A stretch of DNA of 64,000 nt, from NCBI GenBank assembly GCA_019638705.1, contig JAHBTI010000001.1, forward strand, positions 62,001-126,000. Direction: 5' to 3'. The stretch is from Bacteroidota bacterium (GTDB taxonomy: Bacteria > Bacteroidota > Bacteroidia > B-17B0 > Aurantibacillaceae). The notes beneath the pieces are model-generated. The model saw nothing but the letters and a program-made list of their open reading frames with translations, was not told where the DNA came from and made no database searches. The stretch's first letter is position 1. The number at the start of each line of letters is the position of its first letter. The translations under genes and the position numbers were made by a program. Shown here in pieces: positions 1 to 64,000 of this stretch.

Positions 1-2
1 TA

Positions 3-536
3 GTTAGTAATGCTTTAACATTAGCAACTAATGTTTATGCTTACGGTTGTGAATTTTCACCTGATGCCATGAAATTTTACAGTTATAATAATGGTATTGT
101 ACAATGGGATTTGAATGCTGGTTCTAATCAAGCTATTCTTTCATCTTCCACAACAATATCTAATATGGGTGATTACAGTATGCAATTAGCCCCCAATGGT
201 AAAATATACATTACCTCTCAAAACTCTCAATCCATTCATGTGATTAATAATCCCAATGTAACAGGCTCAGGTTGCAACTTTGTTGCTTACGGGCAATGGT
301 TAGGGGGTTCTCCTCATGCGTCTTCTATGGGTCTCCCCAACATAATATCCCAACCCTGCCTCACGTTCACTACAGGCGTTGGCAATATAACTACCTGTTA
401 CGGCTCTAATATGGGGGGCGCAAGTGTATTAGCAGTATCAGGCATTCAGGTACGCTCACTTATACATGGACAAACGGCACAAACACTTACACAACGCCAA
501 GTATCAATAATGTTCCCGTTGGTTCGTGGAGTATAA
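3..536 (+). CDS. N-terminal fragment of a large secreted gliding-motility-type protein (open at the window edge)
   Basis: The frame is open from the left edge of the window, so the true start lies outside. The translation contains the phrase LAPNGKIYI, common in the propeller-like N-terminal part of Bacteroidota cell-surface proteins that end in a type IX sorting domain. After about position 443 the frame turns into unrelated residues and stops at 536. The frame used by the next CDS reads a sensible Ig-like repeat (GTLTYTW, then SINNVPVGSW) from about 449. The sense of the protein is therefore kept only by switching frame near 443-449, next to a ggc that looks one base short of ggc-ggt. I read this and the next CDS as one gene carrying a single-base deletion or a sequencing error. 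Confidence 0.75.
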   Translation, partial: VSNALTLATNVYAYGCEFSPDAMKFYSYNNGIVQWDLNAGSNQAILSSSTTISNMGDYSMQLAPNGKIYITSQNSQSIHVINNPNVTGSGCNFVAYGQWLGGSPHASSMGLPNIISQPCLTFTTGVGNITTCYGSNMGGASVLAVSGIQVRSLIHGQTAQTLTQRQVSIMFPLVRGV

Positions 537-538
537 CG

Positions 539-3500
539 GTGGCGGATAGCATAGGTTGTACCTTACAAAATGTTGTTACCATAACCCAACCGCCACAAAT
601 CACTCTCACTTTAACAGCGAGCAGCCCAAGCATTTGCGCAGGAGGTGGCGTAGTGCTAACTGCTACCGCAAGCGGCGGTGCGGGCAGCAGCTTTACATAC
701 AGTTGGAGTACAGGTACAAACTTTTCAGTTACCATAGGCAACCAAGCCCTTGCCGGCACTCATGTTTACACCGCCGTAGCCATAGATGCCAATAACTGCA
801 CAGGCAGCAACACCATTTCAATAAACTATATTTCTAATCCACCACTAACCGCTTTACTCAATCAAACTATATGTGCAGGGCAAAGTGCCACACTTAGCGC
901 AAGCGGGGCAAGTGGTTACACATGGCAACCGAGTGGCGCAAATACCAATTCTATTGTGGTCAGCCCAACCGTGCCAATTACAATTTACACCCTTAGCGCA
1001 ACCAATAACACCTGCGGCATAACAAGTACCGTGTCTGTAAATTATTATGATTATCCTGTGTTAAATGTTTCACCTAATCAAACTATTTGCAGCAACCAAT
1101 CCGCCACATTAAACGCGAGCGGAGCGAGCGTGTTTACATGGCAGCCAAACAGCATTGTTTCAAATTCCATAGTTGTCAGCCCAACTGTACCAATTACCAT
1201 TTACACAGTTACGGCAACAAACAACATTTGTGCCACAAGCGAAACCGTGCAGGTAAGTTTTTATTCCAACCCCACACTAACAGTAACGCCAACGCAAAGC
1301 ATTTGCCCAACATTTACGGCAAACTTAACTGTGAGCGGTGCTAACACTTATACTTGGTTGCCAAATAATACCGTTTCAAATGCAATCACCGTTTCGCCAC
1401 CAAGCACAAGCATTTACAGCGTAACAGGCACAGGCATTGGCGGCTGCCAAAGCACAGAAACCACCCAAGTATTTGTATTTCCATTGCCAACTTTTACTTT
1501 TAACACTTACACCATTACCTGCGCCAATCTCGGTTCGGCAACCGTTACCCCAAGCGGCGGCTACGGTGCATATAACTACACATGGCAACCCACCAATCAA
1601 AACGGCGCGGTGGCTGTGGGCTTAAACCCCAATACCTACACCGTAACCGCTTACGATATTGGCACAGGTTGCTACAAAGACAGCATTGTTACATTTTCAT
1701 CTTTAATTCCGCTTACAGGAAATTTACACAATCAAAATACTTTAAAATGCAACAGCGTAAACACAGGCACAGCCTACTTCACCAACCTTTCAGGAGGTTC
1801 GGGTAATGAAAATTATTTTTGGAACAATGGTGTAACAACACACACAAATGCTTCACCCAACAATTTAAGTGCAGGTAATTGGAGTGTAACCGTAGCCGAT
1901 GCCCTTACAGGTTGTCAAATTTATTCAGTATTCACCATTACACAACCACCTGCTTTAACGCTTAATGTGGCAAGTACAGACTTAAACATTTGCACAGGTT
2001 ATAATTTTACGTTGAGTGCTAATGCTTCGGGTGGTGTTGGTGCTTACTCTTACTCATGGTTGAGCGCACCCGCTTCGGGTTCTCAATTTACCGTAACGCC
2101 AAACAATGCGGGTATTCACACCTTTACTGCAAATGCTTATGATTATAATAATTGTTTTATCAGTAACACCATAAACGTAAATGTGGTGTCGCCACCAAGT
2201 TTAACCATTTCATTAAGCAGCCCAAGCATGTGCGCACAGGCGTTTAGCGGCTCTGCAAATACAATCACATTAACATCAAGCGGTGCAAATTCTTATACCT
2301 TGCAAACGCCTAATCAAATTGCAAATTCAAGTTCTGTAAATCCTGTTTCGGAACTTAATTCGCAACCGCCACACCAACCAACAGGGGCAACCACCGCTAC
2401 GCTTTATGGAAGTAACGGCGTTTGCACCGTAAGCACCACAGCCAATTTTTCTGTTATTCCTAATCCAACCGTTACAGTAAACAGCACTACGCCTGTTATT
2501 TGTGCGGGACAGAGCTACACATACACCAGTCAGGGCGCGAGTTCTTATACATGGACAAGTGCAACACCAAACTCAACATTATATACTTATGGAAATATTG
2601 CTGTTACCAATCCAAGTATTAATTCGGTGTTTGCTGTTGTGGGTGGAAGTTTGGGTTGTTATTCACCGATTGTAACTACAAGCATTACCGTAAATCCAAT
2701 ACCTGAAGTTTATGTTTCGCCGACACAAACGTATGTGTGTTTGGGAAAATCCGTTCAACTCAACGCAAGCGGAACAAACGGAAACACTTATTCATGGCTG
2801 CCGAATAAAGATTTAGACCAAAGCACAGGCAATAGTGTTTTTGCAAGTCCGCAAACGCAACAAAATTATACAGTCATTGCAAGTTTAAATAATTGCACCA
2901 ATGCTGCGGTAGCAACGGTTTCAATAAAACCCTTGCCAAATCCGCAAATACAACTTATTAAAAATGGCAAATGTGTAAACGACAGTATTGTGCTGAAAGG
3001 CAGCGGCGGCATGGCTTATCAATGGATTGCACCGAACGGACAAACATTGTGGGGTTTTGAAGAACTAAGAATAATAGCCAATCACGAAAGTTTTTCGGGA
3101 ACTTACACATTGATGGTTTATGATTTTTATTCATGCGCCAACTCAAAAACGCAAAGTGTAACCATTAATCCTTTACCAAACGGAAATATTACTACGCAAC
3201 GTTTTGAGGGCTGCGTGCCTTTGTGTAATGATTTTTCTTTTGCTTCACAAAGTTCAATTACTGCAATCACTTGGCAGGTACAGAACAAAAAATTTTCTGC
3301 AAATAAATTGAATTATTGTTTCAACCAAGCAGGCACACACACAATTCAAGCAAATGTGAGAGATGAAAATTCTTGCGCTAACTCAATCGTTACACAAGTA
3401 ATTGTTTATCCTCAGCCAATCGCTGATTTTTCATACACCCCAACACAACCCATTGAAAGTTTAGATGAAGTGCAATTCATAAACACAAGTAAAAACGCAG

Positions 3501-3931
3501 AAAAATTTGAATGGAACATTTCTGTCATCAATCAAACAAGTCAAGAAAAAAACACTTCTGCATTATTTGAAAACACAGGCACTTATGTGGTTGCCCTCAC
3601 CGCGCAAAACGAAAAGCAATGTTTGGACACTGCTATAAAATCAATTTACGTTCTTCCTGATTTTACAATCTTCGTTCCCAATATTTTCACACCAAACGGC
3701 GACAACCTCAACGAAACCTTTAAACCCGTTGTCAGGGGACAAAAGGAATACCGTTTTCAAATTTTCAACCGTTGGGGACAAAAAATATTTGAAACAACTG
3801 ACATCAATCAGGGTTGGGACGGTACTTTTAGAGGCGAACTCGCTAAAGCGGACAGCTACGTTTGGAAAATTACCGTTGTAAGTGCTAAGGAGGAAAAAGT
3901 GTTGAATGGCACGGTAAATTTGGAAAGATAA
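539..3931 (+). CDS. Large multi-repeat secreted protein with PKD/Ig-like repeats and gliding-motility C-terminal domain
   Basis: The 1130 residues downstream of the frameshift consist of tandem Ig/PKD-like beta repeats of roughly 80-90 residues, marked by recurring NQTICAGQSATL-like and VSPTVPITIYT phrases and rich in Thr, Ser and Asn. The last ~90 residues (from about 1043) hold FVPNIFTPNGDNLNETF, then RWGQKIFE and GWDGTFRG. This is the CHU_C / gliding motility-associated C-terminal domain (type B type IX secretion signal). The protein is expected to be exported across the outer membrane and attached to or released from the surface, probably as an adhesin or matrix protein. The GTG at 539 is only the first possible start in this frame; the sequence upstream continues the repeat, so it is not the biological start. 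The substrate or partner is unknown. Confidence 0.85.
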   Translation: MADSIGCTLQNVVTITQPPQITLTLTASSPSICAGGGVVLTATASGGAGSSFTYSWSTGTNFSVTIGNQALAGTHVYTAVAIDANNCTGSNTISINYISNPPLTALLNQTICAGQSATLSASGASGYTWQPSGANTNSIVVSPTVPITIYTLSATNNTCGITSTVSVNYYDYPVLNVSPNQTICSNQSATLNASGASVFTWQPNSIVSNSIVVSPTVPITIYTVTATNNICATSETVQVSFYSNPTLTVTPTQSICPTFTANLTVSGANTYTWLPNNTVSNAITVSPPSTSIYSVTGTGIGGCQSTETTQVFVFPLPTFTFNTYTITCANLGSATVTPSGGYGAYNYTWQPTNQNGAVAVGLNPNTYTVTAYDIGTGCYKDSIVTFSSLIPLTGNLHNQNTLKCNSVNTGTAYFTNLSGGSGNENYFWNNGVTTHTNASPNNLSAGNWSVTVADALTGCQIYSVFTITQPPALTLNVASTDLNICTGYNFTLSANASGGVGAYSYSWLSAPASGSQFTVTPNNAGIHTFTANAYDYNNCFISNTINVNVVSPPSLTISLSSPSMCAQAFSGSANTITLTSSGANSYTLQTPNQIANSSSVNPVSELNSQPPHQPTGATTATLYGSNGVCTVSTTANFSVIPNPTVTVNSTTPVICAGQSYTYTSQGASSYTWTSATPNSTLYTYGNIAVTNPSINSVFAVVGGSLGCYSPIVTTSITVNPIPEVYVSPTQTYVCLGKSVQLNASGTNGNTYSWLPNKDLDQSTGNSVFASPQTQQNYTVIASLNNCTNAAVATVSIKPLPNPQIQLIKNGKCVNDSIVLKGSGGMAYQWIAPNGQTLWGFEELRIIANHESFSGTYTLMVYDFYSCANSKTQSVTINPLPNGNITTQRFEGCVPLCNDFSFASQSSITAITWQVQNKKFSANKLNYCFNQAGTHTIQANVRDENSCANSIVTQVIVYPQPIADFSYTPTQPIESLDEVQFINTSKNAEKFEWNISVINQTSQEKNTSALFENTGTYVVALTAQNEKQCLDTAIKSIYVLPDFTIFVPNIFTPNGDNLNETFKPVVRGQKEYRFQIFNRWGQKIFETTDINQGWDGTFRGELAKADSYVWKITVVSAKEEKVLNGTVNLER

Positions 3932-3980
3932 GTTTACTTTTGACTTTTTACTTCTAACTTTTCCCTTTATTTTTACACCC

Positions 3981-4859
3981 ATGGTAATTGCAGTTTATGC
4001 TCGCCCCACAAAAGAAAATTATTCAATTTACATTGAGCAGATACATGATTTTCTTAAAAGCGAAAAGGTTGATTTAATTATTCACCAACCTTACTACGAT
4101 TTTCTTTGCCGTCAAGAGCAGTTAAAATTGCAACTCAAAACCTTTTCCACTTCCGAAGAATTAGTTTCAAAAGCAGATTATGTTATTTCTTTGGGTGGGG
4201 ACGGAACAATGCTTGAGGCTTTAACGTTAGTAAAACGTTCGGGCATCCCGCTGTTGGGTGTAAACACGGGGCGTTTGGGGTTTTTGGCTTCGGTAAATAA
4301 AAACGATTTACACAAAGCGTTAAAACAATTACTCAACGAAAAATTTACCTTAGACAAACGTGAGTTGATTGAGCTGCACGGCTGCAACAATTATTTTGAG
4401 GGATTAAATTACGCGCTGAATGAATTTACCATTCACAAAACCGATAAAAGCTCCATGATAAGCATTGATACTTATGTGGACGGAATTTTTTTAAACTCTT
4501 ATTTTGCCGATGGTTTAATTGTGGCTACACCAACGGGTTCTACGGCATACTCACTTAGTTGCGGCGGACCAATTATGATGCCCGATTCGGATAATTTTAT
4601 TATTACGCCCATTGCTTCACACAACCTCACGGTGCGCCCCATTATTATTTCAAACAACAGAGAAATCAGTTTTAAAGTAAGCGGACGCAGCGAAGGATTT
4701 AACGTATCGCTCGATTCACGCAGTACGCAAATTTCACTCAATTCCGAAATCAGAATTAAGAAAACTGATTTTCGCGTTAATCTTATTAACTTGGAAGGAC
4801 AACATTTTTTTCAAACGCTCCGCAATAAAATGATGTGGGGCATTGATAAAAGGCAGTAA
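3981..4859 (+). CDS. nadK: NAD kinase
   Basis: This 292-residue cytosolic enzyme phosphorylates NAD to NADP with ATP or polyphosphate. The sequence shows the family hallmarks: GGDGT at residues 72-76, NTGRLGF at 95-101, and the glycine-rich TPTGSTAYSLS at 183-193. Length is normal for the family. The ATG at 3981 gives a natural MVIAVYARP beta-strand start. It follows the adhesin gene by about 50 bp and converges on mscL, with only 11 bp between the two stop codons. I see nothing odd in it. Confidence 0.96.
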   Translation: MVIAVYARPTKENYSIYIEQIHDFLKSEKVDLIIHQPYYDFLCRQEQLKLQLKTFSTSEELVSKADYVISLGGDGTMLEALTLVKRSGIPLLGVNTGRLGFLASVNKNDLHKALKQLLNEKFTLDKRELIELHGCNNYFEGLNYALNEFTIHKTDKSSMISIDTYVDGIFLNSYFADGLIVATPTGSTAYSLSCGGPIMMPDSDNFIITPIASHNLTVRPIIISNNREISFKVSGRSEGFNVSLDSRSTQISLNSEIRIKKTDFRVNLINLEGQHFFQTLRNKMMWGIDKRQ

Positions 4860-4870
4860 AAGTTCCTGTT

Positions 4871-5257
4871 TTATTTCTTCAATACATCGCGAATTTCGGT
4901 AAGCAATGTTTCTGTAACTGTTGGTGCAGGTGGCGTGGCAGGAGCGGCTTCTTCTTCTTTTTTCTTTAAACGGTTTATGCCTTTAATTACCATAAACAAA
5001 GCAAAGGCAACAATGATAAACGAAATACAGGTGGATAAAAAATTTCCGTATTTAATTGCCGTGCCGGGTATGGTTAATTCTGTTAAGTTGGTAAGGTTGG
5101 CGGCTTGCAGCGCAGGCGTTAAAACAGCAGGGGTAATAATGTCGTTTACCAACGAGGTAATGATGTTGTTAAACGCGCTGCCGATGACAACACCCACAGC
5201 AAGGTCAATCACATTGCCTCTCATGGCAAAATTTTTAAATTCTTGTAACATTCCCAT
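4871..5257 (-). CDS. mscL: Large-conductance mechanosensitive channel MscL
   Basis: This is a 128-residue inner-membrane channel that opens under membrane tension to release solutes during hypo-osmotic shock. The N-terminal EFKNFAMRGNVIDLAVGVVI is the diagnostic S1/TM1 region. A second membrane helix (about residues 73-93) is followed by a charged tail, KKKEEE. Length and order match the family. The gene is transcribed towards nadK and lies downstream of the OmpA-type lipoprotein gene on the same strand with a short gap, so the two may be co-transcribed. Confidence 0.96.
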   Translation of the reverse strand: MGMLQEFKNFAMRGNVIDLAVGVVIGSAFNNIITSLVNDIITPAVLTPALQAANLTNLTELTIPGTAIKYGNFLSTCISFIIVAFALFMVIKGINRLKKKEEEAAPATPPAPTVTETLLTEIRDVLKK

Positions 5258-5286
5258 AATTTTATTTTAATTTTTGGTGGTCAAAC

Positions 5287-6291
5287 TTAATTATTTTCCA
5301 ACACTTTTAAGAGCTCGTCTAACTTAGGGCTTAAAATTAATTCTGTACGGCGGTTCTTTTTTCTTGCTTCGGCAGTTTTGCCTTTATCCAAAGGGAAAAA
5401 ATCTCCGCGCCCTGCGGCTGTAATGCGTTCACCGTCAATTTTGGCACTTGTGAGTAAAATTTTTGTAACCGAAGTGGCGCGCATCACGCTCAAATCCCAG
5501 TTGTCTTTTATTTCGCCTGCTCCTTTCATGGGCACATCATCGGTGTGTCCTTCCACCATCACGTTAATGTCAGCATTTTGTTCCAGCACTTTTGCCACGT
5601 TGCGCAAGGCTTCCACGCCTTTGGCTTCCACATTGGTTTTGCCGCTGGCAAAGAGCAAACTTTCGTCCATGCTGATATACACTTTGCCGTTTTTTTGCGT
5701 AATGGTTAATCCCTTGTTTTCAAAACCAACCAACGCATCGCTCAATTTTTTCTTTAAATCGGCAAGGGCATCGTCTTTCTTTTTCAAAATGGATTCCAGT
5801 TCGTCCACACGGGCTTCGCGTTTTTCCAACTCGCTTCTCAACAAATCCAAACCTGCTTTTTGCCGCTGAAGCTGTTCTCCCAAAGCCTGCAATTCATCTT
5901 GTTTTTTCAACAGTTGTTCTTGCGTTGATTGTAAATTATCGCTTAGTCTGGCGTTATCGCTTGCCTCTCCGCTTACCAATTTTGCCAAACGCTCTTGCAG
6001 TTTTTCGTTCAGCACATTTATTTTATCGTATTTAGACACAAGGTTTCTGTATGTTGTGCCGTTTACGGAGGTGTCGCGGCGCAACGCTGTGAGCATGGTT
6101 TGAAATTTTTCGTTTTGCTCTTTCAGTTCTTTCAGTTGCGTATCGTTTTCTTGCGCACTTTGTTTAATGCTTGCCAATTCGGTTTCGCAGGTGCTTAATT
6201 TTGCTTTTGACTCATCGAGCAATCGTGCGGGAACGCAGGCACTAAAAGCCAGCAAACACGCAGCACATAAAGTTGTGATTTGTTTTATCAT
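5287..6291 (-). CDS. OmpA-family lipoprotein with long coiled coil
   Basis: The 334-residue protein begins with a lipoprotein signal peptide ending LLAFSAC (lipidated Cys19). A long Glu/Lys/Gln-rich coiled coil follows (about residues 25-190), then a C-terminal OmpA-like peptidoglycan-binding domain (about 195-325) with the signatures VEGHTDDVP and NRRTELILSP. It is probably anchored in a membrane by lipid, spans the periplasm by the coiled coil and binds peptidoglycan. MotB and Pal share the domain, but no other motor or Tol genes are nearby, so a general envelope-integrity role is the safest reading. Confidence 0.88.
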   Translation of the reverse strand: MIKQITTLCAACLLAFSACVPARLLDESKAKLSTCETELASIKQSAQENDTQLKELKEQNEKFQTMLTALRRDTSVNGTTYRNLVSKYDKINVLNEKLQERLAKLVSGEASDNARLSDNLQSTQEQLLKKQDELQALGEQLQRQKAGLDLLRSELEKREARVDELESILKKKDDALADLKKKLSDALVGFENKGLTITQKNGKVYISMDESLLFASGKTNVEAKGVEALRNVAKVLEQNADINVMVEGHTDDVPMKGAGEIKDNWDLSVMRATSVTKILLTSAKIDGERITAAGRGDFFPLDKGKTAEARKKNRRTELILSPKLDELLKVLENN

Positions 6292-6415
6292 GAATTTAAA
6301 ATTAAAGAATGCTTTTGCTGCTAAAAAAAGCGGCGCAACTGTTTTTCAACAAAGAAATTCACAGAAAAAAGAGAAAATAAAGCCTTAGTTTTAGCACGTT
6401 TTAAATTATTCACAC

Positions 6416-7735
6416 ATGAATATCATTGAAAAAGACAATCCGGAAATTATTCGCGCCTGGACGTTTTACGACTGGGCAAACTCGGTGTTTCCATTAGTCA
6501 TTACTTCCGCCATATTCCCGAATTTTTACGATGCTGTTACAAGCACCAAAAACGAAGCGGGGGAAATTGTAAGCCACACGGTAAATTGTTTCGGGCGCAA
6601 TTTTGAAAATCAAAACATTTATGAGTTTGTGTATGCTTTTGCACTTTTTATTGTTGTGCTGATTGCACCCATTTTAAGCGGTATTGCCGATTATTTGGGG
6701 AATAAAAAACGTTTCTTGCAATTTTTTTGTTATTTGGGTGCGCTCTCGTGCATGTGTTTGTTTTTCTTTTCCAAAAACAATTTGGAGTTGAGTTTCTTGC
6801 CTTTTGTTACTGCCACCATCGGCTTTTGGGGAAGTTTGGTGTATTATAATTCTTACTTGCCCGAAATTGCAAGCGTTGAAAATCAAGATAAAGTAAGCGC
6901 GCGCGGTTTTGCTTTGGGATATTTCGGAAGCGCGTTGCTGCTTATTCTTTGCTTGGTGAGCATTATGGTTTTGCATATTCCTGCAAAGTATTCGTTTTTG
7001 TTTACAGGCTTGTGGTGGATAGGTTTTGCGCAAATCACCTTTTGGAAATTGCCGAACAAAAGCCACAATCAAAAAATAGAAAACAGAAACCGTTTGTTCT
7101 CTAAAGGTTTTGTGGAGTTGCGCGGTGTGTGGGTACAAATAAAAAAACTATCAAAACTGAAACGTTTTTTAACGGCGTATTTTTTTTACAATATGGGTGT
7201 GCAAACGGTAATGGTTGTTGCTGTTTTGTTTGCGCGACAAGAAATTCAGTGGGCTGACGAAAAATCAAAAACCACCTCGCTGATTGTAAGTATTCTCATT
7301 ATTCAATTTGTGGGCATTGCGGGTTCATTTATTTTTTCAAAGCTTTCAGATAAATTCGGAAACATTGCCGCGCTGATGTTTGCCGTGGCTATTTGGATTT
7401 TTATATGCGTTTACACTTACTATGGGGTGCATTTGCCTTGGCAGTTTTACATTGTGGCATTTTTAGTCGGCTTTGTTATGGGCGGCATTCAGGCTTTATC
7501 GCGCAGCACATACAGTAAATTGTTACCAGAGTCGGAAGACCTCGCAAGTTTTTTCAGCTTTTATGATGTAATGGAAAAAATGGGTATGATTATCGGCACA
7601 ATTACGTTTGGTGTAATCAGCGAAGTGGTTGGCGGTATGCGCCCTTCGGTACTTTCGTTAATTGCGTATTTTATACTTGGTTTTGTATTGCTCTTTACCA
7701 TGCGCAAAATGAAAATTGAAGCGGGGAAAGTGTAA
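6416..7735 (+). CDS. MFS transporter, UMF1 (Atg22-like) family
   Basis: This is a 439-residue polytopic membrane protein with about 12 hydrophobic segments. The opening WTFYDWANSVFPLVIT phrase is typical of the UMF1 / Atg22-like branch of the major facilitator superfamily. GGIQALSRSTYSKLLPE in the C-terminal half is the other conserved signature. The substrate cannot be told from sequence; the eukaryotic relative exports amino acids from vacuoles. The gene stands alone and converges on dusB, with a short interspersed repeat lying between the two stop codons. Confidence 0.88.
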   Translation: MNIIEKDNPEIIRAWTFYDWANSVFPLVITSAIFPNFYDAVTSTKNEAGEIVSHTVNCFGRNFENQNIYEFVYAFALFIVVLIAPILSGIADYLGNKKRFLQFFCYLGALSCMCLFFFSKNNLELSFLPFVTATIGFWGSLVYYNSYLPEIASVENQDKVSARGFALGYFGSALLLILCLVSIMVLHIPAKYSFLFTGLWWIGFAQITFWKLPNKSHNQKIENRNRLFSKGFVELRGVWVQIKKLSKLKRFLTAYFFYNMGVQTVMVVAVLFARQEIQWADEKSKTTSLIVSILIIQFVGIAGSFIFSKLSDKFGNIAALMFAVAIWIFICVYTYYGVHLPWQFYIVAFLVGFVMGGIQALSRSTYSKLLPESEDLASFFSFYDVMEKMGMIIGTITFGVISEVVGGMRPSVLSLIAYFILGFVLLFTMRKMKIEAGKV

Positions 7736-7745
7736 ATAATTTTTT

Positions 7746-7775
7746 CACCACAGAGGCACAGAGAACACGGAACTT
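7746..7775. repeat. Interspersed repeat family D (CACAGAGGCACAGAG type), copy 1
   Basis: A copy of CACAGAGGCACAGAGAACAC lies between the converging MFS and dusB genes. Related copies occur near 10991, 13427, 30556, 52713 and 54361, always between genes. Sequences of this type are scattered in many environmental bacterial genomes; their function is unknown to me. Confidence 0.75.
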
Positions 7776-7776
7776 T

Positions 7777-8766
7777 TTAAGCAGTTTGTAATTCACTCAT
7801 TGCAGCCACTTCTCTCAACACCTCTAAAATCTCTTGCGTAGAACTAAGCGTAACTAATTTGGTGCGTGTTTCTTTAAAATTAGGAATGCCTTTAAAGTAA
7901 TTCGCGTAATGATTGCGCATTTCCAACAAACCGAGTTTTTCATCTTTCCATTCCACAGATTTCAAAACGTGTGTTTTGCAAACCTCAACACGGTTTTGTA
8001 TTGTTGGTTTTGGCAAATGTTCGCCTGTTTTAAGAAAATGTTTTATTTCGTTGAAAATCCAAGGATAGCCAATGGCAGCGCGACCAATCATAATACCGTC
8101 CACACCAAATTTATTTTTGTATTCCAATGCTTTTTCGGGACTGTCCACATCGCCATTTCCGAAAATCGGAATTTTTATGCGCGGATTATTCTTCACTTCG
8201 GCAATGTAGTTCCAATTGGCAGAACCTTTGTACATCTGTGCGCGCGTGCGTCCGTGAATGGTCAAGGCTTGTACACCAATATCTTGTAAGCGTTCGGCAA
8301 CTTCCATAATGTTAATCATGCTCTCGTCCCAACCCAAGCGGGTTTTAACGGTTACGGGCAAGTTTGTGCTTTTAATTACGGCTTGCGTTAAGCGCACCAT
8401 TAAATCCACATCTTTCAACACGCCTGCACCCGCGCCTTTGCACACCACCTTTTTCACAGGGCAACCGAAATTGATGTCCACCAAATCGGGATTTGTTGCA
8501 TCAACAATTTTTGCAGAAAGAGCCATTGCTTCTTCATCGCCGCCAAAAATTTGTATGCCGATTGGGCGTTCGTAATCAAAAATGTCTAATTTTTTGCGGC
8601 TCTTAATCGCATCGCGGATAAGTCCTTCCGAAGAAATAAATTCGGTGTACATCAAATCTGCGCCGTATTGTTTGCACACATAACGAAAAGGCGGGTCGCT
8701 TACGTCTTCCATAGGCGCAAGCAATAAAGGAAATTCGGGGAGTTGTATGTTACCGATTTTTGGCAC
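7777..8766 (-). CDS. dusB: tRNA-dihydrouridine synthase DusB
   Basis: This 329-residue flavoenzyme reduces specific uridines in tRNA to dihydrouridine using NADPH and FMN. The N-terminal LAPMEDVSDPPFR is the family signature of the TIM-barrel FMN site. DINFGCP (Cys102) carries the catalytic cysteine, and GADLMYTEF and IHGRTRAQMYKG are further conserved blocks. Length and motif order are normal. It is divergent from the HARE-HTH gene, with a promoter-like region between them. Confidence 0.95.
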   Translation of the reverse strand: MPKIGNIQLPEFPLLLAPMEDVSDPPFRYVCKQYGADLMYTEFISSEGLIRDAIKSRKKLDIFDYERPIGIQIFGGDEEAMALSAKIVDATNPDLVDINFGCPVKKVVCKGAGAGVLKDVDLMVRLTQAVIKSTNLPVTVKTRLGWDESMINIMEVAERLQDIGVQALTIHGRTRAQMYKGSANWNYIAEVKNNPRIKIPIFGNGDVDSPEKALEYKNKFGVDGIMIGRAAIGYPWIFNEIKHFLKTGEHLPKPTIQNRVEVCKTHVLKSVEWKDEKLGLLEMRNHYANYFKGIPNFKETRTKLVTLSSTQEILEVLREVAAMSELQTA

Positions 8767-8794
8767 GGCGCGAAGGTAGGGAGTTTTTAGGGAT

Positions 8795-8824
8795 TTTGGA
8801 TTGAGAGGGATTTGTGTAGATTTG
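8795..8824 (+). promoter_or_regulatory. Bacteroidota-type promoter upstream of the HARE-HTH gene
   Basis: TTTG at 8795-8798 and TAGATTTG at 8817-8824 are separated by 18 bp. This is close to the Bacteroidota primary sigma consensus TTTG-N19-TAnnTTTG. It would place the transcript start about 50 bp before the ATG at 8882. Confidence 0.5.
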
Positions 8825-8881
8825 TACGCATATAAAAGTTATAGGGTATTGTAAAACGACAATTAAGCGAACAATAAATAA

Positions 8882-9853
8882 ATGGCAAAAACAACTTTTT
8901 GGGACGTAATTGAAAAGACAATAGAAAAAGTCGGGACACCCCTTTCTGCAAAGGAAATTTGGGATAAGGCTAATGAACTTGGAACTATTGACGACTACAA
9001 AACCACAGGTAAAACACCTTGGGCGACAATTGGTGCATATTGCTACACCGATATCAACAATAATGGTGACAGTTCAACAATTATTCAGACCGGCGAAAGA
9101 CCAGCCCAATTTTTCCTAAGACGACTTGCTTCACAAGTTGACCTACAAAAAGCTCAAAAACAAAAGGACACCGAATTAGCCAAAAAGGAAAAAACTGAAA
9201 CAAAAAAATTCAACGAAAGAGACTTGCATTCTTTGCTTGTCGCATATGCCTACGGTGACAGCCATTTCAAAGCAAATCTAAAAACAGTATTTCACGAAAA
9301 CTCATCAAAAGCAACAAAGGGACAAAACGAATGGTTGCACCCAGACCTTGTTGGAGTTTATTTTCCATTTCGTGACTACAAGTCTGAAACTCTTGAAATT
9401 CAAAATCATCTTTCAATCACATCGATTAAACTGTTTTCATTTGAACTAAAAATAACTTTGAATTTTGGCAATTTGCGACAATCATTCTTTCAAGCTGTTT
9501 CAAATTCAAGTTGGGCAAATGAAGGTTATTTGGTAGCGTTGAGCATTGACGATGACCCGACTTTCAAAGATGAAGTAAGACGATTAAATAACGCTTTTGG
9601 AATTGGTATCATCAAGTTAAATCCTGAAAACATTTTTGAAAGTGAAATTCTGTTTCCATCAAGAATAAACCAAGAAATTGATTGGGACACTGTAAACCGA
9701 CTTGCAAACGAAAATTCTGACTTTAACGATTTTCTGAAACTAATTACCGAAGATTGTAAACTTGGAAAAGTAAAAAGCCAATACGACAAAATTATAAAAG
9801 AAGATGAGTTGACAAAATACATAAAAGACAAAGGAATAAACAACGCTCTATAA
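8882..9853 (+). CDS. HARE-HTH protein with a PD-(D/E)XK-like C-terminal domain (HrgA-like)
   Basis: The protein has 323 residues. Residues 3-80 match the HARE-HTH winged-helix fold (FWDVIEKTIEKVGTPLSAKE, then GKTPWATIGA). A charged linker at 85-110 joins it to a second domain. That domain has HPDLVGV (Asp155), a strand with FELK (Glu188, Lys190) and a following helix LRQSFFQAVSNSSWA. This layout resembles a restriction-endonuclease core with D...ExK and a downstream Q motif. HARE-HTH proteins of this kind (HrgA, COG2958) are known beside restriction-modification loci. No methylase or restriction subunit lies nearby, so it is an orphan here. DNA binding is inferred; nuclease activity is a hypothesis. 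Confidence 0.75.
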   Translation: MAKTTFWDVIEKTIEKVGTPLSAKEIWDKANELGTIDDYKTTGKTPWATIGAYCYTDINNNGDSSTIIQTGERPAQFFLRRLASQVDLQKAQKQKDTELAKKEKTETKKFNERDLHSLLVAYAYGDSHFKANLKTVFHENSSKATKGQNEWLHPDLVGVYFPFRDYKSETLEIQNHLSITSIKLFSFELKITLNFGNLRQSFFQAVSNSSWANEGYLVALSIDDDPTFKDEVRRLNNAFGIGIIKLNPENIFESEILFPSRINQEIDWDTVNRLANENSDFNDFLKLITEDCKLGKVKSQYDKIIKEDELTKYIKDKGINNAL

Positions 9854-9921
9854 CTAAGGGGTTGTGGTGTCAAGTAAGTTGATGTTTTATTAAGAAGATT
9901 AAATGAAAGTAACGCTTATAA

Positions 9922-10935
9922 TTAACCCTTCCCCCTCAACTTTTTAATATCCTCTTCAATCTCTTTTAAGCTTTGTTCTTTTTCTATGGCTTTTTGCGTT
10001 TCGCGGTATTTTTCAAATTCTTCTTCCGATTTTTTCAGAGCCATATCGTGGCTTATTTTTCCTGCGTGGGTTAAAAGCTCTCTGCTGTTCAGTTGCAAAA
10101 TGCTGTCTAAGCGCGCTGTCCAGTCTTTCATATACATGGGTGTGTGTTGCTGCGCCATAGTTTCGGCAAAGGCAAGATATTGTTCCACCAACAAACCGAG
10201 CAATTTCATTTCGTCTTCGTTCAAATAATTTTTGGCAATGCTTACATCAGATTTTTTAATGCTCTGCGGAATTTTCTTGTCATACGATTGCATTCCCAAA
10301 AGAGGCAAGGTTGCGTCCACGCGCCTGTAAACCAACTCGGCGGCAGTTTGTTCGCTTATAGCCCACAGCAATTTATTTTGCACCACTTTAAAAAACTCAA
10401 TCGTTTTTTCGTCTTTGGGATTGTAGTCAATGCTTGTAGTATAAATGTCTTTTATTTTTTGGTAGAAAAAGCGTTCCGACAAACGTATTTCACGAATGCG
10501 CTCTTGCAACTCGTTAAAATAATTCATGGAATTGCCCGATTTAAAACGCTCATCGTTCAGCGCAAAACCTTTAATGATGTATTCTTTCAGGCGTTGCGTA
10601 GCCCAAATACGAAACTGCGTTCCCTGCGGGGATTTTACACGATAACCAACGGAAATGATAACATCTAAGTTGTAGTGTTTTACATCTTTTTCCTGTGTTT
10701 TTCCTTCAATAGCACCATGTTGAGTGGTTCGTCGGAAATTCCGACACACCACTTTTTCGTTCAATTCATTCTCTTGAAACACATTAAGAATATGTTCCGT
10801 AATGGTGCTTCTGCCTTTCCCAAAAAGTGTTGCCATTTGGTCTTGCGTGAGCCAAACAGTTTCTTCTTCCAAGCGTACATCTATTTTAATCTTGCCGTCT
10901 TGGTTTTGGTAAATGAGTATTTCGCTGCCGTTCAT
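9922..10935 (-). CDS. rhuM: RhuM family protein
   Basis: The 337-residue protein matches the RhuM ('virulence protein RhuM') family. The N-terminal half holds a helix-turn-helix-like block (TVWLTQDQMATLFGKGRSTI) and the conserved DVIISVGYRV and GTQFRIWATQRLKEYI phrases. The C-terminal part is Glu/Lys-rich and probably helical. RhuM genes often sit inside type I restriction-modification operons, and the gene next door encodes a HARE-HTH protein of the same habitat, but no hsd genes are present. Its biochemical function is not established. The two genes converge, so they are not one operon. Confidence 0.85.
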   Translation of the reverse strand: MNGSEILIYQNQDGKIKIDVRLEEETVWLTQDQMATLFGKGRSTITEHILNVFQENELNEKVVCRNFRRTTQHGAIEGKTQEKDVKHYNLDVIISVGYRVKSPQGTQFRIWATQRLKEYIIKGFALNDERFKSGNSMNYFNELQERIREIRLSERFFYQKIKDIYTTSIDYNPKDEKTIEFFKVVQNKLLWAISEQTAAELVYRRVDATLPLLGMQSYDKKIPQSIKKSDVSIAKNYLNEDEMKLLGLLVEQYLAFAETMAQQHTPMYMKDWTARLDSILQLNSRELLTHAGKISHDMALKKSEEEFEKYRETQKAIEKEQSLKEIEEDIKKLRGKG

Positions 10936-10990
10936 TATGTGGCAATTTATAAAAAATTACTGAGAAGATTTTTGAGGAGATTAAAAAAAA

Positions 10991-11022
10991 ATCTGTGTTC
11001 TCTGCGCCTCTGTGGTGAAGAA
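10991..11022. repeat. Interspersed repeat family D, copy 2 (reverse orientation)
   Basis: TGTTCTCTGCGCCTCTGTGG is the reverse-strand form of the CACAGAGGCACAGAG repeat. It lies between the rhuM start and the VOC gene stop. Confidence 0.7.
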
Positions 11023-12087
11023 CTAAACCTTCTTTCTGTTCAACGCCAAAGCCTTTAACATCCACGTTGGCAAAGCTTTTTCAGGAGCACGTTTGCGCAA
11101 ATCCAAATACCAACCGAATTTTTTCATAATCGGAATTTTTTTGGTTTCAACAAATTCTATCAATGCGCCGTCAGGGTCTTCAATGTAAGTAAAATGCCCT
11201 GCTGCTTCGCCCATTTCAAAACTGCTTCCGCCGTCAACCGTGAATGGGTGTCCTGCCGCTTCGCACTTGGCTTTTAAGGCAGCCATGTTTTTAATGTCAA
11301 AGCAGAGATGAATAAAACCCAAATCGCCCCACAAACGGTTTTCAAAAATTTTGCGCGGCGTGTAATTTTTTGCTTCAATCAATTCAATGTAACTTTTACC
11401 TAACAATTTTGAGAACGAACCAACACGTTCTTTGCTGTGCGTGAGTATGGCGCGTTTCGCGGAAACATTTCCATTTGGCAAAGCAGCCAAATCGCTGTAA
11501 GCATTTTCTTCGCCTTTGTAAAGTATTTGGTCGTAACCTAAAATGTCGGCATAAAATTTTATGGAGCGCTCCAAATTTGTTACGCCGATTATCATTCCCA
11601 CAGGCCCGCCCGTTTCTTTCAATCCTTTGCCAAACCAAACGTTGTCTTCAATTACTTCAAACAAATTGCCGAATGGGTCTTCCACAAAAAAATGTTTTTT
11701 GCCTGTTGGCGGGGTGCTAATTTCACCCAACATTTTTACTTGTTTAGATTTTAAAAATTGAAACGAAGCATTAATATTTTCTGTTTTTATTTTGGCGCAA
11801 TACAAACCTAAATCGCCCAATTGCGGCTGAAACGCGGGCGGTTGCGGCACACGACTTGTGTATTGCCAAATTTCAAAACCTCCGCCGCCTTTCATGTTGA
11901 TTGCTAAAATGGCGTGACGTGCGTGCGGTTTTCCGTCGGTGTAAGGCAACATTAATTCTGCCATAGCGGCTTCTTCAAAAATGGGAATATCCATTCCGAA
12001 ATTTTGGTTATACCATTTAAAACCCGCGTGAACATTGGCAACACCGATGCCCACTTGCTGTATGCCTGAAATAATGTAATTGCTCAT
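11023..12087 (-). CDS. Double-VOC-domain protein (glyoxalase/dioxygenase superfamily)
   Basis: The 354 residues form two vicinal-oxygen-chelate halves. The first (about residues 5-145) begins GIQQVGIGVANVHAGFKWY and ends FVEDPFGNLFEVIED. The second (about 155-320) begins GPVGMIIGVTNLERSIKFY and ends YIEDPDGALIEFVET. The closing E in both FGNLFEVIE and DGALIEFVE sits where VOC proteins place a metal ligand. The two-domain build recalls ring-cleaving dioxygenases and 4-hydroxyphenylpyruvate dioxygenase-like proteins, but the substrate is not evident. The next gene, kbl, is divergent, so no pathway link is implied. Confidence 0.8.
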   Translation of the reverse strand: MSNYIISGIQQVGIGVANVHAGFKWYNQNFGMDIPIFEEAAMAELMLPYTDGKPHARHAILAINMKGGGGFEIWQYTSRVPQPPAFQPQLGDLGLYCAKIKTENINASFQFLKSKQVKMLGEISTPPTGKKHFFVEDPFGNLFEVIEDNVWFGKGLKETGGPVGMIIGVTNLERSIKFYADILGYDQILYKGEENAYSDLAALPNGNVSAKRAILTHSKERVGSFSKLLGKSYIELIEAKNYTPRKIFENRLWGDLGFIHLCFDIKNMAALKAKCEAAGHPFTVDGGSSFEMGEAAGHFTYIEDPDGALIEFVETKKIPIMKKFGWYLDLRKRAPEKALPTWMLKALALNRKKV

Positions 12088-12110
12088 AAGGATGCAAAAA
12101 TAAAAAAGTA

Positions 12111-12190
12111 AAATTGAACATTGATAATTTTACATTGAACAAGTTTTACAGTACATTTTCAATGATACTTGTTCAATTATCAATGTTACT
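12111..12190. repeat. Interspersed palindromic repeat family C, copy 1
   Basis: About 80 bp begin AATTGAACATTGATAATTTT and end CTTGTTCAATTATCAATGTT. The two ends are inverted copies of each other and can fold into a long hairpin. Two relatives lie at 40881-40966 and 41901-41965. This copy occupies the gap between the divergent VOC and kbl genes and may overlap their promoters. Confidence 0.8.
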
Positions 12191-12235
12191 TTATAAAAGC
12201 AAACATTTATCTTTACCCGAAAATTTTAAAACATT

Positions 12236-13423
12236 ATGTACGGACAATTACAACAGCAGCTTCAAAACACTTTAGCTGAAATAGAACAAAACGGTTTGTT
12301 TAAACGCGAGCGCGTAATTACTACGCCCATGGACGCGGTGGTGAAAGTAAACGGCAAAGATGTTATAATCTTTTGCGCGAATAATTATTTGGGTTTGTCA
12401 AGCCACCCGAAAGTGATTGAGGGAGCTAAAAAGGCGTTAGATACTCACGGTTTCGGCATGAGCAGCGTGCGTTTTATTTGCGGCACGCAGGACAATCATA
12501 AAACGTTGGAACAAAAAATTTCCAAATTTTTGGGAACGGAAGACACCATTTTGTATGCCGCAGCTTTTGATGCAAACGGCGGCGTGTTTGAGCCTTTGTT
12601 TGACGAAAACGATGCCATTATCAGCGATGAATTAAATCACGCGAGTATTATTGACGGCGTGCGTTTGTGCAAAGCGCAACGTTACCGCTACAAAAATTGC
12701 GACATGGCAGATTTGGAAGAGCAACTGAAAAAATCGCAGGCGCAACGTCATCGCATTATTGTAACCGACGGCGTGTTTAGCATGGACGGCTTTGTTGCGC
12801 CATTGGATAAAATTTGCGACCTCGCCGAAAAATACAACGCTTTGGTAATGGTGGACGAAAGCCACGCCACTGGCTTCATCGGCAAAACAGGGCGCGGAAC
12901 TATTGAAGCAAAAAACGTCATGGGGCGCGTGGATATTATTACCGGAACTTTGGGCAAGGCTTTAGGCGGCGCAATGGGCGGCTTCACCAGCGGAAGAAAA
13001 GAAATTATTGAATTGTTGCGCCAGCGTTCACGTCCGTATTTGTTCAGCAACTCCTTGTCGCCTGTGATTGTGGGCGCGAGCATTGCGGTATTTGATATGC
13101 TGACCGAAACGACAGAATTGCGCGACAAATTGGAATGGAACGTTAATTACTTTAAAAAAGGAATTAAAAGCGCAGGGCTTGATATTCGTGAGGGCGACAG
13201 CGCGATTGTTCCCGTGATGTTGTATGATGCAAAATTATCTCAAACCTTTGCAGATAAATTATTGCAAGAGGGAATTTATGTGATTGGGTTTTTCTTTCCT
13301 GTTGTGCCGAAAGACAAAGCGCGTATTCGTGTGCAATTAAGCGCAGCGCACGAAAAAGAACATTTGGATAAAGCGATTGCGGCGTTTGCGAAAGTGGGGA
13401 AAGAGTTGGGAGTGATTAAATGA
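12236..13423 (+). CDS. kbl: Glycine C-acetyltransferase (2-amino-3-ketobutyrate CoA ligase)
   Basis: This 395-residue PLP enzyme of the alpha-oxoamine synthase family cleaves 2-amino-3-ketobutyrate with CoA to glycine and acetyl-CoA in threonine breakdown. The PLP lysine lies in GTLGKALGG (Lys241). VDESHATGF supplies Asp207 and His210, and LNHASIIDG supplies His135. Length and motif spacing fit Kbl better than the related BioF and ALA synthase, though 8-amino-7-oxononanoate synthase is the main alternative. No threonine dehydrogenase gene is adjacent. Confidence 0.93.
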
Positions 13424-13426
13424 TTT

Positions 13427-13470
13427 AAACACAGAGGCACGAAGACACAGAGTTTTTCCGTGTCTTCGTA
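13427..13470. repeat. Repeat family D, copy 3, forming a 10-bp hairpin behind kbl
   Basis: The copy starts ACACAGAGGCAC and includes the arms ACGAAGACAC (13439-13448) and GTGTCTTCGT (13460-13469), a perfect 10-bp inverted repeat. It may stop transcription from kbl, but no strong T-run follows, so the terminator role is uncertain. Confidence 0.6.
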
Positions 13471-13519
13471 TAACTTTAGTTTTTTACATTTGAGCAATAA
13501 TCTTAACAATAAAATATAT

Positions 13520-13918
13520 ATGAAAACAAACTATTTACTTATTGTGTTAATTTTGTGTGTATCGATTTCATGCAAAAAAGAGAAGAAGAGAATATGTAAC
13601 GTTTATGATGGCGATGTAGATTATGCTATTGGCACAATAACAAAGCTAAATTCAGCTCCTTTCAAGGCAACATATAATTATACTTATACTGTGAAAGGGA
13701 TAAGTTATTCGGGGAAAGAAAAAGCATATGGTATAGGGCAAGACGAAAGTCGTTTAATAGGAAAAAGCTATATTGTAGTTTACGAAACAAGCGATGCGGG
13801 TCAAAGCGACCTCAATTTTGATTACCCAGTTGATAATTCTGATTCTACGAAATTCAAGCAATTCATAAATGATTTTGCTAATAATCCACCAAAAGCTGAT
13901 TGGCCTAAATGTAAATAA
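13520..13918 (+). CDS. Small hypothetical lipoprotein
   Basis: From the ATG at 13520 the protein has 132 residues and begins with a short signal peptide, MKTNYLLIVLILCVSISCKK, whose Cys is followed by a Lys/Glu-rich stretch. An upstream in-frame start at 13460 would spoil the signal peptide, so I prefer 13520. The mature part contains YNYTYTVKGISYSGKE, resembling the DUF3592-like 'can be any length' beta proteins, but I do not recognise a family with confidence. It is probably anchored in the cell envelope. Confidence 0.7.
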   Translation: MKTNYLLIVLILCVSISCKKEKKRICNVYDGDVDYAIGTITKLNSAPFKATYNYTYTVKGISYSGKEKAYGIGQDESRLIGKSYIVVYETSDAGQSDLNFDYPVDNSDSTKFKQFINDFANNPPKADWPKCK

Positions 13919-13957
13919 CTGAGTTTTTCCGCTTAACCTCGTTTACAAACGAGATGT

Positions 13958-14227
13958 TTATTTTTCGTAATGTCCTTTCGCAGAATGTATCACCACAACG
14001 TTTTCCAAAACTTCATAAACAAGGCGGTGTTCGTGGTTTATTCTGCGCGACCAAAATCCCGAAAGTCCGTATTTTAATGCTTCGGGTTTGCCTGTGCCTG
14101 AAAAAGGTTGTTCGGTAATTTCTTCCAACAAAACGTGTAGTTTTTTCAATACAACTTTGTTGCCCGATTTTTTATGAAAATCAATATCGTTGTTAGCTTG
14201 TTTGGTAAAGTCTAAACGATAACTCAT
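13958..14227 (-). CDS. yoeB: YoeB/Txe-type ribosome-dependent mRNA interferase toxin
   Basis: The 89-residue protein carries the conserved YoeB block GTGKPEALKYGLSGFWSRR, then INHEHRLVYEV and a C-terminal SAKGHY. These contain the Glu, Arg, His and C-terminal His-Tyr residues used for mRNA cleavage on the ribosome. Its start codon overlaps the stop of the upstream antitoxin by 4 bp (ATGA), the usual arrangement for a translationally coupled type II toxin-antitoxin pair. All residues expected of an active toxin appear to be present. Confidence 0.92.
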   Translation of the reverse strand: MSYRLDFTKQANNDIDFHKKSGNKVVLKKLHVLLEEITEQPFSGTGKPEALKYGLSGFWSRRINHEHRLVYEVLENVVVIHSAKGHYEK

Positions 14228-14448
14228 TCCAATCCCAAAAAGTTTTTAAGATTTTTCTTTTCAACGCTTACAAATTCTCCGTTTTCATGTTGCTGTTTGC
14301 TTTTGTGAATTTTAGCAACAAAATCAGGATTGTATTCTTTCTCTTTTGAAACCTCAAACTTGATTTTAAGAGCCTGCATAAAGGCTTTTAAAGCACTAAC
14401 TTGTTCCGTAGTTTGCGGGTGAGCAATAAATATATCTTGAGTTCTCAT
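14224..14448 (-). CDS. Antitoxin of the YoeB-type pair (DUF2683-like)
   Basis: This 74-residue protein precedes yoeB and overlaps it by 4 bp. It contains TTEQVSALKAFMQALKIKFE, resembling the DUF2683 antitoxin N-terminus found in Bacteroidota, and a Lys-rich C-terminus (SKQQHENGEFVSVEKKNLKN) likely to wrap the toxin. It is not the Phd/YefM type more common beside YoeB. It is expected to neutralise the toxin and repress the operon; a TACTTTTG box lies just upstream. Confidence 0.8.
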   Translation of the reverse strand: MRTQDIFIAHPQTTEQVSALKAFMQALKIKFEVSKEKEYNPDFVAKIHKSKQQHENGEFVSVEKKNLKNFLGLE

Positions 14449-14465
14449 AAAGAAAATTGTAAATA

Positions 14466-14473
14466 CAAAAGTA
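14466..14473 (-). promoter_or_regulatory. -7 promoter box of the toxin-antitoxin operon
   Basis: The minus strand reads TACTTTTG, a perfect match to TAnnTTTG, about 18 bp before the antitoxin start. I do not see a clear TTTG box 19 bp further upstream. Confidence 0.45.
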
Positions 14474-14618
14474 GCAATTTAATTTAAAATTTAATTTGTC
14501 CACGTTTGCACAACGTTTCCCAAAACTTCTCCCTCTTTTTCAACAGTCCAAAACTCAAGCCTTGTCTTTTTGTAACTTCAAAATCTTAAATCTCATTTCA
14601 TAAAATCTTAAATAAAAA

Positions 14619-17600
14619 ATGTTTTTAATTTTTGATACCGAAACCACAGGGTTGCCCCGCGATTACAAAGCACCGCTTACCGATTTTGATAACTGGCCCC
14701 GCATGGTGCAAATTGCCTGGCAGTTGCACGACAAAACAGGAAAATTGCTTCATCACGACAGCATTATTATAAAACCCGAAGGATACACCATTCCGTATAA
14801 TGCCGCGCAAATTCATGGTATCAACACAGAGCGCGCCAATGCCGAAGGAAAAAATCTGAAAGAAGTGTTGCAGCAGTTTATTGAGATTGTAAACCAAACA
14901 ACTTATTTGTGCGGACACAACATTACGTTTGATAAAAACATTATCGGCGCTGAATTTTTGCGTTGCGGTTTGCCAAATGTGTTTGAAAACAAACAAACCA
15001 TTGATACCATAAACGAGCAAACAACTAATTTTTGTGCACTTCCCGGCGGCAAAGGCGGAAAATATAAATATCCGAACTTAACGGAATTATATTCAAAACT
15101 TTTCAATTCAAAATTTGAAGAAGCACACAACGCTGCCTTTGACGTACAAGCCACTTCGCGTGTGTTTTTTGAAATCATTAAACGGGGCATTACCAAAATA
15201 AGCGAACTTTCGTCCGAAGAAGCCGCAGCCATTAATTACGAAGATGTTGATTTATCGGAATTACTTGCGAATGAAAAGAAACTGAAAGAAGAAGCAAGTC
15301 GTAGGTCGCAAGAATTAAGTCGTAAGCCCGAAGATACAAGTTCAGTCTCCTCCCCTTCGGGGAGGTCGGGTGGGGCTTTCTCTCACCTCCACAACCACTC
15401 CCAATTCTCCGTTCTTCAATCTGTGAGCGACATTAACGACATGGTGAAGAAAGCCGCCGATTACAATATGCCCGCGCTTGCCTTGACTGACCACGAAAAT
15501 ATGTACGGTGCGTTTTTATTTTGGCAAGCGATTGAGAAGCAAAATAAATCCATTAAAGCACACAACGAAGCCATTGATAAAGGCGACCCTTCGGCTATTG
15601 CTCAGGGTTTACAAAGGAAAAACGAGTTGAAATGCATCATCGGTTGCGAATTGTATGTAACCAAAGACCACAAAGACAAAAGCAAGCAAGACAATGGTTT
15701 CAGCATTCCGTTTTTGGCGAAGAACAAAAAAGGCTACGAAAATTTATCCAAGTTAAGTTCCATTGGTTTGATTGACGGAAAATATTATGTGGCGCGCATT
15801 GACAAAGATTTGTTGCTGCAATACAAAAATGATTTAATTGTAACGACGGGTTCTTTGTACGGCGAAATTCCGCATTTGATTTTAAATGTGGGCGAAGCGC
15901 AAGCCGAAGAAACTTTTTTGTGGTACAAAGAACAATTCGGCGAAGATTTTTATGTGGAGTTAAACAGACATAATCTTCCCGAAGAAGACCATGTGAATAC
16001 GGTCTTGTTGAACTTTGCAAAAAAACACAACGTAAAATATTTTGCCGCCAACAGCAATTATTATTTGGATAAAAAATCTTCCGAGTCGCACGACATTTTA
16101 TTGTGTGTAAAAGACGGAGAAAAAAAATCTACGCCTGTTGGTCGTGGGCGCGGCTTCCGCTATGGTTTGCCAAACCACGAATTTTATTTTAAGTCGCCGC
16201 AGGAAATGGCAGAGTTGTTTAAAGATTTGCCCGAAGCCCTTGACTGCACGCAAGAAATCGTTTCAAAAATAGAAGCCTTTAAATTAGGTCGTGATATTTT
16301 GTTGCCGAAATTTGAAATTGCACAAGATTTTATTTCAGCGCACGAAAACGAAATTCAACAATCTCACCAACGCATTATTTCCATAAAAGAAAAAACGTGG
16401 AAAGAAAAAAATCTCTCTGACGAAGCCGTTGAAAATGCAAAAAAAGAAATGCGCGTAATTGCCGAACAATTTGTTTACATGAGCGATTTAACGTGGAAAG
16501 GCGCGCACAAACGTTATCCCGATATATCGCCCGAAACAAAAGAACGTATTCAATTTGAATTGGAAACAATTGAACGCATGGGTTATCCCGGTTATTTTTT
16601 AATTGTGGCTGATTTCATTGCCAAAGCGCGTGAAATGGGCGTTTCCGTTGGTCCGGGTCGCGGCTCTGCGGCGGGTTCGGCTATTGCGTATTGTTTGTGG
16701 ATTACCAACGTTGACCCGATAAAATTTGATTTACTCTTTGAACGGTTTTTAAATCCCGACCGTATTTCCATGCCCGATATTGATATTGATTTTGACGACG
16801 AAGGGCGCGGAAAAGTGATTGAGTATGTGATTAACAAATATGGCAGCAATCAGGTGGCGCAAATTATTACTTACGGCACTATGGGCGGAAAGTCTGCAAT
16901 CAAAGATGCGGCGCGGGCTTTAGACCTGCCTTTGGAAAATGCCAATCAACTCACCAAAGCATTTCCCGAAAGTCCCGAAGCGGAATTGAAAAAGATTTTA
17001 AAGCAGGGCGGCATTGACGAAAAATATTTAGAGAAAGTAAAAGACAAACGCGAAGTCGTTGAACAATCATATAATTTCAGAAAGCTCGCCGAAGCAAACA
17101 CACCCGAAGCCGAAGTATTAAAACAAGCCGCTGAATTAGAGGGCTGCGTGCGAAACACAGGCATTCACGCTTGCGGTGTCATTATCACGCCCGACGATTT
17201 GGTGAAATTTGTTCCCGTTACCAAAGCAAAAGACAACGATATGTTGGTAACGCAATTTGACAACTCTGTGGCGGAAAGCGCGGGTTTGCTCAAAATGGAT
17301 TTTCTTGGTTTGCGCACGCTCACTATCATTAAAGATGCTTTGCGTTTCATCAAAGAAAATCACAACAAAGAAATTGACATTGATGCTATTCCTTTAGACG
17401 ATACGCTCACTTACGAATTATTTCAGCGCGGAGAAACCAACGGCATTTTTCAATATGAAAGTGCCGGAATGCAAAAATCGTTGAAAGAATTAAAACCCGA
17501 TGCTTTCAATGATTTGATTGCGATGAATGCCTTGTATCGCCCGGGACCATTGGCTTACATTCCGAGTTACATAAAACGCAAACACGGCATAGAGCCTGTA

Positions 17601-19100
17601 ACTTACGACTTGCAAGGCATGGATGAGTTTCTCTCCGAAACTTATGGCATCACCGTTTATCAGGAACAGGTAATGCGATTGTCGCAAAAGCTGGCAAACT
17701 TTACCAAAGGCGATGCCGATACTTTGCGTAAGGCAATGGGTAAAAAAGACCGCGCCACGCTTGACAAAATGAAAGGCAAGTTTATTGACAACTGCAAAGC
17801 AAACGGACACGACATTACCGTTGCCGAAAAAGTTTGGAAAGACTGGGAAGCTTTTGCGAGCTATGCGTTCAACAAATCGCACTCTACTTGTTATGCTTAT
17901 GTGGCGTATCAAACGGCGTATTTAAAAGCGCATTATCCGAGTGAGTTTATGGCTTCGGTTTTAAATCATTCGGGGAGCATTGATACTATTTCTTTCTTTA
18001 TGGAAGAATGTAAGCGCATGGGCATAAAAGTTTTGGGACCTGATGTGAACGAAGGTTTCGGAAAATTCAGCGTAGTGCCAAGCGGCGATATTCGTTTTGG
18101 AATGGCAAGCATTAAAGGTGTTGGCGAAAATGTAGTAAATGCTTTGGTGGAAGAACGCAATGCAAACGGAAAATTTGTTTCTGTTTTTGATTTGGCAGCA
18201 CGTTTGGATAACAAAGCCGTAAACAAAAAATCCATTGAAGGTTTGGCTTTGTCGGGTGCGTTTGACAGTTTTGAAAACATTCACCGCGCCATGTTTTTTA
18301 CTGCCGAAGCAGACGGAACAACGCTCACTGACCGCATGATAAAATACGGTAATCAAAAAAATCTGGGCAATGATACTTCGCAGGCAAGTTTGTTTGGCGA
18401 AGATGCGGTAGAAGTAAGCGAACCTCAGTTACCAAAAGTAGAAGCGTGGAACGCTTTGGAACAGCTGAACCGCGAAAAAGAAGTGGTTGGATTTTTCATC
18501 AGCGGGCATCCGCTTGACCCGTACAAAGTAATTTTGGAACATCGTTGCAATGCCAACTGCGCCCAACTGAAAGCGGGATTAGAACCCTTTAAAAACCGTG
18601 AAGTAATTTTTGGCGGCGTTGTTACAGCCATTGAACACCGCACAAGCAAAACAGGAAATCCGTTCGGAAAAATGGTGATTGAAGATTACGTTGGTTCACT
18701 TGAAATAATGTTGTTCGGAAGAGATTACACAAGCTACAAAGAGTTTATGATACAAGGTTTGTTTGTGTTTGTGCGTGCCCGCGTGCAAGACCGTTACAAT
18801 CAACCCGGCAGTTTGGAAATTAAGTTGAATAAAATTGAATTATTGGAAAGCGTGAAAGAAAATGCCTTCAACTCAATTAAACTGAAAGTAAAATTAAATC
18901 AGGTGAACGATACTTTAATTTCAACATTGGAAAACGTGATGAACACACACAGTGGCAAAAGCAGCATAGAATTTTATGTGGAAGACGAGGAACTGAAACA
19001 AAGCATTAAATTATTTTCCCGCAAAAACAAAGTAGCCATAGACAGCAGTTTTATTATGGAAATGGATAAATTGAGGGAAGTGGTGTATGAGTTGAATTGA
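14619..19100 (+). CDS. dnaE: DNA polymerase III alpha subunit with N-terminal proofreading exonuclease
   Basis: This is the 1493-residue replicative polymerase. Residues 1-200 are a DEDDh exonuclease: FDTETTGLP (Asp6, Glu8), HNITFDKN and HNAAFDVQ. A linker leads to the PHP domain starting HLHNHSQFS near 256. The polymerase core has GPGRGSAAGS and the catalytic aspartates in PDIDIDFDD near 719-727. Tandem HhH and OB-fold regions follow towards the C-terminus (KMVIEDYVGSLEIMLFG). Most bacteria supply the exonuclease as a separate DnaQ; the fused form is found in parts of the Bacteroidota. The linker near residues 244-254 contains an in-frame GC-rich palindromic element read as SSPSGRSGGAF. PHP metal residues look intact. 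Confidence 0.95.
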   Translation: MFLIFDTETTGLPRDYKAPLTDFDNWPRMVQIAWQLHDKTGKLLHHDSIIIKPEGYTIPYNAAQIHGINTERANAEGKNLKEVLQQFIEIVNQTTYLCGHNITFDKNIIGAEFLRCGLPNVFENKQTIDTINEQTTNFCALPGGKGGKYKYPNLTELYSKLFNSKFEEAHNAAFDVQATSRVFFEIIKRGITKISELSSEEAAAINYEDVDLSELLANEKKLKEEASRRSQELSRKPEDTSSVSSPSGRSGGAFSHLHNHSQFSVLQSVSDINDMVKKAADYNMPALALTDHENMYGAFLFWQAIEKQNKSIKAHNEAIDKGDPSAIAQGLQRKNELKCIIGCELYVTKDHKDKSKQDNGFSIPFLAKNKKGYENLSKLSSIGLIDGKYYVARIDKDLLLQYKNDLIVTTGSLYGEIPHLILNVGEAQAEETFLWYKEQFGEDFYVELNRHNLPEEDHVNTVLLNFAKKHNVKYFAANSNYYLDKKSSESHDILLCVKDGEKKSTPVGRGRGFRYGLPNHEFYFKSPQEMAELFKDLPEALDCTQEIVSKIEAFKLGRDILLPKFEIAQDFISAHENEIQQSHQRIISIKEKTWKEKNLSDEAVENAKKEMRVIAEQFVYMSDLTWKGAHKRYPDISPETKERIQFELETIERMGYPGYFLIVADFIAKAREMGVSVGPGRGSAAGSAIAYCLWITNVDPIKFDLLFERFLNPDRISMPDIDIDFDDEGRGKVIEYVINKYGSNQVAQIITYGTMGGKSAIKDAARALDLPLENANQLTKAFPESPEAELKKILKQGGIDEKYLEKVKDKREVVEQSYNFRKLAEANTPEAEVLKQAAELEGCVRNTGIHACGVIITPDDLVKFVPVTKAKDNDMLVTQFDNSVAESAGLLKMDFLGLRTLTIIKDALRFIKENHNKEIDIDAIPLDDTLTYELFQRGETNGIFQYESAGMQKSLKELKPDAFNDLIAMNALYRPGPLAYIPSYIKRKHGIEPVTYDLQGMDEFLSETYGITVYQEQVMRLSQKLANFTKGDADTLRKAMGKKDRATLDKMKGKFIDNCKANGHDITVAEKVWKDWEAFASYAFNKSHSTCYAYVAYQTAYLKAHYPSEFMASVLNHSGSIDTISFFMEECKRMGIKVLGPDVNEGFGKFSVVPSGDIRFGMASIKGVGENVVNALVEERNANGKFVSVFDLAARLDNKAVNKKSIEGLALSGAFDSFENIHRAMFFTAEADGTTLTDRMIKYGNQKNLGNDTSQASLFGEDAVEVSEPQLPKVEAWNALEQLNREKEVVGFFISGHPLDPYKVILEHRCNANCAQLKAGLEPFKNREVIFGGVVTAIEHRTSKTGNPFGKMVIEDYVGSLEIMLFGRDYTSYKEFMIQGLFVFVRARVQDRYNQPGSLEIKLNKIELLESVKENAFNSIKLKVKLNQVNDTLISTLENVMNTHSGKSSIEFYVEDEELKQSIKLFSRKNKVAIDSSFIMEMDKLREVVYELN
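15348..15379 (+). repeat. Family A GC-rich palindromic half-element inside dnaE
   Basis: CTCCCCTTCGGGGAGG is followed by TCGGGTGGGGCTTT. This is the same as the right half of the 75-bp element in leuS and is read in frame as SSPSGRSGGAF. It lies in the linker between the exonuclease and PHP domains, where an insertion is least harmful. Confidence 0.85.
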
Positions 19101-19212
19101 GGGATTAAATGTTAAGGATATTATTTGTAAACAATATTGTTTATTGATTTGAACTAAATTCACAAGTAATGAAAGTTGTGTATGTTTGTTTGTTAGCGGT
19201 AATTTTAAATAT

Positions 19213-19893
19213 ATGACGACAAAATATTTTATAGACATCGAACAATTCAGTTTGACCAAATACAGAAAGATTTTGGAAAAATCGGAATTACTACCTGGCA
19301 GACGAATTCTTTATGAGAAGACAAAAGAAAGGTTTGACTTTTTGACACAATACGGTATTACAAATTTACTTATGTTGGTTCAGTCACTAAAGTCTCCTGA
19401 CAAAATCAAACAACTTGCAAAAGATACAGGCATTCCTACGGACTATCTCATAATTTTAAAAAGAGAAGTAAACAGGTTGCTTCCTAAGCCTGTTTCCATT
19501 GCAGATTTTCCTGACATTGACAAATCTTTCATTGCTAAACTCAACAAAAAAGGCATTAAAAATACTCTTCAACTTTTTGAACGATGCGACAATAAAAAGA
19601 AAAGAACAGCATTTGCACAGGAAACCGATGTTCCTATTTCAGTTTTAGAAGAATTAACCAAACTTTCTGATTTATCAAGAATTTGGGGTGTTGGACCCAT
19701 ATTCTGTCGCATATTTTACGAGACAGGAACAGATACAATTAAAAAAGTGGCAAATGCGAAAGCTAAAAAACTTTATGACCAATTAATGGAAACTAATAGG
19801 ACAAAAAAATATACAAAGGCTAAATTTACAGTTAAAGATGTCGCACTTTGTATTGATATTGCTAATGATTTGCCTAAGACAATTGACATATAA
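19213..19893 (+). CDS. DUF4332-like helix-hairpin-helix protein
   Basis: From the ATG at 19213 the protein has 226 residues. Two repeats resemble the DUF4332 / helical-hairpin pattern: IADFPDIDKSFIAKLNKKGI with LQLFERC, and LSRIWGVGPIFCRIFYETGT with IKKVANAK. Similar modules in HhH proteins bind DNA non-specifically, but I see no catalytic domain. An upstream start at 19186 would add nine residues without similarity to anything, so I prefer 19213. It follows dnaE by 112 bp on the same strand. Confidence 0.65.
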   Translation: MTTKYFIDIEQFSLTKYRKILEKSELLPGRRILYEKTKERFDFLTQYGITNLLMLVQSLKSPDKIKQLAKDTGIPTDYLIILKREVNRLLPKPVSIADFPDIDKSFIAKLNKKGIKNTLQLFERCDNKKKRTAFAQETDVPISVLEELTKLSDLSRIWGVGPIFCRIFYETGTDTIKKVANAKAKKLYDQLMETNRTKKYTKAKFTVKDVALCIDIANDLPKTIDI

Positions 19894-19975
19894 CCTCCGC
19901 TTCGCAGAATTTGTAATTCTGTGGTAACAACAAAAAATAAAGGACGATTGAGATTGCATTTGTAATACACATTTT

Positions 19976-20015
19976 ACCCTGCAATTTTAAAATAAATTTT
20001 TAAATTTGCAGGGTT
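19976..20015. repeat. Palindrome abutting the start codon of the AAA/DUF4143 gene
   Basis: The left arm ACCCTGCAATTTTAAAAT and right arm ending AAATTTGCAGGGTT form a near-perfect hairpin. The ATG of the ATPase follows immediately at 20016, leaving no separate leader. A nearly identical palindrome ends the gene at 21166-21206. Confidence 0.9.
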
Positions 20016-21167
20016 ATGTTTATACGCTATATAGAAAAAGATGTATCAAAACTCATTAAATCTTTCCCTTCGGTAGCCCTGCTTGGGCCTCGCCAGGTGG
20101 GCAAAACAACACTTGCCAAAAGCGTGGTAAAAAACATAAAAAACACCACTTACTTAGATTTGGAAGACAAAGACGATTGGAACGCTTTGCAAAATCCCAA
20201 GCTGTTTTTTGAAACCCACCGAAACAGTTTAATCATTATTGACGAAGTGCAACGTATGCCCGAACTGTTCCCTGCCTTGCGCGCCGAAATAGATGCCAAA
20301 CGCAAAGCGGGTCGTTTTTTATTATTAGGCTCTGCAAGCCCTGATTTACTTAAAAAAAGCTCGGAAACATTAGCAGGCAGAATTGTTTTTAAAGAACTCT
20401 CGCCTTTGCTTTATAATGAAGTGTCTGCAACAATCAGTTACGAAAAACACTGGTTGCGCGGCGGCTATCCCGAAGCCCTGCGCCAAAAAAACGCAAGCCT
20501 TTGGAACACTTGGCACGCTTCGTTTTTGCGCACTTACATAGAAAAAGATTTACCCATGTTGGGTTTGGCTTCGCCTGCGCTCACCATTACGCGCTTGCTG
20601 CAAATGCTGGCTTACAATCAAGGGCAAATACTAAACAAAAGTGAGTACGCCAATGCTTTGGGCGTATCTGTGCCTACCGTAAGTAATATTTTAGATTACT
20701 TATCGTATGCGTATTTGATTCGGATTTTACCTCCTTTTTCGGCAAACGTAAAAAAACGCATTGTTCGTTCACCTAAAGTGTATTTGCGCGATAGCGGTAT
20801 GTTGCATCATTTGTTGGGGGTGTCGCAAAACAAAGATTTACTCGCCAATCCTAAAGCCGGACTTTCGTGGGAAGGTTATGTGTTGGAGCAAATCATAAAT
20901 TATTTCGGTGACACAAAAACGTTTTTCTATTACAGAACCCAAGACGGAACAGAAGCCGATTTGGTGATTGCGCATTACAACAAACCTACGCACATTGTAG
21001 AAGTAAAAATGAACAGTTCACCCCAAGTAAGCAAAAGTTTAATGAACAGCATGGAAGACTTATCCATAAAGCAAGCTGTCATTGTTGTTCCCGGAACTAA
21101 GGTTTTATTTTTTTTGAAAAAAGAAGTAAAAGTTTGCTCTTTGGATATGTTTTTTGAAAATTATTAA
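20016..21167 (+). CDS. AAA family ATPase with DUF4143 C-terminal domain
   Basis: The 383-residue protein has an AAA_14 domain with Walker A GPRQVGKT (residues 24-31) and Walker B LIIIDE (72-77), then sensor-like LGSASPDLL. A winged-helix-like part follows, and a DUF4143 C-terminal domain with a nuclease-fold look (DGTEADLVIAH and HIVEVKMN, giving D...ExK). Such ATPases (COG1373) are widespread, often in many copies, and their function is not settled. Both ends of the gene touch copies of one palindrome: the start follows one directly and the stop codon is part of the other. This suggests a self-contained unit that moves with its palindromes. Confidence 0.9.
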   Translation: MFIRYIEKDVSKLIKSFPSVALLGPRQVGKTTLAKSVVKNIKNTTYLDLEDKDDWNALQNPKLFFETHRNSLIIIDEVQRMPELFPALRAEIDAKRKAGRFLLLGSASPDLLKKSSETLAGRIVFKELSPLLYNEVSATISYEKHWLRGGYPEALRQKNASLWNTWHASFLRTYIEKDLPMLGLASPALTITRLLQMLAYNQGQILNKSEYANALGVSVPTVSNILDYLSYAYLIRILPPFSANVKKRIVRSPKVYLRDSGMLHHLLGVSQNKDLLANPKAGLSWEGYVLEQIINYFGDTKTFFYYRTQDGTEADLVIAHYNKPTHIVEVKMNSSPQVSKSLMNSMEDLSIKQAVIVVPGTKVLFFLKKEVKVCSLDMFFENY

Positions 21168-21206
21168 CCCTGCAATTTTAAAATAAAATTTTAAAATTGC
21201 AGGGTT
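21166..21206. repeat. Palindrome containing the stop codon of the AAA/DUF4143 gene
   Basis: The arms AACCCTGCAATTTTAAAAT and ATTTTAAAATTGCAGGGTT are perfect 19-bp inverted repeats with a 3-nt AAA loop. The last two bases of the TAA stop are its first two bases. It nearly repeats 19976-20015, so the ATPase gene is flanked by direct copies of one palindrome. Confidence 0.92.
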
Positions 21207-21396
21207 GTTTATTTTTTACACCCTATTTTCGCAAGCATGAACGAAAACTTGAAATTTAAGATGCTGGACAGTTCCCCCCACAAAAACAAAGTAACCATTT
21301 ACAGTCAAAAAACCTTGCAATTCATACTTTTTTCAAAATCATAATCCTTGAAAAACAAACTATTACCACAACTTTGTGAAAAAACTAAAAAAACAT

Positions 21397-21427
21397 TTTG
21401 TCAGAAGCAAAAGGCTCTGTACTTTTG
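21397..21427 (+). promoter_or_regulatory. rRNA operon promoter P1
   Basis: TTTG at 21397-21400, a 19-bp spacer, and TACTTTTG at 21420-21427 match the Bacteroidota consensus TTTG-N19-TAnnTTTG exactly. Confidence 0.75.
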
Positions 21428-21492
21428 CCGTCCCGTTTTTTGACAGCGCAGAGTAAGTAGGAACAGAGAAAAGAAATATTTCCAAAAAATAT

Positions 21493-21523
21493 TTTTTTAA
21501 TTCAGATAAAGGCTATACATTTG
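21493..21523 (+). promoter_or_regulatory. rRNA operon promoter P2
   Basis: TACATTTG at 21516-21523 is a perfect -7 box; TTTT sits at the matching upstream position in a T-rich stretch. A G/C-rich start region (GCGCCCCC) follows. It is a second tandem promoter for the rRNA operon. Confidence 0.6.
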
Positions 21524-21624
21524 CGCCCCCTAAAAGCGGGACACGTTCTAAAGAGATTGAAAGCAGCAAGTTTAAGCGAAGAGCAAAAGACTTCAGACTA
21601 AAAACTTGCGACTTAAATATAAAG

Positions 21625-21648
21625 ACGTTCATTGAAAAGACTGATAAA
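21625..21648 (+). promoter_or_regulatory. boxA-like leader motif of the rRNA operon
   Basis: ACGTTCATTGA followed by GATAAA recurs before 23S at 23958-23980. Similar GTTCTTTGACAT-like motifs stand upstream of rRNA genes in Bacteroidota and are thought to act in antitermination. Recognised by position and repetition only. Confidence 0.45.
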
Positions 21649-21861
21649 CAAAAAAAATAGTAGATGGTTCTACGGATTAGAATTTAGATTTTAGGATTTA
21701 GAAATTAATACGGAACGCTATTATTGAAAAAGACACAATGCTAGTTAATAATTTAACAAAGCCCTTGAGGGATGTTGCAAACAGACAACATTACGTCCTT
21801 AAGATATGAAAATGAGCTTATAGCAAGATAGGAATATCGAAAGGGACAAACTTTTTTATAC

Positions 21862-23381
<1,520 letters not shown>

Positions 23382-23523
23382 GGAGCCATCCATCAAGGTT
23401 GTGTTTTTGCTTAGTAATAGCAAGAATCGTTTACTATTTTGTTTATCACGTTTTAAAAAAAGTATTGAAAAAGTACCCAAAACAAGAGCCGGGTGATAGG
23501 GCGCCAAGCCACTGAAGGCTTAC

Positions 23524-23602
23524 GGACAATTAGCCAATGAGGCAATTAGTTAATTTGATAATTAAATTATCAAATTGTCAAATTGTTTAATTGTCAAATT
23601 AA
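23524..23602. repeat. AT-rich CAATTAGCCAAT-type repeat (family B) in the 16S-tRNA spacer
   Basis: The stretch is built of CAATTAG, CAAATTGTCAAATTG and GATAATTAAATTATC motifs. The same language is used at 23859-23957, 27094-27166 and 55544-55614. It carries no gene. Confidence 0.65.
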
Positions 23603-23604
23603 AC

Positions 23605-23678
23605 AGTCCCGTAGCTCAGTTGGTTAGAGCACTACACTGATAATGTAGGGGTCAGCGGTTCAAATCCGCTCGGGACTA
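23605..23678 (+). tRNA. tRNA-Ile (GAT)
   Basis: The acceptor AGTCCCG pairs with CGGGACT. The D-arm has GCTCAGTTGGTTAGAGC, the anticodon stem CTACA/TGTAG encloses loop CTGATAA (anticodon GAT at 23639-23641), and the T-arm is AGCGGTTCAAATCCGCT. CCA is not encoded. Placement between 16S and 23S beside tRNA-Ala is standard. Confidence 0.97.
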
Positions 23679-23781
23679 CATCGCGCCTAAAGGCGCGCAG
23701 TCCGCAGTTTTAAAAGTCAGCAGACAGCAGTTTAAACTGCCCCTGCCTACTAAAAAAACTGCTACTGTAAAAACTTGTTGA

Positions 23782-23858
23782 GGGGGATTAGCTCAGCTGG
23801 CTAGAGCACCTGCCTTGCACGCAGGGGGTCAACGGTTCGAATCCGTTATTCTCCACCA
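23782..23858 (+). tRNA. tRNA-Ala (TGC)
   Basis: The acceptor GGGGGAT pairs with ATTCTCC, allowing two G-T wobbles. The anticodon stem CCTGC/GCAGG holds TGC at 23816-23818, and the T-arm is AACGGTTCGAATCCGTT. The CCA end is encoded here, unlike the tRNA-Ile next to it. Confidence 0.97.
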
Positions 23859-23957
23859 ATTAATCAGATAATGAGCCAATTCGGCAATTAGCTGATTAAT
23901 AAAAATACTTTTAATTAATTGTCAAATTGACTAATCATCAAATTGACTAATTAAAAT
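23859..23957. repeat. Family B AT-rich repeat in the tRNA-23S spacer
   Basis: Contains CCAATTCGGCAATTAGCTGA and TCAAATTGACTAAT twice. The first phrase recurs almost exactly between dnaJ and grpE (55561 onward). Confidence 0.65.
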
Positions 23958-24123
23958 ACGTTCATTGACATATTGATAAAGACACGAGAGCATTTTTATT
24001 CGTGAGAATAAAAATGACTACAAAAAACAGATAGACTTTTATATAATAAGTCTTTAAAGAAATTATAAGAATCCTCTTCTTTATGGAGAGTTCTTAATCT
24101 CTGTCCGTTACTGGCAGAGATAA
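23958..24123 (+). promoter_or_regulatory. 23S leader: boxA-like motif and processing stem, 5' side
   Basis: ACGTTCATTGA (23958 onward) repeats the 16S leader motif. TATTGATAAAGACACGAGA (23971-23989) is complementary to TCTCGTGTCTTTATTCAATA (27068-27087) behind 23S, with one bulge. The long stem would enclose the whole 23S RNA as a typical RNase III processing site. Confidence 0.6.
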
Positions 24124-27023
<2,900 letters not shown>

Positions 27024-27026
27024 AAA

Positions 27027-27060
27027 GAGTTCAAAGTTTGCAATCGCAAACTTTGAACTC
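27027..27060. repeat. Perfect 15-bp hairpin directly behind 23S
   Basis: GAGTTCAAAGTTTGC pairs perfectly with GCAAACTTTGAACTC across a 4-nt AATC loop. It sits inside the larger 23S processing stem. It may help 3' processing; no T-run follows, so it is unlikely to terminate transcription. Confidence 0.75.
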
Positions 27061-27093
27061 GAAAAAATCTCGTGTCTTTATTCAATATTGTTA

Positions 27094-27166
27094 TTCAATT
27101 AGCCAATTTGGCAATTAGATAATGAGACAATTAACTCATTGACTAATCAGCAAATTGACTAATTAT
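27094..27166. repeat. Family B AT-rich repeat in the 23S-5S spacer
   Basis: CAATTAGCCAATTTGGCAAT and GACTAATCAGCAAATTGACT repeat the language of the two upstream spacers. Confidence 0.65.
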
Positions 27167-27173
27167 CCCTTTA

Positions 27174-27281
<108 letters not shown>

Positions 27282-27292
27282 CTTTTTTAACA

Positions 27293-27333
27293 ACAAAAGC
27301 CTCATGCTGAAAAGTGTGGGGCTTTTGTGTTTT
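27293..27333 (+). terminator. rRNA operon terminator
   Basis: ACAAAAGCCTCA (27293-27304) pairs over 12 bp, with one G-T wobble, with TGGGGCTTTTGT (27317-27328), followed by GTGTTTT. It overlaps the stop codon of the converging XRE gene and probably serves both directions. Confidence 0.85.
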
Positions 27334-27601
27334 AATTCCCCCCTTTCGGCAGTTTAAAATCAAACAACTCGCCAACGTTTACGTTAAGTGTTCTTGCAAT
27401 TCTAAAAATGGTGCTTACGGTTGGGTTGGTTTTTGTGGTTTCTATGCGAGCTATTTGCGATAAGGTAATATCCGCTTCATAAGCAAGCTCTTCTTGCGTG
27501 TAGCCTTTCTCTGCCCGTACTTCTTTTATCCGCGCGGCTAAGAGTTTTAATCCTTCCTCATCAAAAATTAATACCCTTGATGAGTGTTTACTTTTTCCCA
27601 C
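27332..27601 (-). CDS. XRE-family helix-turn-helix regulator
   Basis: The 89-residue protein is essentially one Cro/C1-type HTH domain: IKEVRAEKGYTQEELAYEAD, then SQIARIETTKTNPTVSTIFR and LNVNVGELF. The N-terminal 20 residues are extra. It is divergent from a PKD-domain lipoprotein gene. The gap between them contains two perfect palindromes that are plausible operators, so it may repress itself and the lipoprotein gene. Confidence 0.88.
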   Translation of the reverse strand: MGKSKHSSRVLIFDEEGLKLLAARIKEVRAEKGYTQEELAYEADITLSQIARIETTKTNPTVSTIFRIARTLNVNVGELFDFKLPKGGN

Positions 27602-27612
27602 ACATCAAATAG

Positions 27613-27653
27613 AGCATATATGCTATAAAAATATTATAGCACAAGTGCTATAA
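27613..27653. promoter_or_regulatory. Pair of operator-like palindromes between the XRE and lipoprotein genes
   Basis: AGCATATATGCT (27613-27624) is a perfect 12-bp palindrome. TTATAGCACAAGTGCTATAA (27634-27653) has perfect 9-bp arms. Their centres are 25 bp apart. Both share AGCA/TGCT half-sites, as expected for a dimeric HTH regulator. Confidence 0.6.
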
Positions 27654-27711
27654 TTTACTATGATTAAAAAAAACTTTGTACTTTAGCCGAAACTTTAAAA
27701 AAATTAAAAAA

Positions 27712-28437
27712 ATGAAAAGCATCACAAAAAACATGATTATGAAAAAATCGTATGTAAAAACAGTAATTGCCTTATTATCGGTTAGTATTCTCGCAACAAG
27801 TTGTCGCAAAGAACCATCGGCAGATTTCACTTTGGATAAATCAGAGTACAATGCAGGGGAAACAGTAAAGTGTACTAACTCATCATCTGACGCGACAACG
27901 TATAAATGGACATTTCCTGACGGACAAACAAGCACTTCTCAAAATGTTGATTATACCTTAAACAGCAATACCCCTGCGGGAAATTACACCATTAAACTTG
28001 AGGCAAAAAACAACAAGGGAAAAACATCTGAAGCACAAAAGTCTTTTTCAGTTAAAGCTGTTTCAAAAACGGCATTACTAACTGCATCTGCATGGAAATT
28101 AATTGCTATGACTATTGACCCGGCTATTTCTATAAATGGCTCACCGATAACAAACTTGTACAATCAAGAACAATTTGTGCCTTCTTGCTCTAAAGATGAC
28201 CTTACAACATACAAAGCAAATGGTCAAGTTGTTTATGATGAAGGTGCTGTTAAATGTAACGCAGGCGACCCACAAACTACAACAGATACTTGGTCATTTA
28301 ATTCTACCGAAACGATAATAACAGAAGGTTCTGTTTCCTATAATGTTATAGAATTAACGGCTACTACATTAAAAATAACTTATACAGAAACTATTAACGG
28401 TGTAGATTATCTAATTACAGGAACATTTTCTCATTAA
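27712..28437 (+). CDS. PKD-domain lipoprotein with lipocalin-like C-terminal part
   Basis: The protein has 241 residues from the ATG at 27712; an alternative start at 27739 gives a tighter signal peptide, and both end in ILATSC as lipobox. The mature protein starts with a PKD-like beta domain (about residues 35-120; TYKWTFPDGQTSTS, GNYTIKLEAKN). The C-terminal half has LTASAWKLIAMTID and TDTWSFNSTETIITEG, resembling the lipocalin-like domains of Bacteroidota lipoproteins. Likely surface or periplasmic; ligand unknown. A strong terminator follows. Confidence 0.75.
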   Translation: MKSITKNMIMKKSYVKTVIALLSVSILATSCRKEPSADFTLDKSEYNAGETVKCTNSSSDATTYKWTFPDGQTSTSQNVDYTLNSNTPAGNYTIKLEAKNNKGKTSEAQKSFSVKAVSKTALLTASAWKLIAMTIDPAISINGSPITNLYNQEQFVPSCSKDDLTTYKANGQVVYDEGAVKCNAGDPQTTTDTWSFNSTETIITEGSVSYNVIELTATTLKITYTETINGVDYLITGTFSH

Positions 28438-28460
28438 TTCCTGTTTTTTAATTGGACAAA

Positions 28461-28500
28461 AAAATTGGACAGCTTTTCAAAAAGTTGTCCAATTTTTTTT
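28461..28500 (+). terminator. Rho-independent terminator after the PKD lipoprotein gene
   Basis: ATTGGACAGCTTTT pairs with AAAAGTTGTCCAAT (one wobble), followed by eight T. The A-run on the other side makes it usable from the fabH direction too. Confidence 0.85.
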
Positions 28501-28517
28501 GTAGCGTTGTCAAATCT

Positions 28518-29504
28518 TTAGTTGTAAGCCCATTTAAGGTAAATAGAACCCCAGGTGAAGCCACCGCCAAAGGCTGAAATAATAATGGTGTCGCCTTTTT
28601 TTAATTGTTTTTCGTAATCCCAAAGTAATAACGGAATTGTGCCTGCGGTGGTGTTGCCGTAACGCTCAATATTCATCATTACTTTGTCTTTGCCAATGCC
28701 CATGCGTTCTGCGGTGGCATCAATAATGCGTTTGTTTGCCTGATGGGCCGCCAGCCATTGAATGTTTTCAGATTTCAGCTTGTTGCGTTCCATAATCCTC
28801 GCGCTTACTTCGCTCATGTTATACACCGCGTGTTTAAACACAGGTTGTCCTTCCTGATAAACGTAATGTTGTTTGTTTTGTACGGTTTCGGCAGAGGCAG
28901 GTTTTGCCGAGCCACCCGCTTTCATGTGTAAATGCGTTGCACCGTTTCCGTCGGCGTGCAGCACAAAATCCATTATGCCAACTTCTTCGGTGGTGGGTTC
29001 AAGCAATACTGCGCCTGCACCATCGCCAAAAATTACGCAAGTGGCGCGGTCAGTATAATCAATAATGCGGCTCATCATGTCTGCACCTACTACTACCACT
29101 TTTTTGTATCTGCCTGTTTCAATAAACTGTGAGCCTGTAACCAAACTGTAAATAAAGCCTGAACAGGCAGCTCCCAAATCATATCCCCAGGCATTTTTTG
29201 CACCCAGTTTGGCGCAAATAACATTGGCAGTTGCCGGAAAAACCATGTCGGGCGTAATAGTACCGCAAATCAGTAAATCAATTTCTTCGGGCGAAATGCC
29301 GCGTTTTTGGCAAAGCAGTTTCACGGCTTCCACACACATATCAGAGGTGGCTTTATCCGGATTGTTTTCCAAATGCCGTTGCTTAATGCCTGTGCGTGTG
29401 GTAATCCACTCGTCGGTGGTTTCAATAATTTTTTCTAAATCAAAATTGGTAACAATGTTTTCGGGTACATAGCCCCCAACGGCTGTAATTGCGGCTCTAA
29501 TCAT
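28518..29504 (-). CDS. fabH: Beta-ketoacyl-ACP synthase III
   Basis: This 328-residue thiolase-fold enzyme condenses acyl-CoA with malonyl-ACP to start fatty-acid synthesis. The catalytic triad is visible: Cys114 in GAACSGF, His254 in LAAHQANKR, and Asn284 in YGNTTAGT. It follows plsX with a 2-bp gap on the same strand. This is the conserved plsX-fabH arrangement linking phospholipid and fatty-acid initiation. Length is normal. Confidence 0.97.
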   Translation of the reverse strand: MIRAAITAVGGYVPENIVTNFDLEKIIETTDEWITTRTGIKQRHLENNPDKATSDMCVEAVKLLCQKRGISPEEIDLLICGTITPDMVFPATANVICAKLGAKNAWGYDLGAACSGFIYSLVTGSQFIETGRYKKVVVVGADMMSRIIDYTDRATCVIFGDGAGAVLLEPTTEEVGIMDFVLHADGNGATHLHMKAGGSAKPASAETVQNKQHYVYQEGQPVFKHAVYNMSEVSARIMERNKLKSENIQWLAAHQANKRIIDATAERMGIGKDKVMMNIERYGNTTAGTIPLLLWDYEKQLKKGDTIIISAFGGGFTWGSIYLKWAYN

Positions 29505-29506
29505 TA

Positions 29507-30445
29507 TTATTGAAATATTTGAGTTATTTTTTCGTTCAACTTTGCATCAACCACTTCTTTTGAAAGCGTGAGCATATTTTTAAACGCCAATGCGCTTGAA
29601 ATGCCGTGTCCAATTATAACATTGCCGTTTACGCCCAAAATGGGAGTTCCACCGTACAACTCATAATTAAATTTGTCAAAATACTCATCGCTGCGTTTGC
29701 GCGACTGAATGAGTTCGTAAAATGCTTCGGCGGTTTTAAGTAAAATGTTTCCTACAAAACCTTCGCAAACAATTACATCTGCTTTGTCTAAAAACACTTC
29801 CCTGCCTTCTACGTTGCCAACAAAATTAAAATCTTTGCTGTCTTTCATTAACGCATGTGCACTCTGCGAAACCAAATTTCCTTTTTCGGGTTCTTCGCCA
29901 ATGTTAAGCAAACCCACACGCGGATTTTTTATTTTGTAAACTTCTTGGGCGCAAATAGAACCCAATATTCCGAATTGATATAACACATCGGGTTTGCAAT
30001 CGGCGTTTGTACCCACATCAAGTACCAAACCCATGCCGCCGTTTTCGCGCGGAAGTATAGAAGTAATGCAGGGGCGAATAACTCCCGAAATGGCTTTTAC
30101 CGTAAACATTGCCCCCACAAGCATTGCGCCTGTGTTGCCTGCGCTGGCAAACGCATCAATGTGTTTTTCTTTTAAAAGACTAAAGCCTAAAGCAATGCTG
30201 CTGTTTGGTTTTTGGGTAAAGGCTTTGGTGGGGTGCTCTGCCATTTCAATAACATCGGTGGTGTGCGCGTATTCAAATGTGTTTACATCAACACCGTTTT
30301 CCGAAAAATATTTTTTTGCGATATCGCTGTCGCCGATGAGTACAATTTTTACGTTTTTGGGTAATTCTTTCAGAGCCATTACAGCCCCTTCCAAACAATT
30401 TTTTGGAGCAAAATCTCCGCCCATAATATCAAAGCCTATTTTCAT
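29507..30445 (-). CDS. plsX: Phosphate acyltransferase PlsX
   Basis: This 312-residue peripheral membrane enzyme makes acyl-phosphate from acyl-ACP for phosphatidic acid synthesis. The start MKIGFDIMGGDFAPKN is diagnostic. Further conserved pieces are SAGNTGAMLVGA and GEEPEKGN. It is immediately upstream of fabH. The yceD-rpmF pair that usually precedes it is separated here by about 200 bp holding a terminator and a repeat, so plsX-fabH probably has its own promoter. Confidence 0.97.
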   Translation of the reverse strand: MKIGFDIMGGDFAPKNCLEGAVMALKELPKNVKIVLIGDSDIAKKYFSENGVDVNTFEYAHTTDVIEMAEHPTKAFTQKPNSSIALGFSLLKEKHIDAFASAGNTGAMLVGAMFTVKAISGVIRPCITSILPRENGGMGLVLDVGTNADCKPDVLYQFGILGSICAQEVYKIKNPRVGLLNIGEEPEKGNLVSQSAHALMKDSKDFNFVGNVEGREVFLDKADVIVCEGFVGNILLKTAEAFYELIQSRKRSDEYFDKFNYELYGGTPILGVNGNVIIGHGISSALAFKNMLTLSKEVVDAKLNEKITQIFQ

Positions 30446-30572
30446 AAATGCTTTTTATTCCTAAGATTTTAATGAAGCACAATATTACACTTTTATATGG
30501 TTAAATGCACCTGAATTTTTTTAAATATGTTGTTCTTCGCTTCGTTCAGAAATTTAAACACAGAGATACGGA

Positions 30573-30606
30573 GGCACAAAAAAAGAAAAGCAGACCGAAG
30601 TCTGCT
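30573..30606 (-). terminator. Terminator after rpmF
   Basis: On the minus strand AGCAGAC-TTCG-GTCTGCT forms a 7-bp stem with a stable TTCG loop, followed by TTTCTTTTTTT. It ends the yceD-rpmF transcript before plsX. A family D repeat lies immediately downstream (30556-30575). Confidence 0.85.
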
Positions 30607-30646
30607 CTCCTTAAACCTAAAAACAACACTATGAAAAAAACATTTA

Positions 30647-30832
30647 TTAGGCTTTCTTTTCCATTACTACATTTCCTTTGTAGTAAAGTTTTCCTTCAAA
30701 CCAATGGGCGCGGTGCATCAGGTGCGCTTCGCCTGTGGCTGTATCTTTAGTAATCGTCATCGTCGGTGCTTTGTATGTGGCACGGCGAGAATCTCTGCGT
30801 GAACGTGATAATTTTCGTTTAGGATTTGGCAT
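30647..30832 (-). CDS. rpmF: 50S ribosomal protein L32
   Basis: 61 residues, Lys/Arg-rich, beginning [18 protein letters not shown], the typical L32 N-terminus. It lacks the CxxC pairs found in zinc-binding L32 variants. It follows yceD with a 15-bp gap, the near-universal neighbour. Confidence 0.96.
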
Positions 30833-30847
30833 GACTTCTTATTTATT

Positions 30848-31387
30848 TTAATTTTTAAATTTTATTTTATTCAGTTGTTCCCACATCGGGTTTTTTGGCG
30901 TTTCGTCTTCTTCCTGCAAATCAGACTGAGCTTCCAAATTCTCTAACTTTTCCAGCATCTCGTCATCGCATTCAAATTGGTCTTCGTCCAACTCGCATGG
31001 CACGCGGCGTGCAGGAATAGCTAATGTAATGTATTCGTATAAATAGTGAGTAATGTCCATTTCGTCTTGCCCCTCGTGAATGACCAAAATTTCATCGGTG
31101 CTTTCTTCGGGATTTCCGTGTTTGATGACTAAATTTTCTTCGGTTTCAATCGGAAAATCAAAGTATTTAATACATCGGTCACATTCCAAACCCACCGTGC
31201 CTGCAATGGTAAAATGCAACTGCAACAGGTGATTTTGTTTGGTGAGCAACGCCTTTACCTGAATATCGGCTTGCTCAATCTCACTATTTTCAATTGTTTG
31301 AAAGAACTTATTGTTTACCTCAAATTCAAATTCGTGTAAACCAACGGGCAGGCTGCCAAAACGGATTATGTACTGACGTTTGCCCAT
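30848..31387 (-). CDS. yceD: YceD/DUF177 family protein
   Basis: The 179-residue protein has the DUF177 core with LECDRCIKYFDFPIE (CxxC) and an acidic tail rich in Glu and Asp. DUF177 proteins are encoded next to rpmF and in E. coli and plants affect 23S rRNA maturation. Placement immediately before rpmF supports the call. It reads as a soluble protein. Confidence 0.9.
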   Translation of the reverse strand: MGKRQYIIRFGSLPVGLHEFEFEVNNKFFQTIENSEIEQADIQVKALLTKQNHLLQLHFTIAGTVGLECDRCIKYFDFPIETEENLVIKHGNPEESTDEILVIHEGQDEMDITHYLYEYITLAIPARRVPCELDEDQFECDDEMLEKLENLEAQSDLQEEDETPKNPMWEQLNKIKFKN

Positions 31388-31453
31388 TGCCTTTTTTAAG
31401 GGACTGCAAATATAGGTTTTTGTTTTGTATGCAAAAAATTAATTTGCTTTCTC

Positions 31454-31522
31454 AGCCACGAATTACACTAATTTTCACTAAAGCATAAGTTTAGATTAGT
31501 GTTGTTCGTGTAATTTGTGGCT
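31454..31522. repeat. Family E inverted repeat (AGCCACGAATTACAC type)
   Basis: AGCCACGAATTACAC (31454-31468) is nearly complementary to GTGTAATTTGTGGCT (31508-31522), enclosing about 39 nt with a second inner TAGATTAGTG-type pairing. A related piece lies at 63348-63374. Sequences of this kind recur in many bacterial genomes. Confidence 0.7.
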
Positions 31523-31535
31523 TCAAACTCCTCAA

Positions 31536-31567
31536 TAAAAAAACCGCCCGGTTTCGCGAACGGCTCT
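31536..31567 (-). terminator. Terminator after rpmH
   Basis: On the minus strand CCGTTCG-CGAAAC-CGGGCGG forms a 7-bp stem with wobbles, followed by seven or more T. Confidence 0.65.
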
Positions 31568-31593
31568 TTTATAAATTTTATCGGGTAAAAATC

Positions 31594-31749
31594 TTATTTG
31601 TGAGTTTTTTCGCTGCTTACAGTCAGTTTTTTACGACCTCTTGAACGGCGGGCGGCTATTACGCGACGACCGTTTGCAGTAGCCATACGCTCTCTGAACC
31701 CATGTTTGTTTTTTCTTTTGCGCTGCGATGGTTGAAAAGTACGTTTCAT
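31594..31749 (-). CDS. rpmH: 50S ribosomal protein L34
   Basis: This 51-residue, highly basic protein begins [20 protein letters not shown] and continues [20 protein letters not shown], the canonical L34 sequence, with a short Bacteroidota-style tail. No dnaA or rnpA is adjacent; in this lineage rpmH often stands apart from them. A terminator follows. Confidence 0.97.
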
Positions 31750-31926
31750 GTTATATTATTTTTAAATGTTTATACGTTTTAAAAAATGGAGCGCAAATAT
31801 AGGGCGAATATTTGTTCCTGCAAATTTTATTTTTTGGCGATTTGCAGGGGGAGTAAATTGCCAATAAACGGTTTGCAAAATTGATTATTCTTTTATAATA
31901 TTTGTAAACTGCCGCAAAGTAAGTGT

Positions 31927-34242
31927 GTGTTAAAAAATAAATCAGGTAAATATCTATTGTTGTTCTTTTTTTGTTCCATTGTTATAACGGCAACAGCGCA
32001 GAAAACAGGGTTGGTGTTAAGTGGCGGCGGTGCAGGCGGCTTGTGCCACATAGGTGTTTTAAAGGCACTGGAAGAAAATAACATTGCCATTGATTACGTT
32101 TGCGGCACTTCCATAGGTGGCTTAATTGGCGCGTATTATGCCACCGGTTATTCTCCGCAGGAAATAGAAGATGTGGTAAAAAGCAGTTTTTTTAAAAGCG
32201 TATCTCGTGGCGATTTACCTGCCAAATACGAGTACATGATTAAAAAACGCGATGAATATGCCGCGTGGCTCACGTTTCGGTACAATTTCCGCGACAATTA
32301 CTTAAAAAACCTGCCCACAAACTTTGTTAATTCCATACCTATTAATTATTACCTCATGGAAAGTTTTACGTCGGCTTCAAATAAAGCGCGCGGTAATTTT
32401 GACAGCTTGTTTGTTCCCTTTCGCTGTGTGGCGGCTGATGTGGAAAGCAAGCGCGCCATTGTGTTCAGCAAAGGCGATTTGCCTACTGCCATCAGAGCCG
32501 GCATGAGCTATCCGTTTTACCTGCGCCCTTTGGTGGTTGAGGGAAAAATGCTGTTTGACGGCGGTTTGTACAATAATTTTCCTGCCGATGAAATGATACG
32601 CGAGTTTAATCCCGATTTTATTATCGGCTCAAACGTGGCAGAAAAAAACACAACGCCCGATGAAGATAATTTGTATTTGCAGATACGCACCCTGATGATG
32701 AGCAAAACCAATTTTGATGCCGTAAACGGAAAACAAAGCGTGGTAATTGAACCATGGAGCGAAGTAAGCGTGTTTGATTTTGACAGCCCGCAACGCTTAA
32801 TTGACAGCGGATATGCCGAAACCATGCGCCAAATGCCTTTGATAAAAAAACACTTAGCCGCAAGAGCCGACACGCATATTTTGGCAGAAAAACGCAGGCA
32901 GTACAAACAACAAAATATGTCGCACAACATTGTTTTTGACAGCGTAGAAATTATTGGCTTTAATAAAAAGCAAACGCAGTTTATCAGCAAAAGTTTAGCC
33001 TTAAAAAACAACAAAGTTTTGGATTTGGCGCAACTGCGAAAAAGTTATTTCCGATTGGCAGGCGAAGAAAAAATAAAAAATTTATTTCCTGTTTCAGTAT
33101 TAGATACCACTACCCATAAATATACCCTTAAATTATTGGGCAAAGCCGAAAAACCTTTTTACCTTGAACCCGGCGCGATAGTTTCTAACCGCCCCATTAG
33201 CGCGGCATTTTTGGGTGTGCAGTATAATTATTTGGGAAAAATAGGGGTTAGTGCTTATGCCAACGGATACATGGGAAAGTTAAACACCAGCACACATGCG
33301 CGTTTGCGTTTTGATTTTCCGGGGCGTATTCCGTTTTTTATTGAACCTTCGGGCACGTTGTCGCGGTGGGATTATTACAACAGCAGCATTTTGTTTTTTG
33401 ATTTTTTAAAACCCGCTTACCTTGTGCAGGAAGATAAATTTGGTGAGCTGAAATTTGGTGTTCCCGTTGGCAACGTTTCTCAGTTCAATGTTTCAGGCGG
33501 TTTTACCCAGTGGGGAAACAGCTATTATCAAACCGATTTTTTCACCAAACAAGATACTGCCGACCAAACGTACTTTGATTACTTTTTTACACAAGCCAAC
33601 TATCAGATAAATACGCTTAACCGAAAAATGTATGCCACCAACGGCACTTACTTAAACCTCCGCGCCCGTTTTCTGCAAGGGCAGGAAAGTTATTATCCCG
33701 GCAACACAAGTATTGACACCGCAAGTTACAGAAACAGGCTTCGCCCCGAATGGCTGCAACTGAAACTTACTTTTGAAAGTTACATTCGCACCTTTAAAGG
33801 ATTTAGAATTGGCGTGTTTGGCGAGGGCGTTTATTCTACGCAAAACTTTTTTAATAATTATCAGGCTACCATTTTATCTGCTCCTGCATTTAACCCAACC
33901 CCCGAAAGCCAAACATTTTTTATAGATGCTTACCGCGCCCACAAATACATTGCGGCAGGCATTAAAGCCATTACCACACCCATAAAAAGTTTTGACATTC
34001 GTTTGGAAGCCTACATATTTCAGCCTGTAAATTCTATTTTAAAAACTGCCGACAACAAAGCAACATACAGTTTGCCGTTTTTGTACAGAGATTTTATAGG
34101 CACTGCCGCATTGGTATATAACAGTGGTATAGGACCAATAAGCGCGGGCGTTAATTATTATACACAACTGCCCGATTTGCCTTACTTTTCGTTTTTCTTT
34201 CATTTCGGGTATATTATTTTCAACAAAAAATCTATTGATTGA
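31927..34242 (+). CDS. Patatin-like phospholipase with C-terminal outer-membrane barrel
   Basis: The 771-residue protein starts at a GTG that gives a clean signal peptide (about residues 1-25, ending TATAQ). The patatin domain has the oxyanion stretch SGGGAGG, nucleophile Ser62 in GTSIGG, and catalytic Asp211 in FDGGLYNNFP. From about 400 on, the sequence alternates aromatic and polar residues and ends in SFFFHFGYIIF, as in an outer-membrane barrel. The order resembles type Vd (PlpD-like) patatins with a POTRA-like joint (VEIIGFNKKQTQF). It is probably a lipase at or beyond the outer membrane. The next gene overlaps it by 4 bp. Confidence 0.87.
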   Translation: MLKNKSGKYLLLFFFCSIVITATAQKTGLVLSGGGAGGLCHIGVLKALEENNIAIDYVCGTSIGGLIGAYYATGYSPQEIEDVVKSSFFKSVSRGDLPAKYEYMIKKRDEYAAWLTFRYNFRDNYLKNLPTNFVNSIPINYYLMESFTSASNKARGNFDSLFVPFRCVAADVESKRAIVFSKGDLPTAIRAGMSYPFYLRPLVVEGKMLFDGGLYNNFPADEMIREFNPDFIIGSNVAEKNTTPDEDNLYLQIRTLMMSKTNFDAVNGKQSVVIEPWSEVSVFDFDSPQRLIDSGYAETMRQMPLIKKHLAARADTHILAEKRRQYKQQNMSHNIVFDSVEIIGFNKKQTQFISKSLALKNNKVLDLAQLRKSYFRLAGEEKIKNLFPVSVLDTTTHKYTLKLLGKAEKPFYLEPGAIVSNRPISAAFLGVQYNYLGKIGVSAYANGYMGKLNTSTHARLRFDFPGRIPFFIEPSGTLSRWDYYNSSILFFDFLKPAYLVQEDKFGELKFGVPVGNVSQFNVSGGFTQWGNSYYQTDFFTKQDTADQTYFDYFFTQANYQINTLNRKMYATNGTYLNLRARFLQGQESYYPGNTSIDTASYRNRLRPEWLQLKLTFESYIRTFKGFRIGVFGEGVYSTQNFFNNYQATILSAPAFNPTPESQTFFIDAYRAHKYIAAGIKAITTPIKSFDIRLEAYIFQPVNSILKTADNKATYSLPFLYRDFIGTAALVYNSGIGPISAGVNYYTQLPDLPYFSFFFHFGYIIFNKKSID

Positions 34243-34865
34243 GTAAGTTTTTTTTCATACTTGTTTTTTTGAGCGGCTTTTCGTTGAGTGCGCAATGGCT
34301 CAATTTCCCCAGAGACAGCACCGATACCGTGTATGACCGCAAAGAAGAAATTTTGTACAAAGACAAACGTTACCGCCTGTATAATAATTACGTTACGCTG
34401 GGTGGCGGAATGTTGTTTTCAGATGCCCGTACTAAGATGCAAAAAATGCTGGGCGCAGATTTTCACTTTCACATTAAGCGGCACTATTTTCAAATTGGTA
34501 TTATGACAAGCGGTTTGGAATTTTTTTCAAACAATCATTTACAGGCGCATCTGTGCTATGGTTTGCGCCGAGAAGACAATACCACAAACGTTGCTTTTTT
34601 TGCGGGTACAAGTTTTTTTCAGGGTGTGGCAGGCATACCCGGACAAACAGACCCTGTGATATATAAAGGAATTGGTTTGTATGTGAGCGCACAAGCCGTG
34701 AGTAAATTTGTGGCGTATGATGTTGGTTTGGGCACGGAGTTGTTTGCCGACATCAGCATACAACAACGAATTGTGGGCGCAAAATTGATTGTGTTTTTTT
34801 CGAGCGCGTACAAAGGTGTGGCACGCCGTATAAATCCGAATGTAAAACGCAAAGCAACCAAATGA
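34239..34865 (+). CDS. Conserved hypothetical exported protein
   Basis: 208 residues from a TTG start that overlaps the patatin stop (TTGA). The first ~18 residues form a signal peptide (FFFILVFLSGFSLSAQ). The remainder is beta-rich with many aromatics (HFHIKRHYFQIGIMTSGLEF). This suggests a small outer-membrane or periplasmic beta protein. The 4-bp overlaps on both sides (patatin upstream, FAD oxidoreductase downstream) indicate a three-gene operon. I do not recognise a named family. Confidence 0.7.
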   Translation: MSKFFFILVFLSGFSLSAQWLNFPRDSTDTVYDRKEEILYKDKRYRLYNNYVTLGGGMLFSDARTKMQKMLGADFHFHIKRHYFQIGIMTSGLEFFSNNHLQAHLCYGLRREDNTTNVAFFAGTSFFQGVAGIPGQTDPVIYKGIGLYVSAQAVSKFVAYDVGLGTELFADISIQQRIVGAKLIVFFSSAYKGVARRINPNVKRKATK

Positions 34866-35935
34866 AAGATGTGATTATTGTTGGTCAGGGTTTGGCGGCG
34901 GCGGTGCTGACACACCGTTTTTACGAAACAGGTTTTTCATTTCAGGTTATCGGCAATCCTGAATTAAGCCGCTGCTCGCAAGTGGCGGCAGGTATTTTTA
35001 ATCCTGTGGTGTTTAAACGCTTAACAAAAAGCTGGCTGGCTGATGAACTTATTTTGCACTTAAATACATTTTATTCCGCTTGCGAAAAACGTTTGAACAA
35101 AAAACTACTTACGCAACGCCCCATTATAAAACCATTTGTGGAAGCGCAGGAAAAAAAATTGTGGCAAAAAAAATCGTTTGCGGAATTAAGAACATTTTTA
35201 GATGAAGAAATTTATCAAACTCTTCCCGATGAACTCTCTCACTTCATTATTCCCAATGGTTACAGCCGAGTGTTGCAAAGCGGCAACTTAAATGTGTCTG
35301 AATTTTTAAACGCAACTTTTGATTTTTTTAAAGACAATTACCTCGCCGAAACGTTTGATTATTCGGAATTAAAAATTTCCGATGAAAAAATTATTTACAA
35401 AAACTTGGAAGCAAAATACATTATTTTTTGTGAGGGTTATTTGGTAAAACACAATCCGTTTTTTTCTTGGCTTCCGCTAAAACCCGCAAAAGGTGAGGTT
35501 TTGACAATACAATCTTCCGAATTAAAGTTGAAAAACCAAATTTTTAATAAAAACGGTTTTGTTATGGACATTGGCGAAAATCAATTTAAACTTGGCGCAA
35601 CCTACGAATGGAATGAGTTGAACGAAGAAACAACTTCTGCGGCTTTAAACGAACTGAAAGAAAAGTTTGGCGACATGACTTCTTGCAACTTTTCCGTTTT
35701 AAAACAAGAAGCAGGCGTTCGCCCTTCGTCTATTGACCGCCGCCCCATTATTGGCGCACACCCCAAACATAAAAAGTTGTATGTTTTTAACGGCTTGGGA
35801 ACAAAAGGCGTAATGCTTGCGCCGTTTTTTGCGAACAACCTTGTAAACTCTTTTTTGCAAACGGAAACGTTGCGCAGCGAAATAAACGTAAACAGATTTT
35901 ATCATTTGTATTTTGAAAGTGCACAGGAATACTAA
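34862..35935 (+). CDS. FAD-dependent oxidoreductase (DAO family)
   Basis: The 357-residue protein opens with an FAD-binding beta-alpha-beta motif, DVIIVGQGLAAAVL (GxGxxA variant), followed by AAGIFNPVV. The C-terminal part has GVRPSSIDRRPIIGAHP and FNGLGTKGVMLAP, as in D-amino-acid / glycine oxidase-like proteins. The substrate is unknown. The start overlaps the upstream gene by 4 bp (ATGA). Confidence 0.85.
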   Translation: MKDVIIVGQGLAAAVLTHRFYETGFSFQVIGNPELSRCSQVAAGIFNPVVFKRLTKSWLADELILHLNTFYSACEKRLNKKLLTQRPIIKPFVEAQEKKLWQKKSFAELRTFLDEEIYQTLPDELSHFIIPNGYSRVLQSGNLNVSEFLNATFDFFKDNYLAETFDYSELKISDEKIIYKNLEAKYIIFCEGYLVKHNPFFSWLPLKPAKGEVLTIQSSELKLKNQIFNKNGFVMDIGENQFKLGATYEWNELNEETTSAALNELKEKFGDMTSCNFSVLKQEAGVRPSSIDRRPIIGAHPKHKKLYVFNGLGTKGVMLAPFFANNLVNSFLQTETLRSEINVNRFYHLYFESAQEY

Positions 35936-35978
35936 TTGCGAGAGAGAGGTGTTAAAGTTGGTGGGGTGGGGATAAAAC

Positions 35979-36308
35979 CTAAAACTTATTGAAATACGCA
36001 CCTTGCGGAACGTGGTTGTTGGTAATAAAACCAACAATATAGCGGTTATCAATTTTGTCAAAAAACACATACCACATGGTACGCTTACTTCCTTTTATTT
36101 TGACATAGTATTTGCCGTATCTTTTTAACTCGGCGGGTGCTTCGTGGTGTGTCAGTTTTGCTAAATCTGTATAAATACTGTTGCGTATTCTTTCAACGTA
36201 TTCATGCGCACTTTCTTCAAAGCCAAAATATTCTTCTTTGTATAAGGTATCAACCAAATCGTTTAAGTAAAAAACGAGCTGACGAGTAATGTGTATTACT
36301 TCTTCCAT
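35979..36308 (-). CDS. Putative RelE/ParE-like toxin
   Basis: This 109-residue basic protein ends with KGSKRTMWYVFFDKIDNRYI followed by VGFITNNH. That pattern is seen in ParE/RelE-fold proteins, where a central sheet strand ends in a phrase like YYVFF...NRYLV...NNH. It overlaps the upstream small gene by 13 bp on the same strand. I infer a type II toxin-antitoxin pair; catalytic residues cannot be assigned. Confidence 0.6.
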   Translation of the reverse strand: MEEVIHITRQLVFYLNDLVDTLYKEEYFGFEESAHEYVERIRNSIYTDLAKLTHHEAPAELKRYGKYYVKIKGSKRTMWYVFFDKIDNRYIVGFITNNHVPQGAYFNKF

Positions 36309-36517
36309 TTCAGCGAGCTGATGTGTTCGTGAACCATACGAAAACCTTCATCTAACGGAATGCTGTCTGCCCATTTTTTTTCAAACTCAAAGTGATAATT
36401 ATCTTCTTCGTGGTCGTCAAACCTTTTTAAAAGGGTTAAAACCGCTTTCTTTTTCTCAACAGACAGGCGGCTAACGTAGCCCGCTATTTGGTTGTCTATG
36501 TTTTGCGCTTGTGCCAT
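36296..36517 (-). CDS. Putative antitoxin partner
   Basis: 73 residues with a Lys-rich helical N-terminal half (YVSRLSVEKKKAVLTLLKRF) and an acidic middle (DDHEEDNYHFEFEKKW). Small size, upstream position and 13-bp overlap with the toxin-like gene suggest an antitoxin. I do not recognise a named family. Confidence 0.55.
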   Translation of the reverse strand: MAQAQNIDNQIAGYVSRLSVEKKKAVLTLLKRFDDHEEDNYHFEFEKKWADSIPLDEGFRMVHEHISSLKWKK

Positions 36518-36629
36518 GAAGCGAATGTACTAAATTTAAAGAAACATAATACACACACCATAGTGTATAATCATTGCCACATTCCTTATCAGCCGCTTGC
36601 TTAATATCTATTTTTACCAATCATAGAAA

Positions 36630-37268
36630 ATGAAAAAAACAGTTTTTACAATATTGACAATTTTGTGTTTGACGAGTTGTGATAATTCGGCGAATAAAGA
36701 AAATACACAATCAATTATCAATGCTGACAGTATTGAACTTACTACTTTAGTAAGAGATGTTTATGAATGGCATGAAACAAAATATCGCAAAAATGGATTT
36801 CCTTTCAAACACAATACGGATAGCATTTTTACGGGAGTTGATTGGGACACTTACGCAAAAGAGATGGCGGTTTTTAAGAAAACCAATTTTTTCTCTGAAA
36901 GTTTTTTTGCTAAACATCGTGCTCTTGCCATGAGTACCGATACATCAATTAAACAAACAAGTATAGAATGGCGAAATGTGAAAGACGGAATTCCAATTTG
37001 GGAAACAGATGCCGATGATTGGTGTAATTGTCAGGATTATCCCGATAATTATTGGACTTTTTTATTATTAAAAGATATTACTATCAAACATGATACAGCC
37101 ACGTTTAAATGGACATGGGATAATAACGGTAATAACGATGAATTTTTTTCTAACCATGAATACGAAATGAAAGCTGTAAAAGAAAACGGAACTTGGAAAA
37201 TAAGTTACATGGAAGGATTTAAAAATTATAGAACGGCAAGTGGCTATAATCAGATAATAAGTAAATGA
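36630..37268 (+). CDS. Hypothetical lipoprotein upstream of murC
   Basis: 212 residues with lipoprotein signal MKKTVFTILTILCLTSCDN. The mature part has YEWHETKYRKNGFPF and DWCNCQDYPDNYW, then a beta-rich C-terminus with GTWKISYMEGF, reminiscent of DUF3828-like and NTF2-like lipoproteins. It overlaps murC by 4 bp (ATGA), so it is co-translated with the cell-wall genes, though a wall role is only inferred from that. Confidence 0.75.
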   Translation: MKKTVFTILTILCLTSCDNSANKENTQSIINADSIELTTLVRDVYEWHETKYRKNGFPFKHNTDSIFTGVDWDTYAKEMAVFKKTNFFSESFFAKHRALAMSTDTSIKQTSIEWRNVKDGIPIWETDADDWCNCQDYPDNYWTFLLLKDITIKHDTATFKWTWDNNGNNDEFFSNHEYEMKAVKENGTWKISYMEGFKNYRTASGYNQIISK

Positions 37269-38695
37269 ACATTCTCAACTATAAACTATATTATTTTTTA
37301 GGCATTGGCGGTATTGGCATGAGCGCGTTGGCGCGATTTTTCCGGCATTACCAAAAACAAGTTTCGGGATATGACAAAACCCCAACCTCACTTACCGAAG
37401 AATTGGAAAACGAAGGCATTAGGTGTCATTTTGAAGAAGATGTTGAGGCTCTGAAAAAACTGTTGAGTGCATACAAAAAAGAAGAAGTATTAATTGTTTA
37501 CACGCCTGCCGTTCCTAAAGAACACAGCGAATATCACTATTTGCTTTCAGAAAATTACACCATTCTTAAACGCTCGCAGGTGTTGGGCGAAATCACTAAA
37601 CAATTTAAAACCATTGCCATTGCAGGCACTCATGGCAAAACAACCACCACAACTTTAGTTACGCACATTTTAAAAAGCGCAGGCGTAAATTGTTTTTCGT
37701 TTATGGGCGGCATTTCAAAAAATTATAATACCAATTTAATTTTAGGCAACACTACAAACTCCCCTCCTTCGGAGGAGCAGGAGGGGACTGGGACATACAT
37801 GGTAGTAGAAGCCGACGAATACGACCGTTCTTTTCTCACGCTTCACCCGCAAATAGCCGTGATTACAAGCGTTGATGCCGACCATTTGGATATTTACGGA
37901 GATGCCTCTCATGTGAAAGAGGGTTACGAATTGTTTGCCAAACAGGTGAAAGAAAACGGCGTTTTAATTGTTAAGAAAAATGTTGATAACGATTTAATGC
38001 TTATCGCTAATAGAAAAATCTACTCTTTAAATTTAGATACGGAATATTGTGCGCAATCCATTCGCATTGAAAACGCGCAATTTTTTTATGACATACAAAG
38101 TCCCGTTGAGCCTGTAAACGGCGTAGAGCTTGGTTTAGCGGGTTTGCACAATGTGGAAAATTCCATTGCGGCTGTTGCGGTGGCGCAGCACTTGGGCATA
38201 AAAGCCGATGTCATAAAAAACGCCTTACGTTCTTTTAGCGGAGTGAAACGCCGTTTTGATTACAGAGTGAAAAACGACAATAGCGTTTACATTGACGATT
38301 ACGCGCATCACCCCGAAGAGTTGAAAGCGACGATTAGTTCGGTGAAAAAAATTTATCCCGATAAAAAAATCACGGGAATTTTTCAGCCGCACTTATACAC
38401 GCGCACTAAAGATTTTGCTGACGGCTTTGCCGAAAGCTTGGATTTATTGGACGAGTGCATTTTGTTGGACATTTATCCTGCGCGCGAATTGCCCATTGAG
38501 GGCGTAACATCAAGTTGGCTGTTGAGCAAAATGAAATTGCAAAACAAAAAGCTGATGACAAAAGAAGAAGTGCTGAAAGAAATTGCCGCTAACAACAAAG
38601 ATGTTATTCTTACTATGGGTGCAGGAAACATTGATACGCTGGTAGAGCCGATTGAGAAAATTTTGAAAAATAAGATTGAAAAAAATAAACTATAA
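37265..38695 (+). CDS. murC: UDP-N-acetylmuramate-L-alanine ligase
   Basis: This 476-residue cytosolic ligase adds L-Ala to UDP-MurNAc. GIGGIGMSALA (residues 13-23) binds the UDP moiety; GTHGKTTTTT (121-130) is the P-loop; EADEYDRSFL and DDYAHHPEE are family signatures. Residues about 164-177 (NSPPSEEQEGTGT) replace a short native loop and are encoded by a GC-rich palindromic element of family A. It begins a division/wall cluster murC-ftsQ-ftsA and overlaps ftsQ by 20 bp. Confidence 0.96.
   Translation: MNILNYKLYYFLGIGGIGMSALARFFRHYQKQVSGYDKTPTSLTEELENEGIRCHFEEDVEALKKLLSAYKKEEVLIVYTPAVPKEHSEYHYLLSENYTILKRSQVLGEITKQFKTIAIAGTHGKTTTTTLVTHILKSAGVNCFSFMGGISKNYNTNLILGNTTNSPPSEEQEGTGTYMVVEADEYDRSFLTLHPQIAVITSVDADHLDIYGDASHVKEGYELFAKQVKENGVLIVKKNVDNDLMLIANRKIYSLNLDTEYCAQSIRIENAQFFYDIQSPVEPVNGVELGLAGLHNVENSIAAVAVAQHLGIKADVIKNALRSFSGVKRRFDYRVKNDNSVYIDDYAHHPEELKATISSVKKIYPDKKITGIFQPHLYTRTKDFADGFAESLDLLDECILLDIYPARELPIEGVTSSWLLSKMKLQNKKLMTKEEVLKEIAANNKDVILTMGAGNIDTLVEPIEKILKNKIEKNKL
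37758..37790 (+). repeat. Family A palindromic half-element inside murC
   Basis: CCCCTCCTTCGGAGGAGCAG then GAGGGGA. It has the same inner palindrome plus outer GGGG tail as the elements in dnaE and leuS, and is read in frame as NSPPSEEQEGT between two conserved MurC blocks. Confidence 0.75.
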
Positions 38696-39488
38696 AAAAA
38701 TTTTTGTTTCCTTGCTTTGGATTACCGCTCTTGCAGGCTTAACTGCCTCTTTGGGCTTCGTTTCAAAAAGCGAAAACAACATTATAGCCAAAAGCCTCAA
38801 TATTTCCATTTTAAACAACGATGAAAATTTGTTTTTAGATGAAAACGACGTGAAGCAATTTTTTGCCGAAAGAAAAGACAACATTCTCGGAAAAAAATAC
38901 CGCAACATCAACATCACCGGATTAGAACAAGCCTTAAACTCGCACCCCGCCATTGAAAACGCCGAAGTGTCGGAAAACATAAACGGCGAAATAAAAATTG
39001 ACATCACACAGCGCACACCTGTTCTGCGCGTGATTAATAAAGACGGTGAAAGTTACTACATAGATACGCAAACTAAATTAATGCCTTTGAGCGAAAATTA
39101 TTCTGCTAGAGTGTTGGTGGCAAGTGGCGAAATTTTTGAGCCATACGCAAGTCTGTATCAATTTTCGGTAAATCAAATCAAACAAAACAAAACGTTTAGC
39201 GAAGCAAGTTTGTTAGACGACCTTTACGATGTGCAATCTTATATTTCGCAAGACACAACCTTGGCGCAACTCATTCACCAAATTTATGTAAACGAAGAAC
39301 GAGAGTTAGAATTGTTTCCTGCCATCGGCAATCACAAAATAATTTTCGGCGAAGCAAAACATATTTCTGAAAAATTCAACAAGCTGAAACTCTTTTACAC
39401 ACAGGGCTTGAATAAATCAGACGGCTGGAACAAATATTCAACAATCAATTTAAAATATAAAAATCTGGTGGTGTGCACCAAAAAATAA
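38676..39488 (+). CDS. ftsQ: Cell division protein FtsQ/DivIB
   Basis: The 270-residue protein has a short cytoplasmic N-terminus, one membrane helix (about residues 9-27, IFVSLLWITALAGLTASLGF) and a periplasmic part with a POTRA-like block (about 39-105; KYRNINITGLEQALNSHPAI, then ISENINGEIKIDITQRTP-like wording). It starts from a TTG inside the murC end (20-bp overlap). It lies immediately before ftsA and is expected to link the early and late divisome. Confidence 0.88.
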   Translation: MKKINYKKIFVSLLWITALAGLTASLGFVSKSENNIIAKSLNISILNNDENLFLDENDVKQFFAERKDNILGKKYRNINITGLEQALNSHPAIENAEVSENINGEIKIDITQRTPVLRVINKDGESYYIDTQTKLMPLSENYSARVLVASGEIFEPYASLYQFSVNQIKQNKTFSEASLLDDLYDVQSYISQDTTLAQLIHQIYVNEERELELFPAIGNHKIIFGEAKHISEKFNKLKLFYTQGLNKSDGWNKYSTINLKYKNLVVCTKK

Positions 39489-39494
39489 AAGTGT

Positions 39495-40841
39495 ATGGAA
39501 AACAAAACGAACCAAACTGACCTTTCATCGGAACTTGTAGTGGGGCTTGACCTCGGCACTACAAAAATTGCTGCCATTGTGGGGCGCAAAAATGAATTTG
39601 GTAAAGTTGAAATTCTTGGCGTTGGAAAAGCCGAATCGCTTGGCGTAAACCGTGGCGTGGTGGTAAACATTGAGCAAACCGTAAATTCAATTAAAGCTGC
39701 CGTTGAAATTGCTGCAAACAAAGCCAATGTGGATATTGGCGAAGTAATCGTAGGCATTGCGGGGCAGCACATTAAAAGTATGCAACATCGCGGCATGCTT
39801 ACGCGCAAAAGTTTGGAAGACGAAGTAAATCAAAAAGACATTGACGATTTGATTGACAGCATGCACCGTTTGGTGGTGAACCCCGGCGAAGAAATTATTC
39901 ACGTTATTCCTCAAGAATATATTGTGGATAGCGAAATTGGAATTAAAAACCCCATTGGGCACGCAGGCATTCGCTTGGAAGGAAATTTCCATATCATTAC
40001 AGGGCAGGTAAGCGCGGTAAAAAATATTTTCAAATGTGTTGGTCGCGCAGGATTGCAAACCGCTGAAATGCACTTAGAACCTTTGGCAAGTGCCGAAGCA
40101 GTTTTGAGCGACGAAGAAAAAGAAGCAGGTGTTGTGTTGGTGGATATTGGCGGCGGCACAACCGACGTAGCCATTTTTTACGACGGTATTATTCGCCACA
40201 CCGCAGTTATTCCTTTTGGCGGAAACATCATCACCGAAGATATTAAAGAGGGTTGCAGCATTATTAAAACGCAAGCCGAACAGTTGAAAGTAAAATTCGG
40301 TTCTGCTTTGGCGCAAGAAAATCAGGAGAACGAAATTATTTCTATTCCGGGTTTGCGTGGTCGTCCGCACAAAGAAATTTCGGTAAAATTTTTAGCGCAA
40401 ATTATTGAAGCGCGCATGGAAGAAATTTTAGACTTTGTTTTATACGAAATAAAAAGTTGCGGCTTTGAACGCAAATTGGCGGCAGGCATTGTGGTTACAG
40501 GCGGTGGCGCGATGCTGAAACATTTGCCTCACCTCGTCATGAAAAATACAGGCATGGATTGCCGCATTGGTACACCAAACGAGCATTTGGCGAGCAATGA
40601 TGATGAGTTGAAACACCCGCTCTACGCAACTGCCGTAGGTTTGGTAATGAAAGGCATTGAAAAATACGAGCGCGAAGAAAAACGCGGTGTAAATGCAAGC
40701 AAACTGCAAGAAGTGAAACCGGAAATTACCGAAGAACAAAAAAAGAAAGAAGCAAAAAAAGTTGTTGGTCATTCACGCAAAAAAACGTTTACCAATATTA
40801 TAGATATGGTGAAAGACTGGATGAGTGATGATATTGAGTAA
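39495..40841 (+). CDS. ftsA: Cell division protein FtsA
   Basis: This 448-residue actin-like ATPase tethers FtsZ to the membrane. The N-terminal VVGLDLGTTKIAAIVG is phosphate loop 1, VDIGGGTTDVAIF loop 2, and GIVVTGGGAMLKHLP the adenosine site. The inserted 1C region follows VVVNIEQTVNSIKAAV. The C-terminal TFTNIIDMVKDWM is a likely membrane-binding amphipathic helix. ftsZ, which normally follows directly, lies 5 kb away behind an accessory block on the other strand. Confidence 0.96.
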   Translation: MENKTNQTDLSSELVVGLDLGTTKIAAIVGRKNEFGKVEILGVGKAESLGVNRGVVVNIEQTVNSIKAAVEIAANKANVDIGEVIVGIAGQHIKSMQHRGMLTRKSLEDEVNQKDIDDLIDSMHRLVVNPGEEIIHVIPQEYIVDSEIGIKNPIGHAGIRLEGNFHIITGQVSAVKNIFKCVGRAGLQTAEMHLEPLASAEAVLSDEEKEAGVVLVDIGGGTTDVAIFYDGIIRHTAVIPFGGNIITEDIKEGCSIIKTQAEQLKVKFGSALAQENQENEIISIPGLRGRPHKEISVKFLAQIIEARMEEILDFVLYEIKSCGFERKLAAGIVVTGGGAMLKHLPHLVMKNTGMDCRIGTPNEHLASNDDELKHPLYATAVGLVMKGIEKYEREEKRGVNASKLQEVKPEITEEQKKKEAKKVVGHSRKKTFTNIIDMVKDWMSDDIE

Positions 40842-40845
40842 GCTC

Positions 40846-40873
40846 AATCCCCCAAAGGGGGAAGTTGGAACGA
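40846..40873. repeat. Family A core palindrome behind ftsA
   Basis: AATCCCCCAAAGGGGGAAGT contains the CCCCC-AAA-GGGGG core of the leuS elements without the full outer arm. It may also act as a hairpin at the end of the ftsA transcript. Confidence 0.6.
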
Positions 40874-40880
40874 ACAAAAA

Positions 40881-40966
40881 AGTATAATTGAACATTGATA
40901 AATTTACATTGAACATTTTTGACGACACATTTTCAATGATACTTATTCAATTATCAATGTTACATT
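40881..40966. repeat. Family C palindromic repeat, copy 2 (left of dinD)
   Basis: Begins AGTATAATTGAACATTGATA and includes GACGACACATTTTCAATGAT then TTCAATTATCAATGTTACAT. The second half is nearly identical to 41911-41965 on the other side of dinD. Confidence 0.85.
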
Positions 40967-40970
40967 AATT

Positions 40971-41819
40971 TTATTTTCCTTTTAATTTTTCAGGTTCGGA
41001 TTTTTTCTTTTCCAATTTCTTTATGCTTTCTTCAACAGGCAAATCTTCGGGCATTGTGCCACCTAATTCTTTTATGGTTTGCCGCACTTTTTTCCCTACT
41101 TCAAAATGTGCTTGATTGGCATTTTGTTTTCCTTTTATGTTTTCGCGGTTTAGTTTTTCTTCGGTTTGCGTAGCGCGAAATAAATTTGCAGCCAACTCGG
41201 TGCTGCCCATGTGGTCTAAAATATTTTGACTTTTCTTTAACTGTTTTTTCTTGTGAATGCCTTTTGCATCTATACCACCGTACAAGCCCATATAACCGTG
41301 ATTTTGAAAAACGGCATAATCAATAGGTTCAATGACGCCTGCATTTTTTGCAGCAGCAGCCAACTGTTTGTTGTGTTGATATAACTCGTTTCGCAAAAAC
41401 AAACGTTTTTCTTCTTCGGTTTTTAATTGCCGGAAGGCTTGCATTTGCTGCACTTCCTGCATACGGGTTTGTACCGCAAAATAAGTTTGACCTAATGCTA
41501 CAATTTCTTTTGAAGGGTCGGCGTTCTGTACAATTAAATAGCAAGCATAACGCGAAAGTTTTACGCTTTCAACCGCTCTTTCAGTATTAGAGCCTATTTT
41601 GACCATATCGAGCATATCCTCGAAATGGTCTGCGATGCTGTAACCGCTATTTTTACAGGCTTCTTTAGCTCGTGCAATTACGGGTAAAAAATGTCGGTAT
41701 TCCGAATACTCTAAAATTTTGCTCAAATCGCGAGCAGTCCAATATTCGTTTCTGTTTTGGTCGCTGCGTTTTATTTGCTCAAAAACAGGCGCGTTGTTTT
41801 TTGAAATTGCTTTTGTCAT
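40971..41819 (-). CDS. dinD: DNA damage-inducible protein D (BRO-N type)
   Basis: The 282-residue protein has an N-terminal BRO-like block (EYWTARDLSKILEYSEYRHF and SRYACYLIVQNADPSKEIVA) and the DinD-specific YMGLYGGIDAKGIHKKK. E. coli DinD is SOS-induced and inhibits RecA filament activity; relatives often sit in type I restriction or mobile loci. I see no LexA box. The gene is bracketed by two direct copies of repeat family C and heads the block inserted between ftsA and ftsZ. Confidence 0.88.
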   Translation of the reverse strand: MTKAISKNNAPVFEQIKRSDQNRNEYWTARDLSKILEYSEYRHFLPVIARAKEACKNSGYSIADHFEDMLDMVKIGSNTERAVESVKLSRYACYLIVQNADPSKEIVALGQTYFAVQTRMQEVQQMQAFRQLKTEEEKRLFLRNELYQHNKQLAAAAKNAGVIEPIDYAVFQNHGYMGLYGGIDAKGIHKKKQLKKSQNILDHMGSTELAANLFRATQTEEKLNRENIKGKQNANQAHFEVGKKVRQTIKELGGTMPEDLPVEESIKKLEKKKSEPEKLKGK

Positions 41820-41900
41820 TGCTTTTGCATTAAAAGATTATTACAAAGGTAGTGGCATTTGCAAAGAAAACTTGCCACAATTTGTAGCAAAAACAAAAGG

Positions 41901-41965
41901 AAGTATAATTGAATATTTTTGACGACACATTTTCAATGATACTTGTTCAATTATCAATATTACAT
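41901..41965. repeat. Family C palindromic repeat, copy 3 (right of dinD)
   Basis: AGTATAATTGAATATTTTTG runs into GACGACACATTTTCAATGAT. Compared with copy 2 it lacks about 25 bp of the inner left arm, so it looks like a deletion derivative. Confidence 0.85.
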
Positions 41966-42004
41966 TGGTTTTATTTTTTCTTATACGTTTTATTTTTCCT
42001 TGCG

Positions 42005-42304
42005 CTAATCAAAAACTCGCGTGTATTGTTGCTGAATATGTAAGGGAAACTCGTCCATATTAGTGCTGGAAATTTTTTTAAATCCTTGCGCAAAAGCATT
42101 GTAAACTACTTGACACGTTATCATACAATCTTCTTCCATCTCTAAAGTTGTGTGGTTTTCTGTTACAAGTTTGCTTTTTCCTTTCACATAAAAAGTTTCG
42201 TTTACTTTATCTAAATCAATTACTTGTTTGGCATTTTCTACATAATGTCCGTTGTTGCTGCTTGGCGCAACGTTTACTCTTGTTTTTTCAATTTCTGTTG
42301 TCAT
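42005..42304 (-). CDS. Hypothetical protein (accessory block)
   Basis: 99 residues, soluble, no signal peptide or membrane segment. The middle has NETFYVKGKSKLVTENHTTL followed by MEEDCMITCQVVYNAFAQGF. I do not recognise a family. It lies 24 bp downstream of the next gene on the same strand, so they are probably co-transcribed. Confidence 0.6.
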   Translation of the reverse strand: MTTEIEKTRVNVAPSSNNGHYVENAKQVIDLDKVNETFYVKGKSKLVTENHTTLEMEEDCMITCQVVYNAFAQGFKKISSTNMDEFPLHIQQQYTRVFD

Positions 42305-42328
42305 AATTGTTTGTTTTTATTGTGATGA

Positions 42329-43339
42329 TTAATATTCATAACGCATTAAATTAAAATAGTCCTCGCCCGATATGGACACTAAATCTTTTAAGTCTTTTTC
42401 GTTCAACTTTTCTACTATGGATTTACCTGTTTCAGTAAACACGGTAGAAAAACGTTCGCCTTGCCGTTGAATGTATTTTATTTCATAAGCCAATTTTCTT
42501 GGAATACGATACAAACTTGCAATGGCATCTTTAGCACTTATATGACTTGGGTGTACTGCCAAAAAAAACATACGGTCGCTGCTTGGACAATAACAACGTA
42601 CAAACGCAAGGTTTAGATATTTTCTATAATGACGAATACTTCCCTTAAATAAAGTATAAACGCCAATGTTCATGCCCCATGTTGTTCCTCGTAAATATTC
42701 TCCGGGCGTTTCGTGAACATAAGTAGCCATTTCTTGCATATTATCTCTGATGAAATTAAAAGCATATTCGCTGCCGTGTTTTTCTTCTATAAACTTTAGA
42801 ATTAGGCTTTTAATTTCCTCGTTTTTTTCTTTTACAAAATCTTTAAACGAATATGTTTTGTTTTGAAGTTTTGTAAACATTTTTTCGGTAAACTCTACAC
42901 CGTGTAAAAAATATTTCTTTTGTCCGTCTGCCCAAACGACAGCAGCATCGTGTATGTTGTGATATTTCCCGAATTGATTTTTATATTCTTTAATTGGTTT
43001 TCGTAATACAAAAACGTGTCCTTCACAGGCTAAATGAATTTGCGAAACATTTAATCCTAATTTATTTAGATTACTGATTAAACAATTGGCAAATGAATTA
43101 GCAAATATACCATATCGCCATTTTTCTATAACGGGCATACTGCTCAAACTTTCAGGATAAGATAAAATTGCTTCGGTGTATTTCTCAGGGTTGTCAAAAA
43201 TATGAACGGGCAATATGGAGCTTGTGTTTTGTACATTATAATGAGCCATAAATTTTTCAGCAAAATTTATCCCAAGTTTTTCAGAGTTGTTGCTGTCCCA
43301 ACGGCGTTTTTCCTCTTCTGTAAAGTAATTTGTAAGCAT
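42329..43339 (-). CDS. Uncharacterised protein with a DUF6745-like motif (accessory block)
   Basis: 336 residues, no signal peptide or membrane helix. KYHNIHDAAVVWADGQKKYF followed by LHGVEF resembles the 'LH...GPAVVW-DG-..Y.LHGV' motif of DUF6745-like proteins; this is pattern memory only. The C-terminal half has YLNLAFVRCYCPSSDRMFFL. No catalytic motif is apparent. It is co-directional with its neighbours, and two dyad repeats lie upstream (43403-43496). Function unknown. Confidence 0.6.
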   Translation of the reverse strand: MLTNYFTEEEKRRWDSNNSEKLGINFAEKFMAHYNVQNTSSILPVHIFDNPEKYTEAILSYPESLSSMPVIEKWRYGIFANSFANCLISNLNKLGLNVSQIHLACEGHVFVLRKPIKEYKNQFGKYHNIHDAAVVWADGQKKYFLHGVEFTEKMFTKLQNKTYSFKDFVKEKNEEIKSLILKFIEEKHGSEYAFNFIRDNMQEMATYVHETPGEYLRGTTWGMNIGVYTLFKGSIRHYRKYLNLAFVRCYCPSSDRMFFLAVHPSHISAKDAIASLYRIPRKLAYEIKYIQRQGERFSTVFTETGKSIVEKLNEKDLKDLVSISGEDYFNLMRYEY

Positions 43340-43402
43340 TGCGTTAATTTTTTTGTGAGCAGAAATGCAAAACTACTTTTTTGTTATGCGGCTTTTTTAA
43401 TT

Positions 43403-43496
43403 GTTGAAAATTCAATTTTTCAACACTGACATTTTTTCCTTTTTGGCAGATGTTTATTTTCTATTGTTGAAAATTAGTTTGGGAATTTTTCAACAA
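43403..43496. repeat. Two dyad repeats (GTTGAAAAT type) upstream of the 336-residue gene
   Basis: GTTGAAAAT-TCAA-TTTTTCAAC (43403-43424) and ATTGTTGAAAATT (43463-43475) with AATTTTTCAACAAT (43483-43496) share the same half-site, about 65 bp apart. They could be operators, transcript ends for the upstream gene, or repeat remnants. Confidence 0.55.
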
Positions 43497-43515
43497 TGCT
43501 GTTTGGTGCTTTATT

Positions 43516-45072
43516 TCACTCGTTTTTCAACAACGTTGGCTCTTGGATTACAGTTAAAGAATTAACATCGTATGGAAGTTTTATAAGATTAAACTTTCCT
43601 GTTTTATGATTACAAAGACTTACGACGCTACAATGCAAACATTTGTTTGCAAATGAAATTTTATCTCCGTCAACAGAAAATTCTTTAGACTGCTTAAATG
43701 ATTTTACTTTCTCAATAACATTTTCTAACTTGCTTTTATTGTTAATATTTTTTTCAATTTTAAAAATACGATATGCTTTAATTTTAATCTTTTTCTTCAC
43801 ACTTCCATTTTCCATAGGAATATCTTCGTATTCCCAATACCAATAAATTAAATAACCAAAATCAACATTTAAAGTTTCAAGTTCAAAAATATACCCATAA
43901 ACTTTAACTAAATCGTTTGAGAAAGCCGTTTGAATTTTTTCAGAAGTTCTTTTGGTAAATTTCTCAACTACCACAAATCTTTCCGAATTAGCATTTTCAA
44001 AAATATAATCTGGTTTCCCTCTTATTGTATCTGTTGAGTTTGAAAAATACGCTTCATTTAAGCCGTTGTAATTATTGAATATAAGTTTTGAGTTGAAAAT
44101 AGGTGTAAAATCTTTTTCAGTAGTATCGCTTATGGCTATTAGAAAATTATCATTAAATACTTCATTTATACTTTTTGATTTTTGAAATTCATTATATCGG
44201 TCGATTAAATATTTCTTTTCACCATTCCATTCATTTATCTCCCAAGCCGCGTTTGATGCAACAGTAAATGTTTCACTAATAGCAAAACTTGCAGGGCAAA
44301 ATTCAAAATCACTAAGGTCGCTAATAAGGGTAATTTTGTTGGGATTATATATTGAAGTATATACATTGTTCTTGCGACGATAAAATTCTTCCTTGAAATA
44401 CTTTAGATACAACGCCAAAACGCTTCTTGATACATAATCACCATAAGTAATATCCTCAATAATTTTATTTTTGAATTCTGTGTGTTTAATACCGTCAAAG
44501 TTTAAACAAGTCAAATATTTTTCAATATGCTCAATATGTTTATCAAGTTTAATTAATACATCTGCATAATGAATAAAAAATGTTTTTCGGTCAGAGGGGT
44601 AGTTTTTGAATGGGATATTGTCTAATGTGGTAAAATCTAATTTTTCTAACCATTCAATTGCAATTGAATTGTTTCCCTCATAAATCAAGCTTTTTACGAC
44701 ATTCAAGACTGTTTTGTTATAAATGCTTCCAGTATATTTATCATATTTATTGGTCTTTAACAGAAGTTGCTCGGCGTCTGCCAATAGATTTGGGTTTTGA
44801 TAGTTTTTGATTTTTTCACTATAATCTAACCAAAGTTCTTCATTCTGTATACGTTGGGAGTGGAAGTTTGGAAAGTTTGTTTTGATTGTTTGGTGCAACG
44901 TTCTTGCTTCTTCGTAGTTACTCGTTTTTCGTAAACATTGTGCCAAATCATAGCCGTTCCGTTCGGATTTTTCTCTTTCCCAAATCTCACGAAATAGAGT
45001 TAAAGCATTTTTAAAATCTTCTTGCATTTTTAGTTCTTGTGCTTTTTGTCGTAGCTCTTGAATTGTTGGCAT
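43516..45072 (-). CDS. TPR protein with a Cas4/Dna2-like PD-(D/E)XK domain
   Basis: 518 residues. The first ~200 have TPR-like helices (QKAQELKMQEDFKNALTLFR, YDLAQCLRKTSNYEEARTLH). From about 250 comes ISDLSDFEFCPASFAISE, resembling the Cas4/Dna2 start with its first Cys. GKPDYIF follows, then a strand VVVEKFTKR, and near the end CLHCSVVSLC (CxxCx5C). One upstream plus three downstream cysteines is the pattern of a 4Fe-4S nuclease of the Cas4/AddB/Dna2 group. The acidic residue expected one position earlier in the strand is Val, so activity is uncertain. No CRISPR array or cas gene is present. Confidence 0.7.
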   Translation of the reverse strand: MPTIQELRQKAQELKMQEDFKNALTLFREIWEREKSERNGYDLAQCLRKTSNYEEARTLHQTIKTNFPNFHSQRIQNEELWLDYSEKIKNYQNPNLLADAEQLLLKTNKYDKYTGSIYNKTVLNVVKSLIYEGNNSIAIEWLEKLDFTTLDNIPFKNYPSDRKTFFIHYADVLIKLDKHIEHIEKYLTCLNFDGIKHTEFKNKIIEDITYGDYVSRSVLALYLKYFKEEFYRRKNNVYTSIYNPNKITLISDLSDFEFCPASFAISETFTVASNAAWEINEWNGEKKYLIDRYNEFQKSKSINEVFNDNFLIAISDTTEKDFTPIFNSKLIFNNYNGLNEAYFSNSTDTIRGKPDYIFENANSERFVVVEKFTKRTSEKIQTAFSNDLVKVYGYIFELETLNVDFGYLIYWYWEYEDIPMENGSVKKKIKIKAYRIFKIEKNINNKSKLENVIEKVKSFKQSKEFSVDGDKISFANKCLHCSVVSLCNHKTGKFNLIKLPYDVNSLTVIQEPTLLKNE

Positions 45073-45105
45073 TATTCAATGAAAGTTTATTATTTACCCA
45101 AACAT

Positions 45106-45642
45106 TTATTTCTCATACCTATCCACAACTTCGTCAATTTCATTCGGAAGTATGTCAGATAATTTTTTAAAGTTAATGTGTCCGCCTGCAAAATTTCGGG
45201 CAGATGCTGCCTGTCGGCTTCGTATGCGTTTTTTCAAATCTTCCAGGGGCTGCGTTTCGCCATACAATATTTTAAACCATTCATCTATACATTGCTCTTG
45301 TTCTGTATGCTTAAATTCTATTTCGCAGTCGCAAAAATCTAAATACAAACTCACTGCGCCTTTATCTTCCCAAAGCTGCGCAAAGGTTTTGGTTTCCGAA
45401 ACATCATGGTCAAGAGTTGTCCCTCTTTTTATCTCCAAAATTTTTTGTTGCAATTCTTCTTCGGGGTTTGGGGCAACAGGGCGTTTATTAAACAACCTGC
45501 CAAACCACGTTTGCGGCTTATCTTCAATCTTCTTGTGTTGCTCGTATTCATTTACAAGTTTCTTTATGGCACGTTCCGCCGCTACATCATAAAGTTTTTG
45601 TGATATAGCAATACATTGTATTTCTTTTTCTGTGGCTTCCAT
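45106..45642 (-). CDS. Hypothetical protein (accessory block)
   Basis: 178 residues, soluble and charged. TWFGRLFNKRPVAPNPEEEL in the middle resembles a short linker; the C-terminal half has LYLDFCDCEIEFKHTEQEQC and RIRSRQAASARNFAGGHINF. I recognise no family. It lies 33 bp upstream of the TPR-nuclease gene on the same strand and is probably the first gene of that operon. Confidence 0.6.
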   Translation of the reverse strand: MEATEKEIQCIAISQKLYDVAAERAIKKLVNEYEQHKKIEDKPQTWFGRLFNKRPVAPNPEEELQQKILEIKRGTTLDHDVSETKTFAQLWEDKGAVSLYLDFCDCEIEFKHTEQEQCIDEWFKILYGETQPLEDLKKRIRSRQAASARNFAGGHINFKKLSDILPNEIDEVVDRYEK

Positions 45643-45693
45643 TTTCTATGTTCAAGTATAACTATTTTTTTTAGCAAAAAAACGCCCTGCCGA

Positions 45694-45767
45694 ATTGTTA
45701 AGAAAAATGTTGATAACGATTTTAAACCTATTGCTAATAAAAAAATTAGCTCTTTAAATTTAGGTAC
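45694..45767 (+). pseudogene. Degenerate duplicate of an internal murC fragment
   Basis: ATTGTTAAGAAAAATGTTGA and the following bases match murC 37967-38040 over 74 bp with about ten differences. The encoded phrase IVKKNVDND is shared, then the copies diverge (FKPIANKKISSLNL against LMLIANRKIYSLNL). It lies between the accessory block and ftsZ and cannot make a functional product. Confidence 0.85.
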
Positions 45768-45882
45768 AAATAAAATGGCTCAAAAGTTTAAGCTTGTTTA
45801 AAGCAGTTCCAACTTGAACAAACTTAAACCACTTTAAACAATTTTGAACAAAACAAAAAACAACAATTAAAACTGATAAACC

Positions 45883-47466
45883 ATGGTGCAATTTGAATTA
45901 CCACAGGAAGAAAAATCAATTATTAAAGTGATTGGCGTGGGCGGCGGCGGAAGCAATGCCGTAAACCACATGTTTCGCTTGGGCATTAAAGGCGTAGATT
46001 TTATTGTATGCAACACCGACAAACAGGCTTTGGAAAAAAGTCCCGTGCCGCACAAAATTCAGTTGGGCGAAATTTCAACCAAAGGCTTGGGAGCAGGCTC
46101 TTTGCCTGCCGTTGGGCGCGATGCCGCTTTAGAATCCATTGACGACATCAAAACTTATTTGAGCGATAATACACAAATGGTTTTCATTACCGCTGGTTTG
46201 GGCGGCGGCACAGGCACAGGCGCAGCCCCTGTGATTGCAAGCATTGCCAAAGAACTGGGAATTTTAACCGTTGGCATTGTTACCATTCCCTTTGCGTTTG
46301 AAGGCAAAAAACGCCGTGCGCAAGCCGAAGCAGGTTTGGAAGAAATGAAAAAGTATGTGGATACTTTATTAGTTATTGGTAACGACAAACTCCGCGAAAT
46401 ATACGGCAACTTAAAAATGAGCGAAGCCTTTGCGCACGCCGACAACGTTTTGACAGGTGCGGCAAAAAGCATTGCGGAAATTATCAGTTTGCACATGCAC
46501 ATCAACGTTGATTTTAACGATGTGAAAACCGTGATGAAAGAAAGCGGTGTTGCCATTATGGGTTCTGCCATTGCAAGCGGCGAAAAACGTGCTTTGAAAG
46601 CAGTAGAAGAAGCACTAAATTCTCCATTATTAAATGATAACGACATCAGCGGTGCGCGCCACGTATTGCTCAACATTATGAGCGGCTCTGAAGATATTGA
46701 TATGGACGAATTCGGAGAAATTACCGATTTCATTCAGGAAGCATCGGGCGGAACGGCTGAATTAATTACAGGTTACGGCACTGATTTATCTTTGGGCGAC
46801 AACGTAAACGTTACAATCATTGCTACAGGTTTCAAATCAAAACAAAGCACAGGTTTTGAAGCACCTTTAATGAAAGAACGCAAAATAGTTTCTTTGGACG
46901 AAAAAACCGAAACGCCTGCACAGGAAACTAAACAAACAAATATTATTGATGCCATTGAAGCCGACGAGCCTTTTGTGTTTACCAAAGAAGTAAAAGAAGA
47001 GGAAAAAGAAATCAGCATTTTGCCGACAGCTTCCGAAGAAAAAGAAGAACCGACTTTTACGGTAACAAATTTGTTTGAAGAAGAAAAAACGCTTGAGAAC
47101 GAAATGCCGTCTATCACCGAATTTACCTTTAATTCGCTTGATGATGAAGAAACAACGCCGATTGTAAATGAAACACCTGTTGCCGAAGAACAACCATCAA
47201 ATTTGGAAACTTTGAGCCGCGAAGAACAAATTAAATTGGCGCAGGAACGCATTCGCAAGCTGAAAGATATCACTTTGAAAATGAAAAGTCCCGAAGGGCT
47301 TGCCTCGCTTGAAAAACAGACGGCGTTTGAACGCAAAAACATTGTGTTGGAAAACAAAACGCCAAGCACCGAAAGCAGCGTGTCGCGTTATACCTTGAGC
47401 GAAAGCGAGGACAAGAAAATTGAAATCCGCCCGAACAATTCGTTTTTGCACGATAACGTTGATTAA
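45883..47466 (+). CDS. ftsZ: Cell division protein FtsZ
   Basis: This 527-residue tubulin-like GTPase forms the division ring. The N-terminal VIGVGGGGSNAVNHM, signature GGGTGTGAAPVIAS and T7-loop NVDFNDVKT are intact. The GTPase core ends near residue 325. A long acidic linker follows, rich in Glu, as usual in Bacteroidota, and a short conserved C-terminal segment (SFLHDNVD). A clear terminator follows. It is separated from ftsA by the accessory block and must use a promoter in the 240-bp gap that also contains the murC fragment. Confidence 0.97.
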   Translation: MVQFELPQEEKSIIKVIGVGGGGSNAVNHMFRLGIKGVDFIVCNTDKQALEKSPVPHKIQLGEISTKGLGAGSLPAVGRDAALESIDDIKTYLSDNTQMVFITAGLGGGTGTGAAPVIASIAKELGILTVGIVTIPFAFEGKKRRAQAEAGLEEMKKYVDTLLVIGNDKLREIYGNLKMSEAFAHADNVLTGAAKSIAEIISLHMHINVDFNDVKTVMKESGVAIMGSAIASGEKRALKAVEEALNSPLLNDNDISGARHVLLNIMSGSEDIDMDEFGEITDFIQEASGGTAELITGYGTDLSLGDNVNVTIIATGFKSKQSTGFEAPLMKERKIVSLDEKTETPAQETKQTNIIDAIEADEPFVFTKEVKEEEKEISILPTASEEKEEPTFTVTNLFEEEKTLENEMPSITEFTFNSLDDEETTPIVNETPVAEEQPSNLETLSREEQIKLAQERIRKLKDITLKMKSPEGLASLEKQTAFERKNIVLENKTPSTESSVSRYTLSESEDKKIEIRPNNSFLHDNVD

Positions 47467-47484
47467 AAAATTTTGAAATAAGTA

Positions 47485-47516
47485 AAAATGCAGTCTATAT
47501 TTAGGCTGCATTTTTT
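47485..47516 (+). terminator. Terminator after ftsZ
   Basis: AAAATGCAGTCT pairs with AGGCTGCATTTT (one wobble) around a short loop, followed by T-run. Confidence 0.85.
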
Positions 47517-47561
47517 ATGCTTATTAAAACTACATACTAACTACACGCACTAAACTAATCG

Positions 47562-47966
47562 GTGAAAAAATTTATAGAACTTAATAAAATAAAAACGAGG
47601 GTACTCGAAGAGAGAATTACTGAAATTGTTTTTAAAAGAGGTTGTGCCCTTGAGGTGGAAGATATTTGGGAATTACGCAAAGTAAATCTCAGGCTTAGTG
47701 AAAACAAACCGTGTGCAGTATTGGTGCAGGCAGAAGAGTTTACATCATTTTCCAAAGAGGTGCGCGAATTACTTGCCAGCCGCGCTTATACGGGCAGAAC
47801 CGTTGCCAAAGCACTTGTTTATAAAAGCATAGGGCAGCATATTTTAGCCAACTTTTATTTGCATGTAAACAAACCACACATCAAAACAAAAATATTTGCT
47901 TGTCCCCAAAAAGCAATGACATGGTTAAGGGAAGAAATTCAAAATTCTTATGTTTGCACCCGCTGA
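47562..47966 (+). CDS. Small conserved SpoIIAA-like/STAS-like protein
   Basis: 134 residues from a GTG start. The build (beta-strand N-terminus, KPCAVLVQAEEFTSFSKEVR, then AKALVYKSIGQHILANFYL, ending MTWLREEI) resembles the small Bacteroidota proteins of STAS/SpoIIAA-like fold in which a variable loop is followed by a 'va.Alv..s...r.i.n.f' helix and a final WL. Function unknown. It overlaps the region before the next gene and is co-directional with it. Confidence 0.6.
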   Translation: MKKFIELNKIKTRVLEERITEIVFKRGCALEVEDIWELRKVNLRLSENKPCAVLVQAEEFTSFSKEVRELLASRAYTGRTVAKALVYKSIGQHILANFYLHVNKPHIKTKIFACPQKAMTWLREEIQNSYVCTR

Positions 47967-47967
47967 C

Positions 47968-49092
47968 ATGAAAATTTTAAAATTCATTTTCATTTTTCTT
48001 TCCTTTTCAAAACTTGCTTTTTCGCAGTTGGATAATTCGGCTTTGTATTTTAATACAGAGATTGACACCACGCATGAAAAAGAATTTTTTGTAAAAATTC
48101 AAAACCTGAATTTTATGAAAGATAACGAGTACATGAATGTTATGGTTGATGGTTACACCCTGTTTGGTGTTCAGCTTAATCCGCAACTCGGGTATCAGTT
48201 GTCAAAAAATTTGAGTATTGAAGCAGGAATTTTTTTAGGCAAAGATTTCGGCAATAAAAAATTTACCGAAGTTGCGCCGACTTTTTCGTTGCGTTATTAC
48301 AAAAAAGATTTCAAACTTATTTTCGGCAACCTTGACGGAAGCCTTAATCACGGCTTGATTGAGCCTGTGTATAATTTTGAGCGCATCATGACCAACCGTT
48401 TGGAAAACGGTATGCAGTTTACGCTCAATAAAAAATATTTTGATTTTGATGTGTGGATTGACTGGCTGCACATGATTTATAAATTCAGCAACACACAGGA
48501 AAAATTAATGGCAGGCATTAATACAAATGTGTTGAAATTGGAAAATGACGACTGGCAGTTTAAAGTGCCGTTTCAGGCGGTGCTTGTTCACACGGGCGGA
48601 CAAATTGATACCGTGCCGGGCGGTATTTATACCAACGTTAATTATGCTGCCGGCATTGTGCTGAACAAAAAATTGCAACACAAATATATAAAAACTGTTT
48701 TTGTTGATGCGCGTTACACCTTGCGCTCAAACCTGTATGACGATACGCCTGTTATCATTCGCTCGTGGGGCGACGGATTTTTTGGAAACATTGGCATGAA
48801 AGGTGCGTACAAAACCGAAGTGTTGTTTTCGTACTGGCTCGGCGACTGGTATCACACCGAATATGGCGGCAACTTGTATTCAAGCCAATCATCTACCGTT
48901 AGGTACAGTTGGTACTGGAAAGAACGTTTTCGTGAATTGCTGATTATGCGTTTGACGAAAACATTTGAATTAACCAAAGGTGCAACTATGCTGTTGCGCG
49001 CAGAGCCGCATTACGATTTTCGTCATAAACAATTTGAATATTCGCTTGGCTTTTATATAAGCATTGACGAGCGTTTGTGGTTGAGGAAGTGA
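47968..49092 (+). CDS. Putative outer-membrane beta-barrel protein
   Basis: 374 residues from ATG 47968. The first 19 residues form a signal peptide (FKFIFIFLSFSKLAFSQ-like, cut after FSQ). The rest alternates polar and aromatic residues with repeated girdles (YHTEYGGNLYSSQSSTVRYS) and ends in FYISIDERLWLRK, all in keeping with an outer-membrane barrel. An upstream in-frame start at 47950 would put charged residues in front of the signal and overlap the previous stop, so 47968 is preferred. Function unknown. Confidence 0.72.
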   Translation: MKILKFIFIFLSFSKLAFSQLDNSALYFNTEIDTTHEKEFFVKIQNLNFMKDNEYMNVMVDGYTLFGVQLNPQLGYQLSKNLSIEAGIFLGKDFGNKKFTEVAPTFSLRYYKKDFKLIFGNLDGSLNHGLIEPVYNFERIMTNRLENGMQFTLNKKYFDFDVWIDWLHMIYKFSNTQEKLMAGINTNVLKLENDDWQFKVPFQAVLVHTGGQIDTVPGGIYTNVNYAAGIVLNKKLQHKYIKTVFVDARYTLRSNLYDDTPVIIRSWGDGFFGNIGMKGAYKTEVLFSYWLGDWYHTEYGGNLYSSQSSTVRYSWYWKERFRELLIMRLTKTFELTKGATMLLRAEPHYDFRHKQFEYSLGFYISIDERLWLRK

Positions 49093-49100
49093 AAACAACC

Positions 49101-49210
49101 GTGTCATTTCGAGTAGCCGGCGATAGGAGGCGTATCGAGAAATGACATATCAGAGAAATCAGTTCTCGATATGGTTTGCAAAGAGGCAGCAAACCTACTC
49201 GAACTGACAG
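49101..49210. repeat. Family G interspersed repeat (GTCATTTCGAG...TCGAGAAATGAC)
   Basis: GTCATTTCGAG (from 49103) and TCGAGAAATGAC (to 49145) are imperfect inverted copies. A second half has GTTCTCGAT, the hairpin GGTTTGC/GCAAACC and ACTCGAACTGAC. Repeats of this wording are scattered in many Bacteroidota genomes. It separates the converging barrel-protein and leuS genes. Confidence 0.75.
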
Positions 49211-49215
49211 TACAA

Positions 49216-52200
49216 CTAAACAACAAAATTCACAATCTTCTTTGGCACAATAATTACTTTCTTAGGCGTTTTACCCTCCAAATATTTTTGAACGTCTTCG
49301 CGGCTTGTTACTTCTTTTTCAATTTCCTGAACGCTGAGGTTAGCTGGCAATTCAATGTTTAAGCGCGTTTTACCGTTGAATGAAATCGGATAAGTGAAAC
49401 TGTCATCAACCAAATAACTTTCGTTTACTTCAGGGAATTTTTCAAAAGCAATGCTTTCTGTGTGTCCGAGTTTACTCCAAAGTTCTTCGGCAATGTGCGG
49501 CGCGTAAGGCGAAATCAAAACTAACAAAGGTTCTAAGATTGAACGCTTGTTGCATTTTTGTTCGGTTAATTCATTTACGCAAATCATAAAATTACTTACG
49601 GAAGTGTTGAACGAAAAACGCTCAATGTCTTCGGTAATTTTTTTAATTGTTTTGTGTAGAGATTTTAACTCGGCTTTTGAAGCCCCCTCCAAACCTCCCC
49701 CAACAGGGGAGGCTTTTTCGGCTTCAAAAACATTCTCCGCTAACTTCCATAATTTTTTCAAGAAGCCCGAAACACCTGTAATGCCGTTGGTATTCCATGG
49801 TTTGCTTTGCTCCAAAGGACCGAGAAACATTTCGTACAAACGCAAAGTGTCCGCGCCAAATTTTTCGCAAATGTCATCGGGTGTTACAACATTGTATTTT
49901 GATTTGGACATTTTTTCGGTTTCTGAACGAGTTAAGAACTTAAAATTGTCACCAGAAACCTCTTGTTTTTCTAAATCAAAAAATTTTCCTGCGTAATAAT
50001 AACCTTCCTTGAAAAAGAAAATACTATCGCTATTATTAAGTTTTCTTTCGGAAAAAGATTTAAAGTCCAATGAATTATTAGTAACAAAATTGATATCAAT
50101 ATTTGTTTCAACTATTAATGCGCCATCGTCAAATATGTTTTTGGCATCTGCACTAACGTATATTTCAACGTGTTTTTCTTCCGGAAAAAAAAGTTGTTTA
50201 CCATTTTTTAATGCCACATAAGATTCCCCTGTAATACCTTTCTCTTCATCTATTACGGCTACATTTAGACCAAAAAAATGGAAAATTTTTTCAGACATTC
50301 CTAATATCATTCCTTGATTAATCAACTTCTTTGCAGGCTCATCAATAGCAATGAAATTCATGTCGTGCAAAAATTTTGTCCAAAAGCGGAAGTAAAGCAA
50401 ATGCCCTGTGGCGTGCTCGCTGCCGCCAATGTAAAGGTCAATGTTTTGCCAATAATCTGCCAATTTTTTACTTACAAACTGCTCACTATTATTAGCGTCC
50501 ATGTAACGCAAAAAATACCAAGAGCTTCCCGCCCAACCCGGCATGGTGGTGGTTTCAAGAGGATAAGCCCCACCTAAATCCTCCCCAAGGGGGAGGACTT
50601 GGAGTTGTTTTTTAATTTCAGAAAGTACGTTTTCAATATCATGGAAAATGCGTTTGTTTTCAAAACGTATTACGGTGAAACCTTGTTTTTCTAATTCCAA
50701 AGTTCTCGCGGCATCATATTCTTTTTGTTGATTATGAATTTCGCCGTCCACTTCAATAATTAATTTTTTCTCCAAGCAAACAAAATCAGCAATGTTATAT
50801 CCGATGACTTGTTGTCTTCTGAATTTAAAATCCAACTGATTGTTTCTGATATGTTGCCACAAAGCGGCTTCGGCTTCCGTTTGATTGTTCCGCAATTCTT
50901 TTGAGCGCGACTTCATTTCAGTCCAACCCGAATTAGCTGCTGTTTGCCAACTATATGCCGTGCCGTCATGTTCTCCCCCTTTGGGGGAGTTAGAGGGGGC
51001 ATACTTCCAATCTTTAGCGCGTGCCAATGGCGGCTCGCCGTCTTCGGTTGGCAAAAATTTATCCACTTCGGGCAACACCAAAGGCAATTCACTTTCAGGT
51101 AAAGCATGAGGAATCCCATTTTTGTAATAAATCGGTATTGGTTCGCCCCAATAGCGTTGGCGACCAAACACGGCATCACGCAAACGGAAATTGGTTTTGC
51201 CTTTTCCCAGATTTCTTTTTTCAATTTCTTCAATGGATTTTCTTATTGCGGCTTTTACTTCCAAGCCATTTAAAAAATCGGAGTTGATGAGTTTTCCCTC
51301 TTTTTCGTCCCAAGAATTTTTTTCAAAATCATGTTCGCGTGTCGGCGTAATCACTTGCGTAATTGACAAACCAAAATGTTTTGCAAATTTATAATCGCGC
51401 TCATCATGCGCAGGAACAGCCATTACAGCACCTGTGCCATAACCCGCTAACACATAATCGCCAACCCACACAGGAATTGGTTTTCCTGAAAATGGGTGTT
51501 CCACATACGCGCCTGTAAACACGCCGCTCACTTTATTTACATCGGCTTGGCGTTCGCGCTCGCTGCGGTTTTTGGCTTTGTTTACATAATCTTCCACCGC
51601 AGATTTTTGTTCTGGTGTTGTAATTTTTTCTACCAATTCATGCTCGGGAGCAAGCGTTACAAAAGACACACCGAAGATTGTATCGGGGCGGGTGGTGAAT
51701 ACTTCGATAAAAGCCCCTCCCGACCTCCCCAAAGGGGAGGGGTTTGCGCTACTCGATTCTCCCCCTTTGGGGGAGTTAGAGGGGGCTACTCTGAACTTTA
51801 AACTCGTTCCCTCACTTTTTCCAATCCAATAACGCTGCGATTCTTTTAAACTTTCCGTCCAGTCTATTGTTTCCAAACCGTCTAACAAACGTTGCGCGTA
51901 AGCGGTAATACGCATACTCCATTGTTTCATTAATTTGCGCTCCACAGGATAACCGCCGCGCTCCGAAACGCCGTCTTTTACTTCATCGTTGGCTAAAACC
52001 GTTCCCAAAGCGGGACACCAGTTTACATAAGCTTCTCCGAGATACGCCAAACGGAAATTCATCAAAATATCGCTTTTGCGTTTTTCGTCAAATGCTTTCC
52101 ATTCATCGGCAGTAAAGCTCTGCAATTCCTGTTCTATGCTTCCTGTGAGCGTATCATGCGAAAGCCCTTTAAACCCTTCGGTTTCAAAAATTTTTATGAG

Positions 52201-52677
52201 TGTGTCAATATGTTCGGCTTTGTCGGTTTTTGGATTGTACCACGAATTAAAAATCTGAATGAAAATCCATTGAGTCCATTTGTAATAGTCAGGGTCAGAT
52301 GTGCGCACTTCTCTGTCCCAGTCAAACGAAAAACCGATTTTATCTAATTGCTCGCGGTAACGCGCAATGTTTTGTTCGGTAGTAAGGGCAGGGTGTTGCC
52401 CTGTTTGTATGGCGTATTGTTCGGCAGGCAAACCAAAACTATCGTAGCCCATGGGGTGCAACACATTAAAACCTTTGTGGCGTTTGTAGCGCGCCATGAT
52501 GTCGGAAGCAATGTAGCCCAAAGGGTGACCAACGTGCAAACCCGCGCCGCTTGGGTACGGAAACATATCCAATACATAATATTTCGGTTTATCGGAATTA
52601 TCTTTTGCTGCAAAGGTTTTTTCTTTTGCCCAACGCTCTTGCCACTTTTTTTCTATTTCTCTGAAATTGTACTCCAT
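49216..52677 (-). CDS. leuS: Leucyl-tRNA synthetase carrying in-frame DUF559 endonuclease insertion
   Basis: 1153 residues; Bacteroidota LeuRS are usually about 920-940. HIGH-like HVGH (48-51), editing-site TTRPDTIFGV (328-337) and AVPAHDERDY (420-429), GGSEHATGH (751-759) and EKMSKSKYN (921-929) are all present, so the synthetase should work. Extra sequence comes from three GC-rich palindromic insertions: residues about 298-322 (25 codons), 559-703 (145 codons) and 989-1000. The middle one encodes a complete DUF559 endonuclease-like domain (about 588-693) with ADF (Asp631), IIEVDG (Glu642, Asp644) and His648. The reading frame is open throughout. Confidence 0.95.
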   Translation of the reverse strand: MEYNFREIEKKWQERWAKEKTFAAKDNSDKPKYYVLDMFPYPSGAGLHVGHPLGYIASDIMARYKRHKGFNVLHPMGYDSFGLPAEQYAIQTGQHPALTTEQNIARYREQLDKIGFSFDWDREVRTSDPDYYKWTQWIFIQIFNSWYNPKTDKAEHIDTLIKIFETEGFKGLSHDTLTGSIEQELQSFTADEWKAFDEKRKSDILMNFRLAYLGEAYVNWCPALGTVLANDEVKDGVSERGGYPVERKLMKQWSMRITAYAQRLLDGLETIDWTESLKESQRYWIGKSEGTSLKFRVAPSNSPKGGESSSANPSPLGRSGGAFIEVFTTRPDTIFGVSFVTLAPEHELVEKITTPEQKSAVEDYVNKAKNRSERERQADVNKVSGVFTGAYVEHPFSGKPIPVWVGDYVLAGYGTGAVMAVPAHDERDYKFAKHFGLSITQVITPTREHDFEKNSWDEKEGKLINSDFLNGLEVKAAIRKSIEEIEKRNLGKGKTNFRLRDAVFGRQRYWGEPIPIYYKNGIPHALPESELPLVLPEVDKFLPTEDGEPPLARAKDWKYAPSNSPKGGEHDGTAYSWQTAANSGWTEMKSRSKELRNNQTEAEAALWQHIRNNQLDFKFRRQQVIGYNIADFVCLEKKLIIEVDGEIHNQQKEYDAARTLELEKQGFTVIRFENKRIFHDIENVLSEIKKQLQVLPLGEDLGGAYPLETTTMPGWAGSSWYFLRYMDANNSEQFVSKKLADYWQNIDLYIGGSEHATGHLLYFRFWTKFLHDMNFIAIDEPAKKLINQGMILGMSEKIFHFFGLNVAVIDEEKGITGESYVALKNGKQLFFPEEKHVEIYVSADAKNIFDDGALIVETNIDINFVTNNSLDFKSFSERKLNNSDSIFFFKEGYYYAGKFFDLEKQEVSGDNFKFLTRSETEKMSKSKYNVVTPDDICEKFGADTLRLYEMFLGPLEQSKPWNTNGITGVSGFLKKLWKLAENVFEAEKASPVGGGLEGASKAELKSLHKTIKKITEDIERFSFNTSVSNFMICVNELTEQKCNKRSILEPLLVLISPYAPHIAEELWSKLGHTESIAFEKFPEVNESYLVDDSFTYPISFNGKTRLNIELPANLSVQEIEKEVTSREDVQKYLEGKTPKKVIIVPKKIVNFVV
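49681..49717 (-). repeat. Family A half-element near the 3' part of leuS
   Basis: Plus strand AGCCCCCTCCAAACCTCCCC then CAACAGGGGAGGCTTTTT. Read on the coding strand as KASPVGGGLEGAS (residues about 988-1000), just before the anticodon-binding domain. Confidence 0.85.
50566..51000 (-). mobile_element. Family A element with DUF559 endonuclease cargo inside leuS
   Basis: The plus strand starts AGCCCCACCTAAATCCTCCC and ends GGGGGAGTTAGAGGGGGC. The ends are inverted: each has an outer GCCCC arm and an inner CCCC-AA(A)-GGGG palindrome. The length is 435 bp, exactly 145 codons, and the frame stays open. The cargo is a DUF559-type domain: KELRNNQTEAEAALWQHIRN, FKFRRQQVIGYNIADFVC, LIIEVDGEIHNQQKEYD, and FTVIRFENKRI. 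These are the conserved blocks of this Vsr-like/PD-(D/E)XK endonuclease family. Inference: an endonuclease-bearing palindromic element tolerated in frame in an essential gene. Confidence 0.85.
51712..51786 (-). mobile_element. Short (75-bp) family A element without cargo inside leuS
   Basis: Plus strand AGCCCCTCCCGACCTCCCCA ... and the right end GGGGGAGTTAGAGGGGGC is identical to that of the 435-bp element. The two ends again face each other; only about 14 bp lie between them. Length is 75 bp, exactly 25 codons, read as APSNSPKGGESSSANPSPLG then RSGGAF. APSNSPKGGE is repeated exactly at the N-terminal edge of the cargo-bearing element. Confidence 0.88.
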
Positions 52678-52712
52678 ACAAATTTTTAACGGAACGCAAA
52701 GATAGGATTTTT

Positions 52713-52757
52713 TGACACAGAGGCACGAGGGCGCGGATGCACGGAGTTTTTGGGTTG
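52713..52757. repeat. Repeat family D, copy upstream of the PH-like membrane protein
   Basis: GACACAGAGGCACGAGGGCG then GATGCACGGAG. It creates an apparent but unlikely N-terminal extension of the following reading frame. Confidence 0.7.
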
Positions 52758-52786
52758 AAATTTGTATTTTGGCAAAGAAAAAAATT

Positions 52787-53296
52787 ATGGAAAAATTATT
52801 TTCGGAACAACAACGTTTTCGTCAGGTGTGGTTATGGATTTTACTGATTGCAATTAACACATTATTTATTTACGGATTAGTCAGTCAAGTTTTCTTAGGA
52901 CAAACATTTGGCAATAAGCCAATGTCAAACGGCGGATTAATATTTGCAACAATTTTCGTTGTGTTACTTACCTTGTTATTTGTGTTTATGCGCCTTGACA
53001 CGGAAATAAAACAAGACGGCATTTATTACCGCTTCTATCCTTTTCAAAGAATGAAAAAAATTTCATGGGAAAGAATTTCAAAAGCCTGTGTAAGAAATTA
53101 CAGCCCTTTGGGAGAATTTGGCGGTTGGGGATTTCGCATAAATTTGTTTGGAAAAGGAATCGCTTACAATGTTTCAGGTAACGAGGGTTTGCAGCTTGTT
53201 TATGATAATAACAGAAAACTTTTGCTTGGCACTCAAAAGCCCGGTGAAATAAAAATGGCGTTGCAACAGTTGGGAAAATTGACAAACAGCGATTAG
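52787..53296 (+). CDS. Two-helix membrane protein with PH-like domain
   Basis: 169 residues from ATG 52787. Two hydrophobic helices (about 17-38 and 55-72, WLWILLIAINTLFIYGLVSQ and the FVVLLTLLFVF region) are followed by a beta-rich cytosolic-type domain with DTEIKQDGIYYRFYPFQRMK and GGWGFRINLFGKGIAYNVSG, like the small bacterial PH-fold membrane proteins. The reading frame extends upstream to 52712, but that part is repeat-derived, so the internal ATG is chosen. Function unknown. Confidence 0.68.
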   Translation: MEKLFSEQQRFRQVWLWILLIAINTLFIYGLVSQVFLGQTFGNKPMSNGGLIFATIFVVLLTLLFVFMRLDTEIKQDGIYYRFYPFQRMKKISWERISKACVRNYSPLGEFGGWGFRINLFGKGIAYNVSGNEGLQLVYDNNRKLLLGTQKPGEIKMALQQLGKLTNSD

Positions 53297-53376
53297 TTTT
53301 TCTCGCAGATGTTTTATTGCGGATTGCTTCTTAATTCTTGTTTCATTAGCTTTAGCGAAAATAAAAAAGACAGAAA

Positions 53377-53655
53377 ATGATAAATCCAAGATTAGCCCTT
53401 ATTCTTAGTGTGCTTGTGTATTTTATAATACTTATTGCTTGTTTTTTTACGGTATCACCAAGAGACCCCGATATTAAAATGTTTTTCATTCTGTTTATAG
53501 TTTGTCTTTTTGGCGTTCCAATAGCTCAATATAAATTAAGCCACTCATTAACAGCTTCAGGAAAAAAAGAACTTGGTTCGGCAATTACAAAAAGTATATT
53601 TATTGAGTTAATTATTCTTGTGGCAATCATCTTCTTTTTAAACGTATATAAATAA
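53377..53655 (+). CDS. Small membrane protein, paralogue 1 of 3
   Basis: 92 residues with three predicted membrane helices and a conserved core 'SGKKELGSAITKSI' before the last helix LIILVAIIFFLNVYK. The two following genes encode relatives with the same plan. The core AQYKLSHSLTASGKKELGSA also occurs in paralogue 2 in diverged form. Function unknown. Confidence 0.7.
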   Translation: MINPRLALILSVLVYFIILIACFFTVSPRDPDIKMFFILFIVCLFGVPIAQYKLSHSLTASGKKELGSAITKSIFIELIILVAIIFFLNVYK

Positions 53656-53685
53656 TTCTTGTTTGGTAAATAATAAAAACAGAAA

Positions 53686-54015
53686 ATGTCAAATTCAGTA
53701 AAAGCATTTTTAGCCGGCTTATGCAGTGTACTTGTATTTTTTATATTAGTTGTTGGTTGTTTTGATGTAGCTGTAATAAACCTTGGGCGAAAGAGTTCGT
53801 CGTATTATGAAGATACCGGAATTAATTTTTTAATTCTGACCGGAATTTTTCTTATTGCCGTACCAATAGTTCAATATAAATTAAGTCGCAACTTAAAAGC
53901 TGACGGAAAAGAAGAAATTGGTCGCGCAATCAGAATGAGTATAGTTGTTGAAATGATTATTCTTGCTGTAATTCTCTTCTTTTTCTTTAGGGGTATTTTT
54001 AGTGCTATAACGTAG
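53686..54015 (+). CDS. Small membrane protein, paralogue 2 of 3
   Basis: 109 residues. Begins MSNSVKAFLAGLCSVLVFFI, almost as paralogue 3 (MSNSGKAFLVGLCSALAYFI), and has VQYKLSRNLKADGKEEIGRA like paralogue 1. It has a longer middle loop (NLGRKSSSYYEDTG) and a different C-terminal end. The intergenic spacers before paralogues 2 and 3 share TTGGTAAATAATAAAAACAG-like wording, in keeping with tandem duplication. Confidence 0.7.
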   Translation: MSNSVKAFLAGLCSVLVFFILVVGCFDVAVINLGRKSSSYYEDTGINFLILTGIFLIAVPIVQYKLSRNLKADGKEEIGRAIRMSIVVEMIILAVILFFFFRGIFSAIT

Positions 54016-54062
54016 GAATAATTTTTGTTTCATTAGTTTTGGTAAATAATAAAAACAGAAAA

Positions 54063-54323
54063 ATGTCAAATTCAGGAAAAGCGTTTTTAGTAGGATTATG
54101 CAGTGCGCTTGCGTATTTTATAATACTTATTGCTTGTTTTTATTACGAACTTTCAGGTGACTTCCTGATTCTATTTTTAGTTATTCCTGTAATTCAATTT
54201 TTTATAGGTTACAATTTAAAATCTTCAGGAAAAAAAGAACTTGGTGCAGCAATTTTGCAAAGTATAGTTGTTGAAGTAATTATTCTTGTGGTAATCATCT
54301 TCTTTTTAAACGTATATAAATAA
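54063..54323 (+). CDS. Small membrane protein, paralogue 3 of 3
   Basis: 86 residues from ATG 54063 (an upstream TTG at 54039 lies in the spacer repeat and is less likely). Three hydrophobic segments; the end, IILVVIIFFLNVYK, is nearly the same as paralogue 1, and the start matches paralogue 2, so it looks like a mosaic of the two. A terminator follows, closing the set. Confidence 0.7.
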   Translation: MSNSGKAFLVGLCSALAYFIILIACFYYELSGDFLILFLVIPVIQFFIGYNLKSSGKKELGAAILQSIVVEVIILVVIIFFLNVYK

Positions 54324-54325
54324 AC

Positions 54326-54358
54326 AAAAAAGACCTCCAAATTTTGGAAGTCTTTTTT
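54326..54358 (+). terminator. Terminator after the paralogue set
   Basis: AAAAGACCTCCAA pairs with TTGGAAGTCTTTT (one mismatch), followed by T-run. Confidence 0.8.
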
Positions 54359-54360
54359 AT

Positions 54361-54394
54361 AAAAACTCTGTGTCTTTGTGCCTCTGTGTTAAAA
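54361..54394. repeat. Repeat family D, copy between the paralogue set and dnaJ
   Basis: CTGTGTCTTTGTGCCTCTGT is the reverse-strand form of the family D repeat. Confidence 0.7.
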
Positions 54395-55543
54395 TCAATC
54401 AAAATATTCTTTCATTCTGTCAAAGAAACCTTTTTCTTTTTTGTTGGGATTAGGCGCAAAGTTTTTTGACTCACGCATATCTTCCAATGCTTTCTTTTCT
54501 TCCGCGCTTAAATGTGTGGGCGTGTACACGCTGATTTCCACCAACAAATCGCCGCGTCCGTAAGAATTAACATCGGGTAAGCCTTTTCCTTTTAAGCGCA
54601 ACACTTTTCCGCTTTGTGTGCCTGCATCAATTTTAATTTTTGCTTTGGCTTCAACGGTAGGAATTTCAACGCTTGTACCCAAAGCCGCATCGGGAAAACT
54701 AACGCTTAACGAATAAATGAGATGACTGCCCTCGCGTTTCAGTTGCGGATGTTCTTCTTCCTGTATAACGATGAGCAAATCGCCGTTAATGCCGCCGCGT
54801 GGCGCAGCGTTGCCTTTGCCGCTCATGCTTAGTTGCATTCCGTCTGCCACGCCTGCAGGAATTTTAATAGCAATCACTTCTTCCTCGCGCACAATGCCGT
54901 CGCCATGGCAGGTGTTGCATTTGTCTTTCACCGTGCGCCCTTCGCCGTGGCAATAACCGCAGGTGGTTTGGGTTTGCATAGCACCCAAAATGGTTTGTTG
55001 TATGCGCGTAATTGTTCCCGAACCTTTGCAATGCGCGCAGGTTTCGTATTGTCCGTTTTTTGCGCCGCTGCCGTTGCAGGTTTTACAGGCAACGTGTTTG
55101 TTTACTTTTATTTTTTTCTCAACGCCGTGCGCAATGTCGTGCAAATTAAGTTTTACGGCAATGCGCAAATTTGTTCCGCGGTTTACGCGCCGTCCGCGAC
55201 TGCCGCCAAAACCGCTGCTGAAACTTCCGCCGCCAAAAGCAGAGCCGAAAATATCGCCGAACTGACTGAAAATATCGTCCATGTTCATGCCGCCGCCGAA
55301 ACCGCCGCCGGCTGCACCGCCCAAGCCCGCGTGTCCGAAACGGTCGTACTGCTGGCGTTTTTCGGCATTGCTCAACACTTCATACGCTTCGGCGGCTTCT
55401 TTAAATTTTTCTTCCGCCGCTTTGTCGTCAGGGTTTTTGTCGGGGTGATATTTAATAGCCAACTTACGGTAAGCCTTTTTAATCTCATCGTCGTTGGCGT
55501 TTTTTGCCACACCTAATATTTCGTAGTAATCTCTCTTTGCCAT
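54395..55543 (-). CDS. dnaJ: Chaperone DnaJ
   Basis: This 382-residue co-chaperone delivers substrates to DnaK and stimulates its ATPase. The J-domain (1-70) has the HPD motif in [10 protein letters not shown] Gly/Phe-rich region (75-115) follows, then four zinc motifs: [32 protein letters not shown]. The C-terminal substrate-binding domain ends in a short charged tail. It is full length and follows grpE on the same strand with a 70-bp AT-rich repeat in between; dnaK is not in the window. Confidence 0.97.
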
Positions 55544-55614
55544 TTATTAATTCGTTAATTAGTCAATTCGGCAATTAGCCAATTCATTAACTCATTGTCA
55601 CATTATCTCATTGC
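55544..55614. repeat. Family B AT-rich repeat between grpE and dnaJ
   Basis: TCAATTCGGCAATTAGCCAA and CTCATTGTCACATTATCTCA use the same wording as the rRNA spacers. Confidence 0.65.
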
Positions 55615-56169
55615 CTAATTTGCTATAATCACTTTTGCATAGCGAATAACTTTATCGCCGAGCTTGTAACCTTTTTCTGTTTCGTTCACCACTTTTCCTT
55701 TTTGTGTTTCGTCTGTTGCGGGAATGTGCGTGATGGCTTCCATAGTATCGGGATTAAAGATTTCGCCAATGCTTTCAAAAGCCGTTAAGCCTTTTTGCTG
55801 CGTTGTGTTTTTAAGTTTGTTGTAAATGAGTTGCACACCTTCTTTAATGCCGTTTACATCTTCGGCGTTTTCGTTGGCTTTTATGGCGCGTTCAAAATCG
55901 TCAATAATCGGCAAAATGGCTTTAAACACATCTTCGGCAGCGGTTTTTATAATGTCCGATTTTTCTTTTATGGTACGGCGGCGGTAATTGTCAAATTCCG
56001 AGTAGAGGCGCAAATATTTATCGTTCAGCTCGTTTACCTTGCTTTCCAAATCTGTTGTTTCGGCAGAATTTTCGGCGTTTTCAGCCTTAATGTCAGTTTC
56101 CTTTACCGATTGCGTGCTTTCGGTGTTCTCGTCAATAGGTGTATTTTCCTTGTCTTGCATGGTTTTCAA
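55615..56169 (-). CDS. grpE: Nucleotide exchange factor GrpE
   Basis: This 184-residue dimeric factor exchanges ADP on DnaK. An acidic disordered N-terminus (about 1-45) is followed by a long coiled coil (KVNELNDKYLRLYSEFDNYR) and the conserved C-terminal beta domain (GYKLGDKVIRYAKVIIAN). FNPDTMEAITHIP is the family signature. It lies upstream of dnaJ as usual. A start three codons later is equally possible. Confidence 0.96.
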   Translation of the reverse strand: MKTMQDKENTPIDENTESTQSVKETDIKAENAENSAETTDLESKVNELNDKYLRLYSEFDNYRRRTIKEKSDIIKTAAEDVFKAILPIIDDFERAIKANENAEDVNGIKEGVQLIYNKLKNTTQQKGLTAFESIGEIFNPDTMEAITHIPATDETQKGKVVNETEKGYKLGDKVIRYAKVIIAN

Positions 56170-56294
56170 AGTATTTTGTTAAACTAAATTCAGCCGTATA
56201 AATCAATTATTTTGCCACAGTATTTTTCAGGATATTTTGGCAGGTGTTTTTTTGTGTGTGTATTTGGTTTGCTTTACACAACATTCGTTAATAA

Positions 56295-56339
56295 AGGATA
56301 TTGCTATCCTGTACCTTTTGAAATAAACAATTACTTTTG
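56295..56339 (+). promoter_or_regulatory. Operator-like palindrome and promoter of the decarboxylase gene
   Basis: AGGATA-TTGC-TATCCT (56295-56310) is a perfect 6-4-6 palindrome. TACTTTTG (56332-56339) is a consensus -7 box without a clear TTTG partner. The palindrome would be centred about 43 bp upstream of the transcript start, a position typical of activator sites. Confidence 0.5.
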
Positions 56340-56389
56340 CTCTGTGTGAAAAATGATGTTCAGCAAACATTAACAACATAAAAGCAAAT

Positions 56390-57619
56390 ATGCAGTTTTG
56401 GAAAAAAATAAGTCAGGAAGAATGTAGCAACTACATAGACAAAGCCTTAAACAACAACGTTGATTTCAGCAAGCGCGTAATTTTGGGTATTCCTGTTTCA
56501 AAGTTAGACGGCAGAGTATTCTACGAGCAGGCTTCCTTTTTAAAAGAAGCTCCCTTTCTCAGAGCCATTGTTCAAAATCCCAATCATATCGGCTGCCATA
56601 CGCTGTCCGAATCGGAAGTGTTTTTTAAAGGCACGCAGCAAATAGAAAGAGAACTGATAGAGCTGATTGCCGTAGATATTTTTAAAGCCGAGCAGGGGCA
56701 AAGCGACGGTTATGTAGCCGCAGGCGGCACCGAAGCCAACCTGCAAGCCGTATGGATTTACCGCAATTATTTTATACAAACCTTTAATGCCAAACACAGC
56801 GATATACTTATACTCGCCTCGCAGGATACGCATTATTCGGTGGTGAAAGCCGCCAATCTGATGAATTTGGAACACATTGCCGTGCCTGTGCAGGAAGATA
56901 CGCGGGTAATAAACGAAGCAGAGCTTGACCGCATAGTGAGCGAAGCCAAGCAAAGGGGAAAGAAATATTTTATTGTGCTGTGCAATGTGGCAACTACCAT
57001 GTTCGGCTCGGTAGATAATCCCGATGTGTATGTGCAATGCCTCACAAAACACCAAGTGCCTTTCAAACTCCATTTAGATGCCGCTTTCGGCGGATTTATT
57101 TATCCTGTGGTAAACCCCGACAACAATGTAAACTTTACCAACGAACACGTTAGTTCCATTACGCTTGATGCCCACAAAATGCTGCAAGCACCCTACGGCA
57201 CAGGTATTTTTATAGCCCGCAAAGGGCTGATGCAATATGTATTTACCAAAGAAGCGAGTTATGTAAACGGTATGGATATTACCCTGTCGGGCAGCCGCTC
57301 GGGAGCTAACGCCATTGCCGTGTGGCTGATACTGGCGGCTTACGGACCAAACGGCTGGTACGAAAAACTGAAAATGCTGCTTTACAGAACCAAGTGGGCT
57401 TGCAAACAGTTAGATGAAAAAGGAATAAGCTATTACAGAAACCCCTCATTAAATATTATTGCCATTAAAGCCAACCATGTTTCGCCACAGCTCGCAGCCA
57501 CTTACGGCTTAGTGCCCGATGCCCACCACGGCGCAGCCAAATGGTACAAAATAGTGGTTATGGAACACGTTGAAGTAGAACATTTGCAGTTGTTTTTAGA
57601 TGAGCTGCGAATGCAATAA
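56390..57619 (+). CDS. PLP-dependent group II amino-acid decarboxylase
   Basis: The 409-residue fold-type I PLP enzyme has VAAGGTEANLQAVW, a cofactor-aspartate region LHLDAAFGGFIYPVV, and the PLP lysine in LDAHKMLQAPYGTG (Lys263). This fits the glutamate/aspartate/aromatic amino-acid decarboxylase family. In Bacteroidota related genes have been linked to aspartate 1-decarboxylation for pantothenate, but substrate choice cannot be decided from sequence. It is full length and carries its own promoter region. Confidence 0.85.
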   Translation: MQFWKKISQEECSNYIDKALNNNVDFSKRVILGIPVSKLDGRVFYEQASFLKEAPFLRAIVQNPNHIGCHTLSESEVFFKGTQQIERELIELIAVDIFKAEQGQSDGYVAAGGTEANLQAVWIYRNYFIQTFNAKHSDILILASQDTHYSVVKAANLMNLEHIAVPVQEDTRVINEAELDRIVSEAKQRGKKYFIVLCNVATTMFGSVDNPDVYVQCLTKHQVPFKLHLDAAFGGFIYPVVNPDNNVNFTNEHVSSITLDAHKMLQAPYGTGIFIARKGLMQYVFTKEASYVNGMDITLSGSRSGANAIAVWLILAAYGPNGWYEKLKMLLYRTKWACKQLDEKGISYYRNPSLNIIAIKANHVSPQLAATYGLVPDAHHGAAKWYKIVVMEHVEVEHLQLFLDELRMQ

Positions 57620-57658
57620 CGTTTTTCTATATTTGAGTTTTATTAAAAATAAATTCTT

Positions 57659-57979
57659 ATGGACAAAAAGAAATATTATGACACGCTTAGCGAAGCGGTA
57701 AATGATTTGGTTAAACGAGGCTACACAACTGATTTTTTAATACACGGTGAAAAGGACTGCCTGATTTGCCACAGCAATTCTTTGGAACTGTCCCAGAATG
57801 ATTTTGTAATTGATGAAGTATATCGCTTTGAAGATATGAGCGACCCTTCCGATGAAAGTATTTTGTTTGCCATATCATCGGAAAAATATAAAGTAAAAGG
57901 CTTGGTGATAAACAGCTATGGTGCAGATTTCGGTTATCGCTCATCAAAGTTGGTAGAGCATTTGCACAAACATCTGTAA
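57659..57979 (+). CDS. Conserved small Bacteroidota protein
   Basis: 106 residues: YYDTLSEAVNDLVKRGYTTD, then DFVIDEVYRFEDMSDPSDES and LFAISSE. This family is widespread in Bacteroidota and is often labelled 'phosphoribosylpyrophosphate synthetase' although it has none of that enzyme's motifs. Function unknown. A TATATTTG -7-like box (57628-57635) precedes it. Confidence 0.75.
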   Translation: MDKKKYYDTLSEAVNDLVKRGYTTDFLIHGEKDCLICHSNSLELSQNDFVIDEVYRFEDMSDPSDESILFAISSEKYKVKGLVINSYGADFGYRSSKLVEHLHKHL

Positions 57980-58057
57980 TAAGTAATGAATGGAAATAAA
58001 ACTATAAAACACCACACGGCATCTCGGATAGATAAGCTGTAAAATCCCGAAAAATGT

Positions 58058-58642
58058 ATGCAGATAGACTACGACATATTGATAGCTTACGGCGGCATTA
58101 CCAAAAAATATAACAAAGGAGCGGTGTTGTTTCGGGAGGGCAGTATGCCACGCGCGCTTTATCTGATAGTGGAAGGCAAAGTGAAATTATTTTCGGCAAA
58201 AAGCGAAAACAAAGAATTGGTGCAGGGCATTTTTCAGTCGGGCGAAAGTTTTGGCGAACCGCCGCTGCTGTTGGATAAATGCTATCCCTCCACAGCACAG
58301 GTTATCAGCAAAAGCATTATTGTCAGCATTTCAAAAGACAAGTTTTTAAACATTCTGAAAGATTACCCCGACATAGCCAACAAAATGTTGTATGTGTTTG
58401 CCGAACGGATTTATAAAAAAGCATTTTCGCTGCGTGTGCTGATAAGCCACACATCGGAAGAAAAAATTCTGACATTTTTTGATGAAATAAAAGGAAGCAG
58501 AAAAGGAAAAATACCCATTGACTTTACACGGCAGCAACTTGCAGATTACACAGGAATGCGTGTGGAAACAGTTATACGCGCACTTATGAAGTTGCAGGAA
58601 AAAGGAACGGTAAATATTATTAACCGCAAAGTATATTATTAA
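58058..58642 (+). CDS. Crp/Fnr family transcriptional regulator
   Basis: 194 residues: a cyclic-nucleotide-binding-like beta barrel (about 10-110; KGAVLFREGSMPRALYLIVE) and a C-terminal winged helix with TRQQLADYTGMRVETVIRAL. It lacks the N-terminal cysteine cluster of oxygen-sensing Fnr; only one Cys is seen. It is directly upstream of the respiratory genes and probably controls them, perhaps as a nitric-oxide-responsive (DNR-like) activator. A fitting operator lies at 59873-59888. Confidence 0.88.
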   Translation: MQIDYDILIAYGGITKKYNKGAVLFREGSMPRALYLIVEGKVKLFSAKSENKELVQGIFQSGESFGEPPLLLDKCYPSTAQVISKSIIVSISKDKFLNILKDYPDIANKMLYVFAERIYKKAFSLRVLISHTSEEKILTFFDEIKGSRKGKIPIDFTRQQLADYTGMRVETVIRALMKLQEKGTVNIINRKVYY

Positions 58643-58651
58643 AAAAAAGAC

Positions 58652-59869
58652 ATGAAAAAACACAACCTGACACCATGGTTTAAAATCAGCTTACTCAGCC
58701 TCGCTATTGTGGCACTTTACGGCACGCTGATGCGTTATAAAATTGCATTCAGTTTTCCGTACCTTGACCAAAAAAATTTGCTTCATGCCCATTCGCATTT
58801 TGCCTTTGGCGGTTGGATAAGCCACCTTTTGTATTGCGGACTTACACTTATCCTGAGCCGTTTTTTACCCGAGGGAAAAGACAAAAAATATTACCGCCTT
58901 ATTGCGCTAAACCTGCTGTGCGCGTTTGGTATGCTGCTTGCCTTTACCGTGCAGGGATACGGAGCAGTTTCCATTTCTTTTTCTGTACTCAGCATTATTG
59001 TTTCGGCAATTTTTGCCGTATATTTTATTAAAGATGCGCGGCATTTTCCTCCCCAACATCTTTCCAAACCGTGGGCAATTACAGGTTTGCTGGTTAATGT
59101 GCTTTCTTCTGCCGGACCATTTGTGCTGGCATACATTTTGATAAGCAAAAATTTTCAGCATGAATTGTATTTGTCGGCGGTGTATTATTACCTGCATTTT
59201 CAGTACAGCGGTTGGTTCTTTTTTGGTGCTGTGGCAATTGCGGCGGCTTATCTGCCCGCAGGTGCAGCGTGGCTCAATAACTATTTCAAAATTTTTACCG
59301 TTACGCTTTTCTTTACGTTTTTCCTGTCGGTGTTGTGGGCAAAACTGCCTGTGTGGCTTTATACCGTTACCGTAATAGCCGCTTTGGTGCAGTTAGGCGC
59401 ATGGTTTATGCTGTTGCTTAAAGTAAAAAGGCTTTTGCCCCACATAAAACCGCAGTATCCCAAATGGATAAACCTGTTTTTTTATGCAGCAGTAGTTGCG
59501 CTCACCATTAAATTTGTGTTGCAGGCGGTTTCGGTAATACCCTCGCTCAGTCAGTTGGTATTTGGTATTCGCCCCATTGTTATTGCTTATCTGCATTTGG
59601 TGCTGCTTGGCATTTACAGTTTGTTTTTTATCGGCTATTTGTTTGCCAAAGGCTTTATACAAGCCTCCGCCACCGCCAAAATTTCAGCCTTTGCATTTTT
59701 TTCGGGCGTGTTGCTTAACGAGGTTTTACTTGCCACACAGGGCTTTGCGGCATTTTCCTATCTGCCTGTTCCGCACATAAACGATATGCTGTTTGCTGTT
59801 GCCGTTTTATTATTCGGCAGCGCATGTATGCTTTTCTTATCACAGTTAAGCAAACAAAAATCAGGATAG
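58652..59869 (+). CDS. Polytopic membrane protein with conserved membrane histidines
   Basis: 405 residues with about 12 hydrophobic helices. LLHAHSHFAFGGW (His45, 47, 49), YYYLHFQYSGW (His182) and AYLHLVLLG (His315) place histidines inside helices, as in haem-copper-oxidase-like or NnrS-like proteins. The gene lies 9 bp behind the Crp/Fnr regulator and just before the cytochrome c / NorB-like pair, so a role in NO or respiratory metabolism is likely. I cannot name the family with certainty. Confidence 0.65.
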   Translation: MKKHNLTPWFKISLLSLAIVALYGTLMRYKIAFSFPYLDQKNLLHAHSHFAFGGWISHLLYCGLTLILSRFLPEGKDKKYYRLIALNLLCAFGMLLAFTVQGYGAVSISFSVLSIIVSAIFAVYFIKDARHFPPQHLSKPWAITGLLVNVLSSAGPFVLAYILISKNFQHELYLSAVYYYLHFQYSGWFFFGAVAIAAAYLPAGAAWLNNYFKIFTVTLFFTFFLSVLWAKLPVWLYTVTVIAALVQLGAWFMLLLKVKRLLPHIKPQYPKWINLFFYAAVVALTIKFVLQAVSVIPSLSQLVFGIRPIVIAYLHLVLLGIYSLFFIGYLFAKGFIQASATAKISAFAFFSGVLLNEVLLATQGFAAFSYLPVPHINDMLFAVAVLLFGSACMLFLSQLSKQKSG

Positions 59870-59872
59870 CGG

Positions 59873-59917
59873 TATGACTTTAGTCATATTAAAACAGTTA
59901 AACCACTAATATCTTCG
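59873..59917 (+). promoter_or_regulatory. Crp/Fnr-type operator and promoter before the cytochrome c gene
   Basis: TATGAC-TTTA-GTCATA (59873-59888) is a perfect 6-4-6 palindrome of the Crp/Fnr half-site geometry. TATCTTCG (59910-59917) is a weak -7 box. The palindrome centre would lie about 43 bp upstream of the transcript start, as for a class II activator. Confidence 0.65.
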
Positions 59918-59933
59918 TGGCATATTATGTTGT

Positions 59934-60338
59934 ATGATTTCTTTCAGGTATAAGTTGTTTTTGCTCGTAACATTGTCCGCAGCATTTTTGAGTTACAGCG
60001 CGCTGCTGTATTTTGCCGACAGCAAAGAAACACAGCCTGCCAACGCATTAGCCCAAAAAGGAAAAATGCTGTGGCAGCAAAAAAACTGCACCGCCTGTCA
60101 TCAGTTGTACGGTTTAGGCGGTCATTTGGGACCCGACCTTACCAACGTGTATGCCACACGCACCGAAGAACATATTACCACCTATCTGAAATATGGCAGC
60201 CCCGTAATGCCCGATTATAATCTTAGCGCAGAGGAGCAAACGGCTCTGCTTGAATTTTTAAAATATGTGAATACAACAGGGGTGGCGCACCCTGCTTCGT
60301 TTTTAAAACATACTAATGGAACAATATCACAACCATAA
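59934..60338 (+). CDS. NorC-like membrane-anchored cytochrome c
   Basis: 134 residues: an N-terminal membrane anchor (about 7-27), then one c-type haem site CTACH (Cys52, Cys55, His56), preceded by KGKMLWQQKN, and axial-Met candidate Met92 in GSPVMPDY. GPDLTNVYATR matches the NorC pattern. It overlaps the NorB-like gene by 23 bp, so the two are co-translated. Confidence 0.85.
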   Translation: MISFRYKLFLLVTLSAAFLSYSALLYFADSKETQPANALAQKGKMLWQQKNCTACHQLYGLGGHLGPDLTNVYATRTEEHITTYLKYGSPVMPDYNLSAEEQTALLEFLKYVNTTGVAHPASFLKHTNGTISQP

Positions 60339-61635
60339 CACAAAACACACGGCTTCGTTTATTATTGCGGGGCTTTTTCTTTTGCTTGCCGCATTGCTGT
60401 TTGGCTTGGCTGCCGCGTCAGAATACGCTTTTCCGGGTTTGTGGCGAAACACCTTTTCTTTTGAAAAACTGCGCCCGCTGCACGTTTCTTCGGCGGTTTT
60501 CTGGATTATACTGGCTGCTATGGGCAGCGTACTGTCTTTTCTGCAACAACACAGAGAAGAAAAACTGAAATACGGCTTTTTAGTGAAATGGCAGTTTTTT
60601 ATGTTTCTGTTTTCGTTTACAGCCATTTTAATTTCTTATTGTTTCGGCATTTTTGGCGGCAGAGAGTACTGGGAGTTTCACCCTGTGTTTTCTGTGTTTA
60701 TTGCTGCGGGCTGGGGCATTTTTATGATTGTTTTTCTGTCCAACGTTAAAACCCTGAAACAACAACCTGTGTATGTGTGGATGTGGTTTACAGGCGTGTT
60801 GTTTTTTCTGTTCACCTATATAGAATCCAATCTGTGGCTGATACCTGCTCTTAGAAACGATTTGATAAAAGACATGACCGTTCAGTGGAAATCTTACGGC
60901 TCTATGGTGGGTTCGTGGAATATGCTCATATACGGAAGCTCTGTTTTTTTAATGGATAAAATTGCGGGAAATAAAAAATACAGCTTTTCCACTATTGCGT
61001 TTGCATTGTACTTTCTTGGATTGTTCAACCTGATGTTTAACTGGGGGCATCATATTTATACGCTGCCTACTCAACCGTATGTAAAACACATCGGCTATGC
61101 CGTAAGCATGACGGAACTGTTCATCTTCGGCAGAATTATTTATTTGTGGCGTTCATCGCTAAGCACGGCAAGAAAAAATTTTCACATCATTCCCTTTAAA
61201 TTTTTGGCAGCCGCCGATGCGTGGATTTTTCTCACACTCGGTTTGGCTATTGCCATGTCAGTTCCTGCGCTTAATGTGTATATGCACGGCACGCACACTG
61301 TGGTGGCGCACACCATGGGGGCTACCATTGGCATAAACAGTATGCTGCTGCTGGCTTTTGCTTACGATATTATTCCGCAGACAAACGCTTTCAAAAAACA
61401 AATTAACAGGGGTTATCTGCTGCTGAACAGTTCTCTTGCTGTTTTTTGGCTTACACTCATCATTGCAGGATTTATAAAATCATACCGTCAGTTTACCGAA
61501 CCGCAGTTTGCTTACGGCGATATGATGAAAAGCCTGCACCCCTGGTTTTATGTATTTTTTATTTCGGGCTGTTTTTTGGCGGCAGCTTTTTTTATGGTTA
61601 TCCTACCTTTGTTTAAAGGGTTAAAACGGGGTTGA
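60316..61635 (+). CDS. NorB-like haem-copper oxidase superfamily subunit
   Basis: The 439-residue protein has about 12 membrane helices. LRPLH (His56) fits the helix-II low-spin haem ligand, WGHHIY (His245, His246) the metal-site pair, and VAHTMG (His332) the high-spin haem ligand. Two positions that I expect to be His in cytochrome c-dependent NO reductase look different: the helix-VI site (GSMVGSWNMLIYG has no His) and the residue two after His332 (Met334). With its NorC-like partner it is most likely a nitric-oxide-reductase-type complex, but possibly a divergent one. I leave the symbol empty for that reason. Confidence 0.75.
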   Translation: MEQYHNHNTKHTASFIIAGLFLLLAALLFGLAAASEYAFPGLWRNTFSFEKLRPLHVSSAVFWIILAAMGSVLSFLQQHREEKLKYGFLVKWQFFMFLFSFTAILISYCFGIFGGREYWEFHPVFSVFIAAGWGIFMIVFLSNVKTLKQQPVYVWMWFTGVLFFLFTYIESNLWLIPALRNDLIKDMTVQWKSYGSMVGSWNMLIYGSSVFLMDKIAGNKKYSFSTIAFALYFLGLFNLMFNWGHHIYTLPTQPYVKHIGYAVSMTELFIFGRIIYLWRSSLSTARKNFHIIPFKFLAAADAWIFLTLGLAIAMSVPALNVYMHGTHTVVAHTMGATIGINSMLLLAFAYDIIPQTNAFKKQINRGYLLLNSSLAVFWLTLIIAGFIKSYRQFTEPQFAYGDMMKSLHPWFYVFFISGCFLAAAFFMVILPLFKGLKRG

Positions 61636-61735
61636 GGTATAAGACTGATGCAAATTCAACTGCTTACTCACCATGCCCTGCTTCAGGCTTCATTTGCAAA
61701 TAACCTTTTTGTTTTTTCTTTTTGGTTTTTGCGAA

Positions 61736-63268
61736 TTACGCCTCTTTCGCACTATTCAACGCTTCAGGCTTCATTTGCGGGAAAAACAACACTTCCTGAA
61801 TGCTTACGTTGTTGGTAAGCAACATGGTTAATCTGTCCATACCAATGCCGATGCCTGCTGTGGGCGGCATACCGTATTCCAAAGCGCGAAGAAAATCGTG
61901 GTCAATAAACATGGCTTCATCATCGCCACGCTCCTGCAATTTCACTTGTTCTTCAAAACGTTCGCGTTGGTCAAGCGGGTCGTTTAATTCGCTGTAAGCA
62001 TTGGCAATTTCTTTACCGTTAATCATCAATTCAAAACGTTCTACCAAATCTGCATTGTTGCGGTGCTTTTTGGTAAGCGGGCTCATTTCCACAGGATAAT
62101 CGGTAATAAACGTGGGTTGAATGTAAAGCCCTTCGCATTTGGCACTAAAAATTTCGTCAATCAGTTTTCCTTTACCCATGCTCGCTTCCGCGTGAATGTT
62201 GAGTTGTTTACACACATCGCGCAACTGCGCTTCGTCCATATTGCTGATGTCAATACCTGTGTGTTCTTTAATGGCTTGGTATATGGTTACACGCTTAAAC
62301 GGTGCTTTAAAATCAATGGTTTTGTCGCCGACTGTAACTTCGGTTGTGCTGTACAAATCGGTTACAACTTTTTCTAACATACGCTCGGTAAAATTCATCA
62401 TCCAGTTGTAATCTTTGTACGCCACATAAAATTCCAACATGGTAAATTCAGGATTGTGCGTTCTGTCCATACCCTCGTTGCGGAAGTCTTTGGCAAACTC
62501 ATACACGCCGTCAAAACCGCCAACGATGAGGCGTTTTAAATACAATTCGTTGGCAATGCGCAAATACAAAGGCATATTGAGCGCGTTGTGATGTGTGATA
62601 AACGGTCGCGCCGTAGCACCGCCCGGAATGCTTTGCAAAATGGGCGTTTCCACTTCCAGCAAACCATTATCATTTAATATTTCGCGAATGGAATTAAAAA
62701 TTCGTGTGCGTTTGCGGAAGGTGTCGCGCACATGAGGGTTTATAATCAAATCCACATAACGCTGGCGGAAACGAAATTCAGGGTCGCTTACTTCGTCGTA
62801 AGAATTTCCATCCTCATCGGTTTTCACAATCGGCAAAGGTTTCAGAGCCTTGCTCAATAATTTAAAATTGGTAACGTGAATGGAAATTTCGCCTGTTTTG
62901 GTGGTAAATACAAAACCCTGCACACCGATAATATCGCCGATGTCAATCAGTTTTTTCCAAACCACATCGTACAAACTTTTGTCTTCGTTGGGTGCAATAT
63001 CGTCTTTGCGCACATAAATTTGAATACGCGACGTTGCATCTTGTATCACGGCAAAAGCCGCTTTGCCCATATCGCGAATGCTCATGACGCGCCCCGCAAG
63101 CGAAATGTTCTTGTAATTAATTTTATCGCGCTCGTAATTTTCCTTTATATCTTCGGCACTGGCGTTTACTTTAAATTCTTCCGCAGGATAGGCGTTAATA
63201 CCGAGTTTGTTTAACTCTTCTAATTTTTGTCGTCTTAAAACTTCTTGTTCGCTTAATTGAATGGACAT
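61736..63268 (-). CDS. lysS: Lysyl-tRNA synthetase, class II
   Basis: 510 residues from ATG 63268; the frame extends to 63319 but the first 17 residues are unlike LysS, whose start usually reads LSEQE. An OB-fold anticodon domain (about 50-150) is followed by class II motif 1, motif 2 (FRNEGMDRTHNPEFTMLEFY) and motif 3 (GIGIGMDRLTMLLT). Complete and normal. A short 18-bp duplicate of its 3' end (GCTTCAGGCTTCATTTGC, at 61680 and 61761) lies just downstream of the stop. Confidence 0.95.
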   Translation of the reverse strand: MSIQLSEQEVLRRQKLEELNKLGINAYPAEEFKVNASAEDIKENYERDKINYKNISLAGRVMSIRDMGKAAFAVIQDATSRIQIYVRKDDIAPNEDKSLYDVVWKKLIDIGDIIGVQGFVFTTKTGEISIHVTNFKLLSKALKPLPIVKTDEDGNSYDEVSDPEFRFRQRYVDLIINPHVRDTFRKRTRIFNSIREILNDNGLLEVETPILQSIPGGATARPFITHHNALNMPLYLRIANELYLKRLIVGGFDGVYEFAKDFRNEGMDRTHNPEFTMLEFYVAYKDYNWMMNFTERMLEKVVTDLYSTTEVTVGDKTIDFKAPFKRVTIYQAIKEHTGIDISNMDEAQLRDVCKQLNIHAEASMGKGKLIDEIFSAKCEGLYIQPTFITDYPVEMSPLTKKHRNNADLVERFELMINGKEIANAYSELNDPLDQRERFEEQVKLQERGDDEAMFIDHDFLRALEYGMPPTAGIGIGMDRLTMLLTNNVSIQEVLFFPQMKPEALNSAKEA

Positions 63269-63347
63269 TTCTTTAAAATTTTTGTGGTGCGAATTTACGT
63301 TTTTATTTTTTTCTGCCACAGGTTGCTGCGGATTACACAGAACAAAT

Positions 63348-63374
63348 AGCCACGAATTGCACTAATTACACAAA
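63348..63374. repeat. Family E repeat fragment
   Basis: AGCCACGAATTGCACTAATT matches the left arm of the 31454 repeat; the right arm is missing. Confidence 0.6.
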
Positions 63375-63435
63375 CGCAGCGTATTTTGTTTTTTGATAGG
63401 TTGAGGGAAAGGGGGTATTTTTAGTTTAGGAAAAA

Positions 63436-63492
63436 CCTCACTTTATTGCGCAAACATTCCCAAATTAGGTATATTGGCGCAATAAAGTGAGG
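63436..63492. repeat. Perfect 16-bp inverted repeat upstream of the WG-repeat-like gene
   Basis: CCTCACTTTATTGCGC (63436-63451) and GCGCAATAAAGTGAGG (63477-63492) are perfectly complementary around a 25-nt loop. The ATG of the next gene is 27 bp downstream. It may be a solo palindromic element or a leader hairpin. Confidence 0.75.
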
Positions 63493-63519
63493 GGTATAAA
63501 TAAGTTAGCTGTAACTATT

Positions 63520-64000
63520 ATGAACGACAGTCATTACAATAAATTTCCTGACGACATTAAACGAAAATATAAAATCGTTTATAGTGAATTGTTGTGCGAC
63601 AACATTACTATGTTTAAGAATAAGGATGAGAAATGGGGAGTATTAACTTCAAATAAAAAATTTGGAGTTTTCACTTCATACGATTATTTGGTTAAGCCAA
63701 TTTATAATTCAGTAGGTTTTAATAAAGAATTGAAACTTATCGAAGCTGTAAAATATGAAAACAATGTTTGGAATCAGGACAAAAATACTTTTTTTTACTT
63801 TGATATTAATGGAGTAATAGTTTGGCAATCAAAAAAAGGTGAAAGTGTAAGAATCGACAATTTTGGCAACATCTTTTTGAACAAAGCAAATAAAATTGGT
63901 ATTCTTGACAAAAATTTCACTCAAGCAATAGAACCAAAATATCAACAACTTAACGCATTAAATCATATATTTTTCAAAGCATTTCAAGACGGCAAATATG
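63520..64000 (+). CDS. WG-repeat-like protein (cut by the window edge)
   Basis: The frame is open from ATG 63520 to the right edge, at least 160 residues. Repeated units of the type KWGVLTSNKKFGVFTSYDY, LVKPIYNSVGF and IGILDKNFTQAIEPKYQQL resemble WG-repeat proteins, where KYGVID alternates with VIPPKYD. No signal peptide is seen at this start. Cellular role unknown. Confidence 0.65.
   Translation, partial: MNDSHYNKFPDDIKRKYKIVYSELLCDNITMFKNKDEKWGVLTSNKKFGVFTSYDYLVKPIYNSVGFNKELKLIEAVKYENNVWNQDKNTFFYFDINGVIVWQSKKGESVRIDNFGNIFLNKANKIGILDKNFTQAIEPKYQQLNALNHIFFKAFQDGKY

What the first reader, a model, noticed from the sequence alone, without database searches (positions are those of the whole stretch)
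50566..51000. DUF559 endonuclease domain nested in frame inside leucyl-tRNA synthetase, bounded by inverted GC-rich palindromes
Seen: a 435-bp stretch (exactly 145 codons) inside leuS begins AGCCCC and ends GGGGGC, with matching inverted end palindromes. It encodes a whole DUF559 domain (ADF, IIEVDG, His648) on the same strand and frame as leuS. Known: DUF559 proteins are Vsr/restriction-type endonuclease-like and usually stand alone. Inference: this is an endonuclease-bearing element able to sit inside an essential gene without stopping it, an intein-like niche without an intein. I know of no published description, but a literature check is needed.
Basis: partly seen in the sequence, partly recalled or inferred. 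Interest (0 to 1): 0.95.

Follow-up and report, generated by a model that had tools for sequence, protein, structure and literature searches.

The report
In-frame mobile endonuclease inside housekeeping genes
A 435-base piece of DNA that encodes a predicted DNA-cutting enzyme sits in frame inside this bacterium's only leucyl-tRNA synthetase gene, and relatives with the same kind of hairpin ends sit in frame at many places in other housekeeping genes of related bacteria, so it is likely a mobile element that spreads as an extra protein domain, apparently without being spliced out.

Summary
Window 50566-51000 (minus strand) is exactly codons 560-704 of a 1153-codon leuS, the genome's only leuS. 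It holds a complete DUF559 domain between two inverted GC-rich hairpin ends. It is not native: of 36 leuS rows from the genus, 3 have DUF559 at this site, 4 at another site, 29 at neither. DUF559 also lies inside long open frames of many unrelated proteins (leuS, metH, metG, ileS, valS, recG, uvrA, hutU, cinA), in 41 flank-defined site clusters (17 with two or more copies). One metH-like gene carries two 450-bp copies, 85% identical from AGCCCC to GGGGCT while flanks fall to background: the copied unit is the whole, end-to-end open element. Active-site residues are kept in 342-343 of 343 copies. The closest characterised relatives are the homing endonuclease I-Bth0305I and Vsr. No intein or intron signature was found. 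Nuclease-free halves lie in frame in ileS, tsaD and a polymerase III gene of the same genome. Best reading: a palindrome-ended, unspliced, homing-type element. Mobility is shown by comparison; cutting, homing and survival as a fused protein are inferred.

The parts
49216..52677 (-). leuS, leucyl-tRNA synthetase, 1153 aa, host gene; the only locus of the genome over the TIGR00396 cut-off
   Evidence: TIGR00396; G000 rows
50566..51000 (-). the element: 435 nt = codons 560-704 of leuS, open from end to end in the leuS frame (site B)
   Evidence: ends by analogy with the twin elements in L100 and with empty relatives
50599..50916 (-). DUF559 (Vsr/EDxHD-type) nuclease domain, about residues 588-693; conserved E603, D631, E642, D644, H648
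   Evidence: conservation; fold
50973..51000 (-). 5' end (coding strand): GCCCCCTCTAA + hairpin CTCCCCCAAAGGGGGAG
   Evidence: the same unit, with T for A at the last base, recurs three times elsewhere in the genome's set
50566..50597 (-). 3' end (coding strand): hairpin TCCTCCCCCTTGGGGAGGA + TTTAGGTGGGGCT
51712..51786 (-). leuS site A: two inverted halves about 18 nt apart and no DUF559, 25 codons in frame (APSNSPKGGESSSANPSPLGRSGGA), at the place where DUF559 sits in other species
49681..49712 (-). leuS site C: single half-palindrome in frame (ASPVGGGLEGA); similar in G034 and G011
15349..15377 (+). single half-palindrome in frame in a DNA polymerase III epsilon/alpha-like gene (SSPSGRSGGA)

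Best explanation
The insert is likely a mobile element that is wholly an in-frame protein-coding stretch: two inverted hairpin ends around a DUF559 domain predicted to cut DNA, which would spread by a homing-like cut-and-copy and persist because the host enzyme would keep working with it as an extra loop. Shown: it is open from end to end, its kind has defined ends, is present or absent between close relatives, recurs in many genes, and in one gene was copied as a unit to a second site. Inferred: the DUF559 product, a relative of the homing endonuclease I-Bth0305I, nicks or cuts a vacant allele, and repair against the occupied allele copies the element across, guided by host-gene flanks at the same site. 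Rarely, the GC-rich palindromic ends may pair with half-palindromes already scattered in genes and let it enter a new site. Probably only insertions in surface loops and in the open frame survive. When the nuclease is lost, paired or single half-palindromes would stay behind as in-frame scars. No splicing is needed or indicated.
Against: No cutting, homing or transposition has been measured. At leuS site A none of 1431 protein pairs has an insert more alike than its host by 10 points, so that site looks inherited or anciently spread. At site B the large excess first seen (96% against 72%) shrank when whole-gene flanks were used (insert 95%, upstream 85%, downstream 73%), so recent horizontal spread is only moderately supported. 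By the strict hairpin test 30 of 86 embedded copies show no hairpin on either side, and 44 of 86 do not pass the end-pairing threshold. No target-site duplication could be made out by eye, and loops at empty sites differ from filled ones, so insertion may not be precise. The whole-leuS model failed, so looping out is untested.
Confidence: 0.6

Rival explanations
1. The palindromes are the mobile parts (a Bacteroidota analogue of Rickettsia palindromic elements moved by some other enzyme), and DUF559 is a passenger caught between two of them, like cargo of a composite element.
For: Half-palindromes outnumber DUF559 copies: 24 hairpins and one DUF559 in G000. A different palindrome family with no DUF559 sits at leuS site B in G005, G015 and G028 and at site C in G033, G016 and G012.
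Against: Hairpin copies are nearly absent where DUF559 is absent (2 of 29 genomes, one copy each). Standalone DUF559 genes have matching ends too (17 of 24). The nuclease active site is kept almost without exception, which a passenger would not need.
Confidence: 0.22
2. A domesticated domain: the inserts entered long ago and are kept because the host uses the nuclease (for example in mismatch repair or phage defence), with leuS, metH and others as convenient carriers.
For: Strong purifying selection (median dN/dS 0.10); Vsr-like fold; a DUF559 protein of Caulobacter is proposed to act in mismatch repair (PMC12907096, passages); no excess similarity of inserts at site A.
Against: Patchy presence within one genus; up to three inserts in one protein; copying to a second site in one gene; unrelated hosts.
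Confidence: 0.12
3. A hidden splicing element: the insert is removed from protein or mRNA by an unknown mechanism.
For: The niche (conserved housekeeping genes, recurrent sites, homing-type nuclease) is that of inteins and group I introns.
Against: No splicing-domain Pfam family among the hits of seven carrier proteins (for one of them 25 of 26 hits were shown); no Rfam match at E up to 0.1 in 49000-53000; the insert is about 145-150 codons, filled by nuclease and ends; leuS insertions lie in a variable stretch, not in conserved motifs.
Confidence: 0.04
4. Mis-assembly or a pseudogene copy of leuS.
For: The window is from a 48-contig assembly and many other examples are metagenome bins.
Against: It is the only leuS over the cut-off in a genome listed as 99.94% complete, open over 1153 codons; DUF559 matches in long open frames occur in one-contig genomes (G115, G189, G322, G284, G218, G192, G129) and in named cultured strains such as Formosa agariphila KMM 3901.
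Confidence: 0.02

Closest known systems
Inteins with homing endonucleases
   Same: In-frame insertion in conserved housekeeping genes, homing-type nuclease, patchy distribution, recurrent sites (intein features recalled)
   Different: No splicing domain found; the leuS inserts sit in variable stretches; palindromic ends; many sites in one host family
Rickettsia palindromic elements (RPE)
   Same: Palindromic repeats inserted in frame in unrelated protein genes (PMC10969869, passages)
   Different: Described there as about 150 bp with a conserved peptide; no nuclease is mentioned in the passages seen; here a nuclease-bearing element exists alongside nuclease-free halves
EDxHD homing endonucleases (I-Bth0305I)
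   Same: Same fold and detectable sequence kinship of the catalytic domain
   Different: I-Bth0305I is multi-domain with long DNA-binding regions and belongs to group I intron homing enzymes (PMC3943268, passages); here about 105 residues, no intron signature, fused in frame to the host protein
In-frame non-intein homing endonuclease in actinophage methylases
   Same: A 139-aa likely homing endonuclease inserted in a host protein at a conserved site apart from the intein (PMC9957025, abstract and passages)
   Different: One gene family in phages; no palindromic ends mentioned in the passages seen
WHO elements of yeasts
   Same: Homing elements that resemble inteins but need no protein splicing (PMC7282813, abstract and outline)
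   Different: They replace the 3' end of FBA1 rather than sit inside as a translated domain
REP/RAYT systems
   Same: Dispersed short palindromes, often near each other in opposite orientation, some inside genes, linked to one enzyme gene (PMC3733652, passages)
   Different: The linked enzyme there is a tyrosine transposase; here a Vsr-type nuclease inside the same reading frame as the host

Membership tests
Intein | Splicing (Hint) domain around the nuclease | tested here: not met
   Pfam scan of seven carrier proteins: in the insert only DUF559 and weak MTES_1575, Vsr and DUF2726 hits (for P0093 25 of 26 hits shown)
Intein | Protein splicing in vivo | not testable with these tools
   needs proteomics
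Group I/II intron | Catalytic RNA structure around the nuclease gene | tested here: not met
   No Rfam match at E up to 0.1 in window 49000-53000; the frame is uninterrupted
EDxHD/Vsr-type nuclease superfamily | Fold and sequence kinship to I-Bth0305I and Vsr | tested here: met
EDxHD/Vsr-type nuclease superfamily | Conserved acidic/His residues of the family's putative active site | tested here: met
   E16, D44, E55, D57, H61 in 342-343 of 343 copies; 260-261 of 261 in the protein-search subset. That these are the catalytic residues is recalled and inferred, not tested
Homing endonuclease element | Cleavage of the vacant allele and conversion | not testable with these tools
   insert/host identity gap at site B moderate; none at site A
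Terminal-inverted-repeat transposable element | Inverted ends that bound the copied unit | tested here: met
   L100 twin elements; end-pairing statistics
Terminal-inverted-repeat transposable element | Target-site duplication | tested here: inconclusive
   filled and empty site-B DNA compared by eye: no clear duplication, loops too variable
Terminal-inverted-repeat transposable element | A known transposase inside the element | tested here: not met
   only DUF559 in the insert
Rickettsia palindromic elements | In-frame palindromic repeats in unrelated protein genes | tested here: met
   halves in frame in ileS, tsaD, a polymerase III gene, an ABC ATPase, an RHS-like frame and leuS of G000
Rickettsia palindromic elements | Sequence membership in a described RPE family | not tested
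   no RPE sequences were compared
REP/RAYT | Y1-type RAYT transposase | not tested
   the insert encodes only DUF559; RAYT genes elsewhere in the genome were not searched

The most novel reading that the evidence does not exclude
A class of transposable element that exists as a protein domain: its whole length, hairpin ends included, is a single stop-free reading frame in phase with the host, so it copies itself by its own Vsr-type homing nuclease into loops of essential proteins, is translated as part of them for good, and sheds in-frame palindromic scars that keep reshaping housekeeping enzymes across Bacteroidota.
Probability: 0.55. Interest if true: 0.95.

Novelty: categorically new. Interest (0 to 1): 0.9.

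Why it matters
Mobile DNA is known to survive in essential genes mainly by splicing itself out of RNA or protein. Here a nuclease-bearing element seems to survive by staying in the protein. If true, this gives a directly testable new mode of selfish DNA, a source of new loops and domains in core enzymes, a candidate mobiliser for in-frame coding palindromes (a puzzle since the Rickettsia palindromic elements were found), and an explanation for many of the thousands of long DUF559-bearing proteins in databases.

Tried and rejected
Whole-leuS AlphaFold model from 27 rows: mean pLDDT 52.5, pTM 0.31, not used; looping-out rests on sequence only. Position on solved LeuRS: site A falls in a short gap before VFTTRPDT, and site B in the unaligned stretch between residues 462 and 487 of the T. 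thermophilus enzyme 1h3n, compatible with loops but not a proof.

Horizontal transfer of inserts: for G034 against G011 the insert is 95% aa / 90% nt, the flanks 86% and 76% aa, 81% nt. A wider test first gave 46 of 153 site-B pairs with the insert at least 10 points above the host, but its 200-aa flanks include a fast-evolving region; with whole-gene flanks the excess is smaller. Site A gave 0 of 1431, metH_1 18 of 1081, metH_2 3 of 66, metG 3 of 300. Sister genomes of the site-B carriers are not simply empty: G025 carries what looks like a decayed 3' end at the site, so loss as well as gain may explain the pattern. The tree of 370 DUF559 domains (107 columns, FastTree) needs 73 changes between 11 host-site groups (least possible 10, shuffled mean 222); starred branches force only 4 for leuS_A, 4 for metH_1, 3 for metH_2 and 3 for standalone, and 1 each for leuS_B and metG; it is poorly resolved and warns of joined long branches.

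Phages and plasmids as carriers: 3 of 50,697 phage records and 36 of 72,556 plasmid records have a DUF559 match at E 1e-8; contexts were not read.

The conservation figure is partly biased, because the genome-contig scan used the E-x-D-G..H motif as a search pattern; one search repeats it on the protein-search subset. The 343 copies include a few at protein ends or in fragments.

Literature: (open-access library only) listed no paper that I recognised as describing DUF559 elements inside housekeeping genes; I judged by listings and opened six papers (PMC10969869, PMC12907096, PMC3733652, PMC3943268 and PMC9957025 in passages, PMC7282813 as abstract and outline). The paper on I-Bth0305I (PMC3239194) is not held. 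Nuclease mechanism details beyond the cited passages are recalled.

Dropped rows: three domains (L109, L114, L125) too near contig ends; G007, G008, G027 and G030 have no leuS row; G035's row is a distant leuS with a very long branch. Host names of insertion sites in the loci (acs, recJ and the like) are read from recalled motifs; hosts of the protein searches are backed by the Pfam columns.

Full report
What is there. leuS runs on the minus strand, 49216-52677, as one open frame of 1153 codons. It is the only leuS of a genome listed as 99.94% complete: among the G000 rows only the pieces of this locus pass the TIGR00396 cut-off, and unlisted rows are weaker. The reported stretch 50566-51000 is exactly codons 560-704. 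On the coding strand it reads GCCCCCTCTAA, hairpin CTCCCCCAAAGGGGGAG, the DUF559 domain (residues 588-693, E 1.8e-37), hairpin TCCTCCCCCTTGGGGAGGA, TTTAGGTGGGGCT. The two ends are inverted versions of one asymmetric design: an inner hairpin and an outer GGGGCT arm. leuS holds two more palindromic insertions: 51712-51786, two inverted halves with a short spacer and no nuclease, and 49681-49712, one half.

It is not native. In 36 leuS rows from the genus, DUF559 is at site B in three (G000, G034, G011), at site A in four (G015, G026, G017, G018) and at neither in 29; most of these have a short loop such as WKY-KGE-YDYE, some carry remnants or other palindromes. On a tree of the leuS backbone site B needs three changes and site A four. 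In the wider family 58 of 87 genomes have a DUF559 match; 29 of 102 listed matches lie in open frames of 810 codons or more, in 27 genomes (counted by hand). In a phylum sample 134 of 296 genomes have a relative of the embedded type; among the listed rows 41 lie in open frames of 350 codons or more, in 36 genomes, several of them single-contig (counted by hand, listing cut; open-frame length alone does not prove an internal position).

Many hosts, many sites. Two protein searches with the insert region of long carriers counted 531 and 3064 proteins at E 1e-10, 120 listed in each. The 233 proteins held, the window's own included, cluster by agreement of both flanks into 41 insertion-site clusters, 17 of them with two or more copies; some singletons are fragments of a site already counted. 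189 proteins have one DUF559, 43 two and one three. Hosts include leuS, metH, metG, ileS, valS, recG, uvrA, hutU, cinA, an adenine-deaminase-like protein and restriction enzymes (Pfam columns and sequences); in the named genome loci also recJ- and acetyl-CoA-synthetase-like frames (motifs recalled). Named carriers include Formosa agariphila KMM 3901, Flavobacterium columnare, Maribacter algicola and Flavivirga eckloniae.

The ends belong to the element. For 86 embedded and 24 standalone copies (113 domains in 110 loci, 3 dropped) I compared the 200 nt before the domain with the reverse complement of the 200 nt after it. Embedded copies match themselves at a median score of 19, other copies at 12 and shifted positions at 11; 42 of 86 pass the control's 99th percentile. 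Standalone copies: 24.5 against 11 and 11, 17 of 24. Strict GC hairpins on both sides: 31 of 86 and 7 of 24, against 0 of 232 and 0 of 71; on one side only 25 and 8, against 11 and 6. The clearest case is L100, a Flavobacterium bin: one metH-like gene with two elements of 450 nt, both 150 codons open end to end in one frame only, 85.3% identical from AGCCCC to GGGGCT. The 100-nt flanks are 58% and 56% identical, while random pairs in the locus have a median of 54% and a 95th percentile of 60%. This shows the copied unit and its ends.

The nuclease-free halves. The hairpin CTCCCC-N1-7-GGGGAG occurs 24 times in G000 (control 0); 22 of 24 have the same asymmetric 27-32 nt unit ending in GGGGC, three sequences being exactly repeated. 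By my count 11 of the 24 lie in frame inside genes: five in leuS, two in ileS, and one each in a polymerase III epsilon/alpha-like gene, tsaD, an ABC ATPase and an RHS-like frame. By eye, both ileS halves and the leuS site-A pair lie where other species carry a full DUF559 element (P0115, P0140, L006 and others). Across 87 genomes two or more hairpins occur in 21 of 58 genomes with DUF559 and in 0 of 29 without (Fisher p 9e-5; one or more: 33 of 58 against 2 of 29, p 5e-6; within the genus alone 10 of 24 against 1 of 16, p 0.027). The genomes are related and the elements' own ends count among the hairpins, so these p values are optimistic; but copies in G000 (24), G064 (23), G052 (19) and others far exceed two per DUF559.

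How it works. Shown: anatomy, in-frame end-to-end openness, presence and absence, many hosts, one clear duplication, retained active site, association with halves. Inferred: the nuclease cuts or nicks vacant alleles and repair copies the element; the palindromic ends help entry to new sites; halves are what remains after decay; the host enzyme works with the extra domain. Horizontal spread at site B has moderate support and at site A none.

What is known. Eight searches of an open-access library listed nothing that I recognised as this. Nearest precedents are inteins, Rickettsia palindromic elements (PMC10969869), a likely homing endonuclease, apart from the intein, within actinophage methylases (PMC9957025), and yeast WHO elements that need no splicing (PMC7282813). 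None, as far as seen, has both the palindromic ends and the permanently in-frame nuclease; I therefore rate the kind as new, while its parts are known.

Noticed in passing
L151, L158, L155 (leuS site C) and L160, L150, L017 (leuS site B): A second, unlike in-frame palindrome family (core GGAGGAGGTGGCGCGAAAGCGACGGAGGAGG or GGAGGGGGTGTCGC..GCGACGGGGGAGG) sits at the same leuS loops in other species of the genus, without DUF559 there.
   Followed up: partly
L008 (G076): One leuS carries two DUF559 elements at once, at site A and site B, with differing end sequences.
   Followed up: partly
window 49102-49149: Intergenic inverted repeat downstream of leuS built on TGTCATTTCGAG...CGAGAAATGACA, another repeat family unlike the GC-rich palindromes.
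   Followed up: no
window 22311-22328 and 40848-40862: GC-rich hairpins without the outer GGGGCT arm, perhaps decayed halves or unrelated terminators.
   Followed up: no
L090: A contig binned as Candidatus Paceibacterota has DUF559 at leuS site A with GC-rich inverted flanks; either spread beyond Bacteroidota or a binning error.
   Followed up: no
L058, L076: Copies whose flanks match as inverted repeats over about 90 nt with several palindromes in a row, suggesting insertion of one element end into another.
   Followed up: no
L047, L052, L053: Inverted pairs of halves without DUF559 lying between genes or at a gene end in the window's genome (miniature elements).
   Followed up: partly
P0007 and P0013: Two leuS proteins 100% identical upstream of site B but only 78% downstream, a sign of recombination with a breakpoint near the insert.
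   Followed up: no
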